Source: Aquanectria penicillioides
Taxonomy: Eukaryota; Ascomycota; Sordariomycetes; Hypocreales; Nectriaceae
DNA length: 64,000 nt
Assembly (NCBI GenBank): GCA_003415625.1
Contig: PYIU01000002.1
Location: 6,448,001 to 6,512,000, forward strand
Reading direction: 5' to 3'
Part shown: positions 1-64,000 of the stretch, one piece after another
Position numbering within the stretch: position 1 is the first letter of the stretch
How the letters are laid out: each line of letters starts with the position of its first letter
Notes under the pieces: model-generated
Told to the model about the DNA's origin: nothing
Databases searched by the model: none
The model's input: only the letters and a program-made list of their open reading frames with translations
Position numbers and translations under genes: made by a program

Positions 1-595
1 GAGACAAGGTGAGACCAGACCAGCCAGCCATAACATGTAATGGCCAGGAAACTCGCTTTGTCTATGTTTGGTTCACTTTTGCCCTCACCCTCTGGGACCG
101 GCAAACAATCCTCTTGCACTCAGCGCGCCACGCCCTGGAATAGACACGTTTCCTCACACTTATTGTATTCCCTCAATTTAGGTTGCTACTCTCTTGCTAC
201 TCTTCAGGTCCCCATATCTCCTGAATGGGAAATCTACCTACATAGCAAATAAGGTCGCCGATGATTGCTACTAGCAACAAGGAGCTGACGCAGGGGCAAC
301 TTTGAACGCACATCAAGCAGGGTCTGCACGACCAGGATGTAGCCAATGCAGCCGCGACAAGCCGCCGGTATACGTCACTCAATCTAATGGGCTCTTGGCC
401 CCTTAGATGCCCTTCGAAGGGCTCGACGCGCCCATATCGTCAAATTATTGCATCTCTGGCTCTCTCGAGTTGGTTATCTCATCCGTCAACATGACCATTC
501 TCTTAATCCGTCGGTGCTGCACCATCCAATCAAACCTGTTCCTCGTCAGCCACTTGTTCGCGCAATTCGGTCAAGGGGTGTGCTCCTCTCGACAC
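1..595. other. gene-free left edge
   Basis: No reading frame here has fungal gene character, and I see no repeat or RNA gene. It lies downstream of the membrane-protein gene on the minus strand and probably carries its 3' UTR. Confidence 0.5.
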
Positions 596-1194
596 TTACC
601 CTTGCATCCATGACACCAAGAGCATCAGAGCCATCATGAACCACGAAAAGAGCGACCACCGTCCATGGAATATTCGCATTAAAAGTGGTTGTTTAACTTC
701 AACATCCCCGATTCCCAAAAGGCCACAGTAAGTGAGATCATTTGCCTCAGGAGATTCTAGATAGCATCGGGCTGTTGCAGTAGACATAAAGGTGAGGTTG
801 ATGACTGTCAGAGATAGCCAGCCGACCATCATCACCAGAGCAAACAGGCACACGGATGGATCATAGCCCCCGGCTACAACTCGAAACCGCGCCAGAAGGC
901 AAATAGAGATTGAGCAGGTCACGATCTATGTCCGCGTGTTAGTCCCCAGTGATAGACCAATTCATGACGGTGCCCTACCCATGTCAAGTTTATGGAGTAG
1001 CAGACCCAAGCGGGCACGACGCCTCCAATGTTGAAGATTGGAAAGACAATGTTGCATGTCGACAGCACAATCATTGAGATGAATGCCCTGATGATAGTGG
1101 CAGCAAGTGCCTGTGGGAGGCCCCATTCTCCAGAGGACACATAGAAGGGTGTGCCAGATGGTCCCAGTCTGTACCAAGATGTAGTGCTGATCAT
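596..1194 (-). CDS. small multi-pass membrane protein, two exons
   Basis: Exons 1194-979 and 925-596 give about 181 residues. The 53 nt intron (GTAGGG donor, ATAG acceptor) is phase 0. The first exon begins MISTTSWYRLGPSG and carries a hydrophobic stretch near residues 30-68. The second has two strongly hydrophobic stretches (near CLFALVMMVGWLSLTV and LFSWFMMALMLLVSW). With three to four predicted membrane spans and a short soluble loop, the layout resembles MARVEL-like four-span fungal proteins, but no diagnostic residue was seen, so no function is assigned. The start is the first ATG of the hydrophobic frame. The gene runs tail-away from POP4 on the same strand. Confidence 0.55.
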
Positions 1195-1527
1195 GTTGTC
1201 GAGACTCTTGGGAAGAGAAGATGCTCGGGAGGTGTCAAGTCCGCCAAGGCAGGTTTTTATATCTCAACACCCGTGCAAAAACTTTGTCTGCTCAGCGACT
1301 GAAGTCAAGATCGTGCCATGGCATTTCGTTTTTGAACCCAGACTTGAGTTTAGTTTTTACGCGGTTCCAGAAAACCTAGCCAAGTCTCCTCCGGCCACGG
1401 TTCTTTGACGGCCGTAATGGCCAACTGGGTGAAAGTGACGTTCCGTAAGCCATCTTATCAGGGTGAACAGGTCTGCACGCCCATTTAGGCGAAATGTGGG
1501 TGTCGAACAAGAAACGCATCGGCCATT
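1195..1527. other. intergenic spacer
   Basis: This 333 nt lies between POP4 and the membrane-protein gene, both on the minus strand, and would hold the promoter of the latter. I see no gene in it. Confidence 0.5.
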
Positions 1528-2213
1528 TCAAAGGCTCGCGAGAAAGTGCGCCTTGAACTTTTTGTTGGCACGGTCCACAGGACGCAACATCATTTGATCG
1601 CCGAGCACATCAAAGATGAATTTCTTGCCGCTCGCACCCTCGGTATTTTCTGGCTTATCGTCGATCGGAATCTCAACTCGGAATGTGGTGCCCTCCTTCG
1701 GTACTATCTTGAGGCCCTCTTCTTCGTAATGATTTCGACGACAAACTTGCGATCGCGCACCACAATTCCCTGGATGCCAACCCTGCTGGGGCAGCCACTC
1801 CTCACGACGTCCACGGCAGCACCATGGAACTCTGCGCTCGTCAGTTTCGCTGCGGCATTGGGGCCCCCTATGTAGACGTCGTTGCCAAGGAGCTCTCGCG
1901 CATAGCCCAGCCAAAGCTGATTCAACGGTTCGTAGATTTCGTATTTTTGGTCTTCTTTGCGGATAGAGTAGAGGCCGAGGGAGCGGCGCTCGCGTGCGGA
2001 CAAGGGCTTGGGCCGTTGTTTCTGTTTGGCCTTCTTTTCTTGACGGGCTTTCCGCCGCGCCGCGCGAGCATTGAGAGTTGCTGGTGGGGGAGAGGTTGGA
2101 CGGAGGATGAGCGGTCGATGCTGGATCTTGTCGGAGTAGATGCGTTCGACGCTGTCCGGTGAGTGCGCCCTGGCTAGCAGGTCCTGCGTGGTCTTTTTCG
2201 CTGCGTTGGACAT
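1528..2213 (-). CDS. POP4: RNase P/MRP protein subunit Pop4 (Rpp29), with an apparent 1-nt deletion
   Basis: This is the Pop4/Rpp29 subunit of RNase P and RNase MRP, which process tRNA 5' ends and pre-rRNA in the nucleus and nucleolus. The lysine/arginine-rich N-terminal part (about residues 45-80) is followed by the Sm-like Rpp29 barrel: EIYEPLNQLWLGYARELLG, then GAAVDVVRSGCPSRVGIQGI, and the ending KKFKAHFLASL, which matches the family's usual KFKA C-terminus. The reading frame breaks near 1728. One frame ends in EIITKKRASR-stop, while the continuation GLKIVPKEGTTFRVEIP is one base out of phase. No GT-AG intron fits there, so one base is missing in the short AAG repeat. Restoring it would give about 228 residues in one exon. 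Because the gene is essential in yeasts, an assembly error is more likely than true loss. It is divergent from the acyltransferase gene. Confidence 0.85.
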
Positions 2214-2775
2214 TTCGAAATCGGACGCGGTTGATCGGCGCCCAGACAGTTTGAACCTCGCTGTGATGTCAGATTTTGGGTGTCACAAAAGTCGAATGCC
2301 AATGCGATTTCTTCAGTGGAGCATTGCGCCGTTCCCTGTGGCTGCCTTATGGGGCCTCGGGGCGTTGGCTCCGTGCCGCGGGAAAGGAGCAGTCAGGCTT
2401 TTTACCCCAGGAAGTCGCACGTGGTCCAAGCTCCCCGGTTCCTTCCAACTTCACAAAGTTCACATGCCGTGGCTATTGCAATTGGGAAGGACGGTGGTCC
2501 CAGCTCGGCATAACACGCTTGTGCCCCACCTGGCCGATCTCGACTCCTCTATCCATGTCAGCCGTCGTCTATGTTACCAGTCAAACAAACCACAACACTG
2601 CTGGACCGTGACCTGTGGCTTGCGGCTTGCGGCCTCTCGCTCGTGATATCTCGTGACGCGCCTTTCTGGTGTGCGCCCCGGCCGTGGTATCACTGAAGAG
2701 GCCCCAAACAGCTGACGGTGGAACCATTGCGCATCAGCAACTTGAGACACTGACGTCCCAATCCCAATCCCAACC
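2214..2775. promoter_or_regulatory. shared divergent promoter region of POP4 and the acyltransferase gene
   Basis: This 562 nt spacer lies between two divergent start codons (2213 minus, 2776 plus). I see no convincing gene inside. It must hold both promoters, but no specific element was identified. Confidence 0.45.
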
Positions 2776-5432
2776 ATGGCGCGCAACAAGAAGGACGACC
2801 CCGTCGACCCGTCATCCACCACTTCTGCCCCGGATCTCCAGATCCTCGGCGATGAGGTCACTCTCCAGCCCAGCGGCTACGTCGAGCCGCCCGCCAAGGA
2901 AGCTCCTGAGGGCAAGGAGGAGGCATTGATGGACAAGTTTGCTTCGTTTCGCTCAGAGCCTTTCCAGTAACGTCTTCCCTCTTCTTTGCGCACTTTTGCC
3001 CCCCAATCCATTCATCATGTTCGCTGACAAGACAATCGACTCCAGATTCCTCCGTGAGGTATCCCTCTATGTCTCTGGCCAGGGATGGCGAGCCTACGAC
3101 CACGTCATTGGCCAGTCTGTCTTTTACTCAGGATTCTCAGAAAACATGAAGACGATGGTCATGTCTGCGCCTCTGCTCCAGCAGCGCATAACCCAGCTCG
3201 CTGAGCATCGGGTCGCCGTTGAAGAAAGGGAAGGCACCCTCTCTCGTAATAGCAGCGACTACGTCGCCAAGCGGACTCAGCGGCTCAATGCTATCGAGGA
3301 AGGCCTGCAGGAACTCGCCGAGAAGATGACGGATGATATGATCTGCAAGATGGAAAGCAAGACCTTCATTCGTGGCGCATATTATCTTGTCACCCAGTTA
3401 TTGACGAGAGCTTACCACCAGGGAATCCACGTCTCTAGTGAAGAGGTCCTGAGGTTACGAAAGGTGGCTGAGGCCGCCGCCAAAAAGAAGCAAAGTATCG
3501 TATTCTTGCCGAGCCATCGATCACATGTCGATTACGTATCTCTCCAACTCATCTGCTACAGGTTGGGCCTGACGCTGCCTGTCGTTGTATCAGGAGACAA
3601 CTTAAACTTCCCGGTAGTGGGCAACTTTCTTCAACATGCTGGCGCAATGTGGATTCGAAGGGCCTTTGGAGATGATGCACTCTACACCGCCCTAGTGCAG
3701 TCTTACATTGATACTCTCCTGCAGGAGGGGTACAACTTTGAATGTTTTATTGAAGGCGGTCGCTCCCGTACAGGAAAGCTCCTCCCTCCAAAGTTCGGAA
3801 TCCTAAGCTTCGTCCTCGACAGCATTCTGTCTGGCAGGGTCGAGGATACCATCATCTGCCCGGTGAGCACGCAGTATGACAAAGTCATCGAGACTGAAGG
3901 ATACGTCACTGAGCTTTTGGGAATGCCGAAAAAGAAGGAAAACCTGGTCGACTTTCTAACGGGTGGCTCATCCGTCTTATCTTTAAAACTCGGACGAGTA
4001 GACGTCCGATTCCATGAACCATGGAGTTTGAGAAAGTTTATCGATGAACAGCTCTCTAAGCTGCCCAGAGTCCCTGCAGGTCTCGACACTGAGCATCATC
4101 GACCAGAAGTCCGGGCTGTGCGCGAGAAAATCCTGCGCACGCTGGGCTACAAGGTGCTGAGTGACATTAATGACGTATCTGTCGTGATGCCCACCGCGCT
4201 CATTGGCACTGTCCTCTTGACGCTGCGTGGTCGGGGCGTCGGCAAGCAGGAGCTCAACCGTCGGGTCTCATGGCTCACTGAACGTGTTCGCGCCAAAGGT
4301 GGCCGAGTTGCCCATTTCGGTAACGCACCTCTTTCTGAGATTATCGACCGAGGTCTTGAGGTCCTTGGGAAGGATCTAGTTGGTGTGATTGAAGGGCTGG
4401 CAGAGCCTACCTACTATGCTGTTGACCGCTTCCAGCTCTCCTTTTATCGCAATATGACGATCCATCTCTTCATTTATGAGGCTCTTGTGAGCGTGGCCAT
4501 GTACACAAAGGTGAAGCAAGGCGGTGCCCCTCACATGCAAGATATTGAATTTGAGGAACTCAAACTTCAAGTTTTGTTCTTATCTTCGCTCTTCCGTGGC
4601 GAATTCATCTTCTCTAGCGAGGGTCTCGATATCAATTTGGACAAAACATTGCACGGGCTGGAGGCGGATAACGTTGTCCGTCTCGACCGCGACGAGCAAG
4701 GCAAAATTGTTATGATTGGACTGTCAGACCAGGAACGAAAGGCAGGAAGAGAAAATTACGATTTTTACTGCTTCCTCATCTGGCCTTTTATCGAATCAGC
4801 CTGGCTGGCATCTGTGTCGCTCATGGGCTTGACACCTCCACTTGGACAGAACGGGGAGATTTGGGTTGAGCAAGGCAAGGCTCACAACAATGCCCAATTG
4901 GTAAGGACTCGGTGATTCTATTCATGAAACCGCAAATCTAACATTCAATGCTATATAGCTAGGTAAAACTCTGTACCATCAGGGCGACCTGTCCTACTTT
5001 GAGGCGGTTAACAAAGAAACACTCAAAAACTCGTACTTCCGATTCGAGCAAGATCAGCTTCTCCATGTTGTCAAATCCAAGGATCCCAAGATTCCACCTC
5101 GCCTTCAAATAGACGCATCATGGCGACCATTGCGCGACCCGCAGACAGGTGCTCTACTAGCCGAAGGGAAGCTTTGGGATTTTGCAGAGAAGATTGCTAA
5201 ATCCCGTCGCGAGGGCAAGAATCGTCGCGACGGCGCAACAGTCAGCAGCCGGGTGCTGCGTTTGACAGATGAACTTGGCCAGAGGCTCTTTGATGAAACG
5301 GCCGAGGCTGAACGAAGCGGCAAGGGCAAGGTTCCGAGCCGCCTAAGCCGGGAAGAAAGAGAAGCACTAGGGAAGAGTGTAAGGGAAGCGAAGAGGAAGA
5401 GAGAAGCAATGGGAGGGCGAGCACGTCTGTGA
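2776..5432 (+). CDS. glycerol-3-phosphate/dihydroxyacetone-phosphate acyltransferase (GNPAT/PlsB type)
   Basis: Exons 2776-2966, 3046-4900 and 4959-5432 give 839 residues; the introns are 79 and 58 nt. The enzyme acylates position 1 of glycerol-3-phosphate or DHAP, the first step of glycerolipid or ether-lipid synthesis. The acyltransferase block starts with the HX4D motif HRSHVD (about residue 222), followed by the phosphate-binding block EGGRSRTGK (about residue 301) and ICPVSTQYDKV. Splicing at 2966/3046 joins EPFQ to FLREVSLYVSGQGWRAYD, a run typical of the fungal family, which supports that junction. The C-terminal 150 residues are highly charged with many Lys/Arg. The length fits fungal PlsB-like proteins. 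Whether it acts in peroxisomes, ER or mitochondria is not visible; no PTS1 is present (the C-terminus is RARL). Confidence 0.9.
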
Positions 5433-5760
5433 GACCGCGAGCATCAAGCGCGGCATGTCGGCTGGGACCTGTTCAATGAAGATGCATTTGCCAGCGAGTC
5501 TTTTTTTCTTTTATCTTGTACAATCCGTGCCACAACCCAACCATCTTCTAGGCGTGGCCCCGCGGAGTTTTGGTGTTGCGCAACGCCATGGTCCTGCTAC
5601 ACCATGGCACACATGATATATACATGCTACATAGTTCAGCCATGTACGACTTCTTTTTTTATAACCACCCTGTCCTTTTTAGTTTATGTTGGTTGTTGTC
5701 TCCTCGTCTTCACTGTCCTGTCTGGGGTATTTCCATTTTTTTACATATTCCACCACCATC
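5433..5760. other. convergent 3' region
   Basis: This spacer lies between the tail-to-tail acyltransferase and pantothenate synthetase genes. It is T-rich with several short poly-T stretches, consistent with two 3' UTRs. No gene is seen. Confidence 0.5.
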
Positions 5761-6930
5761 TTAGGCTTCCTTAATGTCTTGAGGCTTCAGAATGATGTTG
5801 TCAATCAGCCGGACCGCAGGCCCACCGCTGTGTCCAAGGTCCTCGCCTTCTTGTGCCGCCTTAACAGGCAACATTTTAATGGCTCCGCTCAACACAGCGC
5901 CTCGTGCAGGGTCTATCTCGTCAACCTCTAGCATCGTCTCCGGGTCCGCAAGCGAGAAGTAGTCAACATCGAAATCCACGCGCTCCCTGGGAGGCAGCTC
6001 GGCTTGTACAGCGCCCACGGCGGCAACGAAGTTGTGTGCCGCGCCAATGATGCTCGCGCGGTCTCGAAGCCCTCCAGTTTTATATACTGCCTCGGCGGTC
6101 TGGAGTGCGCTCGGGAGTACGGTTGCAACAGCACGACGGCGCGGGCCGAGGTAGACATTTCGGGAGCTAAGAGCGAGACCATCGGGTTCGCGCGAAGTCG
6201 GACCGACGACGACGGTCATGGGGAGGATGAAGTCATTGACCATCTTGCGGATGACGACGGTTTGCTGGACGTCTTTCTGGCCAAAGTAGACGCGCTCCGG
6301 CTGCACAATGTTGAAGAGCTTCATGCACACCGTAGCCACGCCGCGGAAGAAAGTCGGTCGGCTGGCGCCCTCGAGGACTTCGCCGACGGGTGTGATGCTA
6401 ACGAAGCTGCCCTTGCTGTCAATCTCCTGGCCGGGGAACCCCGAAGGGTACATTTCTTCCGTCGTCGGCGCAAACACGGCCGAGATACGACCCAGGTTGC
6501 CACCATCGTCCGCAAGCTCGCGGTCCAGCTTGGCCAGAGCTTTTGCGTCCTCGTCCCAGGTCACCGGGTACGAGGCCAGGTCCTCCTTGACGCCGAACTG
6601 CGCCGGGTTCACATATACACTAACGACGACGTGGTGGTTCTCGCGGGCGGCGGCTCGGATAAGCGACAGGTGGCCCTCGTGCAGGGCGCCCATAGTGGGC
6701 ACGAGACCGACAGACCGGTGGTTGATGACGTGGGGTTGGCGCCAGCGACGGACGGCTTCGACGGAGCGGAGGACGCGGATCGACGACTTGGGCAGGTTCT
6801 GCGCCGAGGATCCGGAAGAGCAGGCCGAGGCCATTGTGCGGACCGCGAAGCCGGACACGGACACGGGCGCCAAGGTGGAGGCTGCTCCGGAGCGAGGCCG
6901 GAGCTGGTTACGGAGGAGGACGAGAAACAT
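5761..6930 (-). CDS. PAN6: pantothenate synthetase (pantoate-beta-alanine ligase)
   Basis: This single-exon, 389-residue enzyme joins pantoate and beta-alanine with ATP to make pantothenate, the vitamin B5/CoA precursor. The core starts with SVGLVPTMGALHEGHLSL (about residues 73-90), which holds the PTMGALHxGH nucleotide-binding signature. It is followed by VSVYVNPAQFGVKEDLASYP, then VYFGQKDVQQTVVIRKMV and DGLALSSRNVYL, all hallmarks of PanC. About 60 residues precede the core. They are rich in Arg, Ser and Ala without acidic residues at the very N-terminus, so a mitochondrial presequence is plausible; a second in-frame Met lies near residue 33. The long open frames on the opposite strand here are shadows caused by high GC at third positions. 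Confidence 0.92.
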   Translation of the reverse strand: MFLVLLRNQLRPRSGAASTLAPVSVSGFAVRTMASACSSGSSAQNLPKSSIRVLRSVEAVRRWRQPHVINHRSVGLVPTMGALHEGHLSLIRAAARENHHVVVSVYVNPAQFGVKEDLASYPVTWDEDAKALAKLDRELADDGGNLGRISAVFAPTTEEMYPSGFPGQEIDSKGSFVSITPVGEVLEGASRPTFFRGVATVCMKLFNIVQPERVYFGQKDVQQTVVIRKMVNDFILPMTVVVGPTSREPDGLALSSRNVYLGPRRRAVATVLPSALQTAEAVYKTGGLRDRASIIGAAHNFVAAVGAVQAELPPRERVDFDVDYFSLADPETMLEVDEIDPARGAVLSGAIKMLPVKAAQEGEDLGHSGGPAVRLIDNIILKPQDIKEA

Positions 6931-7748
6931 TGTGGTGGGGGCGAGGATGGGGGAGCGAGAAAAGGAGGGGAACAGGGGAAAAAAATTAAGAATTGGAAAG
7001 GAGGAAACTAATTATTAGGGCAGGACAGAAGATATTGAGCCCATGGCTCGAGGGCGCAAGGGGCAGGCTCGTGATGGTTTCTGCCGCGGAGTTTTGGGGA
7101 CGACGAGAGCGAGTATGCGCAGTGTGGAAACGCATCCGACGGTGGCCGAGTGACGGAGTTTTTGGTGGAGCAGGTGCTTATCTGATAAGAGCTACCCTAG
7201 ACTAGTCAATGTGAAAGTTGGGACGGAGCTCATTCCTATACTTCCTTATGCTCTGTTGTCTCAATTGGTGAGGGATAATGTTTGAGTAAAGAAAAGGCGT
7301 GTATATAGCGTTCATTTAAGTTTTTTTATATTTTTGGACGTAATACCAAGGATAAGCTAAAGCTTTGGATGCGATGTTAGAGATTTCATCAAGTTTGTAA
7401 GTGTGAATGCCCCACCACATAAACATATTCAAAAAATCGTATCCCACTTCTTGGGTCTAAGTGTACAATACTACATGGATCACGAGTCCCAGCTGAAAAT
7501 ATTCATGTATAAACATCATATTCAATTCGACATTATATAGTAGGAGATTATCTTCTGCCTAGATTATACAACCCCAACGCCTTTTCTATGCCACCAATCT
7601 ATCTAGGCTGTGTGTATGTGCCTCCCATCACTACCCAGCATTATGGAACTCAGCTCCAAGGGATAATGACCCAGTCCAATTCTATTAAGTCCGTTGAAGG
7701 AAAATCGCTCACGACGCTTGTGAATAGCTCAAATAGTCATCCTCTCCT
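6931..7748. other. intergenic, AT-rich in its right half
   Basis: This region separates the pantothenate synthetase promoter from the 3' end of the MFS transporter gene. From about 7250 to 7700 it is AT-rich. I see no gene or repeat. Confidence 0.45.
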
Positions 7749-9644
7749 TTAGGCCATGCCGCCACTGAGGTTGGCCTGGTTGAGCTTCTTCCATCGAGTG
7801 AGGAGGCCAATGAATGTGGTGATGCCGGTGGCGGCAATGGCAATGGCGAAAGTGACCTTGACACCCCACATGTAACCGGCAATGACAAAGGGTTGCTGAG
7901 CGGCGGAGAAGGTATTTCGGATCTCGGTGGCACCAGTAAGGATGAGGTCGGCCTTGCTGATATCGGGAGCAGTGTCGAAGACCTTCTTCATCATCTGGTT
8001 GATGAAGGCAGCCTGGGCGCCGGAAACGAGGAAAGCACCTCCAATACCCTGGAAGACTGCAGAACTTGTTAGCTTGGGAACATTATATAGAATATCGTGT
8101 GAGCGGATAACTTACAGAGAAGGACACCAGTGGCAGAAGCGAGATCGCGGGGATCGACGGAACCCTGGACAGCAATCATGGGGATTTGGAAGGCAGCTCC
8201 CCAACCGAAACCAGCAACGATCTGGTATCCGATCCACTTACCAGTGGAGGTGTCTACGCTGAGCATGTAGAGGAGACCAGCACCGATACAGGCAATGGCA
8301 GATCCTCCAATGAGCAGAGGTTGGTAGTATCCAGTGGCGGTAACCATGCCGCCGCTGACGATGGTAGCAATGGTAACGGCGATGATCATGGGCAAGTTTC
8401 GCACACCACTGTTGGTGGGGCTGGTGCCGTGGACGGACTGGAAGTAGATGGGGAGGTAGTAGATGGCAACGAAGAAGGAACCGGCAAAGATGAAGGCGAA
8501 TGCGCTCATGACGGCGACGGTGCGCTGCTTGATGATGCTGCTGGGGATCATACCACGGTCGCCCTGGAACCACTGAAGAGCAGCCCAAGCAGCGGCGATG
8601 AGGACGAAACCAACGAGGAGACCGATGACGACGGAAGAGTCCCAGGGATCAGCCTGACCACCGTACTGGACACCAAGGATGTAGGAAACGGTGGCACCCA
8701 TAACTAGAACGATGCCGAGGGGATCCATCTGCAGGAACTTCTCAAAGAGAGGGGCTTCCTCGGGGATAGCATTCTTAGGGGTCTGGAAGAAGAGGAAGAT
8801 GATGGCGGCAGAAACACCACCAATGGGAAGGTTGATGTAGAAGCACCATCGCCAAGAGACGTGGTCAGTGAAGGCACCACCCAGGAGAGGACCGATGACA
8901 CTGGCAACACCGTAAGACGCGCCGATGATACCAGTGAAGGCAGGTCGGTTCTTAGGAGGAGCAGCAAAAGCAATGATGGTGTAGGCACCGGCAGCAATAC
9001 CAGCAGCACCAACACCGGCAATTGCACGGCCAGTGATGAGGGCTTCAGCGTTGGGAGCAGCGCCGCAGAGCGTGGAGCCGACCTCGAAGATGAAGATGGC
9101 GATGATGAAGGAGATCTTCAGAGGGAAGTACTTGTAAATCTTGCCCCCTGTAATGTTTGTTAGCGTGATGATCCTTGGGGAGCTAATAGGTTATTTGTTC
9201 GCGACGTACAAGTTGATTGAAAGGCACCGACGGTCATGAAGAAGGAAGCACCGTACCAGCCAACCTTGTCGAGACCCTTGAATTCGTCCGTGATCTTGGG
9301 AATGGCAGTAGCAACAATGGTCTGTTTTTTTTGGGAGGCACGGATCAGCATGGTCAGTTCGTCAGGGGTAAGGGGGAAATGAGACATACCATGTCGAGAG
9401 CAACGAGGAAGATACTGAGAACAAGGGCGAGGACGATGAAGAACATTTTGAGACCAGAGGGATACTCGATATCATCCTCTGCATCCTCCTGAACCTCAAT
9501 GTCGATGGTGTTGTCGCCATCTGTGGTGGTGCCGTCGTCCTGCTTCTTCTCTGTGACAACATCATCACCACGAAGTGTTGAAGTGGTGGACTCGGGTCGG
9601 TCCGGTCCCCTGGGGACCTCGAGAGTTGCCTTTTCTGAGCTCAT
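7749..9644 (-). CDS. MFS drug:H+ antiporter (DHA2-type, 14 spans)
   Basis: Exons 9644-9390, 9321-9210, 9147-8116 and 8056-7749 give 568 residues, with all junctions in phase. The N-terminus (about 65 residues) is acidic and cytosolic. The first span is followed by [17 protein letters not shown], the family's LDxTIVxTALP motif, which is created by splicing at 9390/9321. Later come the motif C-like [26 protein letters not shown] and many further hydrophobic segments, as expected of DHA2 efflux pumps (14 spans) for toxins, azoles or secondary metabolites. The substrate cannot be read from sequence. No biosynthetic cluster is adjacent. The third exon shows strong codon bias, suggesting good expression. 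Confidence 0.9.
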
Positions 9645-12600
9645 GGCTGGTGTAGTACGATTTGGTATTTCAGTCAGCGTGTCGAGTACTCGTTTGGTTT
9701 TTCGTTTGAGATTTAAAGTTGAATTGAGTTTGTGAGGCGGTGCTTAGAGGGGGGTATAAGCAAAGGCCTTTGGATGTTGAGAGGCTTGGATTGGACTGAG
9801 ACGTGTGATCTGATTATCAACACCATAGGGGGGGCAGCGAGGCGCCTGCAACTTTATAAGTCGAGATCTTCATGGCGGCTTGATGGACGATGCACACTAT
9901 CTGACTGTGCTCGGGGACTTAGCCGGGCACATAACGCAAAATCCGCTGGTTTAGATCCGTGAACGTAGGCGAGAATGGACTTGCATGGGCATAACGCTAG
10001 ACGGAGCGGAGCTTGACCGTGCAAATCTCGGTCCCCACAAGCTAAAGGTCCGCAGTGCATACATCTGCCATATCTCGTACGTAGTATCTCGTAAGCATAG
10101 TCCGCACACGACCTGCAAGCGCTGACCCCCCTGGGGATAAGCTTCCAGCCATATGCGGACATTGGATGAGCCATTCTGATGGGATGTGACGAGATGGGCA
10201 AGGATCAAGCCGAGTCAAACGGTCTTAAAGCATGGTGGCTTGACGCTATGTGCCAAATCCCGGCCACTCGGTCCGCCGAAACGGACAAGAACCGTGGACG
10301 GTGAAAAAAAAAAAAATCCTATGTGCGCCCTTGTCAAAGGACGACGAAATAAATCACTACGATGACAAGGATGACGAGGCAGTGGTGGCATCATCAAGCA
10401 CTAGAACCTTTGCAGTTGGATGCAATGCAACGTGCGATTTGAGATGTACCGGGGCGTGTTGCAGCGAGATGCCCAATGACCCGGTCGCCTCGTGGTCCCC
10501 CTCGCTCTGCGGGCGTGAGGCTATCTAGGAAACACAACATAACGGTTAGGCATAACATTCCCTTGTGGGTTTGTTCCCATCACTTCATGGCCTTCATGTG
10601 TTCAGTCTGTGTGTGCGGACGAAAACGGAATGTTACGGATCATGGCGATGGGTTGGGAAAACCGTGAGTCATTGGGTGAGGTGATTCGTGCGCAGGTAAA
10701 TTGTCAAACTGCAATGTTGCGGGAAATGGCAGATTTCACATGGAGTTAGATGGAGATACGGATGGATGTGAGTGAACCAGTGCGAGATCGACAGCGTTAT
10801 GATCCGGTAGGGTTCGGAAGACCCGGACTTAAGGCGGCCGCCAATGCTGATACTGGAGATGGGCTTGATTTGCGACAATAATGGTGCGGTGCGGTGCGGT
10901 CACGGTCCACGTCGTTCTCCCTTTGGTGCGTCAGCATATGCTCGAGTGTCGTTGTTTGGCGTCCAGTGCAGAGAGCTCCCAGGGCTGAGTCTGGGCCTCA
11001 ATGGACCGCGAGAGCTCCAGCGACATGGTTTTGGGTTGACGGGGCCCGCTGCCGCAGATCTTGGGGGGGCAGATCTCGGCAAATGCCGTAAGCAAGAGAT
11101 GCAGCAGAATTTGCCCGTTGTCGAATGATGGGTTGGCGGACTGGCGGGCTTGATCAGAAGTCCGCAACGGACGAAGCGCGGAGAAAGAGTACACAGTAGT
11201 GGTGGAGTTTGCACAACCAAGCGCAAAGCCAACTGACCGATGACTCGAGGTGACGTTGCTGACCAAGACAGGACGCAAAGAGGGTGTAGGGTCGGCGCCT
11301 CATCCGCCGCCCGATCCTGATTAATGGCCCGAAGTCCGACTCTTGGATCGCATCTGGTGGGTGACATCCTGCGCTGGCTGGAAGGGGTGGCATCCGCAGG
11401 TTGGGAGTCGTGGGAGTGTTGGTTGGCGGCACTTTGCTGCTCGTTTGGGCGCTACTCAGGACGAACTAGGGGGTACGCCAGGTGCGTCATCATCAGATTT
11501 CATCAAAGGGCTAGCCTGTGAGATTGTGGGATTGGGCATTGCGTGGCGCTGCGTTGCATTCTTCGAGAATGAAAACCATGTTGTCTGCCATCTGCACGTT
11601 GCTGAAGGATTCATCTACAGCGCACCAACGGCGCATCGCGACAGATGATTGCCTTGTCTGCCTGCGGAATTCCTCAGCAACGTGCTGTGGTTGGTGCCTC
11701 GTTGGTGCCTGGAGAATGGGCCACCATACAAAATCCACGCCAAAGAACCAGTTCCCTCGCCACATGTCGGCCACATGGAGACACAGCCACAGCCACAGCC
11801 GCTGCTGACCTCATTTGACGTGTTTGTTGCCCATCGCACCCTGTGAATCGGTGAGAAGCCAGGTCACACAAAAATCGGTGAGCCCGAGTTTGGGGTTCCG
11901 GTACGAATTTGATTTCGTTCCTCTCTTATTCGTATGGATTTCGTGTTCCAATTCTTTTTCGTGAGCCCACCCTTCGCCTTCAGGCCACACAATTCCAGCC
12001 TCAACTACCCGTCCCTTTTTCAAGGCCAAGTACAGATGCTAAACATGTTAGACAAACCGGCTGCTGACATCCGGTCCCCTACGGGCCTTTGATTTTCCTT
12101 CCCTCTTTACGTCACTGGAATTGGCCCAGCCGGACACGGTCGGGCCGCCGGCCATAAAACATGCCGTGAATGCTCGGAGTCAACATGGCAGATTAAAAAA
12201 AAAAAGGTAATGAAGCAGGGAGGTGACTGGCCCTTGGTGATCCACTTGCTACGACGAGATGGGAAATTTTACCGCTGCTCCATAGCTTTGCGGTTGTATA
12301 CCAAAAAGCGACCAAGTAAAGGGAGCTACAATGTAGATGTATCGCAGTACTGTAGGACACCTCGCTGCACGCCGCATATATACCATCTATCTATGAAACT
12401 GACGAGGGTACAGGCGAGTGCAGCAGAGGCACAATCCGCAGAGCCTCAGCCGCCCCCACGCTAGCCGCTTCCACCCGGTGTTTTTCTTTTTGTCCCCCGC
12501 AAAGCTCACAAAACAATTCTCACTCCGAGACCAATCGAAACCGTATCAACGAGACAATACAGACACACTAAACGGGTTTGTCTTGCTTGACTAGGCTAGT

Positions 12601-12906
12601 CGCTGCATATCGTATCGTTTTGTGCCTGTCTTCGACTCAGAATCTGTCCTGCTGTGACCCTTCACCTCGGCACCTGACAGCTTCCCCAGCATCGCCAAGT
12701 GTGGAGAGGCGCCGGCGGCGGACATCACTCTAAACCACGACCCTAGTAACCCAGTCGAGCAACTCTTTGGATCACAATCTTGCAAGCCGCCATTGACTAA
12801 TAAATTCTTCCCCGGAATCTTGCCATCAACCTCCTTCGCCGCTTTTCCCGGCATCTATTTAATTTCTATCCCTCTTATAGTCTTTCCCCCCCCCTCGATA
12901 TCTCTC
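9645..12906. other. 3.3 kb intergenic region without a convincing gene
   Basis: The region lies between the divergent MFS and aldehyde dehydrogenase genes. Many short open frames overlap here on all six frames, none with conserved motifs, introns or codon bias, so I treat it as non-coding. It contains short simple runs: poly-A at about 10303, a GGTGC-type triplication near 10883-10900, CACAGC repeats near 11785, and poly-A at about 12196. The last 400 nt before 12907 are rich in pyrimidines, as expected for a fungal 5' leader. Confidence 0.5.
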
Positions 12907-14599
12907 ATGTCGGCCTTGTTTCGTCCCACATTAGCCCTCTGTCGGAACATCGTCTCCAAACGTCCGAGTTTCACCATGGCCAGTTTCGTAAACCTCGAGG
13001 CGCCCAATGGCGTCAAGTATACTCAGCCTACCGGTCTATTCATCAACAACGAGTTTGTCTCGTCATCTTCTGGCCAGACCATCGTCTCCATTGATCCAGC
13101 GTTAGTGACCATCCATCTTTAGCCTAAATGCTTAGGTTAGGTGACTTACACGGGTTCCATGTAGCACCGAGACGGAAATCGCTGCTGTCCAGGCTGCTGA
13201 TGCTTCTGATGTAGACAAGGCTGTTCGTGCGGCCCACACCGCACTCAACAACCCTGAATGGAAGAAGCTGCCCGCCCAAGAGAGAGGACGGTTGATGTAC
13301 AAGCTGGCCGACCGCATTGAGCAGCAGGTGGAGATTTTTGCCACATCTGAGGCGTGGGACAACGGTATGTTCCTACGGTAGCAATTCATTCTCATGCGCG
13401 AGGTTGTTCTAACACACTCAATAGGCAAGACTTATGCTGATGCTGTCAATCTTGATCTTCCTGAAGTTATCAATGTCATTCGTTACTACGCCGGTTGGGC
13501 TGACAAGACGCACGGCCAGACAATCACGAGCAATCCTGCTAAGCTTGCTTACACCATTCGACAGCCTGTTGGTGTTGTCGGACAGATCATTCCTTGGAAT
13601 TTCCCCCTTTCCATGGCCAGCTGGAAGATTGGCCCTGCTTTGGCCTGCGGAAACACGGTCGTCCTTAAGGCTGCCGAGCAAACCCCTCTGAGCATCCTGC
13701 TACTGGCTGCCGCCGTGAAGGATGTTGGATTCCCTGCGGGCGTCTTCAATGTCATCAACGGGTACGGACGCGAAGCTGGATCGGCATTGGTTGAGCACCC
13801 TCTCGTGGATAAGGTTGCCTTTACCGGGTCGACTGCGACTGGCGCTCAGATTATGAAAATGGCTGCACCCACGCTGAAGAACATCACCTTGGAGACTGGA
13901 GGCAAGTCCCCCCTGCTCGTGTTTTCTGATTGCGACCTCGAGCAGGCTGCTCGGTGGTCGCACATGGGAATCATGTCAAACCAGGGCCAGATTTGCACCG
14001 CTACTTCTCGAATCCTAGTGGAAGACAAGGTCTACGACAAGTTTGTAGCTGAATTTCTCAAGACCACGTCGACCGTCAGCAAGGTCGGTGACCAGTGGGC
14101 CGCTGACACCTACCAGGGCCCCCAGGTGTCCAAGATGCAGTATGACAAGATCCTGGAGTATATCGAGATTGGAAAGGCGGAGGGCGCGAAGCTCCTTGCT
14201 GGCGGTAAGCCCAAGGACGTTAATGGCAAGGGCTTCTTCGTTGAGCCCACCGTATTCGGCGAGGTCAAGGACACGATGCGTATTTTCCGCGAGGAGATTT
14301 TCGGCCCTGTCGTGGTCATCACCCGCTTCAGCTCCGAGGATGAGGCTTTGAACCTGGCCAATGACTCAGCCTACGGACTGGGCGCAGCCGTCTTCACCAA
14401 AGACATTGAGCGCGCGCACCGCGTCGCCTCTGAGATCCAGGCCGGCATGGTTTGGATCAACAGCAGCCAGGACTGCGAGCCCGGCGTTCCCTTTGGCGGC
14501 GTCAAGCAGAGTGGTATTGGCCGGGAGTTGGGAGAGGCAGGATTGGACGCCTACAGCCAAATTAAGGCCGTGCATGTAAACATGGGAACACGAATTTAG
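12907..14599 (+). CDS. aldA: NAD(P)-dependent aldehyde dehydrogenase, probably dual-targeted
   Basis: Exons 12907-13100, 13165-13364 and 13425-14599 give 522 residues. The enzyme oxidises acetaldehyde and other aldehydes to acids. Motifs seen are PWNFPLSMASWKIGPALACG, GSTATG (nucleotide fold), LETGGKSP (general-base Glu, about residue 288) and NQGQICTATSR (nucleophile Cys, about residue 322), followed by EEIFGPVVV and GVKQSGIGRELGE. The first Met opens a 23-residue Arg/Ser-rich stretch without acidic residues (MSALFRPTLALCRNIVSKR), fitting a mitochondrial presequence. The second in-frame ATG (12976) starts MASFVNLEAPNG, the usual start of cytosolic fungal enzymes, and sits in a strong CACCATGG context. 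Leaky scanning could give both forms (inference). Confidence 0.92.
12970..12978 (+). promoter_or_regulatory. strong internal start context of the aldehyde dehydrogenase
   Basis: The second in-frame ATG (12976) sits in TTCACCATGG, close to the ideal fungal/Kozak context, while the first ATG at 12907 sits in the weaker TCTCATGT. This arrangement favours leaky scanning and a second, presequence-free protein. Confidence 0.5.
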
Positions 14600-15024
14600 G
14601 ATGCTGAGATTGGTGAGGCTTTTTTGTCAGCATGAAAGGCGCTTGGCGTTGGAAGGCATTAGGTATGCTCACGAGTAAAATCAATGAGACGTTTTTTTTT
14701 TTTTTTTTTTTTTTTTTGAAACTTGGAGATTGCCACTGTGAATACGCTGTCCATACGCTCTGAATACGCCATGAATACGCCAACAAGTCGACGGTTTGGG
14801 CTGCATTAGTGCTGGCGGCGGTGGTTGTGCTGTGGCTAAGCTGCAATGACATCAAAAAATGTGCCTTGTCTTTCCTTTCGGCTGTGCACCGACTTTTCCC
14901 CAACGTCGTTCCTTCGAAGTGGCCTAAAAGGGACAGGAGGATTTCATCACCGATTTTCCTCGCTACTATCTCTGATCTGCCAGCCTCATAGTTTACGAAC
15001 CAACGAAGAATAGATTTACCCAGA
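14600..15024. other. intergenic with T26 run
   Basis: A run of 26 T residues occupies 14692-14717 in the 3' region of the aldehyde dehydrogenase gene. Three GAATACGC-type copies follow at about 14740-14780. No gene is seen. Confidence 0.5.
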
Positions 15025-15711
15025 ATGGCTGAATCATACCCGTCAGACGATGACTTGCCGTCCTACGAGAGCTCTGCCAATAAAGACGCCGCCGAAAACC
15101 AAATCCTCGGCCCGGCTACCCTGCACGTCGCGGGGCGCTTCATCCACTCAGCTGATCCGCAAGCGTCACCTCTGTACGAGTTCTCCCAAACCATCGAGTT
15201 CCTGAGGGATTCGAACCGCGTCGTAACTCTGGAGCGGATAGACCAGGTTGTCTCATCACACAACGGCGCGCCCAAGGTCCAGCCCCGCAAGCGACACTTG
15301 TTCGACCTCAAGCACCCGACGTGGGGCGAGTTCCCTATCTTTGAGTTCCTCGCCGAATGGACCTCACGCCGGGCGCTCTGTTCCCTCGGAATCCGGCCAT
15401 TCCGGCCAAAGAGCGGCTTGCTGGCCAGCCTGGGCAACGCCAGGAGGAAAGGCTACCGAGTGCACCGGATTGTGCGGAGCCAGGACCGGCGCTTCGAGGA
15501 GAGGGAGGTCGTGTTTGTAGCGTCGCCATCGCGGGACCGGGCTGTCGGGTTTGAGTGGAGCGACAGCGAGGGCCGGCTGCTGGCGCGGGAAGTCGAGGCG
15601 AATGAGCTGATGAGCTTGGTGGTCACGGCCGAGATGGGAACCGCAAAACGAGATGCACTTGTGGCGGCATGGATGCTGAGGGTGTGGTATGAGTTGTCCA
15701 AAGAGAATTGA
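15025..15711 (+). CDS. fungal conserved hypothetical protein
   Basis: This single-exon protein has 228 residues. An acidic, Ser-rich N-terminus (SDDDLPSYESS) is followed by a globular part beginning ILGPATLHVAGRFIHS and including a Tyr/Phe-rich EFSQTIEFLRDSNRVVTLERID segment, then a basic KVQPRKRHLFDLKHP loop and an Arg-rich stretch. The C-terminal third carries a helix-like run ending AAWMLRVWYELSKEN. There is no signal peptide or membrane span. Coding character is good (high GC at third positions, few rare codons) and the frame is closed by TGA at 15709. I recognise it only as the kind of uncharacterised protein widespread in Pezizomycotina; no function is assigned. Confidence 0.7.
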   Translation: MAESYPSDDDLPSYESSANKDAAENQILGPATLHVAGRFIHSADPQASPLYEFSQTIEFLRDSNRVVTLERIDQVVSSHNGAPKVQPRKRHLFDLKHPTWGEFPIFEFLAEWTSRRALCSLGIRPFRPKSGLLASLGNARRKGYRVHRIVRSQDRRFEEREVVFVASPSRDRAVGFEWSDSEGRLLAREVEANELMSLVVTAEMGTAKRDALVAAWMLRVWYELSKEN

Positions 15712-16300
15712 CGAGTGGATTCGGATGATGACATTGAGTAACATTTAGTCCTCACCGCGTGAGGAGAGGAGAGGGGACGTGTTGGATCGGCTGACATCTG
15801 AGATCATCACATCAAGAAAGATGTTGAGACAAGGAAAGCCCGGCCGAGTAGCTAACGAGGGCGTGTTTGTGTCGGGAGGATAGAGATGCTGGCACTAGCA
15901 TGTGTTAATAGCAGCACGTCGGGCGTTTGATGGAGTCTTTTTATTCATTTGCTGGCATCCCATAGATACCTCTATTCGTGTTTCCTAGCCCAAGCACACA
16001 TCAGTTTGAACACAATGCACACCACGTGCCAAGAAATGTTCTTCATTTGGTCGAAGCCTTAAAAGATAATTATTGAGACATATCATTTAGCCTTCAAGTT
16101 TGCATGTTCGTGCGGTCGTCGTGCAACACACCCCATATGTTTGACCCGGCGATTGCCATCCTCGGAAGCGGATACAGCCTCCTCCTGTAAGTCCGCGGAA
16201 CCTTGGTAGGATGCGAATTTGTCCGTGTCAGTGTGTGTGTGTGTGGTTCCAAGTCCCTGCTGTCAGCCTCGGAAACAGGGGTACTTCATTGCATATAGCC
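15712..16300. other. convergent 3' region
   Basis: This lies between the tail-to-tail hypothetical gene and ASA1. It contains a short TG repeat near 16230-16242. No gene is seen. Confidence 0.45.
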
Positions 16301-17758
16301 TCAGTAAATGTCCCATAAGCTGACCTTTCCGTCTTTAGCCCCCACAGCGATCCAGTGTGCTGTCTTAGCTTGCGCGATGCGCCGATCCCTGACGCTTGGC
16401 GTCGTCTTCAGCAACGTTCCAGCCCCTCGGGACGTAACCTCTGACGAGCTGGTTCCCAACTGACAGGATGGCGGCGCCTCTTTTGCGGAGGAAGTATCGT
16501 CGTGAGCCGAACCGGCCACAGGATCCGACGTAGCACTTGAGGGCGTGAGATTTGAGAATGCCACGGCGTAGCATCCGACTTGGTGCCACTTGAGAACAGC
16601 CAGTTCCTTCATTGTTTTTGCCGAGTAAACTCGAACTTTGGAGTCCCAACCGGCGGTGGCAAATATTCGACCGTCAGATCTCACCTTTAGGCTCTGTTGG
16701 CCTGAGTGCTTGGTATTGACAACCTTGATTGGATCTTTCCATTCCTGTAGCTTTCGGGGCCCATATGAGTTGTCATGGGAAGAGGATTGTTTGAGAGCAG
16801 CAGATAGGAGGGATTGCGGTTTTGGGGGATCGTCGTCAGTTATCTCCACTACCCTTGCGCTGCTAGATGGGATTGAGATTATCTCTTGGCGGTCGGTGGG
16901 GATAGGGTGTCTGACGATGAGCGAATCAGCTGAAGAAGAAACGAAGAAGCGACGCTCAGGGTCGACATCAAGCGATAAGATCGGTTGAGAGTGTGCTTGA
17001 GACTGGTAGGTGGTGATCCATTCACCATCCAAGCTAAGACGGTGAACCGATGCGTAGCCATTCTCAAACGCAGCCAGGAGAGTTAGTGCGCCTTCGTGAT
17101 GGAAGAGAGATAAACACATGGCCATTCCATTCTTCTGTCCCGGCCTGATGGTGTGGATTCGAGTTTGGCTGGGTAGGGAATAGATGTCAATCTTTTGCAA
17201 CTGTCAGCACGCGCCGAGAACTCGACTACACAAGAGTACCACTCACAGCTTCAGATGCCAAGGTGTTGGGGACAGCGATGACAATCTCAGACGAACTGTC
17301 TAAAGGACCCGGGCTACTGGAGCATGCAGCAAATGAACAAAAGTTCATCGTGTTGACTTCCAGGATGTATAGAACCCATGGTTGAGCGCGCGGGGTCGGC
17401 ACGTCTTCAACGGGCAAGGCTTTGCTGAGATGAGCTTCATCGTCCTCGCCGAGTTTCCAGACGATCAATTTATTATCGCGTCCATGCCTGCAAAACTTTG
17501 AGTACGAGAACCCGACTACCGGGGTAAGGAAACTTACGAGATTATCCTGTCTTCTCCCCAGCCTTGGACTCCAAGGATGGCGTTCTCATGCGCGCGCCAC
17601 ACGGCCTGCGGCCTCATGATGGTTAGGTCCCATACCACGACATAGCCCTCCGCGTCGCCAGTTAATAGCCTGCTGTTGTCCCTGATGAATGCCGCAGAGT
17701 GGACTTGGGCCTTGTGGCCGCGAAGAATGGCTTTCGGGGATGGCATTGAGCCATCCAT
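16301..17758 (-). CDS. ASA1: ASTRA-associated protein 1, WD-repeat protein
   Basis: Exons 17758-17538, 17487-17247 and 17191-16301 give 450 residues. Asa1 is a subunit of the ASTRA/TTT-linked assembly that matures PIKK kinases such as TOR in the nucleus and cytosol. WD-type repeats are visible: the N-terminal [20 protein letters not shown] with VVVWDL, a repeat ending RDNKLIVWK, the middle [20 protein letters not shown], the [21 protein letters not shown] repeat, and the terminal [16 protein letters not shown] at the extreme C-terminus, typical of this family. The third exon start could instead be 17200 (adding LQK), because two acceptors, 10 nt apart, both keep the frame. I prefer the downstream one because the upstream AG abuts the branch-like CTGAC. 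Confidence 0.85.
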
Positions 17759-19594
17759 TTTAGATGTGTGGTTGAGGTTTCGGCACCAAAATTAGGAATC
17801 TGAATATGATGATTGTTCTATTTTGCGGTCATTGTCGCAAATTCTCTCGCGAAACCTGTCCAAGTCACCCCAAAAATTAATCCAGCTAGTCAAAAGCACC
17901 AAAATGAATTAGTCTTGGTTCTCTGTTTATGCCTAGCGAAATATGAAGCTGCTGGCGTCGCGTTTGTCACTGGGCATCTGTGCAAGTGGTCGAGTTTCCA
18001 TCGTTGCAGATGGCTCCGCTTTCACCACTCTGGTCAGGTGACGAGCGACACGCTACTGCTGCTCATGATTACGAAGGTAATGAATCCTCGGCTCCAAAGT
18101 ATTTTGAGGATTCTAATAATGATGGGTTCTTATTCATGAAATCGAATTAATATTCTATTTTTTAGGGCTTATTATTTCCATTTCATTCCGTGTTGCTTTT
18201 CTCGTCTTGTCTTCTATTCGATTCATCTCTTCGTTGTCACCTTGTGTGGATGTTGATTTAAATGGGAGAATGGCCGAGTTCTTTCATGCTGACTCGATAG
18301 TCGCGGATGAATTAAATACGGATATATATCGCATTTAAAGACTAAGTCTGGTATACAATAAGAATCGTTGGCTGTGCATCTGATGTGATCATGTCTTAGG
18401 GCACCAGTTGTAGGTGGATCTTTCTCACAGATTTAGTCGCGCTTGACAGCGATAGTAACACAAAAAAAAAAAAAAAAAGAATTTGGAAAGGAAGTATTTT
18501 TAAAAATACTTATGGACTCATATTACGCATTTTATTGTTGATGGACTTTCGTTGTATTATATTTTTACATCCTGAAGACTTTATTTCAGTATTGGAGGAC
18601 GTATGTGCATCATTGGCACTGATTGCACATCTATGGGTGCTAGATAGATAACTAGTCCTTGACACCTAGACCAGTGCATGTTCTCTTCATCAATGCTAGC
18701 GAATTATAGTAACTGTTACGCTTCCAACGTGATGTGTGGGTTATGGGTATGATTGAGGTTAGGAAGCGCCCCCTCGCCTACTGTTGATTAGGGATAATAT
18801 CGGCCAAGGCCGTGGATTCAAGTTATGCGAGCGAAAATTTCAGTTGATATTCATTACATAGCCTGATAGAATATAACTTAAAACTCATAGGTGCAAATAA
18901 TCCTTCTTTGTATAGTATACTGGCACCTCTTGCAAGGGTTTCATCCTCGACACACCCGGGTTCAACAACGCATGACACCCTGACGATAGTATACAAAGTG
19001 AGAACACACGCTTCCTGACCTGTAATTTTAAAATGGATCTCAAAGGAGGAGAAGCATTTGCTTGTACGCTATCGATGGAAAAGAGCACCGGGATCTGCGA
19101 CACAAGATTCCGGGGTGCTGGAAGCACATGTTGAAGCTGAGGCATTCGCTCAGGTGGCTTTCATAACTAGAAAATGGAGTTGAAGGATGGCTACGGTGTG
19201 GGATTGTTTCAGAAGTTGAGCTTATTCAAACCAGAAGTTTCTGGGACCTGATGTTTCACAATGGAAACACTACGCAGGGATAGGATGGCAGAGGCTTAAA
19301 TACATTGTCTATTGGCGAAAACCTAGTCTAGAGGGAGTTAAGAATAAACCGGCATCATGTATCCAGCGGGAGCTAGAACACAATGACTTCTAAACTGCCC
19401 GAACTAACTTGCGAAAGGATTTGTCAATATTATGGAGAGAGAAGTTAAAGGAATAAAGAATATATAAATCTTGTGAATAGTGTCGAAGAAACCGAGGAAC
19501 AACGTGCTCAAAAATCGAAGAATGTATGATGTTTTAATCCTCACCATCCCTCCAAAAGAAAAAGAAAAGAAAAGAGGAATCATGAAGAAATAAA
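17759..19594. other. 1.8 kb AT-rich intergenic region
   Basis: Base composition drops sharply in GC after about 18100. A 17-A run lies at 18462-18478, with several A/T-rich stretches. No credible reading frame is present. It marks the left edge of the accessory segment that continues to about 30 kb. Confidence 0.5.
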
Positions 19595-22254
19595 TCAAAG
19601 TTGTTGGTCATAATATGGCGTAGTCATCATCTTTTCTATCCATGGTTTCATCTGGTCCGATGAATCGAATCTCATATCGAGTATCTCGGTACCATCCCCG
19701 GTGCTGTAATGTATTCGGCAAACAGGACTGCCTAAACAATTATCAGTATTATGTCAGAAGAAGAACCGCCCCCTAACGTACCTAGATCAGGAGGCATCGA
19801 AATTATCATGATATAATTCCGTGAAATCCCCCTTATTAGTTCTACTTTGGCTTCCCTTTGCCTCAATACACGTAATCGGCCTGTAGCATTTCTTGGTTTG
19901 CAAAGTAATAACATAAATTGGAAAAGATACACATGATACTGCAAGGGTTGATTAACATTTCAGAACCATATTTCTTTTTTCAAGATGACTTACAGTCTCA
20001 TCAAACTCTTGCCTATTTCTTGAAACAGCCACAATATCAAAAAGTTGAGGTTGGCCAAGTTGGCTTTCGGTGAGGCCGCCCATACTATCCAAGCTATTCT
20101 CAAACTGTAGTCTTAGTGTCGTCTTGAGCTCTTCCTCTTTCCATGTGTCGTCTGCTCTTGCTTTTTCATCTTTGATCCTGTGCCATGCGTGGAATATGTC
20201 GTTCAATTGGACATCTGTGTACACCGACTGCCCTTGTAAAGAGACGTCCTGAAGTGTGTCAGCCGTGTTCTCATTTAATAAGCCTGTTTATAATGTGCCA
20301 TACAGTAAGAAATGCGGCATATTCGGGGACCCTGCTAAGGGGCACAGACAAGGCTTCCAAACATGACCTTGTGGCTATACGCTGGCCTTGTTCTCTTGAA
20401 AACTGTTGCTTTTCCAGCATTGCCTTGAGCGCAAACATGGGCTTTATTTGACTTTCAAGCAAATTTGTATAATTTGCGGCTGTCTTTGCCCAACATTTGA
20501 ATACTCTACCCCAGGACTGCTCAGCGGATGGCAGCAAGAAGTTTGCTTCTAAATCTAGAAGAAGCTGTATCTGGTTATGCAGGATATCGGACAAAGGATC
20601 AAAAATCAAAGCAAGTTGGTGGTGATTGAGTGGAGTGTGCCTTGCCATGCCCGGTTTATTCGCAAATATTGTCTGAATAGTTTGAACGGCGCCCCTTTCA
20701 TCAATTATAAATCCTTCAATAAATGCCTGAATAGATGTGAATGGCCGTGACGGAAGCATATGCGAAAGATCGGGCGATTGGATGACGTTGCAAAGCCGCA
20801 GTTTCGCGAGGATCACACCTATGGTATCTACAATCTGTTTGGAGAAATATTAGGGCGGTATCAATAGATAATGAATACAGCCATACCTTGAAATTTTTCG
20901 CGTAGTTGTTGCTCATCAATTCCTCGACTGTGAAGCTGTCCTCAAGGTTGAGGGTATCAACGCACTCTCGACGGAACTCGGCGATCGCATCTCCAGGTGC
21001 CCCATTCTCGGAATTTTTGTAAATAGAAACATCCCATTGAGGCGAAAACTCATTGAGGAGCATCAGGAAAGGGTAGCCGAGTCTGAACACATCTAAGACG
21101 TCATTGACCGGGTTGAACAATGCACCGAGACTACCCTCTTGGTGTTGAAAAAGCTCCCCAAAACCGTTGATTTGAATTAGTTGAGATTTAATCTCCAAGG
21201 AGTCATAGAATAGAGAGCCTGTGGGGCCGACGGCGACAGGCTGGTGCTCTTGATTGTCGCCAAACTGGTAGTGGCGCGAGTTTGCAAGATCGTCAGGATA
21301 TACTGGTAGTGCGATAACAGAGACTAAAGAGATTTGGCCGAGACTCAAACCAGAAAACATGGACCAGGCATTGGATCGAGCTACGGAGCTCCGAAAAGAA
21401 AAGTCGACTGTATTGCGTTTCACTCGGCGGTATACCCGTGACGCTTCGAGATCGGTCTCGAATTCAGATGAAGATACTGCATTTTCCTGGAGAGGTAGAG
21501 ACATACGTGATGTCGAAATGACACTGCGATGATCCTTCAGTTTTGAAGTTCTGTTCAGCATATGCGCCGCGGGACGTTCGGTTCCTGAACTCTTGACCCT
21601 AGAAAACAAACTTCGTCGTTTTAAACTAGTAGTTTCGGTGCTAAACATGTGCTCTAGATTCATTAATCGTCTGCAGAGCTTCTCGTTGCTCATTAGAAGA
21701 GAATCAACACTGAGAGACAGTTCATTTTGACATTTTTTGGCTTGCAGATCTGAATTACTGAGGCCATTGAAAAAAGCCGTTGGGTTAGCATAAGTGTGTA
21801 CATAGGCGCCTAACTGGGGAGAATACCACTGTAGGATCGTAAGCATTAGAGTTATCGAGGTTTTGAAGCCCTCGAGTCTGACCAAGAGTGACTCAAGAAC
21901 CCCTTGCTTTCGCACCCATTGAAATCGAGACCATAGTGGGACCGCACCATCATTGACCAACGAAGCGGTAGTAGATTCGAGCTCTGAGAAGATTAGGACT
22001 CCGTCTGTTAATATAGCGACTATCTGATCCACCTGGATCAACGACGCATTTTTGATGATTGTATTTTGTAAATTGTTGACGAGGTGTTGCACGGCGGACA
22101 AAATTTTCCCGGTACTTTCGACAGCAGAATGGACCTTGATGGCGATGTCGGGCGTGTCCTTGGCCGCTGACACATACGGACCAAGAATCTTTGCCACTTC
22201 TCCAGCTGCTGTAAGAAGTCCGGCGATTGAAGCAGCAACACTGAGAGGATCCAT
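19595..22254 (-). CDS. Cdc24-like RhoGEF with a STAND-type N-terminal domain, no PB1
   Basis: Exons 22254-20887, 20834-20304, 20248-19994, 19938-19782 and 19731-19595 give 815 residues, all in phase. The N-terminus MDPLSVAASIAGLLTAAGEV is the helical domain (PF17111-like) that usually opens fungal STAND/NLR proteins. A Ser-rich linker leads to a CDC24-type calponin domain (LGYPFLMLLNEFSPQ ... ILAKL, about residues 395-475). A DH domain (about 480-700) and a PH domain (TYHVYLFQFMLLLCKP ... DQMKPWIEKM, about 705-810) follow. Cdc24 activates Cdc42/Rac at the plasma membrane. Here the C-terminal PB1 domain that binds Bem1/NoxR is absent; the protein stops 8 residues after the PH helix. An upstream in-frame ATG at 22326 exists but the domain normally begins at MDPLSV. 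This is probably a divergent paralogue rather than the housekeeping CDC24. Confidence 0.8.
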
Positions 22255-22326
22255 AGCTACGATGGAGTTGAAGGAGCGAAAAAAAGCAGTTGTGAAATTT
22301 GTCGAAAATCGGGCTGTGGGCATCAA

Positions 22327-23366
22327 AGATCAATGGAGGCTGAGCACGAGGCTGACTGGCAAGCCTCCACAGCTGATAGGCCCTTGCAAGCCTATCAGCT
22401 ACGTATTGACACAAATGCAGGGGCAAATATGCAGGGGCTCAATAATGAATTTGCGTTGAAATCGGCACTGAAGTTGACATCCTAGTGATCTGCAGCTGAA
22501 TTGAGACTAGCTTCGTCGATATCGTTATTTATATCATGTTCGATGACCGGAGTGCACTGGATGAATGGAGGCGTAAACTGCGATACACACTTACCGCAAG
22601 TAGCACCTTGGTCCGCGTACCAATATTGTACAGATAACACTTAATTTGGAGAGATCCCTTATAGCTATCAACACTAGTGCCAAGGCCAAGTGACTAACTA
22701 AACAGGTATCTAGAATCTCTCCACATAGCCCATAAAATCCTTGTATATTTTTGATATTATGTCAAATAGCATGAGTGTCTGCCGTGATCTTTTCGGCTCG
22801 CTGATTATTGTGATTCTAATCCATGAGTTTGGATAAAGAGTGAAAGGACTTAGAACAGATCCTGAGACAAGAATAAATATGGGACAAGAGCCTGCTGCAA
22901 CGAAGCAAAATAGAAACTTAAATCAATCATACTAGAATGAGCTGAATGGGAAATTATCTTCAGCCTCCATAGCGCGTTGCGGGGCTTTGTACTTTGATGA
23001 CGGGGCTAAGAGACCGTTCTTGCGTTTGGTGAATAACAAGATATTGGAGTTTCCAATTTGTTGTTCCGATGCTGGAATCGTGGTGTTGGGTGGACGGCCC
23101 CAAATGGGTTTCAAAGTGATTGCTGATTCATATCTCGATCAACCGATTTCAATCTGGTATCAATAATACGAAGCTTGCCGGTATCCGGAAAAGCCATTAA
23201 AAGTGGAACATACTGCAGCATCGCAGTGCTGATCAACGCTCGTCTTAACTTTAATTCCAACCTGTGTCGTAAGCTTGCCTGACATAAATGAAAGGATCCC
23301 AGTATCCCTGCCAATCCGAAAACTAAAAGTAATAAGCACCATGTGTTTGGGGGTGGCTACGGGCGT
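22327..23366. other. intergenic, AT-rich, possible gene remnants
   Basis: Between 22930 and 23340 the minus strand has three short overlapping frames (about 60-67 residues each) in different phases that read like a broken protein, but I recognise no family. Otherwise nothing is seen. Confidence 0.3.
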
Positions 23367-23373
23367 TATAAAA
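23367..23373 (+). promoter_or_regulatory. TATA box of the chorismate mutase gene
   Basis: A TATAAAA element lies about 80-95 nt upstream of the chorismate mutase start, the spacing expected for a fungal TATA promoter with a short leader. Confidence 0.45.
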
Positions 23374-23447
23374 CGGCGCGGACCACCGTAGTTGGATTTT
23401 CATTTCTCGACTTCGTTTTATCGCCAACTTGAAGGCCACACAAACCA

Positions 23448-24002
23448 ATGACATATTCCACAATGCGCTCCGCCATTCTCCTCGTTGATTTCCCATTGGG
23501 GATTGTAGCCCTCAATTCTAACTTAAGCTGTCAATACGCCCCTTCGGTCAATGCTACGATGGAGAACTACCCCGGTTCTGGCAACAACAAAACAGCGGAA
23601 CCTACCGCGTATTACCTTGATCTCCTGTCGACGGTCCCCGTGGCCGACGTGTGCAACTCTAAGAATGGCAACAGCACCGCAGAGCTAGCATGCGCCCGCA
23701 AATTCATCGATGCTATCGATGAACAAATTGCATTTTTGTACGCCCGCCGTCTTGGTTATGCCGCCGTTGCCGGGCATGCCAAGTTCCGATCAAACTCTAG
23801 TCTCAACGACCCCACCAGGAATGAGGTCGTTGCTGAAGGAATGGCACAGCGTGTATTGAAGTACGGCGGGAGTGCAGAGGCAGGCAGGGTGATGGGAGGA
23901 GAGGGATGTCAAATTTATGCCAGCTTGGAGTACGAGGAGGAAAGCATTCAGGAAGCTTGTGCTCCTTCTTTCAATGAGGACTTCTCCAGGACATGCACCT
24001 AG
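23448..24002 (+). CDS. secreted-type AroQ chorismate mutase
   Basis: This single exon encodes 184 residues (179 if the second Met at 23463 is used). The core reads ARKFIDAIDEQIAFLYARR, then YAAVAGHAKF and DPTRNEVV, matching AroQ/CM_2: R..ID.ID, LL..R, K, and the D-P-x-R-x-E helix-2 signature. These place the Arg, Lys and Arg that bind chorismate. The N-terminus has a short hydrophobic stretch (MRSAILLVDFPLGIVAL) that can act as a signal peptide. The mature part carries five N-glycosylation sequons (NLS, NAT, NKT, NST, NSS) and four Cys (one near position 28, then C..C and a C-terminal pair), all pointing to the secretory route. Chorismate mutase normally makes prephenate in the cytosol, so secretion suggests a host-directed or extracellular role (inference). 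It sits alone between an odd RhoGEF and pseudogenes. Confidence 0.7.
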   Translation: MTYSTMRSAILLVDFPLGIVALNSNLSCQYAPSVNATMENYPGSGNNKTAEPTAYYLDLLSTVPVADVCNSKNGNSTAELACARKFIDAIDEQIAFLYARRLGYAAVAGHAKFRSNSSLNDPTRNEVVAEGMAQRVLKYGGSAEAGRVMGGEGCQIYASLEYEEESIQEACAPSFNEDFSRTCT

Positions 24003-24305
24003 ATAGATGAACGGGAATTGGGGAAAGGCTGACCTGCCATGTATGTGCATAACTGTTGGCGTGGTGTTGGCTGCTGTTCTATGTCATCTGGTGGTGCTTT
24101 GACAGCCTCAGGCAATCATCAGACAAGACGTTTTGAGGTCACCCCCAACAATAATTAAGCAGTCTGAAGATAGTCTCCCAGACCTTTACAATAGTTCCCT
24201 CGTGCATCTCAATCCCGCTCAGAATATATGCGAGCAATGCAACCGCTTACTAGAATCAACCTCGGGGGACATCGACAGAGGCGAGTCGCCGGAACCTTGC
24301 CGGCG
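24003..24305. other. intergenic
   Basis: A short open frame begins at 24133 with a cysteine pair (CEQCNRLLE), but it shows no recognised domain and runs into the pseudogene start. Not called as a gene. Confidence 0.3.
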
Positions 24306-24797
24306 ATGCACACAGTCAACGTCAAGCCTCTGCCTTGTCTGAGCCCCATTCGGGTAGTCTGCATTGCAGATACTCACAACCGACGCCCAATTCTCTCTTA
24401 TGGAGATCTTCCAATTCAAGCTGGAGACCTAACTGAAAATGGCGCTTTTGACGATGTACAGGCTGAAGTAAAGTGGCTCTCGGATCAACCACATAGGTAT
24501 AAGGGTTCTCATCGCGGGCAATCATGATTGGCTTTATGATGAAGCATTTCTGGCCAAGTATCCCCAGCGACGCGATTGCCGGACTAGAACGAAAGCTGAT
24601 CTCGATTGGGGATCCGTCGTCTACCTCCAAGATAGTTCCGTTCCGTTAGAATTCCCACTGGCTGAATTCGCCTGGGAGAGCGATCGCGCGACAGCTCGCG
24701 CCGAGGCTCCGACTCGAAGACTCACAATATATGGTAGCCCATGGACACCACGGTGTGGAATATCGGCTTTCCAATATTTACCCGATGCGAACAAGTC
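24306..24797 (+). pseudogene. metallophosphoesterase pseudogene, N-terminal half
   Basis: The translation from ATG 24306 gives a calcineurin-like phosphoesterase start: PIRVVCIADTHNRRP (metal-binding D-x-H), IQAGDLTENG (GD motif), then after a one-base frameshift near 24505 the metal-binding VLIAGNHDWLYD, followed by RRLTIYGSPWTPRCGISAFQYLPDANKSWP. The frame then ends at MH-stop, exactly where the family should continue with its TD-x-LITHGPP motif. That missing part lies 200-600 nt away on the opposite strand (25015-25425). So this is the front half of a gene disrupted by a frameshift and by inversion of its rear half. Confidence 0.7.
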
Positions 24798-25014
24798 TTG
24801 GCCTATCATGCATTGAGCTCGGACGCACTGAACAGTAAATAGCCAAACCAATCGCAATATGAGATGAAAAGGAGATAATGAAAAGGAATAGAAAATGAAA
24901 ACAGAAAATAGAAAATAGAAACGGAAAATGAAAGTGAAGCAGTTCTGGCAAGAGCGTTTACCAGTGAAGTCTGTTCCTAGGCAAGCGTTTCGTGGGACTC
25001 TGAACATCGGTTTG
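24798..25014. other. inverted spacer between pseudogene halves
   Basis: This 217 nt lies between the two oppositely oriented halves. If the rear half was flipped, it should be former downstream flank. It includes an A-rich tract of GAAAATAGAAAATAG-type repeats (about 24866-24930). No gene is present. Confidence 0.4.
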
Positions 25015-25425
25015 TCACAGTTCAATTACAATTGGTTCATTTCGCAGCTCATTCTTTGGTCCGCCAACAACCGCTGCATTGACAAAGCTCGTGGCCTTCT
25101 CTGTTTGCTGTCTTGATGGCTGAAACAGCCATTTTATTCTGGCCCATAGCACCAGAATGGCCATCCACGCCACGGCTTCCCATCCAGCCCACCCAGTCAT
25201 AATTTACTCACATGTTCTCTGTAGGCTATCCAGAACCACATCTTCCCGTCCACATGATACAGAATGTGTCCGAAGACAACAAGACGCGGGCGAAGTCTGG
25301 CTTTTTCTCCTGCTAAGTATGGGCACCCAGCCCTGTGGAAGTCTCGCGCGTCAAGATGATGCTTCTGGGGACGGTGAGTGATGATAATGTCGGGCCTGTG
25401 ATTAATAGAAGCGGATCGAGTCGAC
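25015..25425 (-). pseudogene. metallophosphoesterase pseudogene, inverted C-terminal half
   Basis: Read on the minus strand this is the rear half of the same family: PDIIITHRPQKHHLDARDF, then HRAGCPYLAGEKARLRPRL and VVFGHI (the G-H-x metal site). After a frameshift come GREDVVLDSLQRTCE, a TAA stop, IMTGWAGWEAVAWM, and the conserved end FVNAAVVGGPKNELRNEP. The order N-half on plus, C-half on minus is explained by one inversion with breakpoints near 24797 and 25425-25440. The frameshift and stop in this half, together with the frameshift in the other, show the gene is dead. Confidence 0.7.
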
Positions 25426-25429
25426 CCGT

Positions 25430-26337
25430 GAGCATCATCGAATGAGTGTGGTGCGGTAGAGTGACCAGCCACTGATCGACGAGCGGCGTTATGAGTCGGC
25501 GATCGGATCCGGGATCGCTGGAGAGTACCCGAAACAGCAATTTGACTGGATAGATCATCTACGTCATGACTTGATCTGCGACTTTCTTTGCATCTAGTTC
25601 GATCATCCCGAAAACAAAGCTGATGTCTCAGCTAGTGGCGGCTGTTATTCTTGCAGCCCTGTGATGTCTCAACCCCTTCGTTTGTCTGAGAGACTGGAAC
25701 CCAAACGAAAACTTCCAGGGAACTCCGCGTCTTTGCCATGTTTAGACACCCTAGCAATTGTTTGTCGCTCTATTCATGCCTTAATGTCTTAAGCATAGGG
25801 CTCCCTAGCTACAGCGCTAGGACAAGCCGAATCCGGGTCTAGAACCAAGGTCCAGATTTTGCGACGACGGATCTTCCCTCCTGTCAATAACCGAAGTGGC
25901 TGAGAGTTTGAACAAGAGTCCCTCTCCATCTTGACGAAAGCGTATTTAGTGACCAGGAGCTGAAGTTCGCGTGAGTGTAACTGCACTTCGGGCACCCAAA
26001 TGGTGTTATGGCAGCAGCCGGTGGCTTGAAGCTCTCAACGCTTGCTCGTTCAAGAACCCGGCTAGACGGCCACAATAGCTTCCGTTGCCGCTGAACCCAC
26101 GGACGAGTCACCGCAAGCCATTGAGAAACGAGCACAGCCCTTTATTAGGCTGACCCAAGACTCAGCCAAGCCTGCACCTGCGCTGTCATAAAACCGTCCA
26201 TCGCGACAAAGACGAAGTAGATTGCTCAACAAACAACCACGGACGTCACGGAAACAATCCCAGCAGCATACGCGTCCAGCACAGTAAGTTTAGTAAAGTT
26301 CTTTCAAAAGAATTTTGGGACAAACGGATTTCAACTA
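25430..26337. other. gene-free accessory DNA
   Basis: Only short overlapping frames are seen. A minus-strand run with a CPKCSYTH cysteine/histidine patch near 26000 is too short and isolated to call. A GTAAGT donor at 26287 followed by a TGCAG acceptor at 26343 could belong to a lost first exon of the fragment that follows. Confidence 0.35.
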
Positions 26338-26833
26338 ATGCAGTTTGCAAAGACCACAGCAACCTGCATGGCCTACTCAACTATCAGCAAAGTTAGCACA
26401 ATCTTGTATAACAAGCCCACGAATTGCGGCACCGATCCACAACCGACCTTTTTTGTCCAACTTCGAGACGTCAACCCCGCTAACGCCTCGGATCAGTACA
26501 ACAACACCTGCATTTGGTTGGAGTACAGCTATAATTTCCGTGGTGTTGAGGGCGACGCTGCTCCGGCGCTCTTCCCCAGCAGAGACTACACGGCTCTTTT
26601 ACCTGGAGGCCGGGACGGGCTTCATACGTACCGTCGTTGGAGGGTATTACCTGAACACGGAATTTTTCAACAACTTCCAGATTCTGTGCTGGAATACCAA
26701 GGACCGGATTGACGTGCATGGATACATGTACGTTTCCTGCACTATTGTGAAGAGCAGCTCGGAAAAGCAGCTCAACTGCCATGTGCGAAATTCAGCCTGG
26801 AACCTGAGGGTTTGGCAGACTGTCCCTATATAG
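26338..26833 (+). pseudogene. frameshifted secreted-like hypothetical fragment
   Basis: Two overlapping frames form one plausible protein. The first (26338-26590) begins with FAKTTATCMAYSTISKV and carries Cys plus an NNTC sequon. The second (to 26833) continues as TTRLFYLEAGTGF and ends with FFNNFQILCWNTKD and a C..C-containing tail. They join at about 26570-26580 across a CCCC run if one base is missing. The aromatic- and Asn-rich composition with spaced Cys suggests an extracellular domain, but there is no signal peptide; it may have been on an upstream exon ending at the GTAAG donor near 26287, where no ATG is found. Family not recognised. Confidence 0.35.
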
Positions 26834-27132
26834 GATGACCTTTTTGCCGATCCCCTCGTCGTGGGGACGAGGTTTGGTGCTGGTGGTATAGACGCCTATC
26901 ATAAAAACGTTGTTGTGGTCAATGCGTGCAGCTGAAGCAAACAACAACGCCCCCCCTACCGAGGCTCGTCATCGTCTGATTGACAGAGAAAATTTGGTTA
27001 ATTAGTAACTTCAAATTGAATATAGATTAGAAGGGATATGCTACATAATAAGGCATTTAGCGGCTTGGGGATACCTCTATGATCAGGACACAGTGGATAA
27101 GCCTACCGTGATGACTGAACGAACCTCTGCAT
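26834..27132. other. intergenic
   Basis: AT-rich DNA between two degenerate genes, with nothing recognised. Confidence 0.4.
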
Positions 27133-28314
27133 ATGCGTGGAATGATAAATTTGAAAACCAACTGTAAAGACTGCGGGATTGGACCTTTCTCAATCAATAC
27201 ACTTTTCTCTGATCATAGGCCCATTTTTTTCGCCTCTGAAACTCCGCAATGCTGGCTTTCTTGGCACCACTCCATTAACAAAATGCTGCCCAGCCCCCAA
27301 GATCAACATCATCCCCGTTCAGGGAAGACTTTGAAAGATTGGATTGTTCAGCGACAAGAGGATGAGATGAAAACAGTCATAGATGATGACTATGACTACG
27401 CAACCTTGGGCGATCTTGACACAGAGGTTCTTCATCAAGAGTTCTAGGAGTCACTATCCACTTTTTCGCAAACTATCCGTGGCATCTCGAACGAATAAGT
27501 AGACTTGGATGAGATATTTGCCGGCTCGCTCGCTTGCATGGTGTTTGGGTTTAATATTATCGAAAATGCCGGAGGCGGAATGGACATTACCGTGAAACTC
27601 TGTCGGGAGATGTTTCTTGGAAATACGACTTCTGGCTTTCCTTCAGAAGCTGCCGAATACAAGGCGATAAAGGAATTATTGATGGAGAAGAAGATTTCAC
27701 ATGATAATGAGGCTATTTGGCGGTGTTCGGCACGCCCGGGCCGCTAGCTACACAATCACTCAGGTTTGCATCGAAGGGAAAGAAGTTTCGGAAGAAATCA
27801 TGCTGGAGACTCATCGCATTCTGACCCACAGGATTAACACCGAAGTCGGGGTGTCTTGGTCTCACTACAACGGTATTTATCGCCAGTGTCCCGTTACGGC
27901 TGGGTTCCATCGATTTATTAATCACATCGCAATTCCTCGGGCAATGCGAAAGATGATGGAGTCGTATACAGCTGATGTCGGCAAGGCAGTGATGTGATAG
28001 ACCAAAGCATTGACCCAATCGCCATTGCTGCCAAGCTCTGTCATCGATTCGTTAATATCCACCCGTTTGTTGATGGTAATGGGCGAACCTGTCGGCTCTT
28101 ACTTAATGCTACTCTTCTAAAGTTCAGTGGTATTGTGGTCTGTCTTAGAGTCGAAGAGGGTGATCGTCAAGAGTATTTGGGAATCACTTCTAAAGAACCT
28201 TACCTCGAAGCGATGGAGGAGATAGATGACGAAGGTGATGAAATTTGACCAAAACACTACAAAGGCCTTGCCTCATTCACTCTGCGCCACGCTGCGGATG
28301 GTACTCGAAGATGA
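27133..28314 (+). pseudogene. Fic (Fido) domain protein pseudogene
   Basis: The catalytic motif HPFVDGNGRTCRLLLN (about 28060-28107) identifies a Fic domain, whose members transfer AMP or related groups to target hydroxyls. Upstream segments in the matching order (DEIFAGSLACMVFGFNIIE; EYKAIKELLMEKK; SYTITQVCIEGKEVSEEIM; GIYRQCPVTAGFHRF) are split over frames. There are in-frame TAG (27445) and TAA (27496) stops, a frameshift near 27720, a frame change near 27988-27998 where GTGAT occurs twice in tandem (a 5-nt duplication), and a last shift near 28250 after which a short C-terminal helix seems to continue to TGA 28312. With four to five lesions the gene is certainly inactive despite an intact active-site motif. 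Confidence 0.75.
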
Positions 28315-29620
28315 CCAACATGCTGGGCGGCAGCAACTGAAGAGAAAGTGGCATGATAACATGTAGGACAAAATGATTGGTGAGAAATTACAGAGCGAGA
28401 CTCGAGAGGGGAAGTTGGATTTCTGAGTGAGAGTCGTACGAGGCTCTGTGGCTTTGCTCAATGGCCAAGCAAGGCGGCCACCTACTAACAACCCACCCTA
28501 GGAATGGTCCGCATGGGGGGCCCTCGCAGTGTCATGGCGGTTCAACTCTATCGACATTCGACATACCTGTGGTTGAAATGATATTCTGAGTCAAAATCTT
28601 CAGGCAGGTCTTCCAGGCTGCGTGGTTTATGGCCCAGGTGCGACGTGACTAAAGCGGTGTAACCAGCCTCTATGCAGCGCGTTGGGGCCTGGAAACGTAT
28701 TGACTTTTGACTCCAGGGCGGGCGAGGAGCGAAAGTATCGGTCTTATAGACGCAGGCGGCAAACGCAATCAAGCCATTGATCCCAGGGTAACATGCATGG
28801 AAGGCACCCAAGGCGAAGGCTGCGACGTCGCTGAGACCTTGGGCATATGCGTATTCGGTTCTAGAAACACAGGGCGGTTTCGGTAGTTGGCAGCTGAGCC
28901 GAACCCTTGGGCGGGAACTAAGACAGCGAGGCAGCGCACAACAAGGCAGCAGATAAACAAGACGAGGAGGAGATGGGGGACGATCGACTCGGGTTTGGGA
29001 CGAGATGCAGCGCCACGAGGCCGAATATTGGCGGCAATACGATGAGGATGCCGCCCACAAAGTTGGCTGGGGTTCGGGTTGACGTCGCCACCGAGCCAAC
29101 ACCAAGCCGCCACAGATGTCGTGCGTCAAACAGGCCGCATGCCGACCCGGGGACACGCCGCCAGGCTGGAGTTGTCTCTTGGGTCACCGCGTGATGCCTA
29201 CATGGCTGATTCGGATTAATTGGCCCTGCGGCGTCGATGCCGTGGTGGGCTTTTTCGTGTCCCGCCAACGGCGTGCGTCCCGGCGGCTTCCCGACATCTC
29301 ATTCTCATGGGTTTTGGTCGAGGAGAGGAAAAACAACAAGCCCAATCTCCCAATCTCCCAATCTCCCCCGCCATGGCGCTTGTCTGAGCGTCCGTGTGCG
29401 TGCGCGTGTGTGTCAGAAATCCATGTCTCGAATCACAGCTGGTGGATGTGTGTGACGGCGGCGTACGGCGCACGGCGAGCGACCGCATGCTGCCAAAGCC
29501 AAAGACATTGACGCTCCACTGCACTGCGTGCTTCGGCTCCGCTGCGAGACAGGCTTTCTTTGGTGAGGCACCCGCACGCCGCCATCCGGCATCGCCTACA
29601 CCACCTACCGTACATTTCCA
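28315..29620. other. intergenic, no convincing gene
   Basis: GC rises again here. Long but unsupported frames occur on both strands (for instance about 200 residues on minus, 29156-28548) with low-complexity Arg/Ser/Pro/Cys composition and no motif, so none is called. Confidence 0.4.
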
Positions 29621-29691
29621 AGCTACCAAAGCTACAGGGCTACAAGGCTACAAAGCTACAAAGCCACAAAGCTACAAAGCTACAAAGCTGC
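29621..29691. repeat. tandem repeat of an 8-bp unit (AAAGCTAC)
   Basis: About nine imperfect copies of AAAGCTAC stand head to tail. Central copies are identical and edge copies diverge (AGGGCTAC, AAAGCCAC). It is a microsatellite in non-coding DNA. Confidence 0.8.
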
Positions 29692-30051
29692 TGTACAAAA
29701 CCGATGAGGCTCGGTTATCGTAGGCGTCGTGGGCATCACCCACCCCGGCTCGTTCTCTTGGTCGTTGCCGGCCCTATCGCTTGTGCTGCCTCGTCCGACA
29801 GTGGTGGGGCCTTGTCCTGCGAGGTCATTCTTACTCAGATGCAGCCATATCCATGAGAAGTGCACATTTGGTTCCGACACCCGTGGTCTTGGTCCTGGAT
29901 ACCTGTTGTGGGCTGGGCTGTCGTTGTGAGAGATTCAAGAAGGCGGCAGCACTTGCGAGCTGCAACCCAGTATAGTCGCTGCCACAGTCACATCCTCCCA
30001 TATCAGCCTACGCAACAACGACGACTATTATTACACACCATTGTCCGTCTA

Positions 30052-30097
30052 TCCATTCATCCATCCATCCATCCATCCACCCATCCATCCATCCACC
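30052..30097. repeat. (CCAT)n microsatellite in the leader of the regulator gene
   Basis: Roughly ten CCAT units, with one CCAC interruption, lie about 140-180 nt upstream of the predicted start codon at 30230. The repeat can be translated as IHPS repeats in one frame, but I regard it as 5' leader because the downstream ATG opens the conserved protein. Confidence 0.75.
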
Positions 30098-30229
30098 CCC
30101 GTCCACTCACCTTTCCTATGCAACTACCTCACCTGGCCTCTCTTGGAAAGGAGGTCCAGGCAAGCAACCGTGGCTGCCTACCGGCCCTCGGGGAGCATCA
30201 TCGAGCCCGGTATTAGCCTCGGTGAGGTG

Positions 30230-32779
30230 ATGCATCATGATGCGCCTCAGATACAGCCAGCACTTCCGTTCTCTCATACATCACAACCCTGGGACGCTTA
30301 TCCACAGCAGGAAACATTTTCACAGAACTCGGACATACAGAATGGTTATTTCGACAGTTCATCCCCAGCCAGCCGCGACATGGCTATTCTGCCGTCAACA
30401 AAGGATCCGGAGGCCACAGAAGAATTGATCAACTGGCAGCCCAGGAGCCGTCCGCCGACACAAGCGACCTCAACATCCTCCCATACCAAGGCAAAAAGGG
30501 TCCGCACCGGATGTTTGACATGCCGCGAGAGGCATCTCAAGTGCGACGAAGCGGTGCCGGACTGTCTGAATTGTCGAAAGCGTGGCCGCCAGTGTAAACG
30601 GGGGTAAGGCTGAACTTTCTCGACATCAACGTTCACGCCCCGCCTCGCCTTGCAACCTCGGAGGAATGGATCGGTATGACGCTGCTTCGGTATGATGTAC
30701 GTGAGAATATATTGACATCGGGACCGCTAGTTCAATTTCAAGACGAGTCTCGCGACATCGCATCTGAGTACGAAAATGGACTGGAACGGTATGCTCCTTA
30801 CGATTCAGACACGGAGACTAAAAAGAAACTTGCCATCGGTCGAAAGGAGAGAACCCAGCTGGCCAATTCCAACTCCAGGAGTCAAGTGATTAACACACTT
30901 TCCAGTCCAGTCCCTGCTATAAATGACACCTCAGTGGAGCACGCTCCTGAGGGGGGGCGTCAAGTTGATCTCGAATCAGCACCATTCAGTAATCATTGGG
31001 CAATCGAGCAGCGAAGAGCCAGCTTTAACACCGTCTGCTGTCACACAACGGCTCAGAGTGTTTCCAATATCGCCGCTCCATCTTCGTCCTGTCAATCCCC
31101 TGTCCCCTATTTGGTGCGCCCTCTGCAACAACCGGGACCTTACACGGAGAAGCTCTCCGCTCGACGGCGAAGTGACCCATCGTTACCGTTTGCAGCTCCT
31201 AGTCTTGCAGCACCTACGCCGATTAAAGATTCAAAATTTCTTATAAATATTTCTCAAGATGAATCTACCCAAATCGTTTCCCACGATATTTCGAACACCT
31301 GTTCCGAGCGCGAGTATCTCAGCAGTGGGGAGGAAATACGTTACATGCAAGTTTTTGTCGAAGAAGTCGGAGTCTGTCTCGATTCTTGCAACAAAGAAAA
31401 TCAATTTAGTCGACTTATACCCCAATTAGCCCTCAAATCATCAATGTTACTTAACGCCCTCCTTGCATGCGGAGCCAAACACCACTCTCTCGCAATCGAA
31501 GGCAAAAACGACCAGGCCCTGCTTTACCAGAACACGGCCACCTCGCAGCTCTTGCGCAGCCTGCAGAACCCGGACCGGAATATGGAAGAGTGCGCAACAA
31601 CTGCGGTAATACTGAACATCTATGAGCTCATGTCGGAAAAACCCGCTCATCGAATGCGGCATATTGGTGGAGCCCGCGCCCTGATCCTGGAATGCCAATG
31701 GAATGCCCAAAGTACCGGCACCGGAGCGGCTTGTTTTTGGCAGAATATTACTATGGAAATACTTATTTGCCTGTCGACAAACTGGCAGACGACGTGGAAC
31801 CCAGATGAATGGGGTCTAGATCTCGACTTTGCGGAGGAAAGAAAGAGCAAGAACAGTTTCGTGGAGGACGAGGTCTTTGTACACAGGATCCTTTACATCC
31901 TTGCAAAAGTCATCAACTTTCGCGCTACGATATTGCATCCCGAAGAAAGTCGGAATTCGGATGAGCAAGGCTGGCTCAGTGAAAGGTTGCGCCAATGGAG
32001 GGAATTGAGGAGGTTATGCGATCGGTGGGATGAGCATTGTCCAAGAAGCATGCAGCCTTACGGTTACTCAAAGTCTATCAGGGGGAGCTCATTTCCTTGC
32101 ATTTGGTAGATTTATTCCTTCTAATCAACGGGTGGGCGAATATCGTCTCTAACATTTGAAAACTAGGTTGATACAGAGCGCGGCAATTATCGGTCGCCTT
32201 TTCTATCACACAGCGCAATGCATTTTGGCAAAATACCACCCGATACACCAAGAAAGATACTCGGTGAGATCGAGAGAGCTGCACAGAGATCACGCCCATC
32301 AAATATGCGGTATCCTTGCCCACACCAAGGATCGCAGCATTGCACCTGTTGCAATTCGTTGCCTGGCAGTTGCTGCAGCTGGGTTAGACGAGCCCAAAGA
32401 ACAATCTGAGGTGTTGGAAATTTTGGAGAAGATCAGGGATATAAGCGGCTGGCATCTTAGTGCAGTAGAGCTGGAGCTGAAGAGGGCCTGGGGTCTGGAA
32501 CGGGGACGGCTCCCGATGCCAGCGCCCAAAGCGCAGTCCAACGCTCAACTGGGAGTGGATAATTACATCATGCCTCCGCCTTTGAGACCGTCTAGGGGTC
32601 AGACGGTTGAGAGTTTAGCTGGCGCGGCGACGACGGGAACAAGAGTCATGGCGCCGTCAGGTGTAGCAATGGCCTCCGTCAACCCGCTCAGCTTCGCAGA
32701 CTTCAGTTTGCCGAACCATCCTTACCAGAACTGGTACGAGCCGCCGAGTACGATGGGCTCAGCGTTGAAGCGCGAGTAA
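30230..32779 (+). CDS. Zn2Cys6 transcription factor (fungal_trans_2 type), one apparent missing base
   Basis: Parts 30230-30673, 30731-32105 and 32167-32779 would encode about 810 residues. The DNA-binding domain near residues 95-122 is [19 protein letters not shown] followed by [10 protein letters not shown], spacing CX2CX6CX6CX2CX6C. Right after it, the five-G run at 30599-30603 shifts the frame. The family's next block ([15 protein letters not shown]) is open one base out of phase, and a sixth G would restore it. Splicing 30673/30731 then joins EWI to [14 protein letters not shown], the usual linker of this class. The regulatory domain ([29 protein letters not shown]) continues through SSFPCIW to [16 protein letters not shown] across the last intron. 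Target genes are unknown. The alternative, a true GT-AG intron at the G run, gives no in-frame product. Confidence 0.75.
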
Positions 32780-33050
32780 ATATAATATTGAAAAATCTAG
32801 TCCTTAGGGGAAACAGGTCGGGTCGGAAGAAGCCTGCTGAAGGCGATTCCTTTGGGGAAAATGGCGTTTTGGCCGAGGCAGAGGGGTATGCATTCATCAA
32901 TATACTTAACTATGATGGCAGCGGTTTTTGGCCATCTTCAACAGGACGGCTGGTGGATTTCAAGACAATTTTGTTTGGATTGTTGTTGCTTTTCGTGCCT
33001 GATGGCTTGCAGGACGACCCGAGACCGGGCAGCCCCCAGTCTAGAACTCA
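32780..33050. other. convergent 3' region
   Basis: A short spacer between the regulator and the TPR gene, tail to tail. Nothing recognised. Confidence 0.45.
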
Positions 33051-34125
33051 TCAGGAACTACTACCACCTGGCTTGAAGTTCATGCTATACCCGCCCGTGT
33101 TTTCGTCCTTGACCATTTGGAAGTTTTCGGTACTCAGCCCGAACGGCTTCAAGATGCCGTTGCCCAAGTCCTTTAGCTTCCCCCACATCTCGCCCATCTC
33201 CTTCTCCTGAGCGGCCTTGGTACGAGGCGGTAGGTCGCGCAGCTGAGTGCGGACGATGCGCATATCGCCGGCGGACAGCCCGGGCGTGGCGGCTAAAGTT
33301 CGATAATCCTCCTCGGCACCGGCGAGATTCTGCCATCCGCCCTCTTCAGATCGAGCGCGGGCGCGGCGCATGAGCGACTTTGAGCGGATTCGCTGGATGT
33401 CGCCGAGGAGAGACTGGCGGGCTTCCTCAGCTGGCGTGGGAGGCGCAGGGGCAGATTGCGAGGCTCCGGCGCTCACAATCTCCTCTTCAACATCATCATC
33501 GTCTTCGGCCGGCTTGGATGTATCCTTTGCCCCTTCCTTGTCCTTCTCGGCGTTATTTTTGTCAGCTTCCGGGTTCAACCGGGGATCCTCTCGCTCCAAC
33601 TTTGCGAGGCCGTCGATGGCGTCACTGGCCGCTTTGATAGCCTCCTTCCATTGCTCAAGTTTGAGGTTAGTCGCGGCGATATTGCTCTGAATAACGGCGC
33701 GAGGGTAGAGCAGATACTTGGGACATGAGTTGATGGCATCGCCGTACTTGTCTAAGGCGTCTTGATATTGTTTTGAAGAGAAGAGGTTGTTAGCCTCAGC
33801 TTTGGCAGAGTTGGATTCTTGCACAAGTGCCTGTCAGACAGATTGTTAGATGAGTCTGAAGTCGTGAGATGAATTATTTCAGGTAAGTCTGAGACATGCT
33901 TATAGAGGGTTGGAAATGACGGCAACACTTGTTTTACCGCCTCTCAAAGAAATTATTTTGAAGCCAACTTACCGCCTCCTCGTCTGGGGAGAATCGTAGC
34001 TCCTCGCCATCTGCTTCATTTGCCCCAGACTCTGTCTTACTTTCGCTTTCGGTAGTCTTCGACTTTGTAGGATCGACGGGTTTGCTCTCGTCTGAGCTTG
34101 TGGCTACCTGCGACACCGGTCCCAT
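33051..34125 (-). CDS. TTC1-like tetratricopeptide repeat protein
   Basis: Exons 34125-33973 and 33830-33051 give 310 residues. After an acidic, Ser/Thr-rich N-terminus comes EELRFSPDEEA, spliced to ALVQESNSAKAEANNLFSSK, the start of the first TPR. Further helices read DALDKYGDAINSCPKYL and QSNIAATNLKLEQWKEAIK. An acidic Glu/Asp linker (about residues 145-180) interrupts the TPR array, then RSKSLMRRARARSEEGGWQ resumes it. The tail GKLKDLGNGILKPFGLSTENF is characteristic of TTC1 orthologues, which act as Hsp70/Hsp90-type co-chaperone adaptors (family knowledge). The start is the first ATG in this frame after an upstream stop. Confidence 0.8.
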
Positions 34126-35771
34126 CCCGAGTTGGTCGCCTTGTGCCGGCTGGGCTATTTCGCCTTGCCTCTTGTTCCTGAATACTGTGTCCGCACTGAC
34201 TGGACGCGAGGCAACGGAAGCCGCGGTTCTCTAGCAGTGTGGCCTTCCTGACCTCCGATAACCCTCGTTTATTGCTGGCTGTGGCAGTTGGTAGCGGTGA
34301 CCAAGATGTGACGAGGAACTCGACGGCGTTGTTCGGGATTTCTTTTTTTTTTTTCTCCTGATGCATGCCACTTGTCTCGTTGGTCAACGTCATTCAAGGC
34401 GTGGATAACTGCAAGAACCAGCGGGGCAACACAGGTGCACTTGGCAGCGCTAATCCACTGTAAAACCCCGATTCCAGCGGGATGGTAGTGGGGAATGGGG
34501 ACACTAAGGGGTAGGCGTGATGGCTTGTACCAGGCCAGCCCCTCAAGAATGTAGTCGGAGGGGGTATTCCGAATTGGGATGATCTTGTTGGGTATTTATA
34601 GATTTTCTTTTATTTTTATTAATTTTTTTTAAAAAAAACCCCCCAACAACATAGTCCCAGGTATTAGATCAGATATGATGATATTGTCAACAGTAGGCTA
34701 GAATGACATGGGCGCTGCATTGCACAATCAGGTCAAGATGTTCCGCCAGAGCACACTACATACATATAACCTCTCCCAATCTTTTCTTGCCATCTCTCTA
34801 CTAATGGTAAGTCTAAGAATGAAATATTATAGTGAATAAGAAAGAATACATCACCCTTCACATTCAAGTAAACTTCATGGGTTGCTCACCCAGGCTTGGG
34901 CCTGGGTAATGATTCTTTCAACCTCACTCATCATGACCAACATTTGGATTCCCTAGAGCACTGTGATGCTTTAGTTTTCGAGTTCCCCTAGCAGACTAGG
35001 GTATTAGATATGCGTACGCGCTGTTTTGTCAGCCTCGCAGATCGCTTGAAGCCTAAATAGGCGAACCCTGCACAAGAACGGCACTTAAACCTCGCTTGAT
35101 GGTTCACAGTGAGTGAGATTTGCGCAGGAAGCAAGCATTACAACATGTCCCCTGGTGAGACCAATAATGGAATGAAGCCTGCCACTAGCCCAGCCAACCA
35201 CAAGCTTGAATTCACTTCGATGAACGGTCTGACAAGCTGCGCTGATAAGGAAACGGTGACAGCGCTGGTGACGCCGCGGCTGGCTGCAGGAGGAAACATG
35301 CACATGCACGGGACAGCACCGGTCGTGGCTCGGATGACATGTGAGAAAGATAAAAAGTACTAAGTGTTCACCGTTGCCCATTGCTTGATTCCTGATATGA
35401 CAACAAAAGATAGGACTAGAGCGGTGTGAGTCACGGCGTGCGGACAGAGGGAATGCGATAGACTCAATGGCTGCGAGCAAAGCTCCTGGTTGGAGCTTAT
35501 CTTTATCTTATCTGTTTGCGCTTGAAAAAAGTTGCCCCGCGTTTGCACCATTGCGCCCCGCGCCGCCGGCTGCCCGCCCACCAACCCGCCATCGCAGCTC
35601 TCTCCCGCAGTCTTTTTTTTTTCTCTCTCTCCTTGTGCTGCTGGTCGGGACCTGTTCCAATACGATTCTACATAGGCTTCGCCTTCTGAATTGCCTCGTA
35701 CCACTTTTTAAATTCCTCACGCTTCCCAGCTCCGCCTGTTTCGTCATCCCCACGACTCCTCCAAATCTGCA
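34126..35771. other. 1.6 kb intergenic region
   Basis: Divergent promoters of the TPR gene and the HAD gene lie here. There are A/T runs at about 34345 and 34600-34640. No gene is supported. The Ser/Leu/Pro-rich frame preceding 35772 is leader sequence with a T-run, not a protein start. Confidence 0.45.
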
Positions 35772-36758
35772 ATGGCGCCCCGAACCGAGTACGTCATGTC
35801 CCCTCATCCTCATCCACGCTCGAAGCACACTCTCTGACGATGACTCCCCGTCCAGCTTCCCCCCCATCCGAGCCTGTCTCTTTGACATGGATGGCCTTCT
35901 CCTCGACACCGAAGACATCTACACACTCTGCGTCAACACGATCCTCGAACGGTACAACAAGGGCACGCTCCCTTGGTCCATCAAGGCCAAGCTCCAGGGT
36001 CGCCCTGGTCCCGCCGCCAACAAGCTCTTCCACGACTGGGCCCAGCTCCCCATCACCCAGGAGGAGTATGTAGCTCAGAACACGGAGCTGCAGAAGGAGC
36101 TGTTCCCTCATGCCAAGCCGCTACCTGGTATCCCCGAGATGCTCGGCCACCTCGGCCGCACTCGGTACTGGGACGTCAAGCCCGGCGCCGCGGCTGCCGA
36201 GGCCAAGGCCAACAAGAGCGCTGTTGAGCCCCATCGCGTCCACATTGCTCTCGCCACCAGCTCCCACCTGGGCAACTTCCAGGTCAAGACCAATCATCTT
36301 CAGGAGCTCTTCTCCATCTTCCCCTCCCACCGCCGTGTCCTCGGCGACGACTCGCGCCTGCAGGCAGGCAGGGGCAAACCTCTCCCGATATCTTCTTGCT
36401 CGCCTTGAAGACTATCAACGATTCTCTCCCTGCTGGAGAGCCTCTCATTACTCCCGAGGAGTGCCTCGTCTTTGAAGACTCTGTGCCCGGTGTCGAGGCT
36501 GGTCGTCGTGCTGGAATGCGCGTCATCTGGTCCCCCCATCCCATGCTCAAGAAGGAGTATACCGGTCGCGAGGGCGAGGTCCTTGCTGGACGCACAGGCG
36601 AGGCAGGCGACATCGATCTGCATCAGGTCGGCGAGATTGACGACGGCTGGGCCGAGTACATGGTCAACCTGGTCGATTTCCCTTATGAGAAGTTTGGCAT
36701 GGTCATCCCTCCTCTCGCGGTCGAAGAGGAGCCTTGCATGAAGGAGGCGGCCGAGTAG
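35772..36758 (+). CDS. HAD-superfamily phosphatase (pseudouridine-/sugar-phosphatase-like), one apparent missing base
   Basis: A 17-nt first exon (35772-35788, MAPRT) is spliced to 35856-36758; the intron has GTACGT and a CTGAC branch point. The product starts FPPIRACLFDMDGLLLDTED, HAD motif I with the D-x-D nucleophile. Motif II is at ALATSSHLGNFQVK. Motif III (GRGKP) is broken: after GRGKPLP the frame runs to a stop, while DIFLLALKTINDSL continues one base out of phase near 36385, so one base is missing. Motif IV, CLVFEDSVPGVEAGRRAGM, is intact and is followed by a longer C-terminal tail than usual, ending about residue 306. Such enzymes hydrolyse small sugar or nucleotide phosphates in the cytosol. 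Strong codon bias argues for a living gene and a sequence error. Confidence 0.8.
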
Positions 36759-37484
36759 GCGCTTGCAAGCAAGGGTAGTTGATCGCGGAGAGCCTTTGCT
36801 TTCATTTCATTTCATTTCACCGGCTCACTGACGTGTTGGCCTGCCACACGCATGATCCTATTGGAAGCCGTTCAACACAGGCCATGCAGGGATTGACACT
36901 TGGACACTTGAATGCGTCGTTTAATTCTTTTTTTGTCTCTTACTCTCGGGGAAATGGAACACAAAAGAGAAAACACAAAAAAAAAAAAAAGCTGGAAAGT
37001 TGGACAAGTGAATTGCAGAGTATAGATGGCAATGCGGGACATGGCAAAGACAAAAAAGCAAAGACACCAGACACACAGACACAAACACTTTAGAAGCAAG
37101 CTTGGTTGACGTCGAACAGCTCTCTAGAGTTCCGAGCGCCCGACTCCGCCGCAAGCAAGCATGTATAGACTCGAAAGAATAAGATGCCATGAAACCATGT
37201 CGGGCTCGCGTATCCAATCTGCGTGTCGCAAATCTCCCCATCTCTGATCGATGCGAGTGTGGGGAGATGATGAGATGATTGAAAATGATACCATTTCGGG
37301 CCGCTCCCGCTACAGTGTTGGCTGGCTTCACGTGCATTGACCAGGGAGCCACTGTACAAGTCGTGCCATGTCATGATCCCTTGCACCTCACCCCATATTC
37401 GTTCATCGCTGTAATTATATATCGACGCGGGAGCTGGTCTCTCCCCAGATTTCTCCATGTCTTGCACTCCAGTGACCTGAAAGA
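36759..37484. other. intergenic
   Basis: Spacer between two genes on the plus strand. It contains an A15 run (36977-36990) and tandem TTTCA/ATTTC copies near 36800. No gene seen. Confidence 0.45.
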
Positions 37485-39017
37485 ATGGCGCCCATCTCGT
37501 CCTTACCGTTGCATCTAGTCGCCGACATCCTGGGGATGCTGGGCAGCGTCCAGTGTCTGCCCAATGTCCTCATCAGCCATCGCATCTTCTACACTGCTTA
37601 CTTAGACAACCCATCTCTCGCCGTCGACATCTTGCGACAACAGCTCCCTGAAGAACTCCTGTCCCTCGCCGTCGCCGCTTATACTTCGCAAAGGTCATTC
37701 CGTGACAAGAATGGCATCGACACGACCCAGTTCCTGACCGAGTACTACGACAAGCCATTCAGCGCCCTCGGCGGACGATACCATCTTACCCTCGACCAGG
37801 CTCTATACATCAGCAAGGTCGATGATGCTTTGACAGCTTTGCAAAAAGAGTTCTGCGATTCCACGCTGCGCAAGCTGCACGGCGTGTCCCGGGATGACCC
37901 GATCTCTACTACCCAAGAACGCCTCTCCGTGGGGGAACGGTACCGCGTATCCCGGGCCATGTATCGTTTCCACATATACGGCAACCTCTTCCTCGACCAG
38001 GCTGAAGCAGAGAAGTGTGACGAATCACACAAGGCGTTGTTCTTTGGTAGACACTCGCCGTGGGTCAATGAGCAGTTGGCCTGTGTATACGATTACCTGG
38101 AGACCCGACTGACTGGTGGTGCGTTACCTCTTCTGCGACACTCTAGGCGACATGCCTTTGGAACCAGGACACACGAAGCTTTTCTAACATATATCCTGCG
38201 AATAGTTATGCTGAGCATTCTGTCCGCAACCCCAGCCTGCCGGGAAGTTGTTGTCAACGGCTTCCAGTGGGGGGGAAACTTGACAGAATGGCTGACCGAA
38301 CGAAGCCAGTTATTCGAAGAACAGCGATGTGTAAGTAGCCAGCTGCTGTTTTCATTTTGCCGCTTATTCCTCCATGCTCGCATGACCTCGTGGCTGACTG
38401 TGACCTGGCAGCTCTCCCTCGGACTCCCCCGCTTACACCAGTTACTACAAGCCTCCACCTGCGAGGAGTGGCAGGACTCCCTCGCCGAAGCGAGCAACCT
38501 TTGCCAGAGCTGTCTAGAAGAAGACTTGGATGCATTTAACCGCAGGAAGAAGCCGGAGGCGAGCCATGGCTTCTGGCGTGTGGAGGAAATGGACAAGCTG
38601 GCGCAAGAGGTCGACACTGATGACAGCACGGACGACCACCCGCGCAAAATATGGAGCAAGGTCTACTACGATCGAGTACACGACCGCTTCAGATTCGGAG
38701 CTCAGGCATTCGCGCCGATGAGGTTCGTCTACGGCCTGAGGGGTATTGGATACGTAATGTGGGACGGCAAGCGAATGGACGAAGAGGCATGTAAGAAGAC
38801 GGTTGCGAGGGCGTACCGGGGGATCCTATCTTCTAGGCGCCTTGGGTTCGGAAGCGGGCGGACTCCGGGACATTCGCAAACAGGAGAAGTGTACGTAGGC
38901 GGGTGTGAGTGGCTCGGCTGCGCTGAGGCAGTCATTCTGTACATTAGATGCATCATTTGGCATGGGGGGGGGGGGGGGGGGGGTTTGGGCATTGACATAT
39001 ATCAGGTCGCGGCTTAA
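37485..39017 (+). CDS. F-box-like fungal protein, hypothetical
   Basis: A continuous frame of 510 codons. The N-terminus ISSLPLHLVADILGMLGSVQ followed by LPNVLISHRIFYTAY fits an F-box-like helical motif (residues 4-45), which would link to Skp1 in a ubiquitin ligase. The rest is helical and Trp/Tyr-rich without a known domain. A typical intron lies inside: GTAAGT at 38331, CTGAC branch, CAG ending at 38411. It is 81 nt with no stop, so spliced and retained forms are both in frame (483 or 510 residues). The last residues are read through a 20-G run (38964-38983), so the true C-terminus is uncertain. Confidence 0.6.
   Translation: MAPISSLPLHLVADILGMLGSVQCLPNVLISHRIFYTAYLDNPSLAVDILRQQLPEELLSLAVAAYTSQRSFRDKNGIDTTQFLTEYYDKPFSALGGRYHLTLDQALYISKVDDALTALQKEFCDSTLRKLHGVSRDDPISTTQERLSVGERYRVSRAMYRFHIYGNLFLDQAEAEKCDESHKALFFGRHSPWVNEQLACVYDYLETRLTGGALPLLRHSRRHAFGTRTHEAFLTYILRIVMLSILSATPACREVVVNGFQWGGNLTEWLTERSQLFEEQRCVSSQLLFSFCRLFLHARMTSWLTVTWQLSLGLPRLHQLLQASTCEEWQDSLAEASNLCQSCLEEDLDAFNRRKKPEASHGFWRVEEMDKLAQEVDTDDSTDDHPRKIWSKVYYDRVHDRFRFGAQAFAPMRFVYGLRGIGYVMWDGKRMDEEACKKTVARAYRGILSSRRLGFGSGRTPGHSQTGEVYVGGCEWLGCAEAVILYIRCIIWHGGGGGGGLGIDIYQVAA
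38964..38983. repeat. G20 homopolymer
   Basis: Twenty consecutive G residues lie near the 3' end of the F-box-like reading frame. Length calls in such runs are unreliable, and the run could form a quadruplex. Any length change other than a multiple of three alters the C-terminus. Confidence 0.85.
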
Positions 39018-40144
39018 CGCGGGGTCGGCGCGGTATTTGGCGGTATTATTTTTCTCAGGGGCATTTCGAAACACACATTCAGCTTTGATAGTCCATGTTG
39101 AACGGATGTGCAGAAGTCTTTTTTCAAGTGTGTGTTCCATTTGTGAACTCGCCAGTACGAAGTCCCAGAGGTGCGTATGGTTATTGTGAAACACGCCCAG
39201 GTTTGTGGGGAGAATCCGCATGCACACAGACGAAGCGTGCGGGACTGGAATGCTAGTGTTCATAAGATCGGTGATAAATGAGGTGGATCAGCACATCAGA
39301 CTGTATAAATGGGCTTGATTCGGAATTCTGGCAGCGTATAATCTGTGGCACACATGAACGGTTGTCTCTTTCTTCATCGGTCTTGCACCTCTCCAAGCCG
39401 TACAGGCCTTGTGTATTCACTTCACACCACTCTTGAGATATATCAGGAGTAAAAGCGGCCAGGACTTGGACAAACCCAGTCGTCAGAGGGGTTAGAGGCA
39501 TGGAGGTCATAGAACACAGCTCCCCAGGCTCATTTTATAGAATGGCCACCTTGAGAATGGTATCAGAGGATTCTTCGGGCCCTGCAAAATTCGCCGCTTG
39601 TCATTTGATGATCATTGAACCATGATATTTCAGTAGTTAAGAGGGTCTCAACAAAGGAATGAGGAACTGAACTGGGCGATCCCGACTTTCTCACAAGGCG
39701 ATGGGACAACGGCCAAAGACCCGTTTCAGTGTGAATGGACAATTCGGCATTTTCTGCACCCGAAACAGGTCATGACGTCAAAGCTCATCGGTCATTCGTT
39801 TGGCCCGAGACACCCAATGGGCTATATGAACATCAATTGTCGGGATGAGACAAAAAAGACCAATGTGAGCCAATTATCCCGTAAAGACCCAGAGTCAGAG
39901 AATAGGTAATAGAGTGATACGATAACTTACATTAGCACTCTAGAAGGCTTTTGTCTTTATTTCTTGTCTGCCAACTTCCAAGAAGCTGAGTTTACAAATA
40001 CTTGCAATGTCCACTCTACGGAAGTGATTGGGCGCAAACAACCGCCTCCTGTCCTGGAAAATCCCTGGTCACATTGTTTATTCCTTCTGCACATTCACAC
40101 CTTTTAACTTTTTCTAGAATCGATTCCTCATAACCTTAGTCACA
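39018..40144. other. intergenic upstream of the micro-exon locus
   Basis: No supported gene. Pyrimidine-rich DNA (CTTTTAACTTTTTCT) directly precedes the start codon at 40145, as expected for a fungal leader. Confidence 0.45.
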
Positions 40145-41617
40145 ATGAAGACGTCAATGATTTATCTCACTATGCTCCTCGGCGCAGTCATCGCCGCGCC
40201 GACCGGAGCTGACACTATACGAGTGAGTTTTAAATATCAGAGGATACAAGGTGAAAGCACCACCCTTTTTCTGTCTTGTTTCAGAATTCTTCCGAAACCA
40301 GCTGATGACATGAACTTTTGATGATCAGAAGCCCGACAAGTCCGACAGCGCGCTAGATGAATGCGTGAGTACCATCTCCTCCATATTCCGCTTCCTAATG
40401 TTGAGATAACTAAGCCTATTGCATTGCTTCAGACTTTCTAGTGCGCACATAGACTTTGGGTTTGCCTTCTGGAGGGGAAAAGCGAGCATGAATGCGTAAG
40501 TAGTTACCCTGCATATAACAACGTGACTTTCAAGGTTCTGGCGCGGAATATGTTCGCAGGATGTATGTTACTCCTTTCAAAAACAAATTAATTGACAGGA
40601 ATGCAATTGATAGCGATTTTCAGGGAGTAAGTAGCCTCAGTCACATGATTGGCAATAACAAGACGGATACTAATTCGTTGTTCTTTTCGGACTGATAGCC
40701 TGTAAGTGATATTTGAACGGAATATCACAAAGATCATGTCATTTATCAGGAAACCAATCTCACTATGGCTACTTACACAGATTGTAAGTTTATGTTCCCC
40801 AATTCCCCACCATTCTACCAGTTTACTACTAATACTCGTCCTGGGCGGTAAGAGTCCCGTAACTTACAGGAGATGACGACGATAAAACGAGCAGCATGTT
40901 AACACATCCGAATATAGCAAGGAAGAAACCTTTCTGGATTTTTCAACCGTAATATCAGACATGTGCTAATGTTAAAATGCGTGACAGTGTGTAAGTGACT
41001 TCATGCATCCATCATTATAATGTTTGCTACCTCTACAGCCTACTAATACGACGGGCATAACAGCGTGTAGGTTGGCCAATTTGCACTGAAATGCCTGACT
41101 CATTTCTAGATTAAATATCTTTTTTTTCTGGGTAGAAAGTAAGCTTGCACCTAGCTCTGCAGATTGTTAACCTGCTGCTCACTAGCTATGCTGATGCTAT
41201 GCTAATGCTACGACTCGTTCAGGAACGGGTGAGTACATTTTGATCGTTTCAGGATCCTCTTACCACCGCATCGATATGCCAACAGAATTGGTCACCTATA
41301 GTGCGTGGGATGAATCACTGACTAATTGATGCACCGTGCTACTCCGTTAGCTAATAGAATACTGGCAGCTTCTGCGACTAGCGGAAAGCGTTCTGCGAAA
41401 ATACAGATTGTTGAAGCTGGGAAGCAAGGATGAGGGTAGGTCATTGAGCATTTTACGCATTCACACATTGCATAATCGGGCGGCTAACCTAAGGAATAGT
41501 AGTGGCAAATCATCGTGGGATGCGGTATTCTCGCTGCAGGAGAAGTGGCCGGAAACAAGATGGTATGGTGGTCAAAGTAAATTTGGATACTCCAGAAATC
41601 AAGAAGGCGCTGAGTAA
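40145..41617 (+). CDS. candidate micro-exon gene for a small secreted Cys-containing peptide
   Basis: Exon 1 (40145-40222) encodes a signal peptide, MKTSMIYLTMLLGAVIAA, then PTGADTIR. Exon 2 (40329-40364) is KPDKSDSALDEC and exon 3 (40442-40495) CAHRLWVCLLEGKSEHEC. Next come exons of just three bases, each between AG and a near-consensus donor: GAT 40560, GGA 40624, CCT 40699, ATT 40781, possibly CAT 40895 (weak donor), TGT 40988, CGT 41064, AAA 41136; then GAACGG 41223-41228 and 15 nt at 41286-41300. Introns are 57-111 nt and most have CTAAT or CTGAC branch sites. All exons are multiples of three and all introns phase 0, and the last exon (from 41351) is open in that phase to 41617. The 3' end is uncertain: a further intron from 41436 is possible. 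Family not recognised. The single codons read D-G-P-I-(H)-C-R-K. Confidence 0.45.
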
Positions 41618-41987
41618 AATCAAGATCTATCCAATATGTGAATGATATGTGGTCCTTTGTCGAGTTGACTGCCATACAACGTAGCAAATCCCCAGACGTG
41701 ACATTGAAATTCCTCATGTTTCGTCCTCGATCAATAATATCGGCCATTTTCATACCCCCGCTTCTATCGAGGTTTCTAGAAACATTGTGACCCTTGAGAG
41801 ATTCAAAATAAAATTACATGAAAGGAAAAGCATGGTTATTCCGTAATCTCGTTGACCCAAAATTTCCCGCTCTGTACTATCGATCATTCCATATCACACA
41901 TCCCAATCTGCCAGTCAGGACAGAGAAACACCATACCTATATATCTGTGAAATGCCCCACATGCACAGCCATTAACGCAAGTAGTTC
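41618..41987. other. intergenic
   Basis: Spacer between the micro-exon locus and the 3' end of the regulator gene. A continuation of the micro-exon gene to about 41648 is possible in another frame. Nothing else is seen. Confidence 0.4.
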
Positions 41988-44901
41988 TTAGAGATTGTCC
42001 AGAGAAGCTTGCGGCATTGAATACGCGTCGCCGGTGAAGATCCAATCTAGATCAATCCCGATATCAAGATCTACTGGACCTGTAGTTCCTGCAAAGCCAG
42101 GCTGCGGACGTGGAGGCGACACGTCCTGATTCTCCTGACCTCTGGTTCGACTCTCGTCAATAGAAGACCTGGTCCGCTTCCTAGATAGTTGGTAGTCTTG
42201 TGATTCAGACTGCGACCCTCGACGGCCGCGAGCAGACCGCCCCCGGAGCTCCCACTGTCGCTGCAGCAGAACAAGGAAATCTTTAGCTCTCTTTGAGCTC
42301 TCCCAGGCAGCGCCGAACTCATCTAAAGCCCTAAAGCACGCGCTTAGATGGAGGCCGACATCTGCATTTGCGTAACCTTTGTAGTGGGTGACGTTTGCGA
42401 AGATTAGGAGCAATGCGGCCGAGCAGGCGATTCCTACACCTTGAATGTTCATGCGTCGCAAGGCGTATTTAATTTCGTAAATCTGAAGAAGCTTTGCAAT
42501 CGCAAATGCGGACTCAATGCACATCATCCTGGCATGCGCAGAGCCTGGGCCTTTGGGTGGGCTTGGTTGTGTGTAGGTTCTAGACATCCACGGTCGGTGG
42601 GCGTGGATGATGTTTTGGTGGTATTGCATGCTGCGAGATAAATCAGAACCATTTCTCGGACAAGGGGAGACTATACTCGCTGTAGCAAGAGAACATGAGG
42701 TAGATATTGTGATTTACGGTCGTCTGGGTCAACCTGCAAGACTGAAGGCAAATTGGCTTGCCAGTTAAGCAGCGCTTCGACAGTGACGACATTCATCTCC
42801 TGGAGGGAATTGGCGGGGATCCTCAAGCTGCCGTAGCTATTTGACAATGAGACGCTGCTAGGTTTTTGAGACTCTAGAAGAAAACTTACAGCGCATATCC
42901 CAATGGAGCCATAATTTCGCCCAGCAAAACTCGTTGTCGATGTAATTCGTTGGTGTAATCGAGCAGTGGCGTGCATTCTTCAAAGGATCGTGGCGAGACG
43001 TAAGCGATCCACTGGTCGGCATTTTCTGGAAGTAGCCCACCGCTAGGCTTCGCAACAGTGACATCTTCCATGTTTATCCTAAAAGGTCGCCCAAGATAGA
43101 AACTCCACATGCTGTTTTGACGTTAGCATATTCCTTCAGATCTTGATGAGCGGCTTACTGATCAACGGTGTAGGCACCCCAGAAGACATCCCTTCTCAAG
43201 TCCGCTTCGGCTTGTGTCAGGGATTTCTTGGCTACATATCGACTTAAATCAACATGCAGAGCTAGGTCAAAAGCCAATCGCATAGCCATTCCTGTGTCGC
43301 GTTAGAGATGTTTTGCGTGATACGTGAGAGACTCAAGGCTCCTTACCGCTATATAACCAACCCCGAGCATCTCTCTTGCAACCAATATCGTGGCTGCTCA
43401 GAACAACCATGGCTTGCACTGTCGCAACGCATGGACAATCCAGTTCAATTTCCAGAAGAGCCTTTGCTCTATCTGCGAAAAAGTCTGAAAGGGATTTCGG
43501 GAACGTTACAAAGGTTGGGTGGTGCCTTGACTCAAAGGCTGCGCCTAAACAACATCTAAATTCAGGTCAGCGATAAAAGGTTCCATAATTTCAGAGGATC
43601 GATACTTACACAGCATTATTGAGAGCTTCTGAGTAATAAGGCGTGTCTTCGCTATTCTCCCTCCATCTAATCTTGGCAGCTTCAAACATGGATCGGTTGA
43701 CGACATGGAAAGCTGGGTCCTGCCAAGTGAAGTAGAGATTTACCAGGTGCTCTTCCAATGTTGAAGGGACCTCTTTTCCCATCCCAAGGCGATCCAGGTA
43801 TTCTTGGCCATCGTTACGAATCGTGCGGTGAACAGTGAGGTTGTCTGGAGCTGGCATCTCCACGAGGTTAAAGTTTGACGTGGGGCCGTAATAACGAACC
43901 TGTCCACCAGGGCCGATTTGCAAAGAACCAATTCTCTCGGAAAGCTGCTCGACAAGGGCCTCGGTACTTTCACTATCACTTTCATCTGGGTTAAGTGGCT
44001 CGGTTGGCAGTCTTATGACCTCCTTGGCATCTTCGGAATTGGTTGTAGGAAAGCACAGGATATCTCCAAGTGCATCTGCGTCAACGGGGAAGGCTGGGTG
44101 AAAGTTGAACCCGGGGTCTTCGGGATTGCTCCAAGTCCAGTTGGGAGGTGGAATGACAGCGGTTATGGGATCTTCTGGTGTTGGTTGTCCAACAGCAAGC
44201 AAATCTTCCGGTTCAACAATAGTGTTTGTGGGACCTGTAGTGGCATGGCTTAGAGAAGGGGCCATGCTCTCGCTCAGTTTATCCCAGGCAGCGATTGATC
44301 CGGGGGCGGCTGGTGGCTGCGCTACTGTTGGCGCGCTGTTCTTGTCAAGGCTGGCAGGCGAGTCCTCGGTGTCGTGATTTTGGCCCGGTGACTTGTTGCT
44401 TGGTGAAGTGGTGGGGTTTGAGGATGCTTTTGACAGGGCATCTTTGTTTGCATACGTGTGAGTGAGTTTGAGATGGCCCAAAACTTTTACCAAGGCAACT
44501 TGCTCGTCCTCTGGCATAGAAGGAACCTGGAGGTTGTTATCGTGGATGAATTTGGCGAGCTGCTCGATGCGGCCTGATAGCAGCTCAATGGCAACTCGGA
44601 GAGAAAGCCTAACAGAGATGTCATGTCAGTGATCGTTCACGGCGGCGAAAGCAGCATGGCAGATGCGCATTCTCACTTTCGTTTGTCGTCCCCAGCCTGA
44701 TACCGACATTCTTTGCCCTTGTTTTTGCAATTTGAGCAGGTTGGAGAGACGCCGTCACACTAAGTTACCAGACGTTTTAGTCGCCAAGCGAAGCCATTTG
44801 GGGTGGCTCGGGCTTCTCACCTTGACCTTGCTCTCCCGACACGACACACAGGCCGTGGTGACATGCTTCCTCCGCGGGGCAGCCGACGCGGACGACGGCA
44901 T
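41988..44901 (-). CDS. Zn2Cys6 transcription factor (fungal_trans), 8 exons
   Basis: Exons 44901-44821, 44759-44677, 44608-43610, 43555-43347, 43291-43159, 43111-42890, 42836-42681 and 42630-41988 give 841 residues, all in phase. The binuclear zinc cluster CVSCRESKVKCDGVSPTC plus SNCKNKGKEC (residues 18-45) is split by intron 1. A helical KLSLRVAIELLSGRIEQLAK linker and an acidic, Pro/Ser-rich region follow. Then comes the fungal_trans domain with VDHMWSFYLGRPFRI and LLLHMQYHQNIIHAHRPW. The last motif forms only if intron 7 uses a GC donor (GCGAGT at 42680), a real GC-AG intron. The C-terminus carries a basic RKRTR patch and an acidic activation-type end (DLDIGIDLDWIF). It resembles regulators annotated as NirA-like, but the target is unknown; it may control the adjacent enzyme genes (inference). 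Confidence 0.85.
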
Positions 44902-45627
44902 GATGAAGATGTCTCAGTGTCAGTCTCCTCTGGCAGCGCAAGTCCCATGTGTGTTCGCCGCAGGGGCAGCGTGGTGACGGCGTGGACGTGGAGAGTGGAG
45001 AGATTCCAGGTTGAAGATTGGGCGTGGGCTCCACACTCGTTCTATTGCACCGGGGCCAGGGACGATGCTGTGGGGAACGACGATGCGGGGAAATTGGGGA
45101 GGCGAGCCATCGTGACTCGCAAAGCGCAAAGCGTCGTTTCGTCAGATGACTAAATTGCTTCAGAGATTTCATCGTCATCACGTTGTGGTGAGGGTTGCAT
45201 ATCTTGCTGTAGAAACTGCAAATGTCACTGTTTTCCAGTACACTCGCATTGCCACATGTCTCAATTGATTGCCATGTTCCAGCCCTCTAATACTTGATAG
45301 TTCAAAACATTCAAATGTGGAGACAGCAGGCAAGAATCGAGCACTAAACTCCGGGGTTGTTCAACATAGGACAGCCTTGCGCCTTCTGATGGAGTTGGAT
45401 CCGATGTCGCAGCCAATTCGCAACACATCTCTTTCCGAGGTTACATGGGCATAGATTTTGCGAAATCGGTCAGTGCGTTACCTGATCGCCTACGCAGACT
45501 TTGGGTTCTTCACATCCCCGCTCCTCTCATATTCCTAAAGGCATTCGCACCAGGACATTTTGAACATTGCTTTTCAGCCACACAATATATTTGATAGTTG
45601 CGATTATTTATACCCCGTTATTTCCAT
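44902..45627. other. intergenic, regulator promoter side
   Basis: Upstream of the regulator (minus) and downstream of the dehydrogenase (minus). No gene supported. Confidence 0.45.
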
Positions 45628-46673
45628 TTACATCAGTCTACCAGCGTGGATACCTCCAGTAATCAAAATATCGTCCGAAGTATGATAAGCGCTGGCATTG
45701 GACAAGAGATACACAACCGGAACCTTGAGATCCGTTCGGTCGCCCATCCTGCGCATCGGCGGCTCATTGGTCATAATATCACCCAGCCAGGGCATTCGCT
45801 TGCACAGATCAAGCGTCATGTCGGTGGCCATGTATCTGAATTTCTCGTGATTAGTATTACACTCCAGGTGTAGATGGCATGCAAGATAGAAAAAAAAAAA
45901 AGAAAAAAAAAGACTCACCCAGGCGAGATACTGTTGACGCGGATTCCCTTGGCAGCAAGCTCCACGCCGAGGGCTTTGGCCAATGCAACCACGGCGCCCT
46001 TGCTGGCACAATAATCGCTGGTGGTCTGTCCCTTGCTAGCCACGTAGGCTGCAATTGACGCAATCATGACGATAGATCCTCCTCGAGGGTTGAACTCGGT
46101 AGGCTCTTGCTTATCCATCTGAGCCGCGGCTAGCTGGGCAGCATAGTACGTTCCAAGAACGTTGATATCCATGCATCGTGCAACTGATTCGGGGGCTCGC
46201 TTGAGGAATGGCTCGTCAAGGCAAATACCCGCGGCAGTGATGCTGCAGACTGTCAATTACTCTCATTCATACTTAAGGGGAAAGATGCACTCACAGGCCG
46301 TCAATTCGTCCAAAGTCAGTAACGACCTGGTCGAAGCTCGCCTTGAGGACGTCATATTTGGTCACGTCAGTTCTAATTGAACAATTATCAGTTCTCAGGC
46401 GGTCTTCCAATTTGTCCATGAGGGAATACCTGCTTACCGATAAAACTCGAACTTGACGTCAACCTCCTTCTGGATCTTGTAAAAGTGTTCGTGGGGCTTC
46501 TCTGCCGCGTCGAGAACGGCAACGTTACCACCAACCTCTGCCACCGCAAGGGCAAAGGCAAGACCAAGGCCACGAGCAGCTCCGGTAATGACCACGGTGC
46601 GGCCCTTCAAGGACAGAAGGTCATGCACGGAGTGCTGGAGATAGCGGTTGATGTCGAGAGGTGGGGCAGACAT
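45628..46673 (-). CDS. short-chain dehydrogenase/reductase (polyol/ketose type)
   Basis: Exons 46673-46438, 46372-46295, 46242-45919 and 45835-45628 give 281 residues. The Rossmann motif is VVITGAARGLGLA (TGxxxGxG, about residues 28-40). After splicing come DGLITAAGIC (the NAG-like motif), IVMIASIAAY with catalytic Ser, SDYCASKGAVVALAKALGVE with the YxxxK pair, and RVNSISPGYMATDM. The end LLSNASAYHTSDDILITGG closes the classical SDR fold. Closest in feel are fungal arabinitol, mannitol or sorbose reductases that interconvert polyols and ketoses with NAD(P)H; the exact substrate is not visible. It is divergent from the transketolase-like gene 513 nt away, and a ketose/polyol enzyme beside a ketol-transferase fits one pathway (inference). 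Confidence 0.85.
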
Positions 46674-47186
46674 TGCGAGATTGTTTAGCGGAGCCTTGTT
46701 TGAATAGGGTATCAGTAGTGAGGTACCAGGGATTCAAACTACAGAGAGATGTCTAAAATCTTGCCTCATATTAACCTAATAGCGATCCCATAGCCTCTGG
46801 AACTACCTGGCCGATTCGAACACCGTCAATGGGGACCCCGCAAAACGTGAAGCTACCCCGGATTTGGTGCCCCGACGCCGGAGCCGACGCGCCGGAATTC
46901 CTCACCGTCCCGCACCACATTTAGGAAATATTATTCACGGATTTTAATAGACTGTATAAGTCCCCATGATCATGTAGGAGCGTAACAAAGCCTATCGGAA
47001 GTCGTGCGTGGCCCGGTGTCGGCACAACCTGGCCGTCGGAATCCGTTAGAGTAGAGATCGGTAGATGAATCTCCGTTCGAAGAAGTAGTGTTGAGTTTCA
47101 ACTTGCAGAAGAAAATAATAGAAAACGAGGGGATCCATTTGAGATCCTATGCTAGTTCAAGTAATACACTCGTAACTATTTTCGTG
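46674..47186. promoter_or_regulatory. divergent promoter of dehydrogenase and transketolase-like genes
   Basis: This 513 nt lies between divergent starts at 46673 (-) and 47187 (+). It includes CCCCGG/CCCCGC-type GC-rich motifs (46830-46880) of the kind bound by fungal zinc-finger regulators, but no specific site can be assigned. Co-regulation of the two genes is an inference from layout. Confidence 0.4.
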
Positions 47187-49449
47187 ATGCCTTCTATTAC
47201 TGCCTCTGAAGCCAATGGTGCTACCCTACACCAGAAGGGTCTAGGCAAAACCAAGGGGTGGAGAGAACAGCTCGATGCGAATGACTACGCTGTGCTTGCG
47301 CTACGAAACCTTGTTTTCGATCTTTGCAATCAGAATGGAGGCGGTCATGGTGGTTCAGCCATCGGAATGGCCGCCATTGGAGTTGCGTTGTGGAAACATG
47401 TGATGCGATACAATCCTTCCAACCCTGATTGGTTTGATCGTGATCGATTTGTGCTTTCAAATGGTAGGTGCACCACGAGGCAAGACGAAGAGTCGATCAG
47501 TATCTCACGAATCAATGTCTGACAGGCCATACCTCAATGTTCCTCTACGCCCTCAATCACCTTACCGGCTTCGACCTATGGACCATGGACGAGCTCAAGG
47601 GCTATGGAAGCGCAAAGACGAACGGATACAAGACAATCTGCCATTCTCATCCCGAAATTGAGATTCCTGGCGTAGAGGTCACCACCGGGCCACTTGGTCA
47701 GGGTGTTGCGAATGCCGTGGGACTAGCCATTGCATCAAAGAACTTGGGGGCGCGATACAATCGCTCGGGTTTCGATATTGTACAATCGCGCATCTATTGC
47801 ATGGTTGGAGACGGATGCTTAATGGAGGGTGTCGCCCTCGAAGCAATCTCTTTGGCAGGAAGCCTTCAACTAGACAACTTGGTAGTCATCTACGACAACA
47901 ACCAAGTGACTTGCGATGGTCCTCTCGACTGGATAAACACCGAGGACGCGAATGCAAAGATGCAGGCATCGGGCTGGCACGTTATTGATGTTCCCGATGG
48001 AAGCTACGACGTTCAGGCAGTGGTATCTGCCTTGAACCTGGCAAAGACTGTGAAGCAACAGCCTGTTTTCATCAACGTGCGAACAATCATTGGTTTGGGA
48101 ACTAAAGTTGCTGGAACCTTCAAGGCCCACCATGGTGCGTTTGACAAGGACAGCATCGACGAATCGAAGCGGCTCGCAGGCCAGGATCCTTCAGTGACAC
48201 ATGTCGTCCCTGAAGAGTCTCTTGCGTATTTTAGAGAGCGCAAAGTCCATGGAGAGTCCCTCGAAACGGCCTGGAACGCCTTGGTCAGCACTTACGGCGA
48301 TGTCCACCCAGAGACCGCCGAGTCGTTGGAGCGAGCTCGCAAGGGCGACAACGGAACCGAATGGCTGGATATTCTCAACCGTGTCGACAGCTCGGAATTT
48401 AAGGGACTGGCAACGAGAGAAGTCAATGGCGAATTGATCGAGAAGATCTGGAAAATCCACCCAGGCATGTGTGGAGGCGGCGCTGACTTGGTCAACTCTA
48501 ACAAGGTTGCCTACACCGACTCTGATGTCTTCCACCCCTCAGTTAGCTACGCTGGACGATATATTCGGTATGGAATCCGAGAGCATGCCATGGCTGCCAT
48601 CTCGAATGGCATCGCTGCCTACAACCAAGGCACCTTTTTGCCCATTACTGCGACTTTCCTCATATTTTATCTCTACGTTTGTTCTCCCGCCCCCGTCCCT
48701 CACGAATGTAAATAAGAAACGCAACTAACATGCTTCTTCCTATTTAGGCTGCCCCGGGGGTTAGGATGGGCGCTCTCAGTCACTTGCCCGTGATCCACTT
48801 TGCGACCCACGACTCTTTTGCTGAGGGACAGAATGGACCAACGCATCAAGCTGTGGAAGTTGATTCGCTCTATCGGGCCATGCCCAACCTCACATACATC
48901 CGACCTTGCGACGCGGAGGAAACAATTGGCGCTTGGATCCTTGCGCTCTCCAAGAAGACTGGTCCCACTCTGCTGTCCCTCGGTAGAGATCCGGTTGGGC
49001 CAGTCCCGTCCACAAGCCGATCTGGGGTCGCCAGAGGAGCATATGTAGTCAAGGATGAGCCGCATGCCAAGCTTACCCTCGCCAGCTGCGGCACTAATCT
49101 GCACTATGCAGTGGCTGCTGCCGAAGCTCTTACTGCAGACGGCATCGCCACTCGTGTCGTGAGCTGCCCGAGCTTCGAGCACTTTGACCAACAGGAGAAG
49201 TCGTACCGTGATAGTGTCTTCCCCCGCGATGGAACGCCGATTGTTAGTGTGGAGGAGTACATTGCCACAACTTGGGCGAGATATGTCACTGCCAGCATTG
49301 GAATGACCAGCTACGGCTATTCTGCTTCCAACCCGAGCAACTATGATAGGTTTGGACTGGATGCAAAGGGAGTTGTTCGCAAGGTCAAGAAGTACATCGA
49401 GGAGCTTGGTGGTGAGAATGCGAGAATTGCAGGCTGGCAGCAACTCTGA
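47187..49449 (+). CDS. transketolase-family enzyme, dihydroxyacetone-synthase-like
   Basis: Exons 47187-47463, 47526-48676 and 48748-49449 give 709 residues. The enzyme transfers a two-carbon ketol unit with thiamine diphosphate. Seen are GGGHGGSAIGMA, PGVEVTTGPLGQGVANAVG, the ThDP-binding GDGCLMEGVALE ... NLVVIYDNN, the catalytic-Glu segment YGIREHAMAAISNGIA, and the sugar-phosphate site HFATHDSFAEGQNGPTHQ. Intron 2 has an unusual GTTTGT donor but restores LYAAPGVRMGAL. The frame is open 33 codons further upstream (ATG 47088), but the conserved part begins at the chosen Met. The C-terminus (GWQQL) is not a canonical PTS1. It is a paralogue of the core transketolase, of the class annotated as dihydroxyacetone synthase in fungi; formaldehyde use is not shown. 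Confidence 0.85.
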
Positions 49450-50151
49450 GACCACCATCAGGAGGATAATTTACTATGCTTCTAGAAATTATATGAATGC
49501 ATGTTCACACCGTTAAATTTGAAGCCCTCCGTTAAAAGAACCCACCATCAGCCTTAACTGAAATGGATGGTTACAACACCATTTTGGCTAGCGTTACCCC
49601 AACAGGATCCTCGTCAGGTGTCAACGAGATCGGAAGAGTTGATCGATTAGCTAGAAGACGGGAATGAGGGACTGCCAAGCCAACATCTCCGAATTTCTTC
49701 CTTGGAATTCTTTGAAAACGTGGAACTGCAGAGCCATCGCGCTTAACTCCATCCAGTCCTCGGAACATTCGTCTGTGTGACTGCAGTCGAGATCCGGGGC
49801 TTGTGGGGTAGCATTCGGCGACGGATTTCCGGGGTGCGCTAGTATCAAGGCGTGCCGGAATTTATCAGAGCTGTGCTATCGGAAACTCTGAGTAACAACA
49901 TCCAAGAAATCGAAAGGCTCACGGGACAAGATGGATCACGGACGTCACGATGTTTGGAGTTCCAGACCTACCACGGAAACAGCAGCGTTGCCACCCAGGA
50001 ACCACCAAGTTCCACAGCGAGAACAGCCAGATCGAAGCTCACCTTGGCCGATGTATAACAGCCCACTGGCTCAAGTTTTGAACTCAGATGATCCAGCAGA
50101 CCACTCTTTCACGCTTCATTGTTGGAAGATTCTTCATTGTACGATAACGAA
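49450..50151. other. intergenic
   Basis: Spacer between two plus-strand genes, with the promoter of the flavoprotein gene at its end. An in-frame ATG at 50119 would add 11 residues to that protein. No other gene is seen. Confidence 0.45.
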
Positions 50152-51951
50152 ATGCCTGAGCACAAGAAGGAGTTGAACGTCATCATCATTGGGGCGGGTC
50201 CGGCTGGAATCTCCCTAGCCTACCGCCTCAAGCATGAGTTGGGCTTTGAAGACTTCACCATCTATGAGAAGCTTGATGGTGTTGGTGGAACATGGCGGAC
50301 CAACACCTACCCGGGATGGTGAGTGAAGGACGTGCCCTTCTTCGTGGAGATTGCTAATGAATGATTCAGCGGCTGTGATCTGAAGTCGCATCTTTACTCG
50401 TTTAGCTTCAACCCGAACCCTTACTGGTCAAAGGAGCTTTGCGAGCAGCCCGAAATCCTACAATGTGAGTATCCAAGGGAATAGTGTCAATGAATGATAA
50501 GAAGAGGTTGCTGACATTGACTCGAAGACATGGAAGATACCGTCGACAAGTTTGACTTGCGCAAGCACGTGCACCCTGCGGTCGAGTGTGTCGGAGCCAA
50601 ATGGAACAGCGAGGAATCTAAATGGGAGGTTCAGCTGAAGGACCTCAAGACCAGTATCGAGTATACCAGGAAGGCCTCGGTCTTCGTCTCCGCTGTGGGC
50701 GCCATCTCGTACCCTCGAGATGTCAAGTTTGCGGGAATGGAGGACTTCCAGGGTGCCATGTTCCATACCGCACGATGGGATCACAGCTACGACTACAAGG
50801 GCAAGCGAATCGCTGTTATCGGCAACGGATGCAGTGCGGCGCAAGTCGTCCCGGCCGTCGCCAAGGATGCGGCCTTTGTCAAACAGTATGCTCGCAGTGG
50901 ACAATGGTTCCACGCTCGGCCCAACCGCAACTACAGCGAGCTCGACAAATTCCTGTTCCGTTGGATGCCGTTCTATCAGCGGTGGCTTCGCCTCAAGATC
51001 TTCCTCGATGCCGACGAGGAGACGACGACCTATTTCCCCACCCCCAAGGGGCTGAAGATGCGGTCCGAGGTCGAAGAGGAGTCCAAGAAGTACATTCGCT
51101 CCAAGGTGTCGGAGAAGTATAGCAAGGCAATCATCCCCAAGTTCCCTCTGGGATGCAAGCGCCGCATCTTCGACCCGGGCTACCTGGACAGCTTGAACCT
51201 GCCCAACGTTGAGCTTTTGGCTGAGGGAATCCAGGAAATCACCGAGACTGGCATCGTCAGTAGCTCTGGAATCGAGGATGACTTTGACCTTATTGTGCTG
51301 GCGACCGGCTTCCAGGTCACGCAGTTCCTGACCCCCATGCACATTGTCGGCTCGACTGGAGTTTCTCTCCACGATCAGTGGAAGGAATGTCGCGGTGCCC
51401 AGGCCTATCTTGGCACTCATGTCCACAACTTCCCCAACCTGGCCATCCTTTTTGGCCCCAACACGTTCCCCGCCAACAACTCGGCTCTCTTCGCCTGCGA
51501 GACCCAGGCCGAGTACGCTATAAAGTCGCTCATCAAGCCTCTGATCGACCGCAAGGCCATCGTCATCGAGGTCAAGCAGTCCGCCGAGGACCGCGAGACC
51601 AACGAGATCCACCGTGAGCTGCGAAACACCGTGTTTGCGGGAGACTGCTCCAACTGGTACATTGGCGATTATGGCCGCAATGCCGCGTCGTGGCCGGGCT
51701 TCGCACGAGGATATTGGCTCGCGACCATGGTGCCCGACTGGTCGGCATTCAACATGACGGGCAAGAACTCTCTGTGGCCCGTCTACACCGCGTCGCGCCA
51801 CCTGAAGATGATGTCGATCTGCACCAAGATTTTCCTCGTTGCCTGTGCCATCGGGCTCGTTCGGGGGAGGCAGTCCACGCTAGAGTATGCGATTTCTGCC
51901 GCTTATGGACTGAAGGATGGTGTCCTGTCTCGACTGTGGGGTTCGGCTTGA
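50152..51951 (+). CDS. Baeyer-Villiger-type flavin monooxygenase
   Basis: Exons 50152-50318, 50370-50464 and 50528-51951 give 561 residues. The FAD-binding GxGxxG is at the N-terminus (IIIGAGPAGISLAYRL). After splicing comes the conserved TNTYPGCGCDLKSHLYS run. The BVMO fingerprint FxGxxxHxxxWD is present as FQGAMFHTARWDHS, followed by the NADP-binding fold GKRIAVIGNGCSAAQ and DLIVLATGF. These enzymes insert oxygen next to a ketone or hydroxylate steroids, alkaloids or polyketides. A hydrophobic helix near the C-terminus (KIFLVACAIGLVRG) suggests membrane anchoring. It follows the transketolase-like gene on the same strand, and cluster membership is possible. The large minus-strand frame opposite is a shadow. 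Confidence 0.9.
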
Positions 51952-54338
51952 TTTGGCAATTTTTGGGGGTTATTATTGATCGTCGTACATGGAATGAATA
52001 CCTACCTAGCTTTGCTTTGCTTGCATTGCGCCACCTTTGTAGCATTCTTGTTAGTCTTAAAATGTCCAGAAGTTTTCTTTTTTCTTTACCTAGCATTCAA
52101 TCTCAAGCTTTGATGGAAAAGGGAAATTTCTTCCGACGCCCCAAAGTGTGGCCGGGGGCTCACTCGATGTTGATGATCGGCGTACGTAACTGCACGTTGA
52201 TGCGTTTGTCCATGTTGCCGTCTGCTACGATGCGCTGCAACACACCGTGGCCATGGATTGCGGGGTTGAGGCCGTCACTCGGATTCTGGGACGGCTCCTC
52301 GATGTGGGATTTCGCAGGCAATGATTAGTTGGCAGGTTTTCTGGATGACTGAGGTCCATTTTTGGGATGCGTCAGATGATTGGCTTCTAGGTTGATTATT
52401 TCCGTGTCGGCGTGAGGGGTGTCAGGATTGTCATCTCGGCATCGTGTGCTTCACGCCGACATGTGTTAGGTACGGAAAAGCCTCTCTGCCAGCTTAAGAG
52501 AATGAGGAAAAGCACGACGACCACAGATGCTGTTAGAAGATAACGACATGGCGCAGGAGGCGCATCAAGCCGACAAAGTCTTCATCCTCGGTTGCCAGAC
52601 GTGCTATCACTGAAATCTTCATGACATCCAGGGCCCGGAAAGCAGCAAAGAGCTTCTCGGTGCCTGCCGCCCCGAACGTGCATCGCAGGCCAATCGAATT
52701 GATTGCCGAAGAATAGCTTGGTCAGGCTGGCAAACTAGACCGGGATCCATCGGATCCGTCAATAATTACCCCATCCATGGGATCCCCATCATGGGGGCGG
52801 GTTGCCACTGAGACGGTGGATTTTTTAGCTCCGCACCAGCTTTGTCATGACTTGCTGTGCGCTACAACGGGTGAGGGGCTTCTCGCAAAACTATCTGATC
52901 GGGTAAGCGTCGTTTGGAGGAACCAGGAGTAGTTTGGATTTATAACACCTTAATTTTTTTTATGCCGGGTAATGAGTATGTTGGGAAACTCGCCGTAGGG
53001 TAATATCCTGGATCTTTGTATTCATCTTCAATTCATAGTCGGTATTACCAATGTCCGGGCACTGGTGGACCACGGCATCATACTCGCGGGGCACACGGCG
53101 TTGAAGCCGACCGGGCTACAGCCGGGATTTCGAGATGGGCTCGAGGCAAAACAGCATAGAAATAAAGTGCAGACACCAAAAAAGCACATTGACACCCTTT
53201 TGAGCCCATCCGTCAGTCGACAATTGGAGCGCAAGACGCCGCCTGTCCCCTCATCTCCGTGGCAATCATGACACACTAGAGCGGAGGAGGGTGGGGGAGC
53301 GCTCGGGGAGGCAGCAATCAATCCACGATTGCCGTGGGAAGCTTCCAGCAAAGCGCGGCAATGCTCGAACCATTGGCTCACGGACGCGAATGTGATCAAA
53401 GAACACGCTCGATGCAGCACCCAAAGGTGGACTGGCACGACTGCCATTTCTCCACAAACCCCAGATGCGCGATGCTGCGGCGAGACGCGGCCAATCGTCG
53501 CCCAGGGGCTTCATGTACGGCCAAGGGACGGCCGGTCGGCGGGCAAGGAACGGCCGGTCGAAGGCCAATGGACGGCCAGCGCTGGAGAGCTTGATGCCGC
53601 ACGCGCACAGCACATCTTGCTCGCAGAAACGCACAGGAACAGATTCCCGACAGATGCCGGGCCCTTCGTGTTGCCACTAAAACCGGCAATCAATGGCGTG
53701 GCCCCTTGTAGCGCCCTTGTTTTGGTGTCCCCCCAACTGCCTGTAGCGCCCTCTGGGCATCCCTCGGGGGCTCCTTGGGGCTCCTTATTAGGCCGTTTGG
53801 GGTAGTTATTTCTCACCCAGACGCCCAGAAACCCCCCGTCCCCTTCTGGGGCTGTCTCGTTGGGAACCGCTGGAACCTCTGGAACCTCCGGGCTTTGGCC
53901 CCGCACCTAAACCTCCGGCCCGGTTCCGGTTCCGGTCCCGCGGGCATCAAGTCCCGAAGCCTTCAGATGGAGAATCTGGGCGGCTTCATCGTCGACTTGC
54001 GCTCCTCACACTGGCTGCTCCCCCGAGGTCGGGCGTCTCATCGATGGGGCTGGCCGCGATGGAACACAGTTCGCGGCGCAATCGACACGACAACGTCGGG
54101 CGGGGTCGAAATTCTCGTGGAGCCATGTGACGTTATGTGCATAGCTCCGTGTGTGTCGTGGGAGCTCTAGAGCAAGCTGAGGAACCTTTTTGTAGCTCGC
54201 TTCCCATTCCTCCTCCTCCCTCTTCCTTCTATATTTCTGTCCTGTCCCCTTTCCTTTGACCTGTTCCCGGTTCTCAGAAAAGTTTCTTGTACTTTGGCGA
54301 TTCCTTCCTCGTTTTCTTTCCCACAAACTACAGACACA
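51952..54338. other. 2.4 kb intergenic region
   Basis: No supported gene. It has a GC-rich GGCCGGTC/GGCCAGC repeat cluster at 53520-53580, CTGGAACCTC copies at 53866-53890, and a pyrimidine-rich leader with CTTCCT runs just before 54339. Confidence 0.45.
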
Positions 54339-56112
54339 ATGGCCGCTGAGAACTACCACAAGGAGGCCCTGGCCGGTGTGAGTACGAACCTTTTTGCAAC
54401 GCGAGAGGAGCTCTCGCGCTGCCCCTCACCCAAAGAAAAAAAAGATTGTCGTAGCTGACCCAAGCTTTTCCAACCTCCGCAGCTTAAGGACTCCAGCCTC
54501 TTCATCCAGGATGCCTTCATTGATGGCAAGTGGGTTGCCAAGGAGAACAAGTTCGATGTCTTCGGTTCGTCACTGACTCCCGCCCGTCATGCGCGCGCCG
54601 CGTCGCAAAGCTAATCGCGTCTCATCTACAGAGCCCTCCACCGCCACCGTCCTTGGCCAGGTCGCCAACTGTACCCTCGAGGATTTCCAGGCCGCCATCA
54701 AGAGCGCCGACGCCGCCCAGACCCAGTACTGGGAGAGCACAACTGGCAACAGCCGAGGAGCCCTTCTGAGGAAGTGGTTCGAGCTTGTCATGGCCAACAA
54801 GGATGACCGTACGTCAAGGAACCGCAGCTCTTGGAGCTTTTCCCAGACTAACAATGGACCTAGTGGCCAAGATTCTCAGTCTCGAGAACGGAAAGACCCT
54901 CGGCGAGGCCGCCGGTGAGGTCGTCTACGCCGCCAACTTCATCTCCTGGTTCGCCGAGGAGGCCACCCGAAGCTACGGCGTCACCATCCCCTCTTCCTAC
55001 GCCCACACCAACCTGATGACCGTCCGCGAGCCCGTCGGTGTCTGCGGTATCATCACCCCCTGGAACTTCCCCGCCGCCATGATCACCCGAAAGATCGCCC
55101 CCGCTCTCGCCGCCGGCTGCTCCGTCGTCATCAAGCCCCCGTCCGAGACTCCCTACTCTTGCCTGGCCTTCACCAAGCTCGCCATTGAGGCCGGTCTCCC
55201 TCCCGCCACCATCCAGGTGCTGCCCACCCGCGACCGCCAGGCCGCCACTGAGCTGTGCACCAACCCTCTCGTCAAGAAGATCTCCTTCACTGGCTCCACC
55301 GGCGTCGGTAAGATGCTTGCCAAGCTCGCCACCGGTACCCTGAAGAAGGTCTCCCTGGAGCTCGGCGGTAACGCCCCCTTCATCGTCTTCGACGACGCCG
55401 ATGTCGACCTGGCTGTTGAGGGCGCCATGTTCTGCAAGTTCCGCTGCTCTGGACAGACCTGTGTCTGGTAAGTGATTTCATGCTCCTTAGTTGATAACTA
55501 GCACAAAATACTAATACCAATTGCAGCGCCAACCGACTCTACGTCCAGAAGGGCATTGCTCCCGCCTTCACTGCCAAGCTCGTCGAGAAGGTCAACGCGC
55601 TCAAGATGGGCGGTGGTCTCGACACCGCCACCACCCAGGGCCCCCTCGTCAACAAGTCCGCCGTCGAGAAGGTCAAGGAGCACGTCGCCGACGCCGTCTC
55701 CAAGGGCGCCAAGGTCGAGGCCGGTGGCAGCACCCCCGACTCCCCCGGTTTCTTCCACCAGCCCACCGTCCTCTCCGGCGTTACCCAGGAGATGGCCGTC
55801 GCCAAGGACGAGACCTTCGGTCCCCTTGCCCCCGTCTTCGTCTTCGAGACCGAGGAGGAGGCTCTCCGCCTTGCCAACGACACCGAGTTCGGTCTTGCCG
55901 GATACTTCTTCTCCAAGGACATCGGCCGTGTCATGCGTGTCGCCTCCAAGCTCCAGGTCGGAATGGTCGGTGCCAACACCGGCAAGATCAGTGCCGCCGA
56001 GGCTCCCTTCGGCGGTATCAAGGAGAGCGGCTACGGCAAGGAGGGCAGTCTGTACGGTCTCCAGGAGTACCAGAACATCAAGAGCATCACCATTGGCAAC
56101 CTTGACCACTAA
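54339..56112 (+). CDS. UGA2: succinate-semialdehyde dehydrogenase (NAD(P)+)
   Basis: Exons 54339-54377, 54483-54564, 54632-54808, 54864-55467 and 55527-56112 give 495 residues. The enzyme oxidises succinate semialdehyde to succinate, the last step of the GABA shunt. The N-terminal DSSLFIQDAFIDGKWV, GKTLGEAAGEVVYAANFISW, TPWNFPAAMITRKIAPALAAG, LELGGNAPFIVFDDADVD (base Glu) and SGQTCVCANRLYVQKGI (nucleophile Cys, about residue 299) are diagnostic, as is GGIKESGYGKEGS with YQNIKSI at the end. Intron 4 splits the Cys codon two residues after the nucleophile. The start is the only Met before the short first exon. Codon bias toward C-ending codons is extreme, suggesting high expression. No mitochondrial presequence is evident, so it is probably cytosolic. 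Confidence 0.92.
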
Positions 56113-56607
56113 GGGGTGTATGAGGAAACGGAAAATATGTATTCTGCTACGATAATGACTCGGGATTAAAAAAAGCCCATGGATATGACACATAGTTCTC
56201 GACGACAGCGTCGTCATAAATAAAGTAAAATCAATTTGAAGAAATCACCTGAACTTCCATTGTTCCGTGTATGAATTTATTTAGTCCTTTGCTTGACTAG
56301 AGAACAGTAAAAAAATCCCGGCTCCGATTCGATTGAATTTATCTTAGACATTCAACTGGGTGCCCCGCTCAATCCCTATAAGCGCCAGGCAGAAACAGTT
56401 GATGACTCAAGTTGCGCCGTTGGGGCTGTGAAGACGCACGGCCCATGTCTTCTGTTTATATATAGCACGATAAAAGTCCCACGTCGAGGGGAGAAGCGAA
56501 AACCAACTTGACTCTTACAACTTCGTAACGCTTTTGAAGAGCCCGAGGTTAACCAACGTTAGAATAGTATCCACACAAAGATTCCTCACCATTCACCGTT
56601 CACCATC
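56113..56607. promoter_or_regulatory. spacer with TATA-like element
   Basis: A TATATATAG stretch at about 56456-56464 precedes the 2EXR gene start (56608) by about 145 nt and may be its TATA region. Otherwise gene-free. Confidence 0.4.
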
Positions 56608-58018
56608 ATGGCGTCTGTTGAAGATCACAGCGCATTCCTCAGGCTTCCTGCAGAGGTTCGTAGGCTCATTTATGAGCAAGTGCTGGCTCCAGAGCCGTTT
56701 ACTTTCGGCGACCGGAGCAAGAGACACGAGTTGGTCAGGAATATAAATGTGATCAATCTCGTGCTCAAAGGCACTGGGCCAAGACAGGAGGGTGCATCTC
56801 CTGGGGCGGCTTCTGGGAACAACCCCTGGGTCCTCGCCCGGGTCTGTCATCAGATCAGGGCTGAAACAGCCACGATGCTTGACAAGATCAACTTTGATCA
56901 TGTACACTTCTCCTTCCGCAATTTCACGAGCCAGGACATGCGAGCCTGGGGCGAGAAAATGGGAGTAGAGCGTGTTGCCAAGATGCGTCGCTGGGGTATA
57001 AGCGGCTGGCATCGGTGCAAACGTTCCTACGCCGGACCTTCTCAGAACATGGATGACAGTGACCCGTAAGTTGAGATTGTCTTGATCAAGGAGATGGAGA
57101 TCGGCAGCTTGCTGACATTGTCACGATGCCCTCTTCAGGAAGTGCTATCGAGACGTGGAATTCGACTGGAATTTGACGTCATGGGACGAAACCGTCCCGT
57201 CCGATGGGTTCGGATTTAAACTTGGGTCAGAAGATGTCACATTCAAGTTTGGCATCGACCGCGATTATGGCGACGGTGTGGCTCGTGATATCTGCTACGA
57301 CACCTGTGTCGCAGCCTTCGACCAAGGCATCTTTGAAGCTTTTTCAAGCTTGAGGTCCATAGGGTACGGATACTGTCCTGGCGCCCCATATTGTATAGCC
57401 TATTCACCATCACCCAGGTATTCGCCAACATCACCAATGTCTCCCAACTTTTCCCCAACGTCTCCGAGCTACTCTCCAGTGTCTCCCAACTATTCTCCGG
57501 CATCTCCAGGCCGTGAAGGATACTCTCCGACAGCCCTTGGTGATGACTCGGCGGCTCCGGATGAAGACGCAGAGGTTCCAAATGAGAACCTCGAGTTCCT
57601 AATTGACGACCCGAGGCCATACTCTCCTACCTATGGGCCGACTCCAGGCGGGGAACCGGTGGTTTACTCCCCTAACGCCCTATATTCCCCAAGCCATCCA
57701 GCCCCGTCTCCAAATTATTCCCCAAGCCACCCACCTCTCTCTTCACATTATTCCCCTAGGTCTCCACCCATGGCAGGATGGTCCCCAAGGACTCCAGATG
57801 GTGACATAAATGTTATAGATGAGGATGGAAATGATCATCCTTCACCAGATGGGGAAGAACAGCCCGCGAAGCCTACCACGTCAGAAAATGGCGAACACGG
57901 GCATTTTGTGACTGTTGGCTTCCTCGTCGGATTGGTGCAGGCCCTCTACCATATCGACCTCTATCCAACCGGCAGTTGTGTCGCGCATGATGAGCCATGG
58001 GGGTTGGTCTGGTATTGA
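56608..58018 (+). CDS. 2EXR-type protein with RNA polymerase II CTD-like repeats
   Basis: Exons 56608-57065 and 57139-58018 give 445 residues. The N-terminus FLRLPAEVRRLIYEQVLAPE is the helical start of the fungal 2EXR domain; NNPWVLARVCHQIRAE is its second conserved helix. From about residue 238 the protein becomes a Tyr-Ser-Pro array: YSPTSP, NFSPTSPSYSPVSP, NYSPASP, YSPTALG, then after an acidic spacer YSPTYGP, VYSPN, LYSPSHP, NYSPSHP, HYSPRSPP. This closely imitates the YSPTSPS heptads of the RNA polymerase II large-subunit CTD, although this is not RPB1: there is no polymerase domain and the length is wrong. The C-terminus is a separate acidic and hydrophobic segment. The role is unknown; binding of CTD-recognising proteins is a reasonable hypothesis. 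Confidence 0.75.
57397..57786 (+). repeat. coding YSPxSPx heptad-like repeat region
   Basis: This DNA encodes about 12-14 imperfect heptads related to YSPTSPS. Some units are contiguous (about 57400-57540) and later ones are separated by 8-15 residues. Codons vary between units (TCT, TCA, TCC; CCA, CCG), so this is not a recent DNA-level slippage array and the peptide pattern seems to be maintained by selection. Confidence 0.7.
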
Positions 58019-58211
58019 CGCAGCGACACCACAGAATTGGAAGGTTTGTTCTCCAGGGAAATATACAGTCAAGAAGGAAAATTCCTTAGAATTATGTGGA
58101 AAAGGTACATGTAATTATTTTAGAATGAGTATCTAGAACAGTTCCAAATTCCACCGCAGTTTCCAAAGCTCCGCATCTGCACAATGAAGGATGGCTGAAC
58201 TGCGCACATCG

Positions 58212-61200
58212 TCATCCTAAGCCCCAATCTAGGGATTCATGATGTCTTTGTACAGCCAACTCGGGCGGTGTCAAGCCATCGCGATTTTTGCTGTCCTTCT
58301 GCCCCTCGCCGGGTTTCAGCAAAATGTCCAGAGTAATTTGATCCCCTGATTGTGCAGCAAAGTGAAGCGCAGACCAACCATCCTCATCTTGTTTATTCAC
58401 ATCTGCTCCAACGTCGACCAATACCTTGACAACATCCTTGTGACCCCAAAGGATAGCTCTATGTAAAGGTGTCTGCTTCCTCAAAAAGTCCTGGGTATTG
58501 GGGTCCGCTCTCTTGCGGAGGAGCTTGAGAACGCTGCCGAGCCGATCATCGTCTGTGAGTGATCCCTCAGAGGCTATGATGTGCAGCGGCGACAACCCTT
58601 CGTCATCTTGAACGTTGACGTTGTTAGTCCACTCTATGAGGATGCTCGTTGTTTCTTTATGCAATGCCGAACCGATGGCTAGTTCTGTGATTGCCCAGTG
58701 AAGGGCCGACTTATTGTTCTTGTCCAAAATTGCCGGATCCGCGTTGTATTTTCGCAGAAACTTTACAAACTCTTCGTCCCCACGGTAAGATGCTATGTGC
58801 AGCGCCGTCTTGCCGCCCTTGTCCTGGAAGTTCAAATTGGCTCCTTTTTCGTGCAGCGCCCATGCAATCGAGGCATCGCCCCTCTCTGCTGTGATGTGTA
58901 GTGCAGTGCGGCCCTTTTTGTCTCGCGCATTCGGGTTCGTCTCAATTGCGGATTTTTCCAGAAGAACCCAGGTAACAGAAAAGCTGCCTCGTTGCGTTGC
59001 GATGTGCAATGGGGTTCTATCCTCATTGTCCGCCACGTTCGGATCTATCGCCTGATGTTCTAGTAGAGCCCTCATAACAGAGGCGTCATCGTTCATTGCG
59101 CTCAAGTATAGCGCTGTTCTGCCTTCATTATCTCGCAAATTTGGGTCCGTTTCGGGCCTCTCAAGGAGTATTCGGACCACAGAAAGGTCGCCTTCCATTG
59201 CAGCGATATGTAATGGGGTCCTTCCCTCGTGATCTCGGGCGTTTGGGTTCGCTCTGTTTTCCAGGAGGAGCCAGAAAAGCGTCGAATGCCTAATCTTCAT
59301 TCTCCGAACAGCGGCGTGCAGTGGGGAATATCCGTGTTCATCAGGAAGATCCACGTCAATTCTTTTCCTATTCTGCAACAATACCCATGCGACATTCCCT
59401 TGACCGTAATCGATGGCACAACGTAGAGGCGTGTAGCCCTCATCGGTTGTGACGTTGGGGTCGGCATTTCTATCCATAAGCTGCTGCACCATGGACGCGT
59501 GCCCTTGCTGGGATGCCCAACATAAGATCGACCAAGACCCCTTGTGAGTTCTGACGGTATGTTTTGCCCCTTTCCAGACGAGATATTTCGCAATTCGTAC
59601 GTGGTTGTGCACAGCTGCGTCTCTGAGTGCAGTCCATTCGCCCTCACCCTGAATATCAATGTCAGCTCCGCACTTTACGAGTAATTTGACTGTCGATTCG
59701 TATCCGTTATGCGCGGCAATTCTGAGAGCAGTGTAGCAACTATTATCAATAATGTTCAGGTCGAGATCCTTCTTGTGCTTTAGAAGAGCGATGAGGGTGT
59801 CTGTATGCTGACTCTTGACAATCTTGTGCAAGGCAGTCCTTCCATCCTTATCCACTGCATTGATATCTGCACCTCCATTGATCAATGCCTCCAGAATTTG
59901 GGTGTGGCCATGGGATGCTGCCCAGTGTAACGCGGTTTCTCCTTTCAATGTCCGCGCATCAATAATGACCGCTTTATTGATGAGGAAATCCACAAGCGGT
60001 GCAGAGTTGAAATATGTCGCAAAGTGTAAACTCGACACATTTTTCTCGAACATGACTGAATTATCCGACAATACCTGCAACACAGATAATACCTTTCCTG
60101 TGTCTGAAAAAAATGCCCAAGCCCGGTAATAGAGAAGTTCGTTTGGTTCAGCTTGGAGATGGAGATGCCAATTCTCGGCTGCGTACCTGAGAAACGGGTA
60201 TTCGTCCAATCTCTCGTCCAGCTCTTCTTTTGTTTCGCATGTTCGAGAAAGTTTGGTCAGGGATATATAAGCAAGACACTTCTCGGCTAATATTGATTGA
60301 GACCGAGGTATGATCCCTTGTTCGTCGATCCGATCCACGAGATACTTTTTTGCAGTGGAGTGCACGAGCTGTAGCTCGGACGTTTCGCGATTGACGATGA
60401 TGATCCCAGCGCAAGCCGAAGTTATGTCGTTTTCGTTTACAAAACGCCCTTTCAGGTCATCTAAACAGGAATCGCCCTCTGTAATGGCCAGAGCGTGACG
60501 AAATTCCGCAACAGTCAAGGGCCTTGTTGCATGGAGTGCCCAGGACAAAACGGCAGCGGCTAGCATTCTGCGGTTTTTGTCCTGGCTTCTAATTCTGTTG
60601 ACCGAGGCTTCATAAATAATATCAGGGCGTCCTGGAAGATTGGAAAGTCGCTGTCGCAGCCCATCTACTGTGAACTCTTGCACAAGAAGCTCCATGTGAA
60701 GATGCGCTAGAAGAAACCTATTTCAAATCTGTATCAGCCGTCCAATCCTTTGAAGATGAATATTAAATCAACCAACTCACATCCCTTGAGCGTTTCTGAT
60801 TAAAGTATTGACCACGGCTTCGGGAGAGAACTGGTATGCATCACCCATACCCACCATCTTTTTGAATGCTTCACAACCACTCAGTCGGCTGTTGATGTAA
60901 AGCCTAAGATCACCCTCATTGGCCGAAAATTCAATCGAATCGTCTGCGTTGATTTCATCTTGAAGAACCCAGTCGGTCCATGAAAAGAATAGGATATTGA
61001 CATGCGATGGGAGTTGAGACAGGGCACACAAAAACTCTTCTCTGGTCCTTTGACCGGAATTGTTTGGGCAGCCGTCCAACGCGTCCACAACGATGAAAAC
61101 TTTACTAAATTTTTTAATCTCACATTTAAGAAGGCGTATGAGATCATTAAGGTTCGGTGTTGCTTCTTTAATCGTGTACTCTTGGTACGCCTTTCTGGTA

Positions 61201-61795
61201 TGACTGGATATGGAGTCCTGGCCATCAACTAGTTGTGCTAATAGGCCAGCCAACAATCTCGTTACAATTGTTGACTCTTCGACTTTTTCGAAGTCGCGAT
61301 CGTCGAAATAAACGTATATACAAGCAAAAAGTCCATTTTCGTTGGTGAATTGCTTTTTGAGATGCTCAATCACAATCGATCTGCTGTGTGTCAACAATGC
61401 AGGGAGGGAGGGGGTGGCAGCAAGCTCAACATGGCTGAGCAAAGGGTTGACCTACGCGAGAATGGTCTTGCCAGCACCAGCTGTGATGTTGTGAATACTC
61501 GGAAATTCCCCTTCTCAGTTGATGTCGATACTTACGGATTCCATGGCACCATAGCTTTGAGCCCACGCGATCCCTCCAGGTAACGAACTTTTGACTCTTG
61601 AGTAGCCAAGTTCCCGTCCCAGGCACTTTGTTGGCTATTTCGGTGTACTTCGTCTGCCTGTGAACGAAAGGGAAGGTGGAAATTGTGTATAGCCATTTTA
61701 GAATCGTAGATCCCTCGTCATATCCTATATCAGTCAATATCACGTCTCAATGCTAATAATGTTCGAAAATAGCGCACCTGGCGAGTTCATCATCC
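58212..61795 (-). CDS. NACHT NLR with ankyrin repeats
   Basis: Exons 61795-61778, 61724-61536, 61480-61456, 61380-60781 and 60717-58212, in phase, give about 1111 residues from Met 61793. The NACHT ATPase has EGSTILKWLY, PGTGTWLLKSQKF, the Walker A loop built by splicing (CHGI + PGAGKTILA), and the Walker B VFIVVDALDGCP. The C-terminal half (about 560 residues) is an ankyrin array of at least 15 units of the TALHWAASHGHTQILEALI type, ending WGLG. NLRs of this class sense non-self or damage and trigger death by oligomerising. The N-terminus is unsettled: a further upstream exon (about 61957-61865, phase 1) encodes GNQDGINQSLIALSGSQVT, a Gly/Gln/Asn motif similar to the end of the neighbouring SesB protein, but no start codon for it was found. 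It is on the same strand as its likely partner. Confidence 0.8.
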
Positions 61796-61864
61796 CTGCG
61801 TATTTGTCAGAACATGTCTCTCCACACGAGCTCTCAGAATCATTTCCATGTCAAAAATGCATAC

Positions 61865-61957
61865 CGTTTTGGATTCCGCCATGGATTGTGACCTGGCTTC
61901 CCGACAGAGCAATAAGGGATTGATTGATGCCATCTTGGTTTCCATGAGCAGCTTGGT
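61865..61957 (-). other. possible N-terminal signalling-motif exon of the NLR
   Basis: In the frame leading into the NLR (phase 1 donor G at 61865, GTATGC) this segment reads GDQAAHGNQDGINQSL then IALSGSQVTIHGGIQN. A CACTAAC branch and GGGAG acceptor lie just upstream at 61958. Similarity to the SesB protein's C-terminal motif (Q-S-x-I ... G-x-Q-x-I-x-G) suggests a matched amyloid-type signalling pair. The upstream start exon is not identified. Confidence 0.35.
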
Positions 61958-62039
61958 CTCCCGGTTAGTGTGAGCTTGGTGAGAGCGGCTGTGAGCTGGG
62001 CGAACCGAACTTCGCGGCCGAAGTATGGACTTCATGGCC

Positions 62040-63003
62040 TACGACTGATTGATTTACTGTATCTAAGAGCACTTGGCCATTGCCGACGCTGCGCTTTTCT
62101 GTAGCTGTCTATCGGAATATTAACTCACGGTTTCTTTCCGGATGGCTATGGCTTCACCGAAAGAGCACATTACCTGCGTTGCATTGGCTGTTCCGTCAGC
62201 CATTGTCAAGAAGCCCTGAGCTGCTTGGCCTCGCTGATGCAGCCCCTCAACCAGATCCAGTCCGTCCAGGGAATTACAGAATCGAAGATGACTCTTCGCA
62301 CCGGCCTACGCCTTGGTCGGGTGGTTTGCGATCTTAATCCAATAAACGCGATTAGGAACGGTGATGATCCAATTCAATGCAGGATGAAAGTGAAAGCCCG
62401 CGCGTGTAGCAGTGGCAAATGCTATTACGGGGCCTGGTAGGAGAAAGCGGATGGTCGCACCACCTTTTATTCGGCCCCCAATCAAGCGCCCTGACTGCGC
62501 TGTTCACGCAGCGATAGATGGTGAATTGAACCCTGGGCTCCCACCATAGTTAAATCCTCACAGCCTCATTCAAAGTCCTCACCTCAAGGTCAAGCTGGCG
62601 GCTCCTGATGCACCATGCATGCACACCGCCTCCTAAAGTGCGCACCCGAGTTAGCCTCCTCTAGTTTGTGCCGCGCACCAAGGCAACAATGCAGCATTTC
62701 AGTGCCAGTCACACATGGCCAAGGCTCATTTCCAATTCCTTCCGGGTCGTGGATAGCTGGCGTTTCGGGGTTTCTGCAATGATGCAATCGAATGCAGTTT
62801 AATGGCTTGCAGCTTGGCATACACCATTTACAGATGCGAAGTGAAAGTCACGAGCCTCCGAGTCAGGATGATGACTGTGGAAGGGTACAATCTATTTTGT
62901 TGAAATCATTTCGTCTCCGTCTATTTGCCTTGCCCCTTTATTGTAGTACCTCCAACTTCTGCATGTCGTGATCATCGTCAGTTGTTCGTGGAGGTGCTCC
63001 AAC
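62040..63003. other. intergenic between SesB-like and NLR genes
   Basis: No supported gene in 964 nt. It should hold the NLR promoter and possibly its missing first exon. Confidence 0.4.
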
Positions 63004-64000
63004 CTAGCCGAACGATAGGTCTCCGTTAATAGTTTGGCAGCCATTCACGATACTCGACTGTACAACGTTGCCCCAAACCGTTATTCCTCCTGTTGAATTC
63101 CCGTATGTTGGTGGCTCCGCAGATGGTTGTGAAACGATTGCATCAGCATGGCCGTGCGACCCGTCTTGATAAGAACGAATGGCGTTTATCCATCTGAGGA
63201 GTTCGCTAACGAGGCTCACAAACCCCGGCTCGCTCTCCCTGGAGAACTTTACCATGTCTCGATGGTTTTTGTGGATTCCTATCGCTGGATACGAAGGCAG
63301 AATGGCAGAGGACTTTGGTACAACCTGCAGTGCCGTTAGTGATATGGAGTCCTCGGCCAACAAAGCATGCCTCAGAATGCATGAATGGGAGCAATTCGGG
63401 GCCGTTAGGGAGTCCATGTGTCTTACCTCACCAAATCTAGGTACCGGCAGTTCTTCATAGAAGCAAGTAATGAAGATTTCGGGATATCCTTCCTGCGTCC
63501 TTGATCTGAGCATAGAATGGAAGTCGCTCTGGATGCGAGCTAGAACCTCGGAATCCCTGTACAGAACCTTGGCTATTCGCGTATTCACTTGTCGAGCAAA
63601 AGCTACCCATTTAACAAGCCGGTCCATTGATACTGCCAATTCAGTTCCCGAATGGGGTGTGCCAAAGAAGGCAATACCTCGCGTGCATCGCACAATCTGT
63701 TTCAAGTGCTCTTCAGCGCTTGCTCTTGATGCCACCAACGCCTATGTTTTCAAGGATCATGAGTCAGCTATTTCGTCAATTTTCTGCCAAGATATGGGTT
63801 GGAAGGATTTACATCTTCACACACAAGACCCCCGAGGCTGTGCGCCACAAATATAATGGGCCTGTCAATCTGCATTATCACAATCAGCACTCCTGCAAGT
63901 AAAGGTGGAGTCGCCATTATCATTACGGTCTTTTCATTCTCTCGATGTGTCGCTAACGCCGAGAGCAGGTTCCTTGCGTGGTCACCAATCCTGTTATTAG
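63004..64000 (-). CDS. SesB-like alpha/beta hydrolase effector (5'-partial at window edge)
   Basis: The gene continues beyond the right edge. Visible exons are 64000-63927 (partial), 63869-63813, 63741-63427 and 63324-63004. Splicing gives RIGDHARNLLSALATHREN, RPIIFVAHSLGGLVCED (nucleophile Ser in the HSLGG elbow), then IVRCTRGIAFFGTPHSGTELA, and VVPKSSAILPSYPAIGIHKN with the catalytic-type His. This is the SesB/DUF676-type lipase-esterase used as N-terminal or stand-alone effector in fungal NLR systems. The intron 63426-63325 (102 nt, GTAAGA donor, CACTAAC branch) is stop-free and a multiple of three. The last 40 residues are a Gly/Asn/Gln-rich tail (GGITVWGNVVQSSI ... VNGCQTINGDLSFG) unlike a hydrolase, resembling amyloid signalling motifs. 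It lies about 1.2 kb upstream of the NLR body, same strand. Confidence 0.8.

Follow-up and report, generated by a model that had tools for sequence, protein, structure and literature searches.

Can a fungal gene be spliced through a series of exons of a single codon each? The question is raised by a stretch of the plus strand in a 64,000-nucleotide window (the whole stretch of DNA analysed here), where the initial annotation had seen a signal peptide followed by seven such triplets, each between an acceptor and a donor. We read the 1501 nt from 40145 to 41645 directly, listing acceptors and donors, and found that the triplets GAT, GGA, CCT, ATT, TGT, CGT and AAA do each lie exactly between a YAG and a GT donor, and that the flanking exons of 78, 36, 54 and 6 nt are present as claimed. 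The host genome (53.76 Mb in 13 contigs) was the source of genome-wide correction, and the background was made up of the remainder of the window and 20 stretches of 10 kb drawn at random from that genome, taken on both strands (525 kb of strand-sequence).

The host most likely groups with the Nectriaceae, judging from the matches of a conserved protein encoded at 3017-4915 of the window, which shares 91% identity with proteins of Thelonectria olida and Neonectria magnoliae, 90% with a Mariannaea protein and 85-87% with Fusarium proteins; a taxonomy look-up places Thelonectria, Neonectria and Fusarium in this family. Elsewhere in the window, a transketolase-like gene at 47055-49449 (plus strand), the C-terminal part of which was confirmed by Pfam, is adjoined by a flavin monooxygenase at 50521-51951. 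An open frame at 57116-58018 (plus strand) has many YSPTSPS-like heptads that by eye resemble the tail of RNA polymerase II, and by eye it does not look like a polymerase gene. On the minus strand, 58212-61451 and 63004-63741 encode a protein with ankyrin repeats, in which Pfam matches a winged-helix domain (58215-60722); the frames upstream of it look by eye like a NACHT ATPase and the start of an alpha/beta-hydrolase, and together the ankyrin-repeat, NACHT-like and hydrolase-like frames resemble a fungal NLR-type receptor.

Clustering of the three-base motif

The motif YAG-NNN-GTRNGY occurs seven times on the plus strand of the 1501-nt region, compared to 0.106 expected from the 37 sites in the 525 kb of background. 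The Poisson probability of such a cluster is 2.7e-11, or 1.9e-6 genome-wide and 5.8e-5 when the choice among 30 exon lengths is also corrected for, in agreement with the original view that a chance origin is very unlikely. A version of the motif with GTRWGY, the donor consensus given for Aspergillus nidulans (PMC12403724), is found six times against 0.063 expected (P = 8e-11). The region was also shuffled 5000 times with its dinucleotides preserved; no shuffle reached seven sites, the largest number being three. It is the clustering of the motif that is unusual and not its total in the window, which is ordinary (18 sites against 10.55 expected, a count reached in 6 of 100 shuffles). Among other exon lengths from 0 to 30 nt, the next best is 28 nt, with three sites against 0.08 expected (P = 8e-5), and two of these three use donors of the triplets. 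The triplet donors themselves are GTATGT, GTAAGT (four times), GTAGGT and GTAAGC; all seven belong to a set of strong types (P = 3.5e-4, for a set picked after the donors had been viewed), and the presence of GTAAGT in four of seven has a probability of 5.7e-4.

The cluster can also be viewed as a chain. With introns of up to 215 nt, ten phase-neutral micro-exons can be linked in the region, while the longest such chain in 640 overlapping 1.5-kb background windows has four and was seen once. If no intron may exceed 130 nt, the region's chain shrinks to five, because a 204-nt intron interrupts it. Exons of lengths not divisible by three form long chains here too (seven, against a background maximum of five in 2 of 640 windows), indicating a general richness of the region in donors. 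The splice signals at 40496-41229 form a cluster that is very unlikely to have arisen by chance.

Predicted exons and their splice signals

The predicted gene lies on the plus strand and begins with a 78-nt exon (40145-40222) whose start codon is in the context CACAATG, a good match to the start consensus. It encodes MKTSMIYLTMLLGAVIAAPTGADTIR, with a hydrophobic N terminus that by eye resembles a signal peptide and is in frame with the chain, as the initial annotation had it; export is thus a by-eye prediction. The codon usage of this exon is that of the genome (P = 0.006 versus shuffles). Exon 2 (40329-40364, 36 nt, phase 0; KPDKSDSALDEC) has a branch site, GCTGAT, 24 nt upstream of its acceptor and also fits the codon usage of the genome (P = 0.036 versus shuffles); a second AG 3 nt downstream makes a 33-nt form possible. 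Exon 3 (40442-40495, 54 nt, phase 0; CAHRLWVCLLEGKSEHEC) is preceded by a CTRAY but not a RYTRAY branch site, and its codon usage has no significance versus shuffles; use of an acceptor 9 nt upstream (start at 40433) would lead to an in-frame stop. The ends of exons 2 and 3 are near-identical over 15 bases (40357-40371 and 40488-40502, 93%; ATGAATGC then GT[G/A]AGTA), which is perhaps the trace of an old exon duplication.

The one-codon exons are predicted to follow at intervals. GAT (Asp, 40560-40562) lies between a CAG acceptor and the donor GTATGT and has no consensus branch site; GGA (Gly, 40624-40626; CAG, GTAAGT) has ATTAAT or ATTGAT as its branch site; CCT (Pro, 40699-40701; TAG, GTAAGT) has ACTAAT 26 nt upstream; and ATT (Ile, 40781-40783; CAG, GTAAGT) again has no consensus branch site. 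The longest intron of the chain (40784-40987, 204 nt) comes next. An eighth triplet, CAT, had been placed within it at 40895, but its donor is GTTAAC and no GTRNGY donor is found anywhere inside this intron, so that this exon is weakly supported and the claim is not confirmed; the intron may nonetheless contain a further hidden exon. Beyond it are TGT (Cys, 40988-40990; CAG, GTAAGT), with GCTAAT 19 nt upstream, CGT (Arg, 41064-41066; CAG, GTAGGT), with ACTAAT 18 nt upstream, and AAA (Lys, 41136-41138; GTAAGC), whose TAG acceptor follows a T tract and is separated from the branch site CTGAC by another TAG. The last small exon is GAACGG (Glu-Arg, 41223-41228, 6 nt; CAG, GTGAGT), with GCTGAT and GCTAAT as branch sites. 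A 15-nt exon had also been claimed; its sole candidate, 41286-41300, has the donor GTGCGT and no RYTRAY branch site upstream, and it too is weakly supported and not confirmed.

The 3' end of the gene is ambiguous. In model A, the last exon spans 41351-41617 (267 nt) in the phase of the chain, with 88 open codons and TAA at 41615-41617; a branch site precedes its acceptor, which we picked among several. This frame is open in only 0.25% of mononucleotide shuffles, while its codon usage, like that of the triplets taken together, is no better than that of shuffles. In model B, removal of 41436-41499 (GTAGGT...GGCTAAC...TAG) leads to an alternative last exon at 41500-41645, ending in TGA. Model A (exons of 78, 36, 54, seven times 3, 6 and 267 nt) would give a protein of 153 residues with five cysteines, and model B one of 141 residues with seven. 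As originally proposed, all exons of model A, every internal one included, are multiples of three, in phase 0, and the final exon is open. Its donors conform to GTRNGY in 11 of 11 cases and to GTRWGY in 10 of 11, and its introns are mostly 61-84 nt long, the exceptions being that of 204 nt and the last, of 122 nt. Retention of a single intron would bring an early stop for 10 of the 11 introns. The intron at 41139-41222 (84 nt) has a length divisible by three and contains no in-frame stop, and its retention would add 28 residues. Any one of the ten internal exons of model A can be skipped with the frame kept; given that every small exon has a length divisible by three, inclusion and skipping cannot be told apart by the frame.

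The frame does favour the triplets over longer exons. Four triplet acceptors have another AG 25-26 nt upstream, which would give exons of 28 or 29 nt, and a fifth has one 29 nt upstream, which would give an exon of 32 nt. Combining the alternative acceptors at these five triplets with the two 3' ends yields 64 splice paths, only two of which are open to the last codon, both with all seven triplets. The other 62, including every path with a 28-, 29- or 32-nt exon, are closed, and longer exons starting at the upstream acceptors were rejected.

Branch sites were sought as CTRAY 8-45 nt upstream of each acceptor. This motif is found upstream of four of the seven triplet acceptors, compared to 9.4% of background YAGs (P = 0.002), and precedes 1 of the 37 background three-base sites. 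Over all acceptors the count is 9 of 12 (P = 1e-7), a value inflated by the five non-triplet acceptors, which were partly our choice. Within the region, CTRAY also precedes 10 of 38 other YAGs; relative to this local rate, the triplets are not significant (four of seven, P = 0.08) and the full set of acceptors has a P of 6e-4 (9 of 12), making the branch-site support weak by this measure. A search for RYTRAY gave no match for the acceptors of GAT, ATT, AAA and exon 3. The earlier statement that most triplets have a CTAAT or CTGAC branch site was roughly right: CTRAY accounts for four of the seven, and five have either CTRAY or RYTRAY. Neither of two home-made splice-site models is used as evidence here: the first, with only five training introns, placed 11 of the 12 introns of the gene below all five, and the second, with 52 training introns, many of them with poor donors, placed the 12 at the 12th to 96th percentile.

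Relatives, copy number and comparison with known small exons

The spliced 141-residue product of model B, which was the query for homologues, has no match at E <= 10 in a collection of 5.8 billion proteins that includes the Nectriaceae (31 candidates were returned by the search), and the frame of exon 1 read into its intron (40145-40318) gave no candidate in the same collection. The one Pfam match of the model B product scores 12.1 bits, far under the cut-off of 22.5. Within its genome the region is single-copy both by DNA (E <= 1, in a search that omits simple repeats) and by protein, where the four matches are all to the gene itself. Such an absence of relatives would fit a spurious gene as well as a fast-evolving orphan. 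The 12 introns show little likeness to each other (mean pairwise z of 0.13, with z > 3 in 1 of 66 pairs), and the alignment of intron units is poor at the ends. With no kinship among the intron sequences, an origin of the chain by recent tandem duplication is rejected. Introner-type repeated introns were rejected as well, the introns being unalike within the gene and only the region itself being found in the genome at E <= 1. The repeats in the region amount to three short direct families and four inverted pairs.

The closest structural parallel is with the micro-exon genes (MEGs) of flatworms. A rule used for a tapeworm genome demands a minimum of seven exons, half or more of them shorter than 70 nt and divisible by three, and four or more of these in succession (PMC7653826); the predicted model has 12 exons, 10 of which qualify, in one run of 10. 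The same source notes that exon skipping can make variants of such proteins that differ in one residue, and that exons for a single amino acid are found throughout biology (PMC7653826). The likeness to the MEGs of Schistosoma, Echinococcus and Hymenolepis lies in the many consecutive small exons divisible by three and in a frame that tolerates skipping. The gene described here differs in being fungal, single-copy and with no sequence relation found in the protein collection or Pfam, and the likeness is structural and known from sequence prediction. Flatworm MEGs also mix exon sizes, whereas the fungal chain would consist of serial one-codon exons. Many tiny internal exons of one phase are likewise seen in the bicycle genes of aphids, where almost all are in phase 2 (PMC9168663). 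Membership of that family was rejected: all 10 internal exons are in phase 0, and the published classifier gives -35.06 against a cut-off of 0.72.

Ultra-small exons have precedents nearer to the host. The Fusarium CYP621A gene has a read-supported exon of 1 nt (PMC12940212), which likewise is flanked by introns and belongs to a member of the same family, the Nectriaceae, implying that such fungi can splice tiny exons; it is a lone exon in a conserved enzyme, however, and not a chain in an orphan gene. The Xlr2 gene of Trichoderma contains a fungal microexon of 20 nt that is alternatively included (PMC11121469), but this is one exon and is not phase-neutral. Outside the fungi, human RPS24 has consecutive micro-exons of 3, 18 and 22 bp (PMC12686416), comparable in that one is of 3 bp and different in that there are three, of unequal size, in a ribosomal protein gene. 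The stwintrons of ascomycetes resemble the chain in having adjacent introns that need successive removal under intron definition. In a stwintron, an internal intron splits the outer donor between G1 and U2 (PMC12403724), whereas each triplet acceptor here precedes three whole exon bases and then a complete GT donor, and a [D1,2] stwintron was rejected. The excerpts of the open-access full-text literature that we consulted contain no series of 3-nt exons in fungi, the fungal micro-exons in them being single, and thus do not contradict the initial annotation, which knew of no such gene.

Proposed splicing of the chain and its alternatives

We consider it likely, from the sequence, that the locus is a real single-copy orphan gene for a small, probably secreted protein, the middle of which would be split by nine introns into seven one-codon exons and one two-codon exon that are joined stepwise. 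A fungal micro-exon gene of an extreme kind is the most probable reading of these predictions, and a small secreted cysteine-containing protein is a natural guess at its product. Ascomycetes pair splice sites across introns (PMC12403724). Under such intron definition, every intron of the chain would be a unit of recognition in itself, its donor bound by U1 and its branch site and acceptor by U2/U2AF; as one triplet is too small for both complexes at once, neighbouring introns would have to be removed one after another. Each predicted triplet would supply one residue (D, G, P, I, C, R and K, followed by E and R from the six-base exon), and these residues would link an N-terminal part that contains cysteine to the product of the C-terminal exon. 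A length of three would be explained by both ends being used as exon ends in frame, three being the smallest phase-neutral length, and unused sites would give little reason for a length of exactly three in seven cases. Taken whole, the initial reading is partly supported, the support being for its structural part.

It is possible, but unlikely, that the chain is instead one long intron, from 40496 to 41222 or 41350, in which the triplets act as splicing relays and their bases are a by-product. No triplet is CAG or AAG, as U1 optimisation would have it, and the frame stays open when all the triplets are skipped, both of which agree with such a role. An intron of 727-855 nt would be cut into steps of mostly 61-84 nt (one of 204), which suits fungi, where introns are short; the median in F. 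graminearum, for instance, is 56 nt (cited in PMC12940212). Relays of this type are nevertheless predicted to leave three bases each in the mRNA, and so would amount to one-codon exons anyway. Classical ratchets, moreover, are zero-length AG|GT sites. None of these is present in the region on either strand and no triplet starts with GT, on which grounds a recursive splicing ratchet was rejected.

Still less probable is a conventional short gene made up of exons 1-3 with read-through of the donor at 40496, the chain then being a set of unused splice-like sites. Such a gene could be accommodated by the 31 codons that are open beyond exon 3, up to TAA at 40589-40591, but the codon usage of this read-through is no better than that of shuffles, and both the cluster and the donor bias would be left unexplained. 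We regard a chance arrangement as very improbable. The region was chosen by a reader out of much sequence, the motif count of the whole window is inside the shuffle range, and other donor-acceptor chains are abundant here too, all of which count in favour of chance; against it stand the 5.8e-5 that remains after correction for genome and length, the failure of all 5000 local shuffles to match the region, and the fact that both open splice paths out of 64 include every triplet. A non-coding multi-intron transcript, for example a snoRNA host gene with tiny exons, is the least probable alternative, for although many introns and short exons are in keeping with a host gene, the two Rfam matches obtained up to E 5 are far under their gathering scores (the best has 20.5 against 37.6 bits, E 2.5), introns of mostly 61-84 nt are short for a guest RNA, and the phase-neutral exons and signal-peptide-like exon point to coding.

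Returning to the micro-exon gene, a bolder form of this reading, in which a secreted protein has its central segment built residue by residue, with each residue freely included or skipped, appears doubtful to us. If true, one gene with eight units that can each be skipped independently could yield as many as 256 variants, the finest possible grain of splicing diversity. Very small exons are known to escape gene finders (PMC12940212), and other genes of this kind could therefore be overlooked. If the chain is spliced as proposed, the design of the micro-exon gene, which takes its name from flatworms and has a likeness in aphids, would be extended to fungi. Seven serial one-codon exons would then also put the spliceosome's handling of adjacent splice sites to an extreme test, in organisms whose unit of recognition is believed to be the intron rather than the exon.
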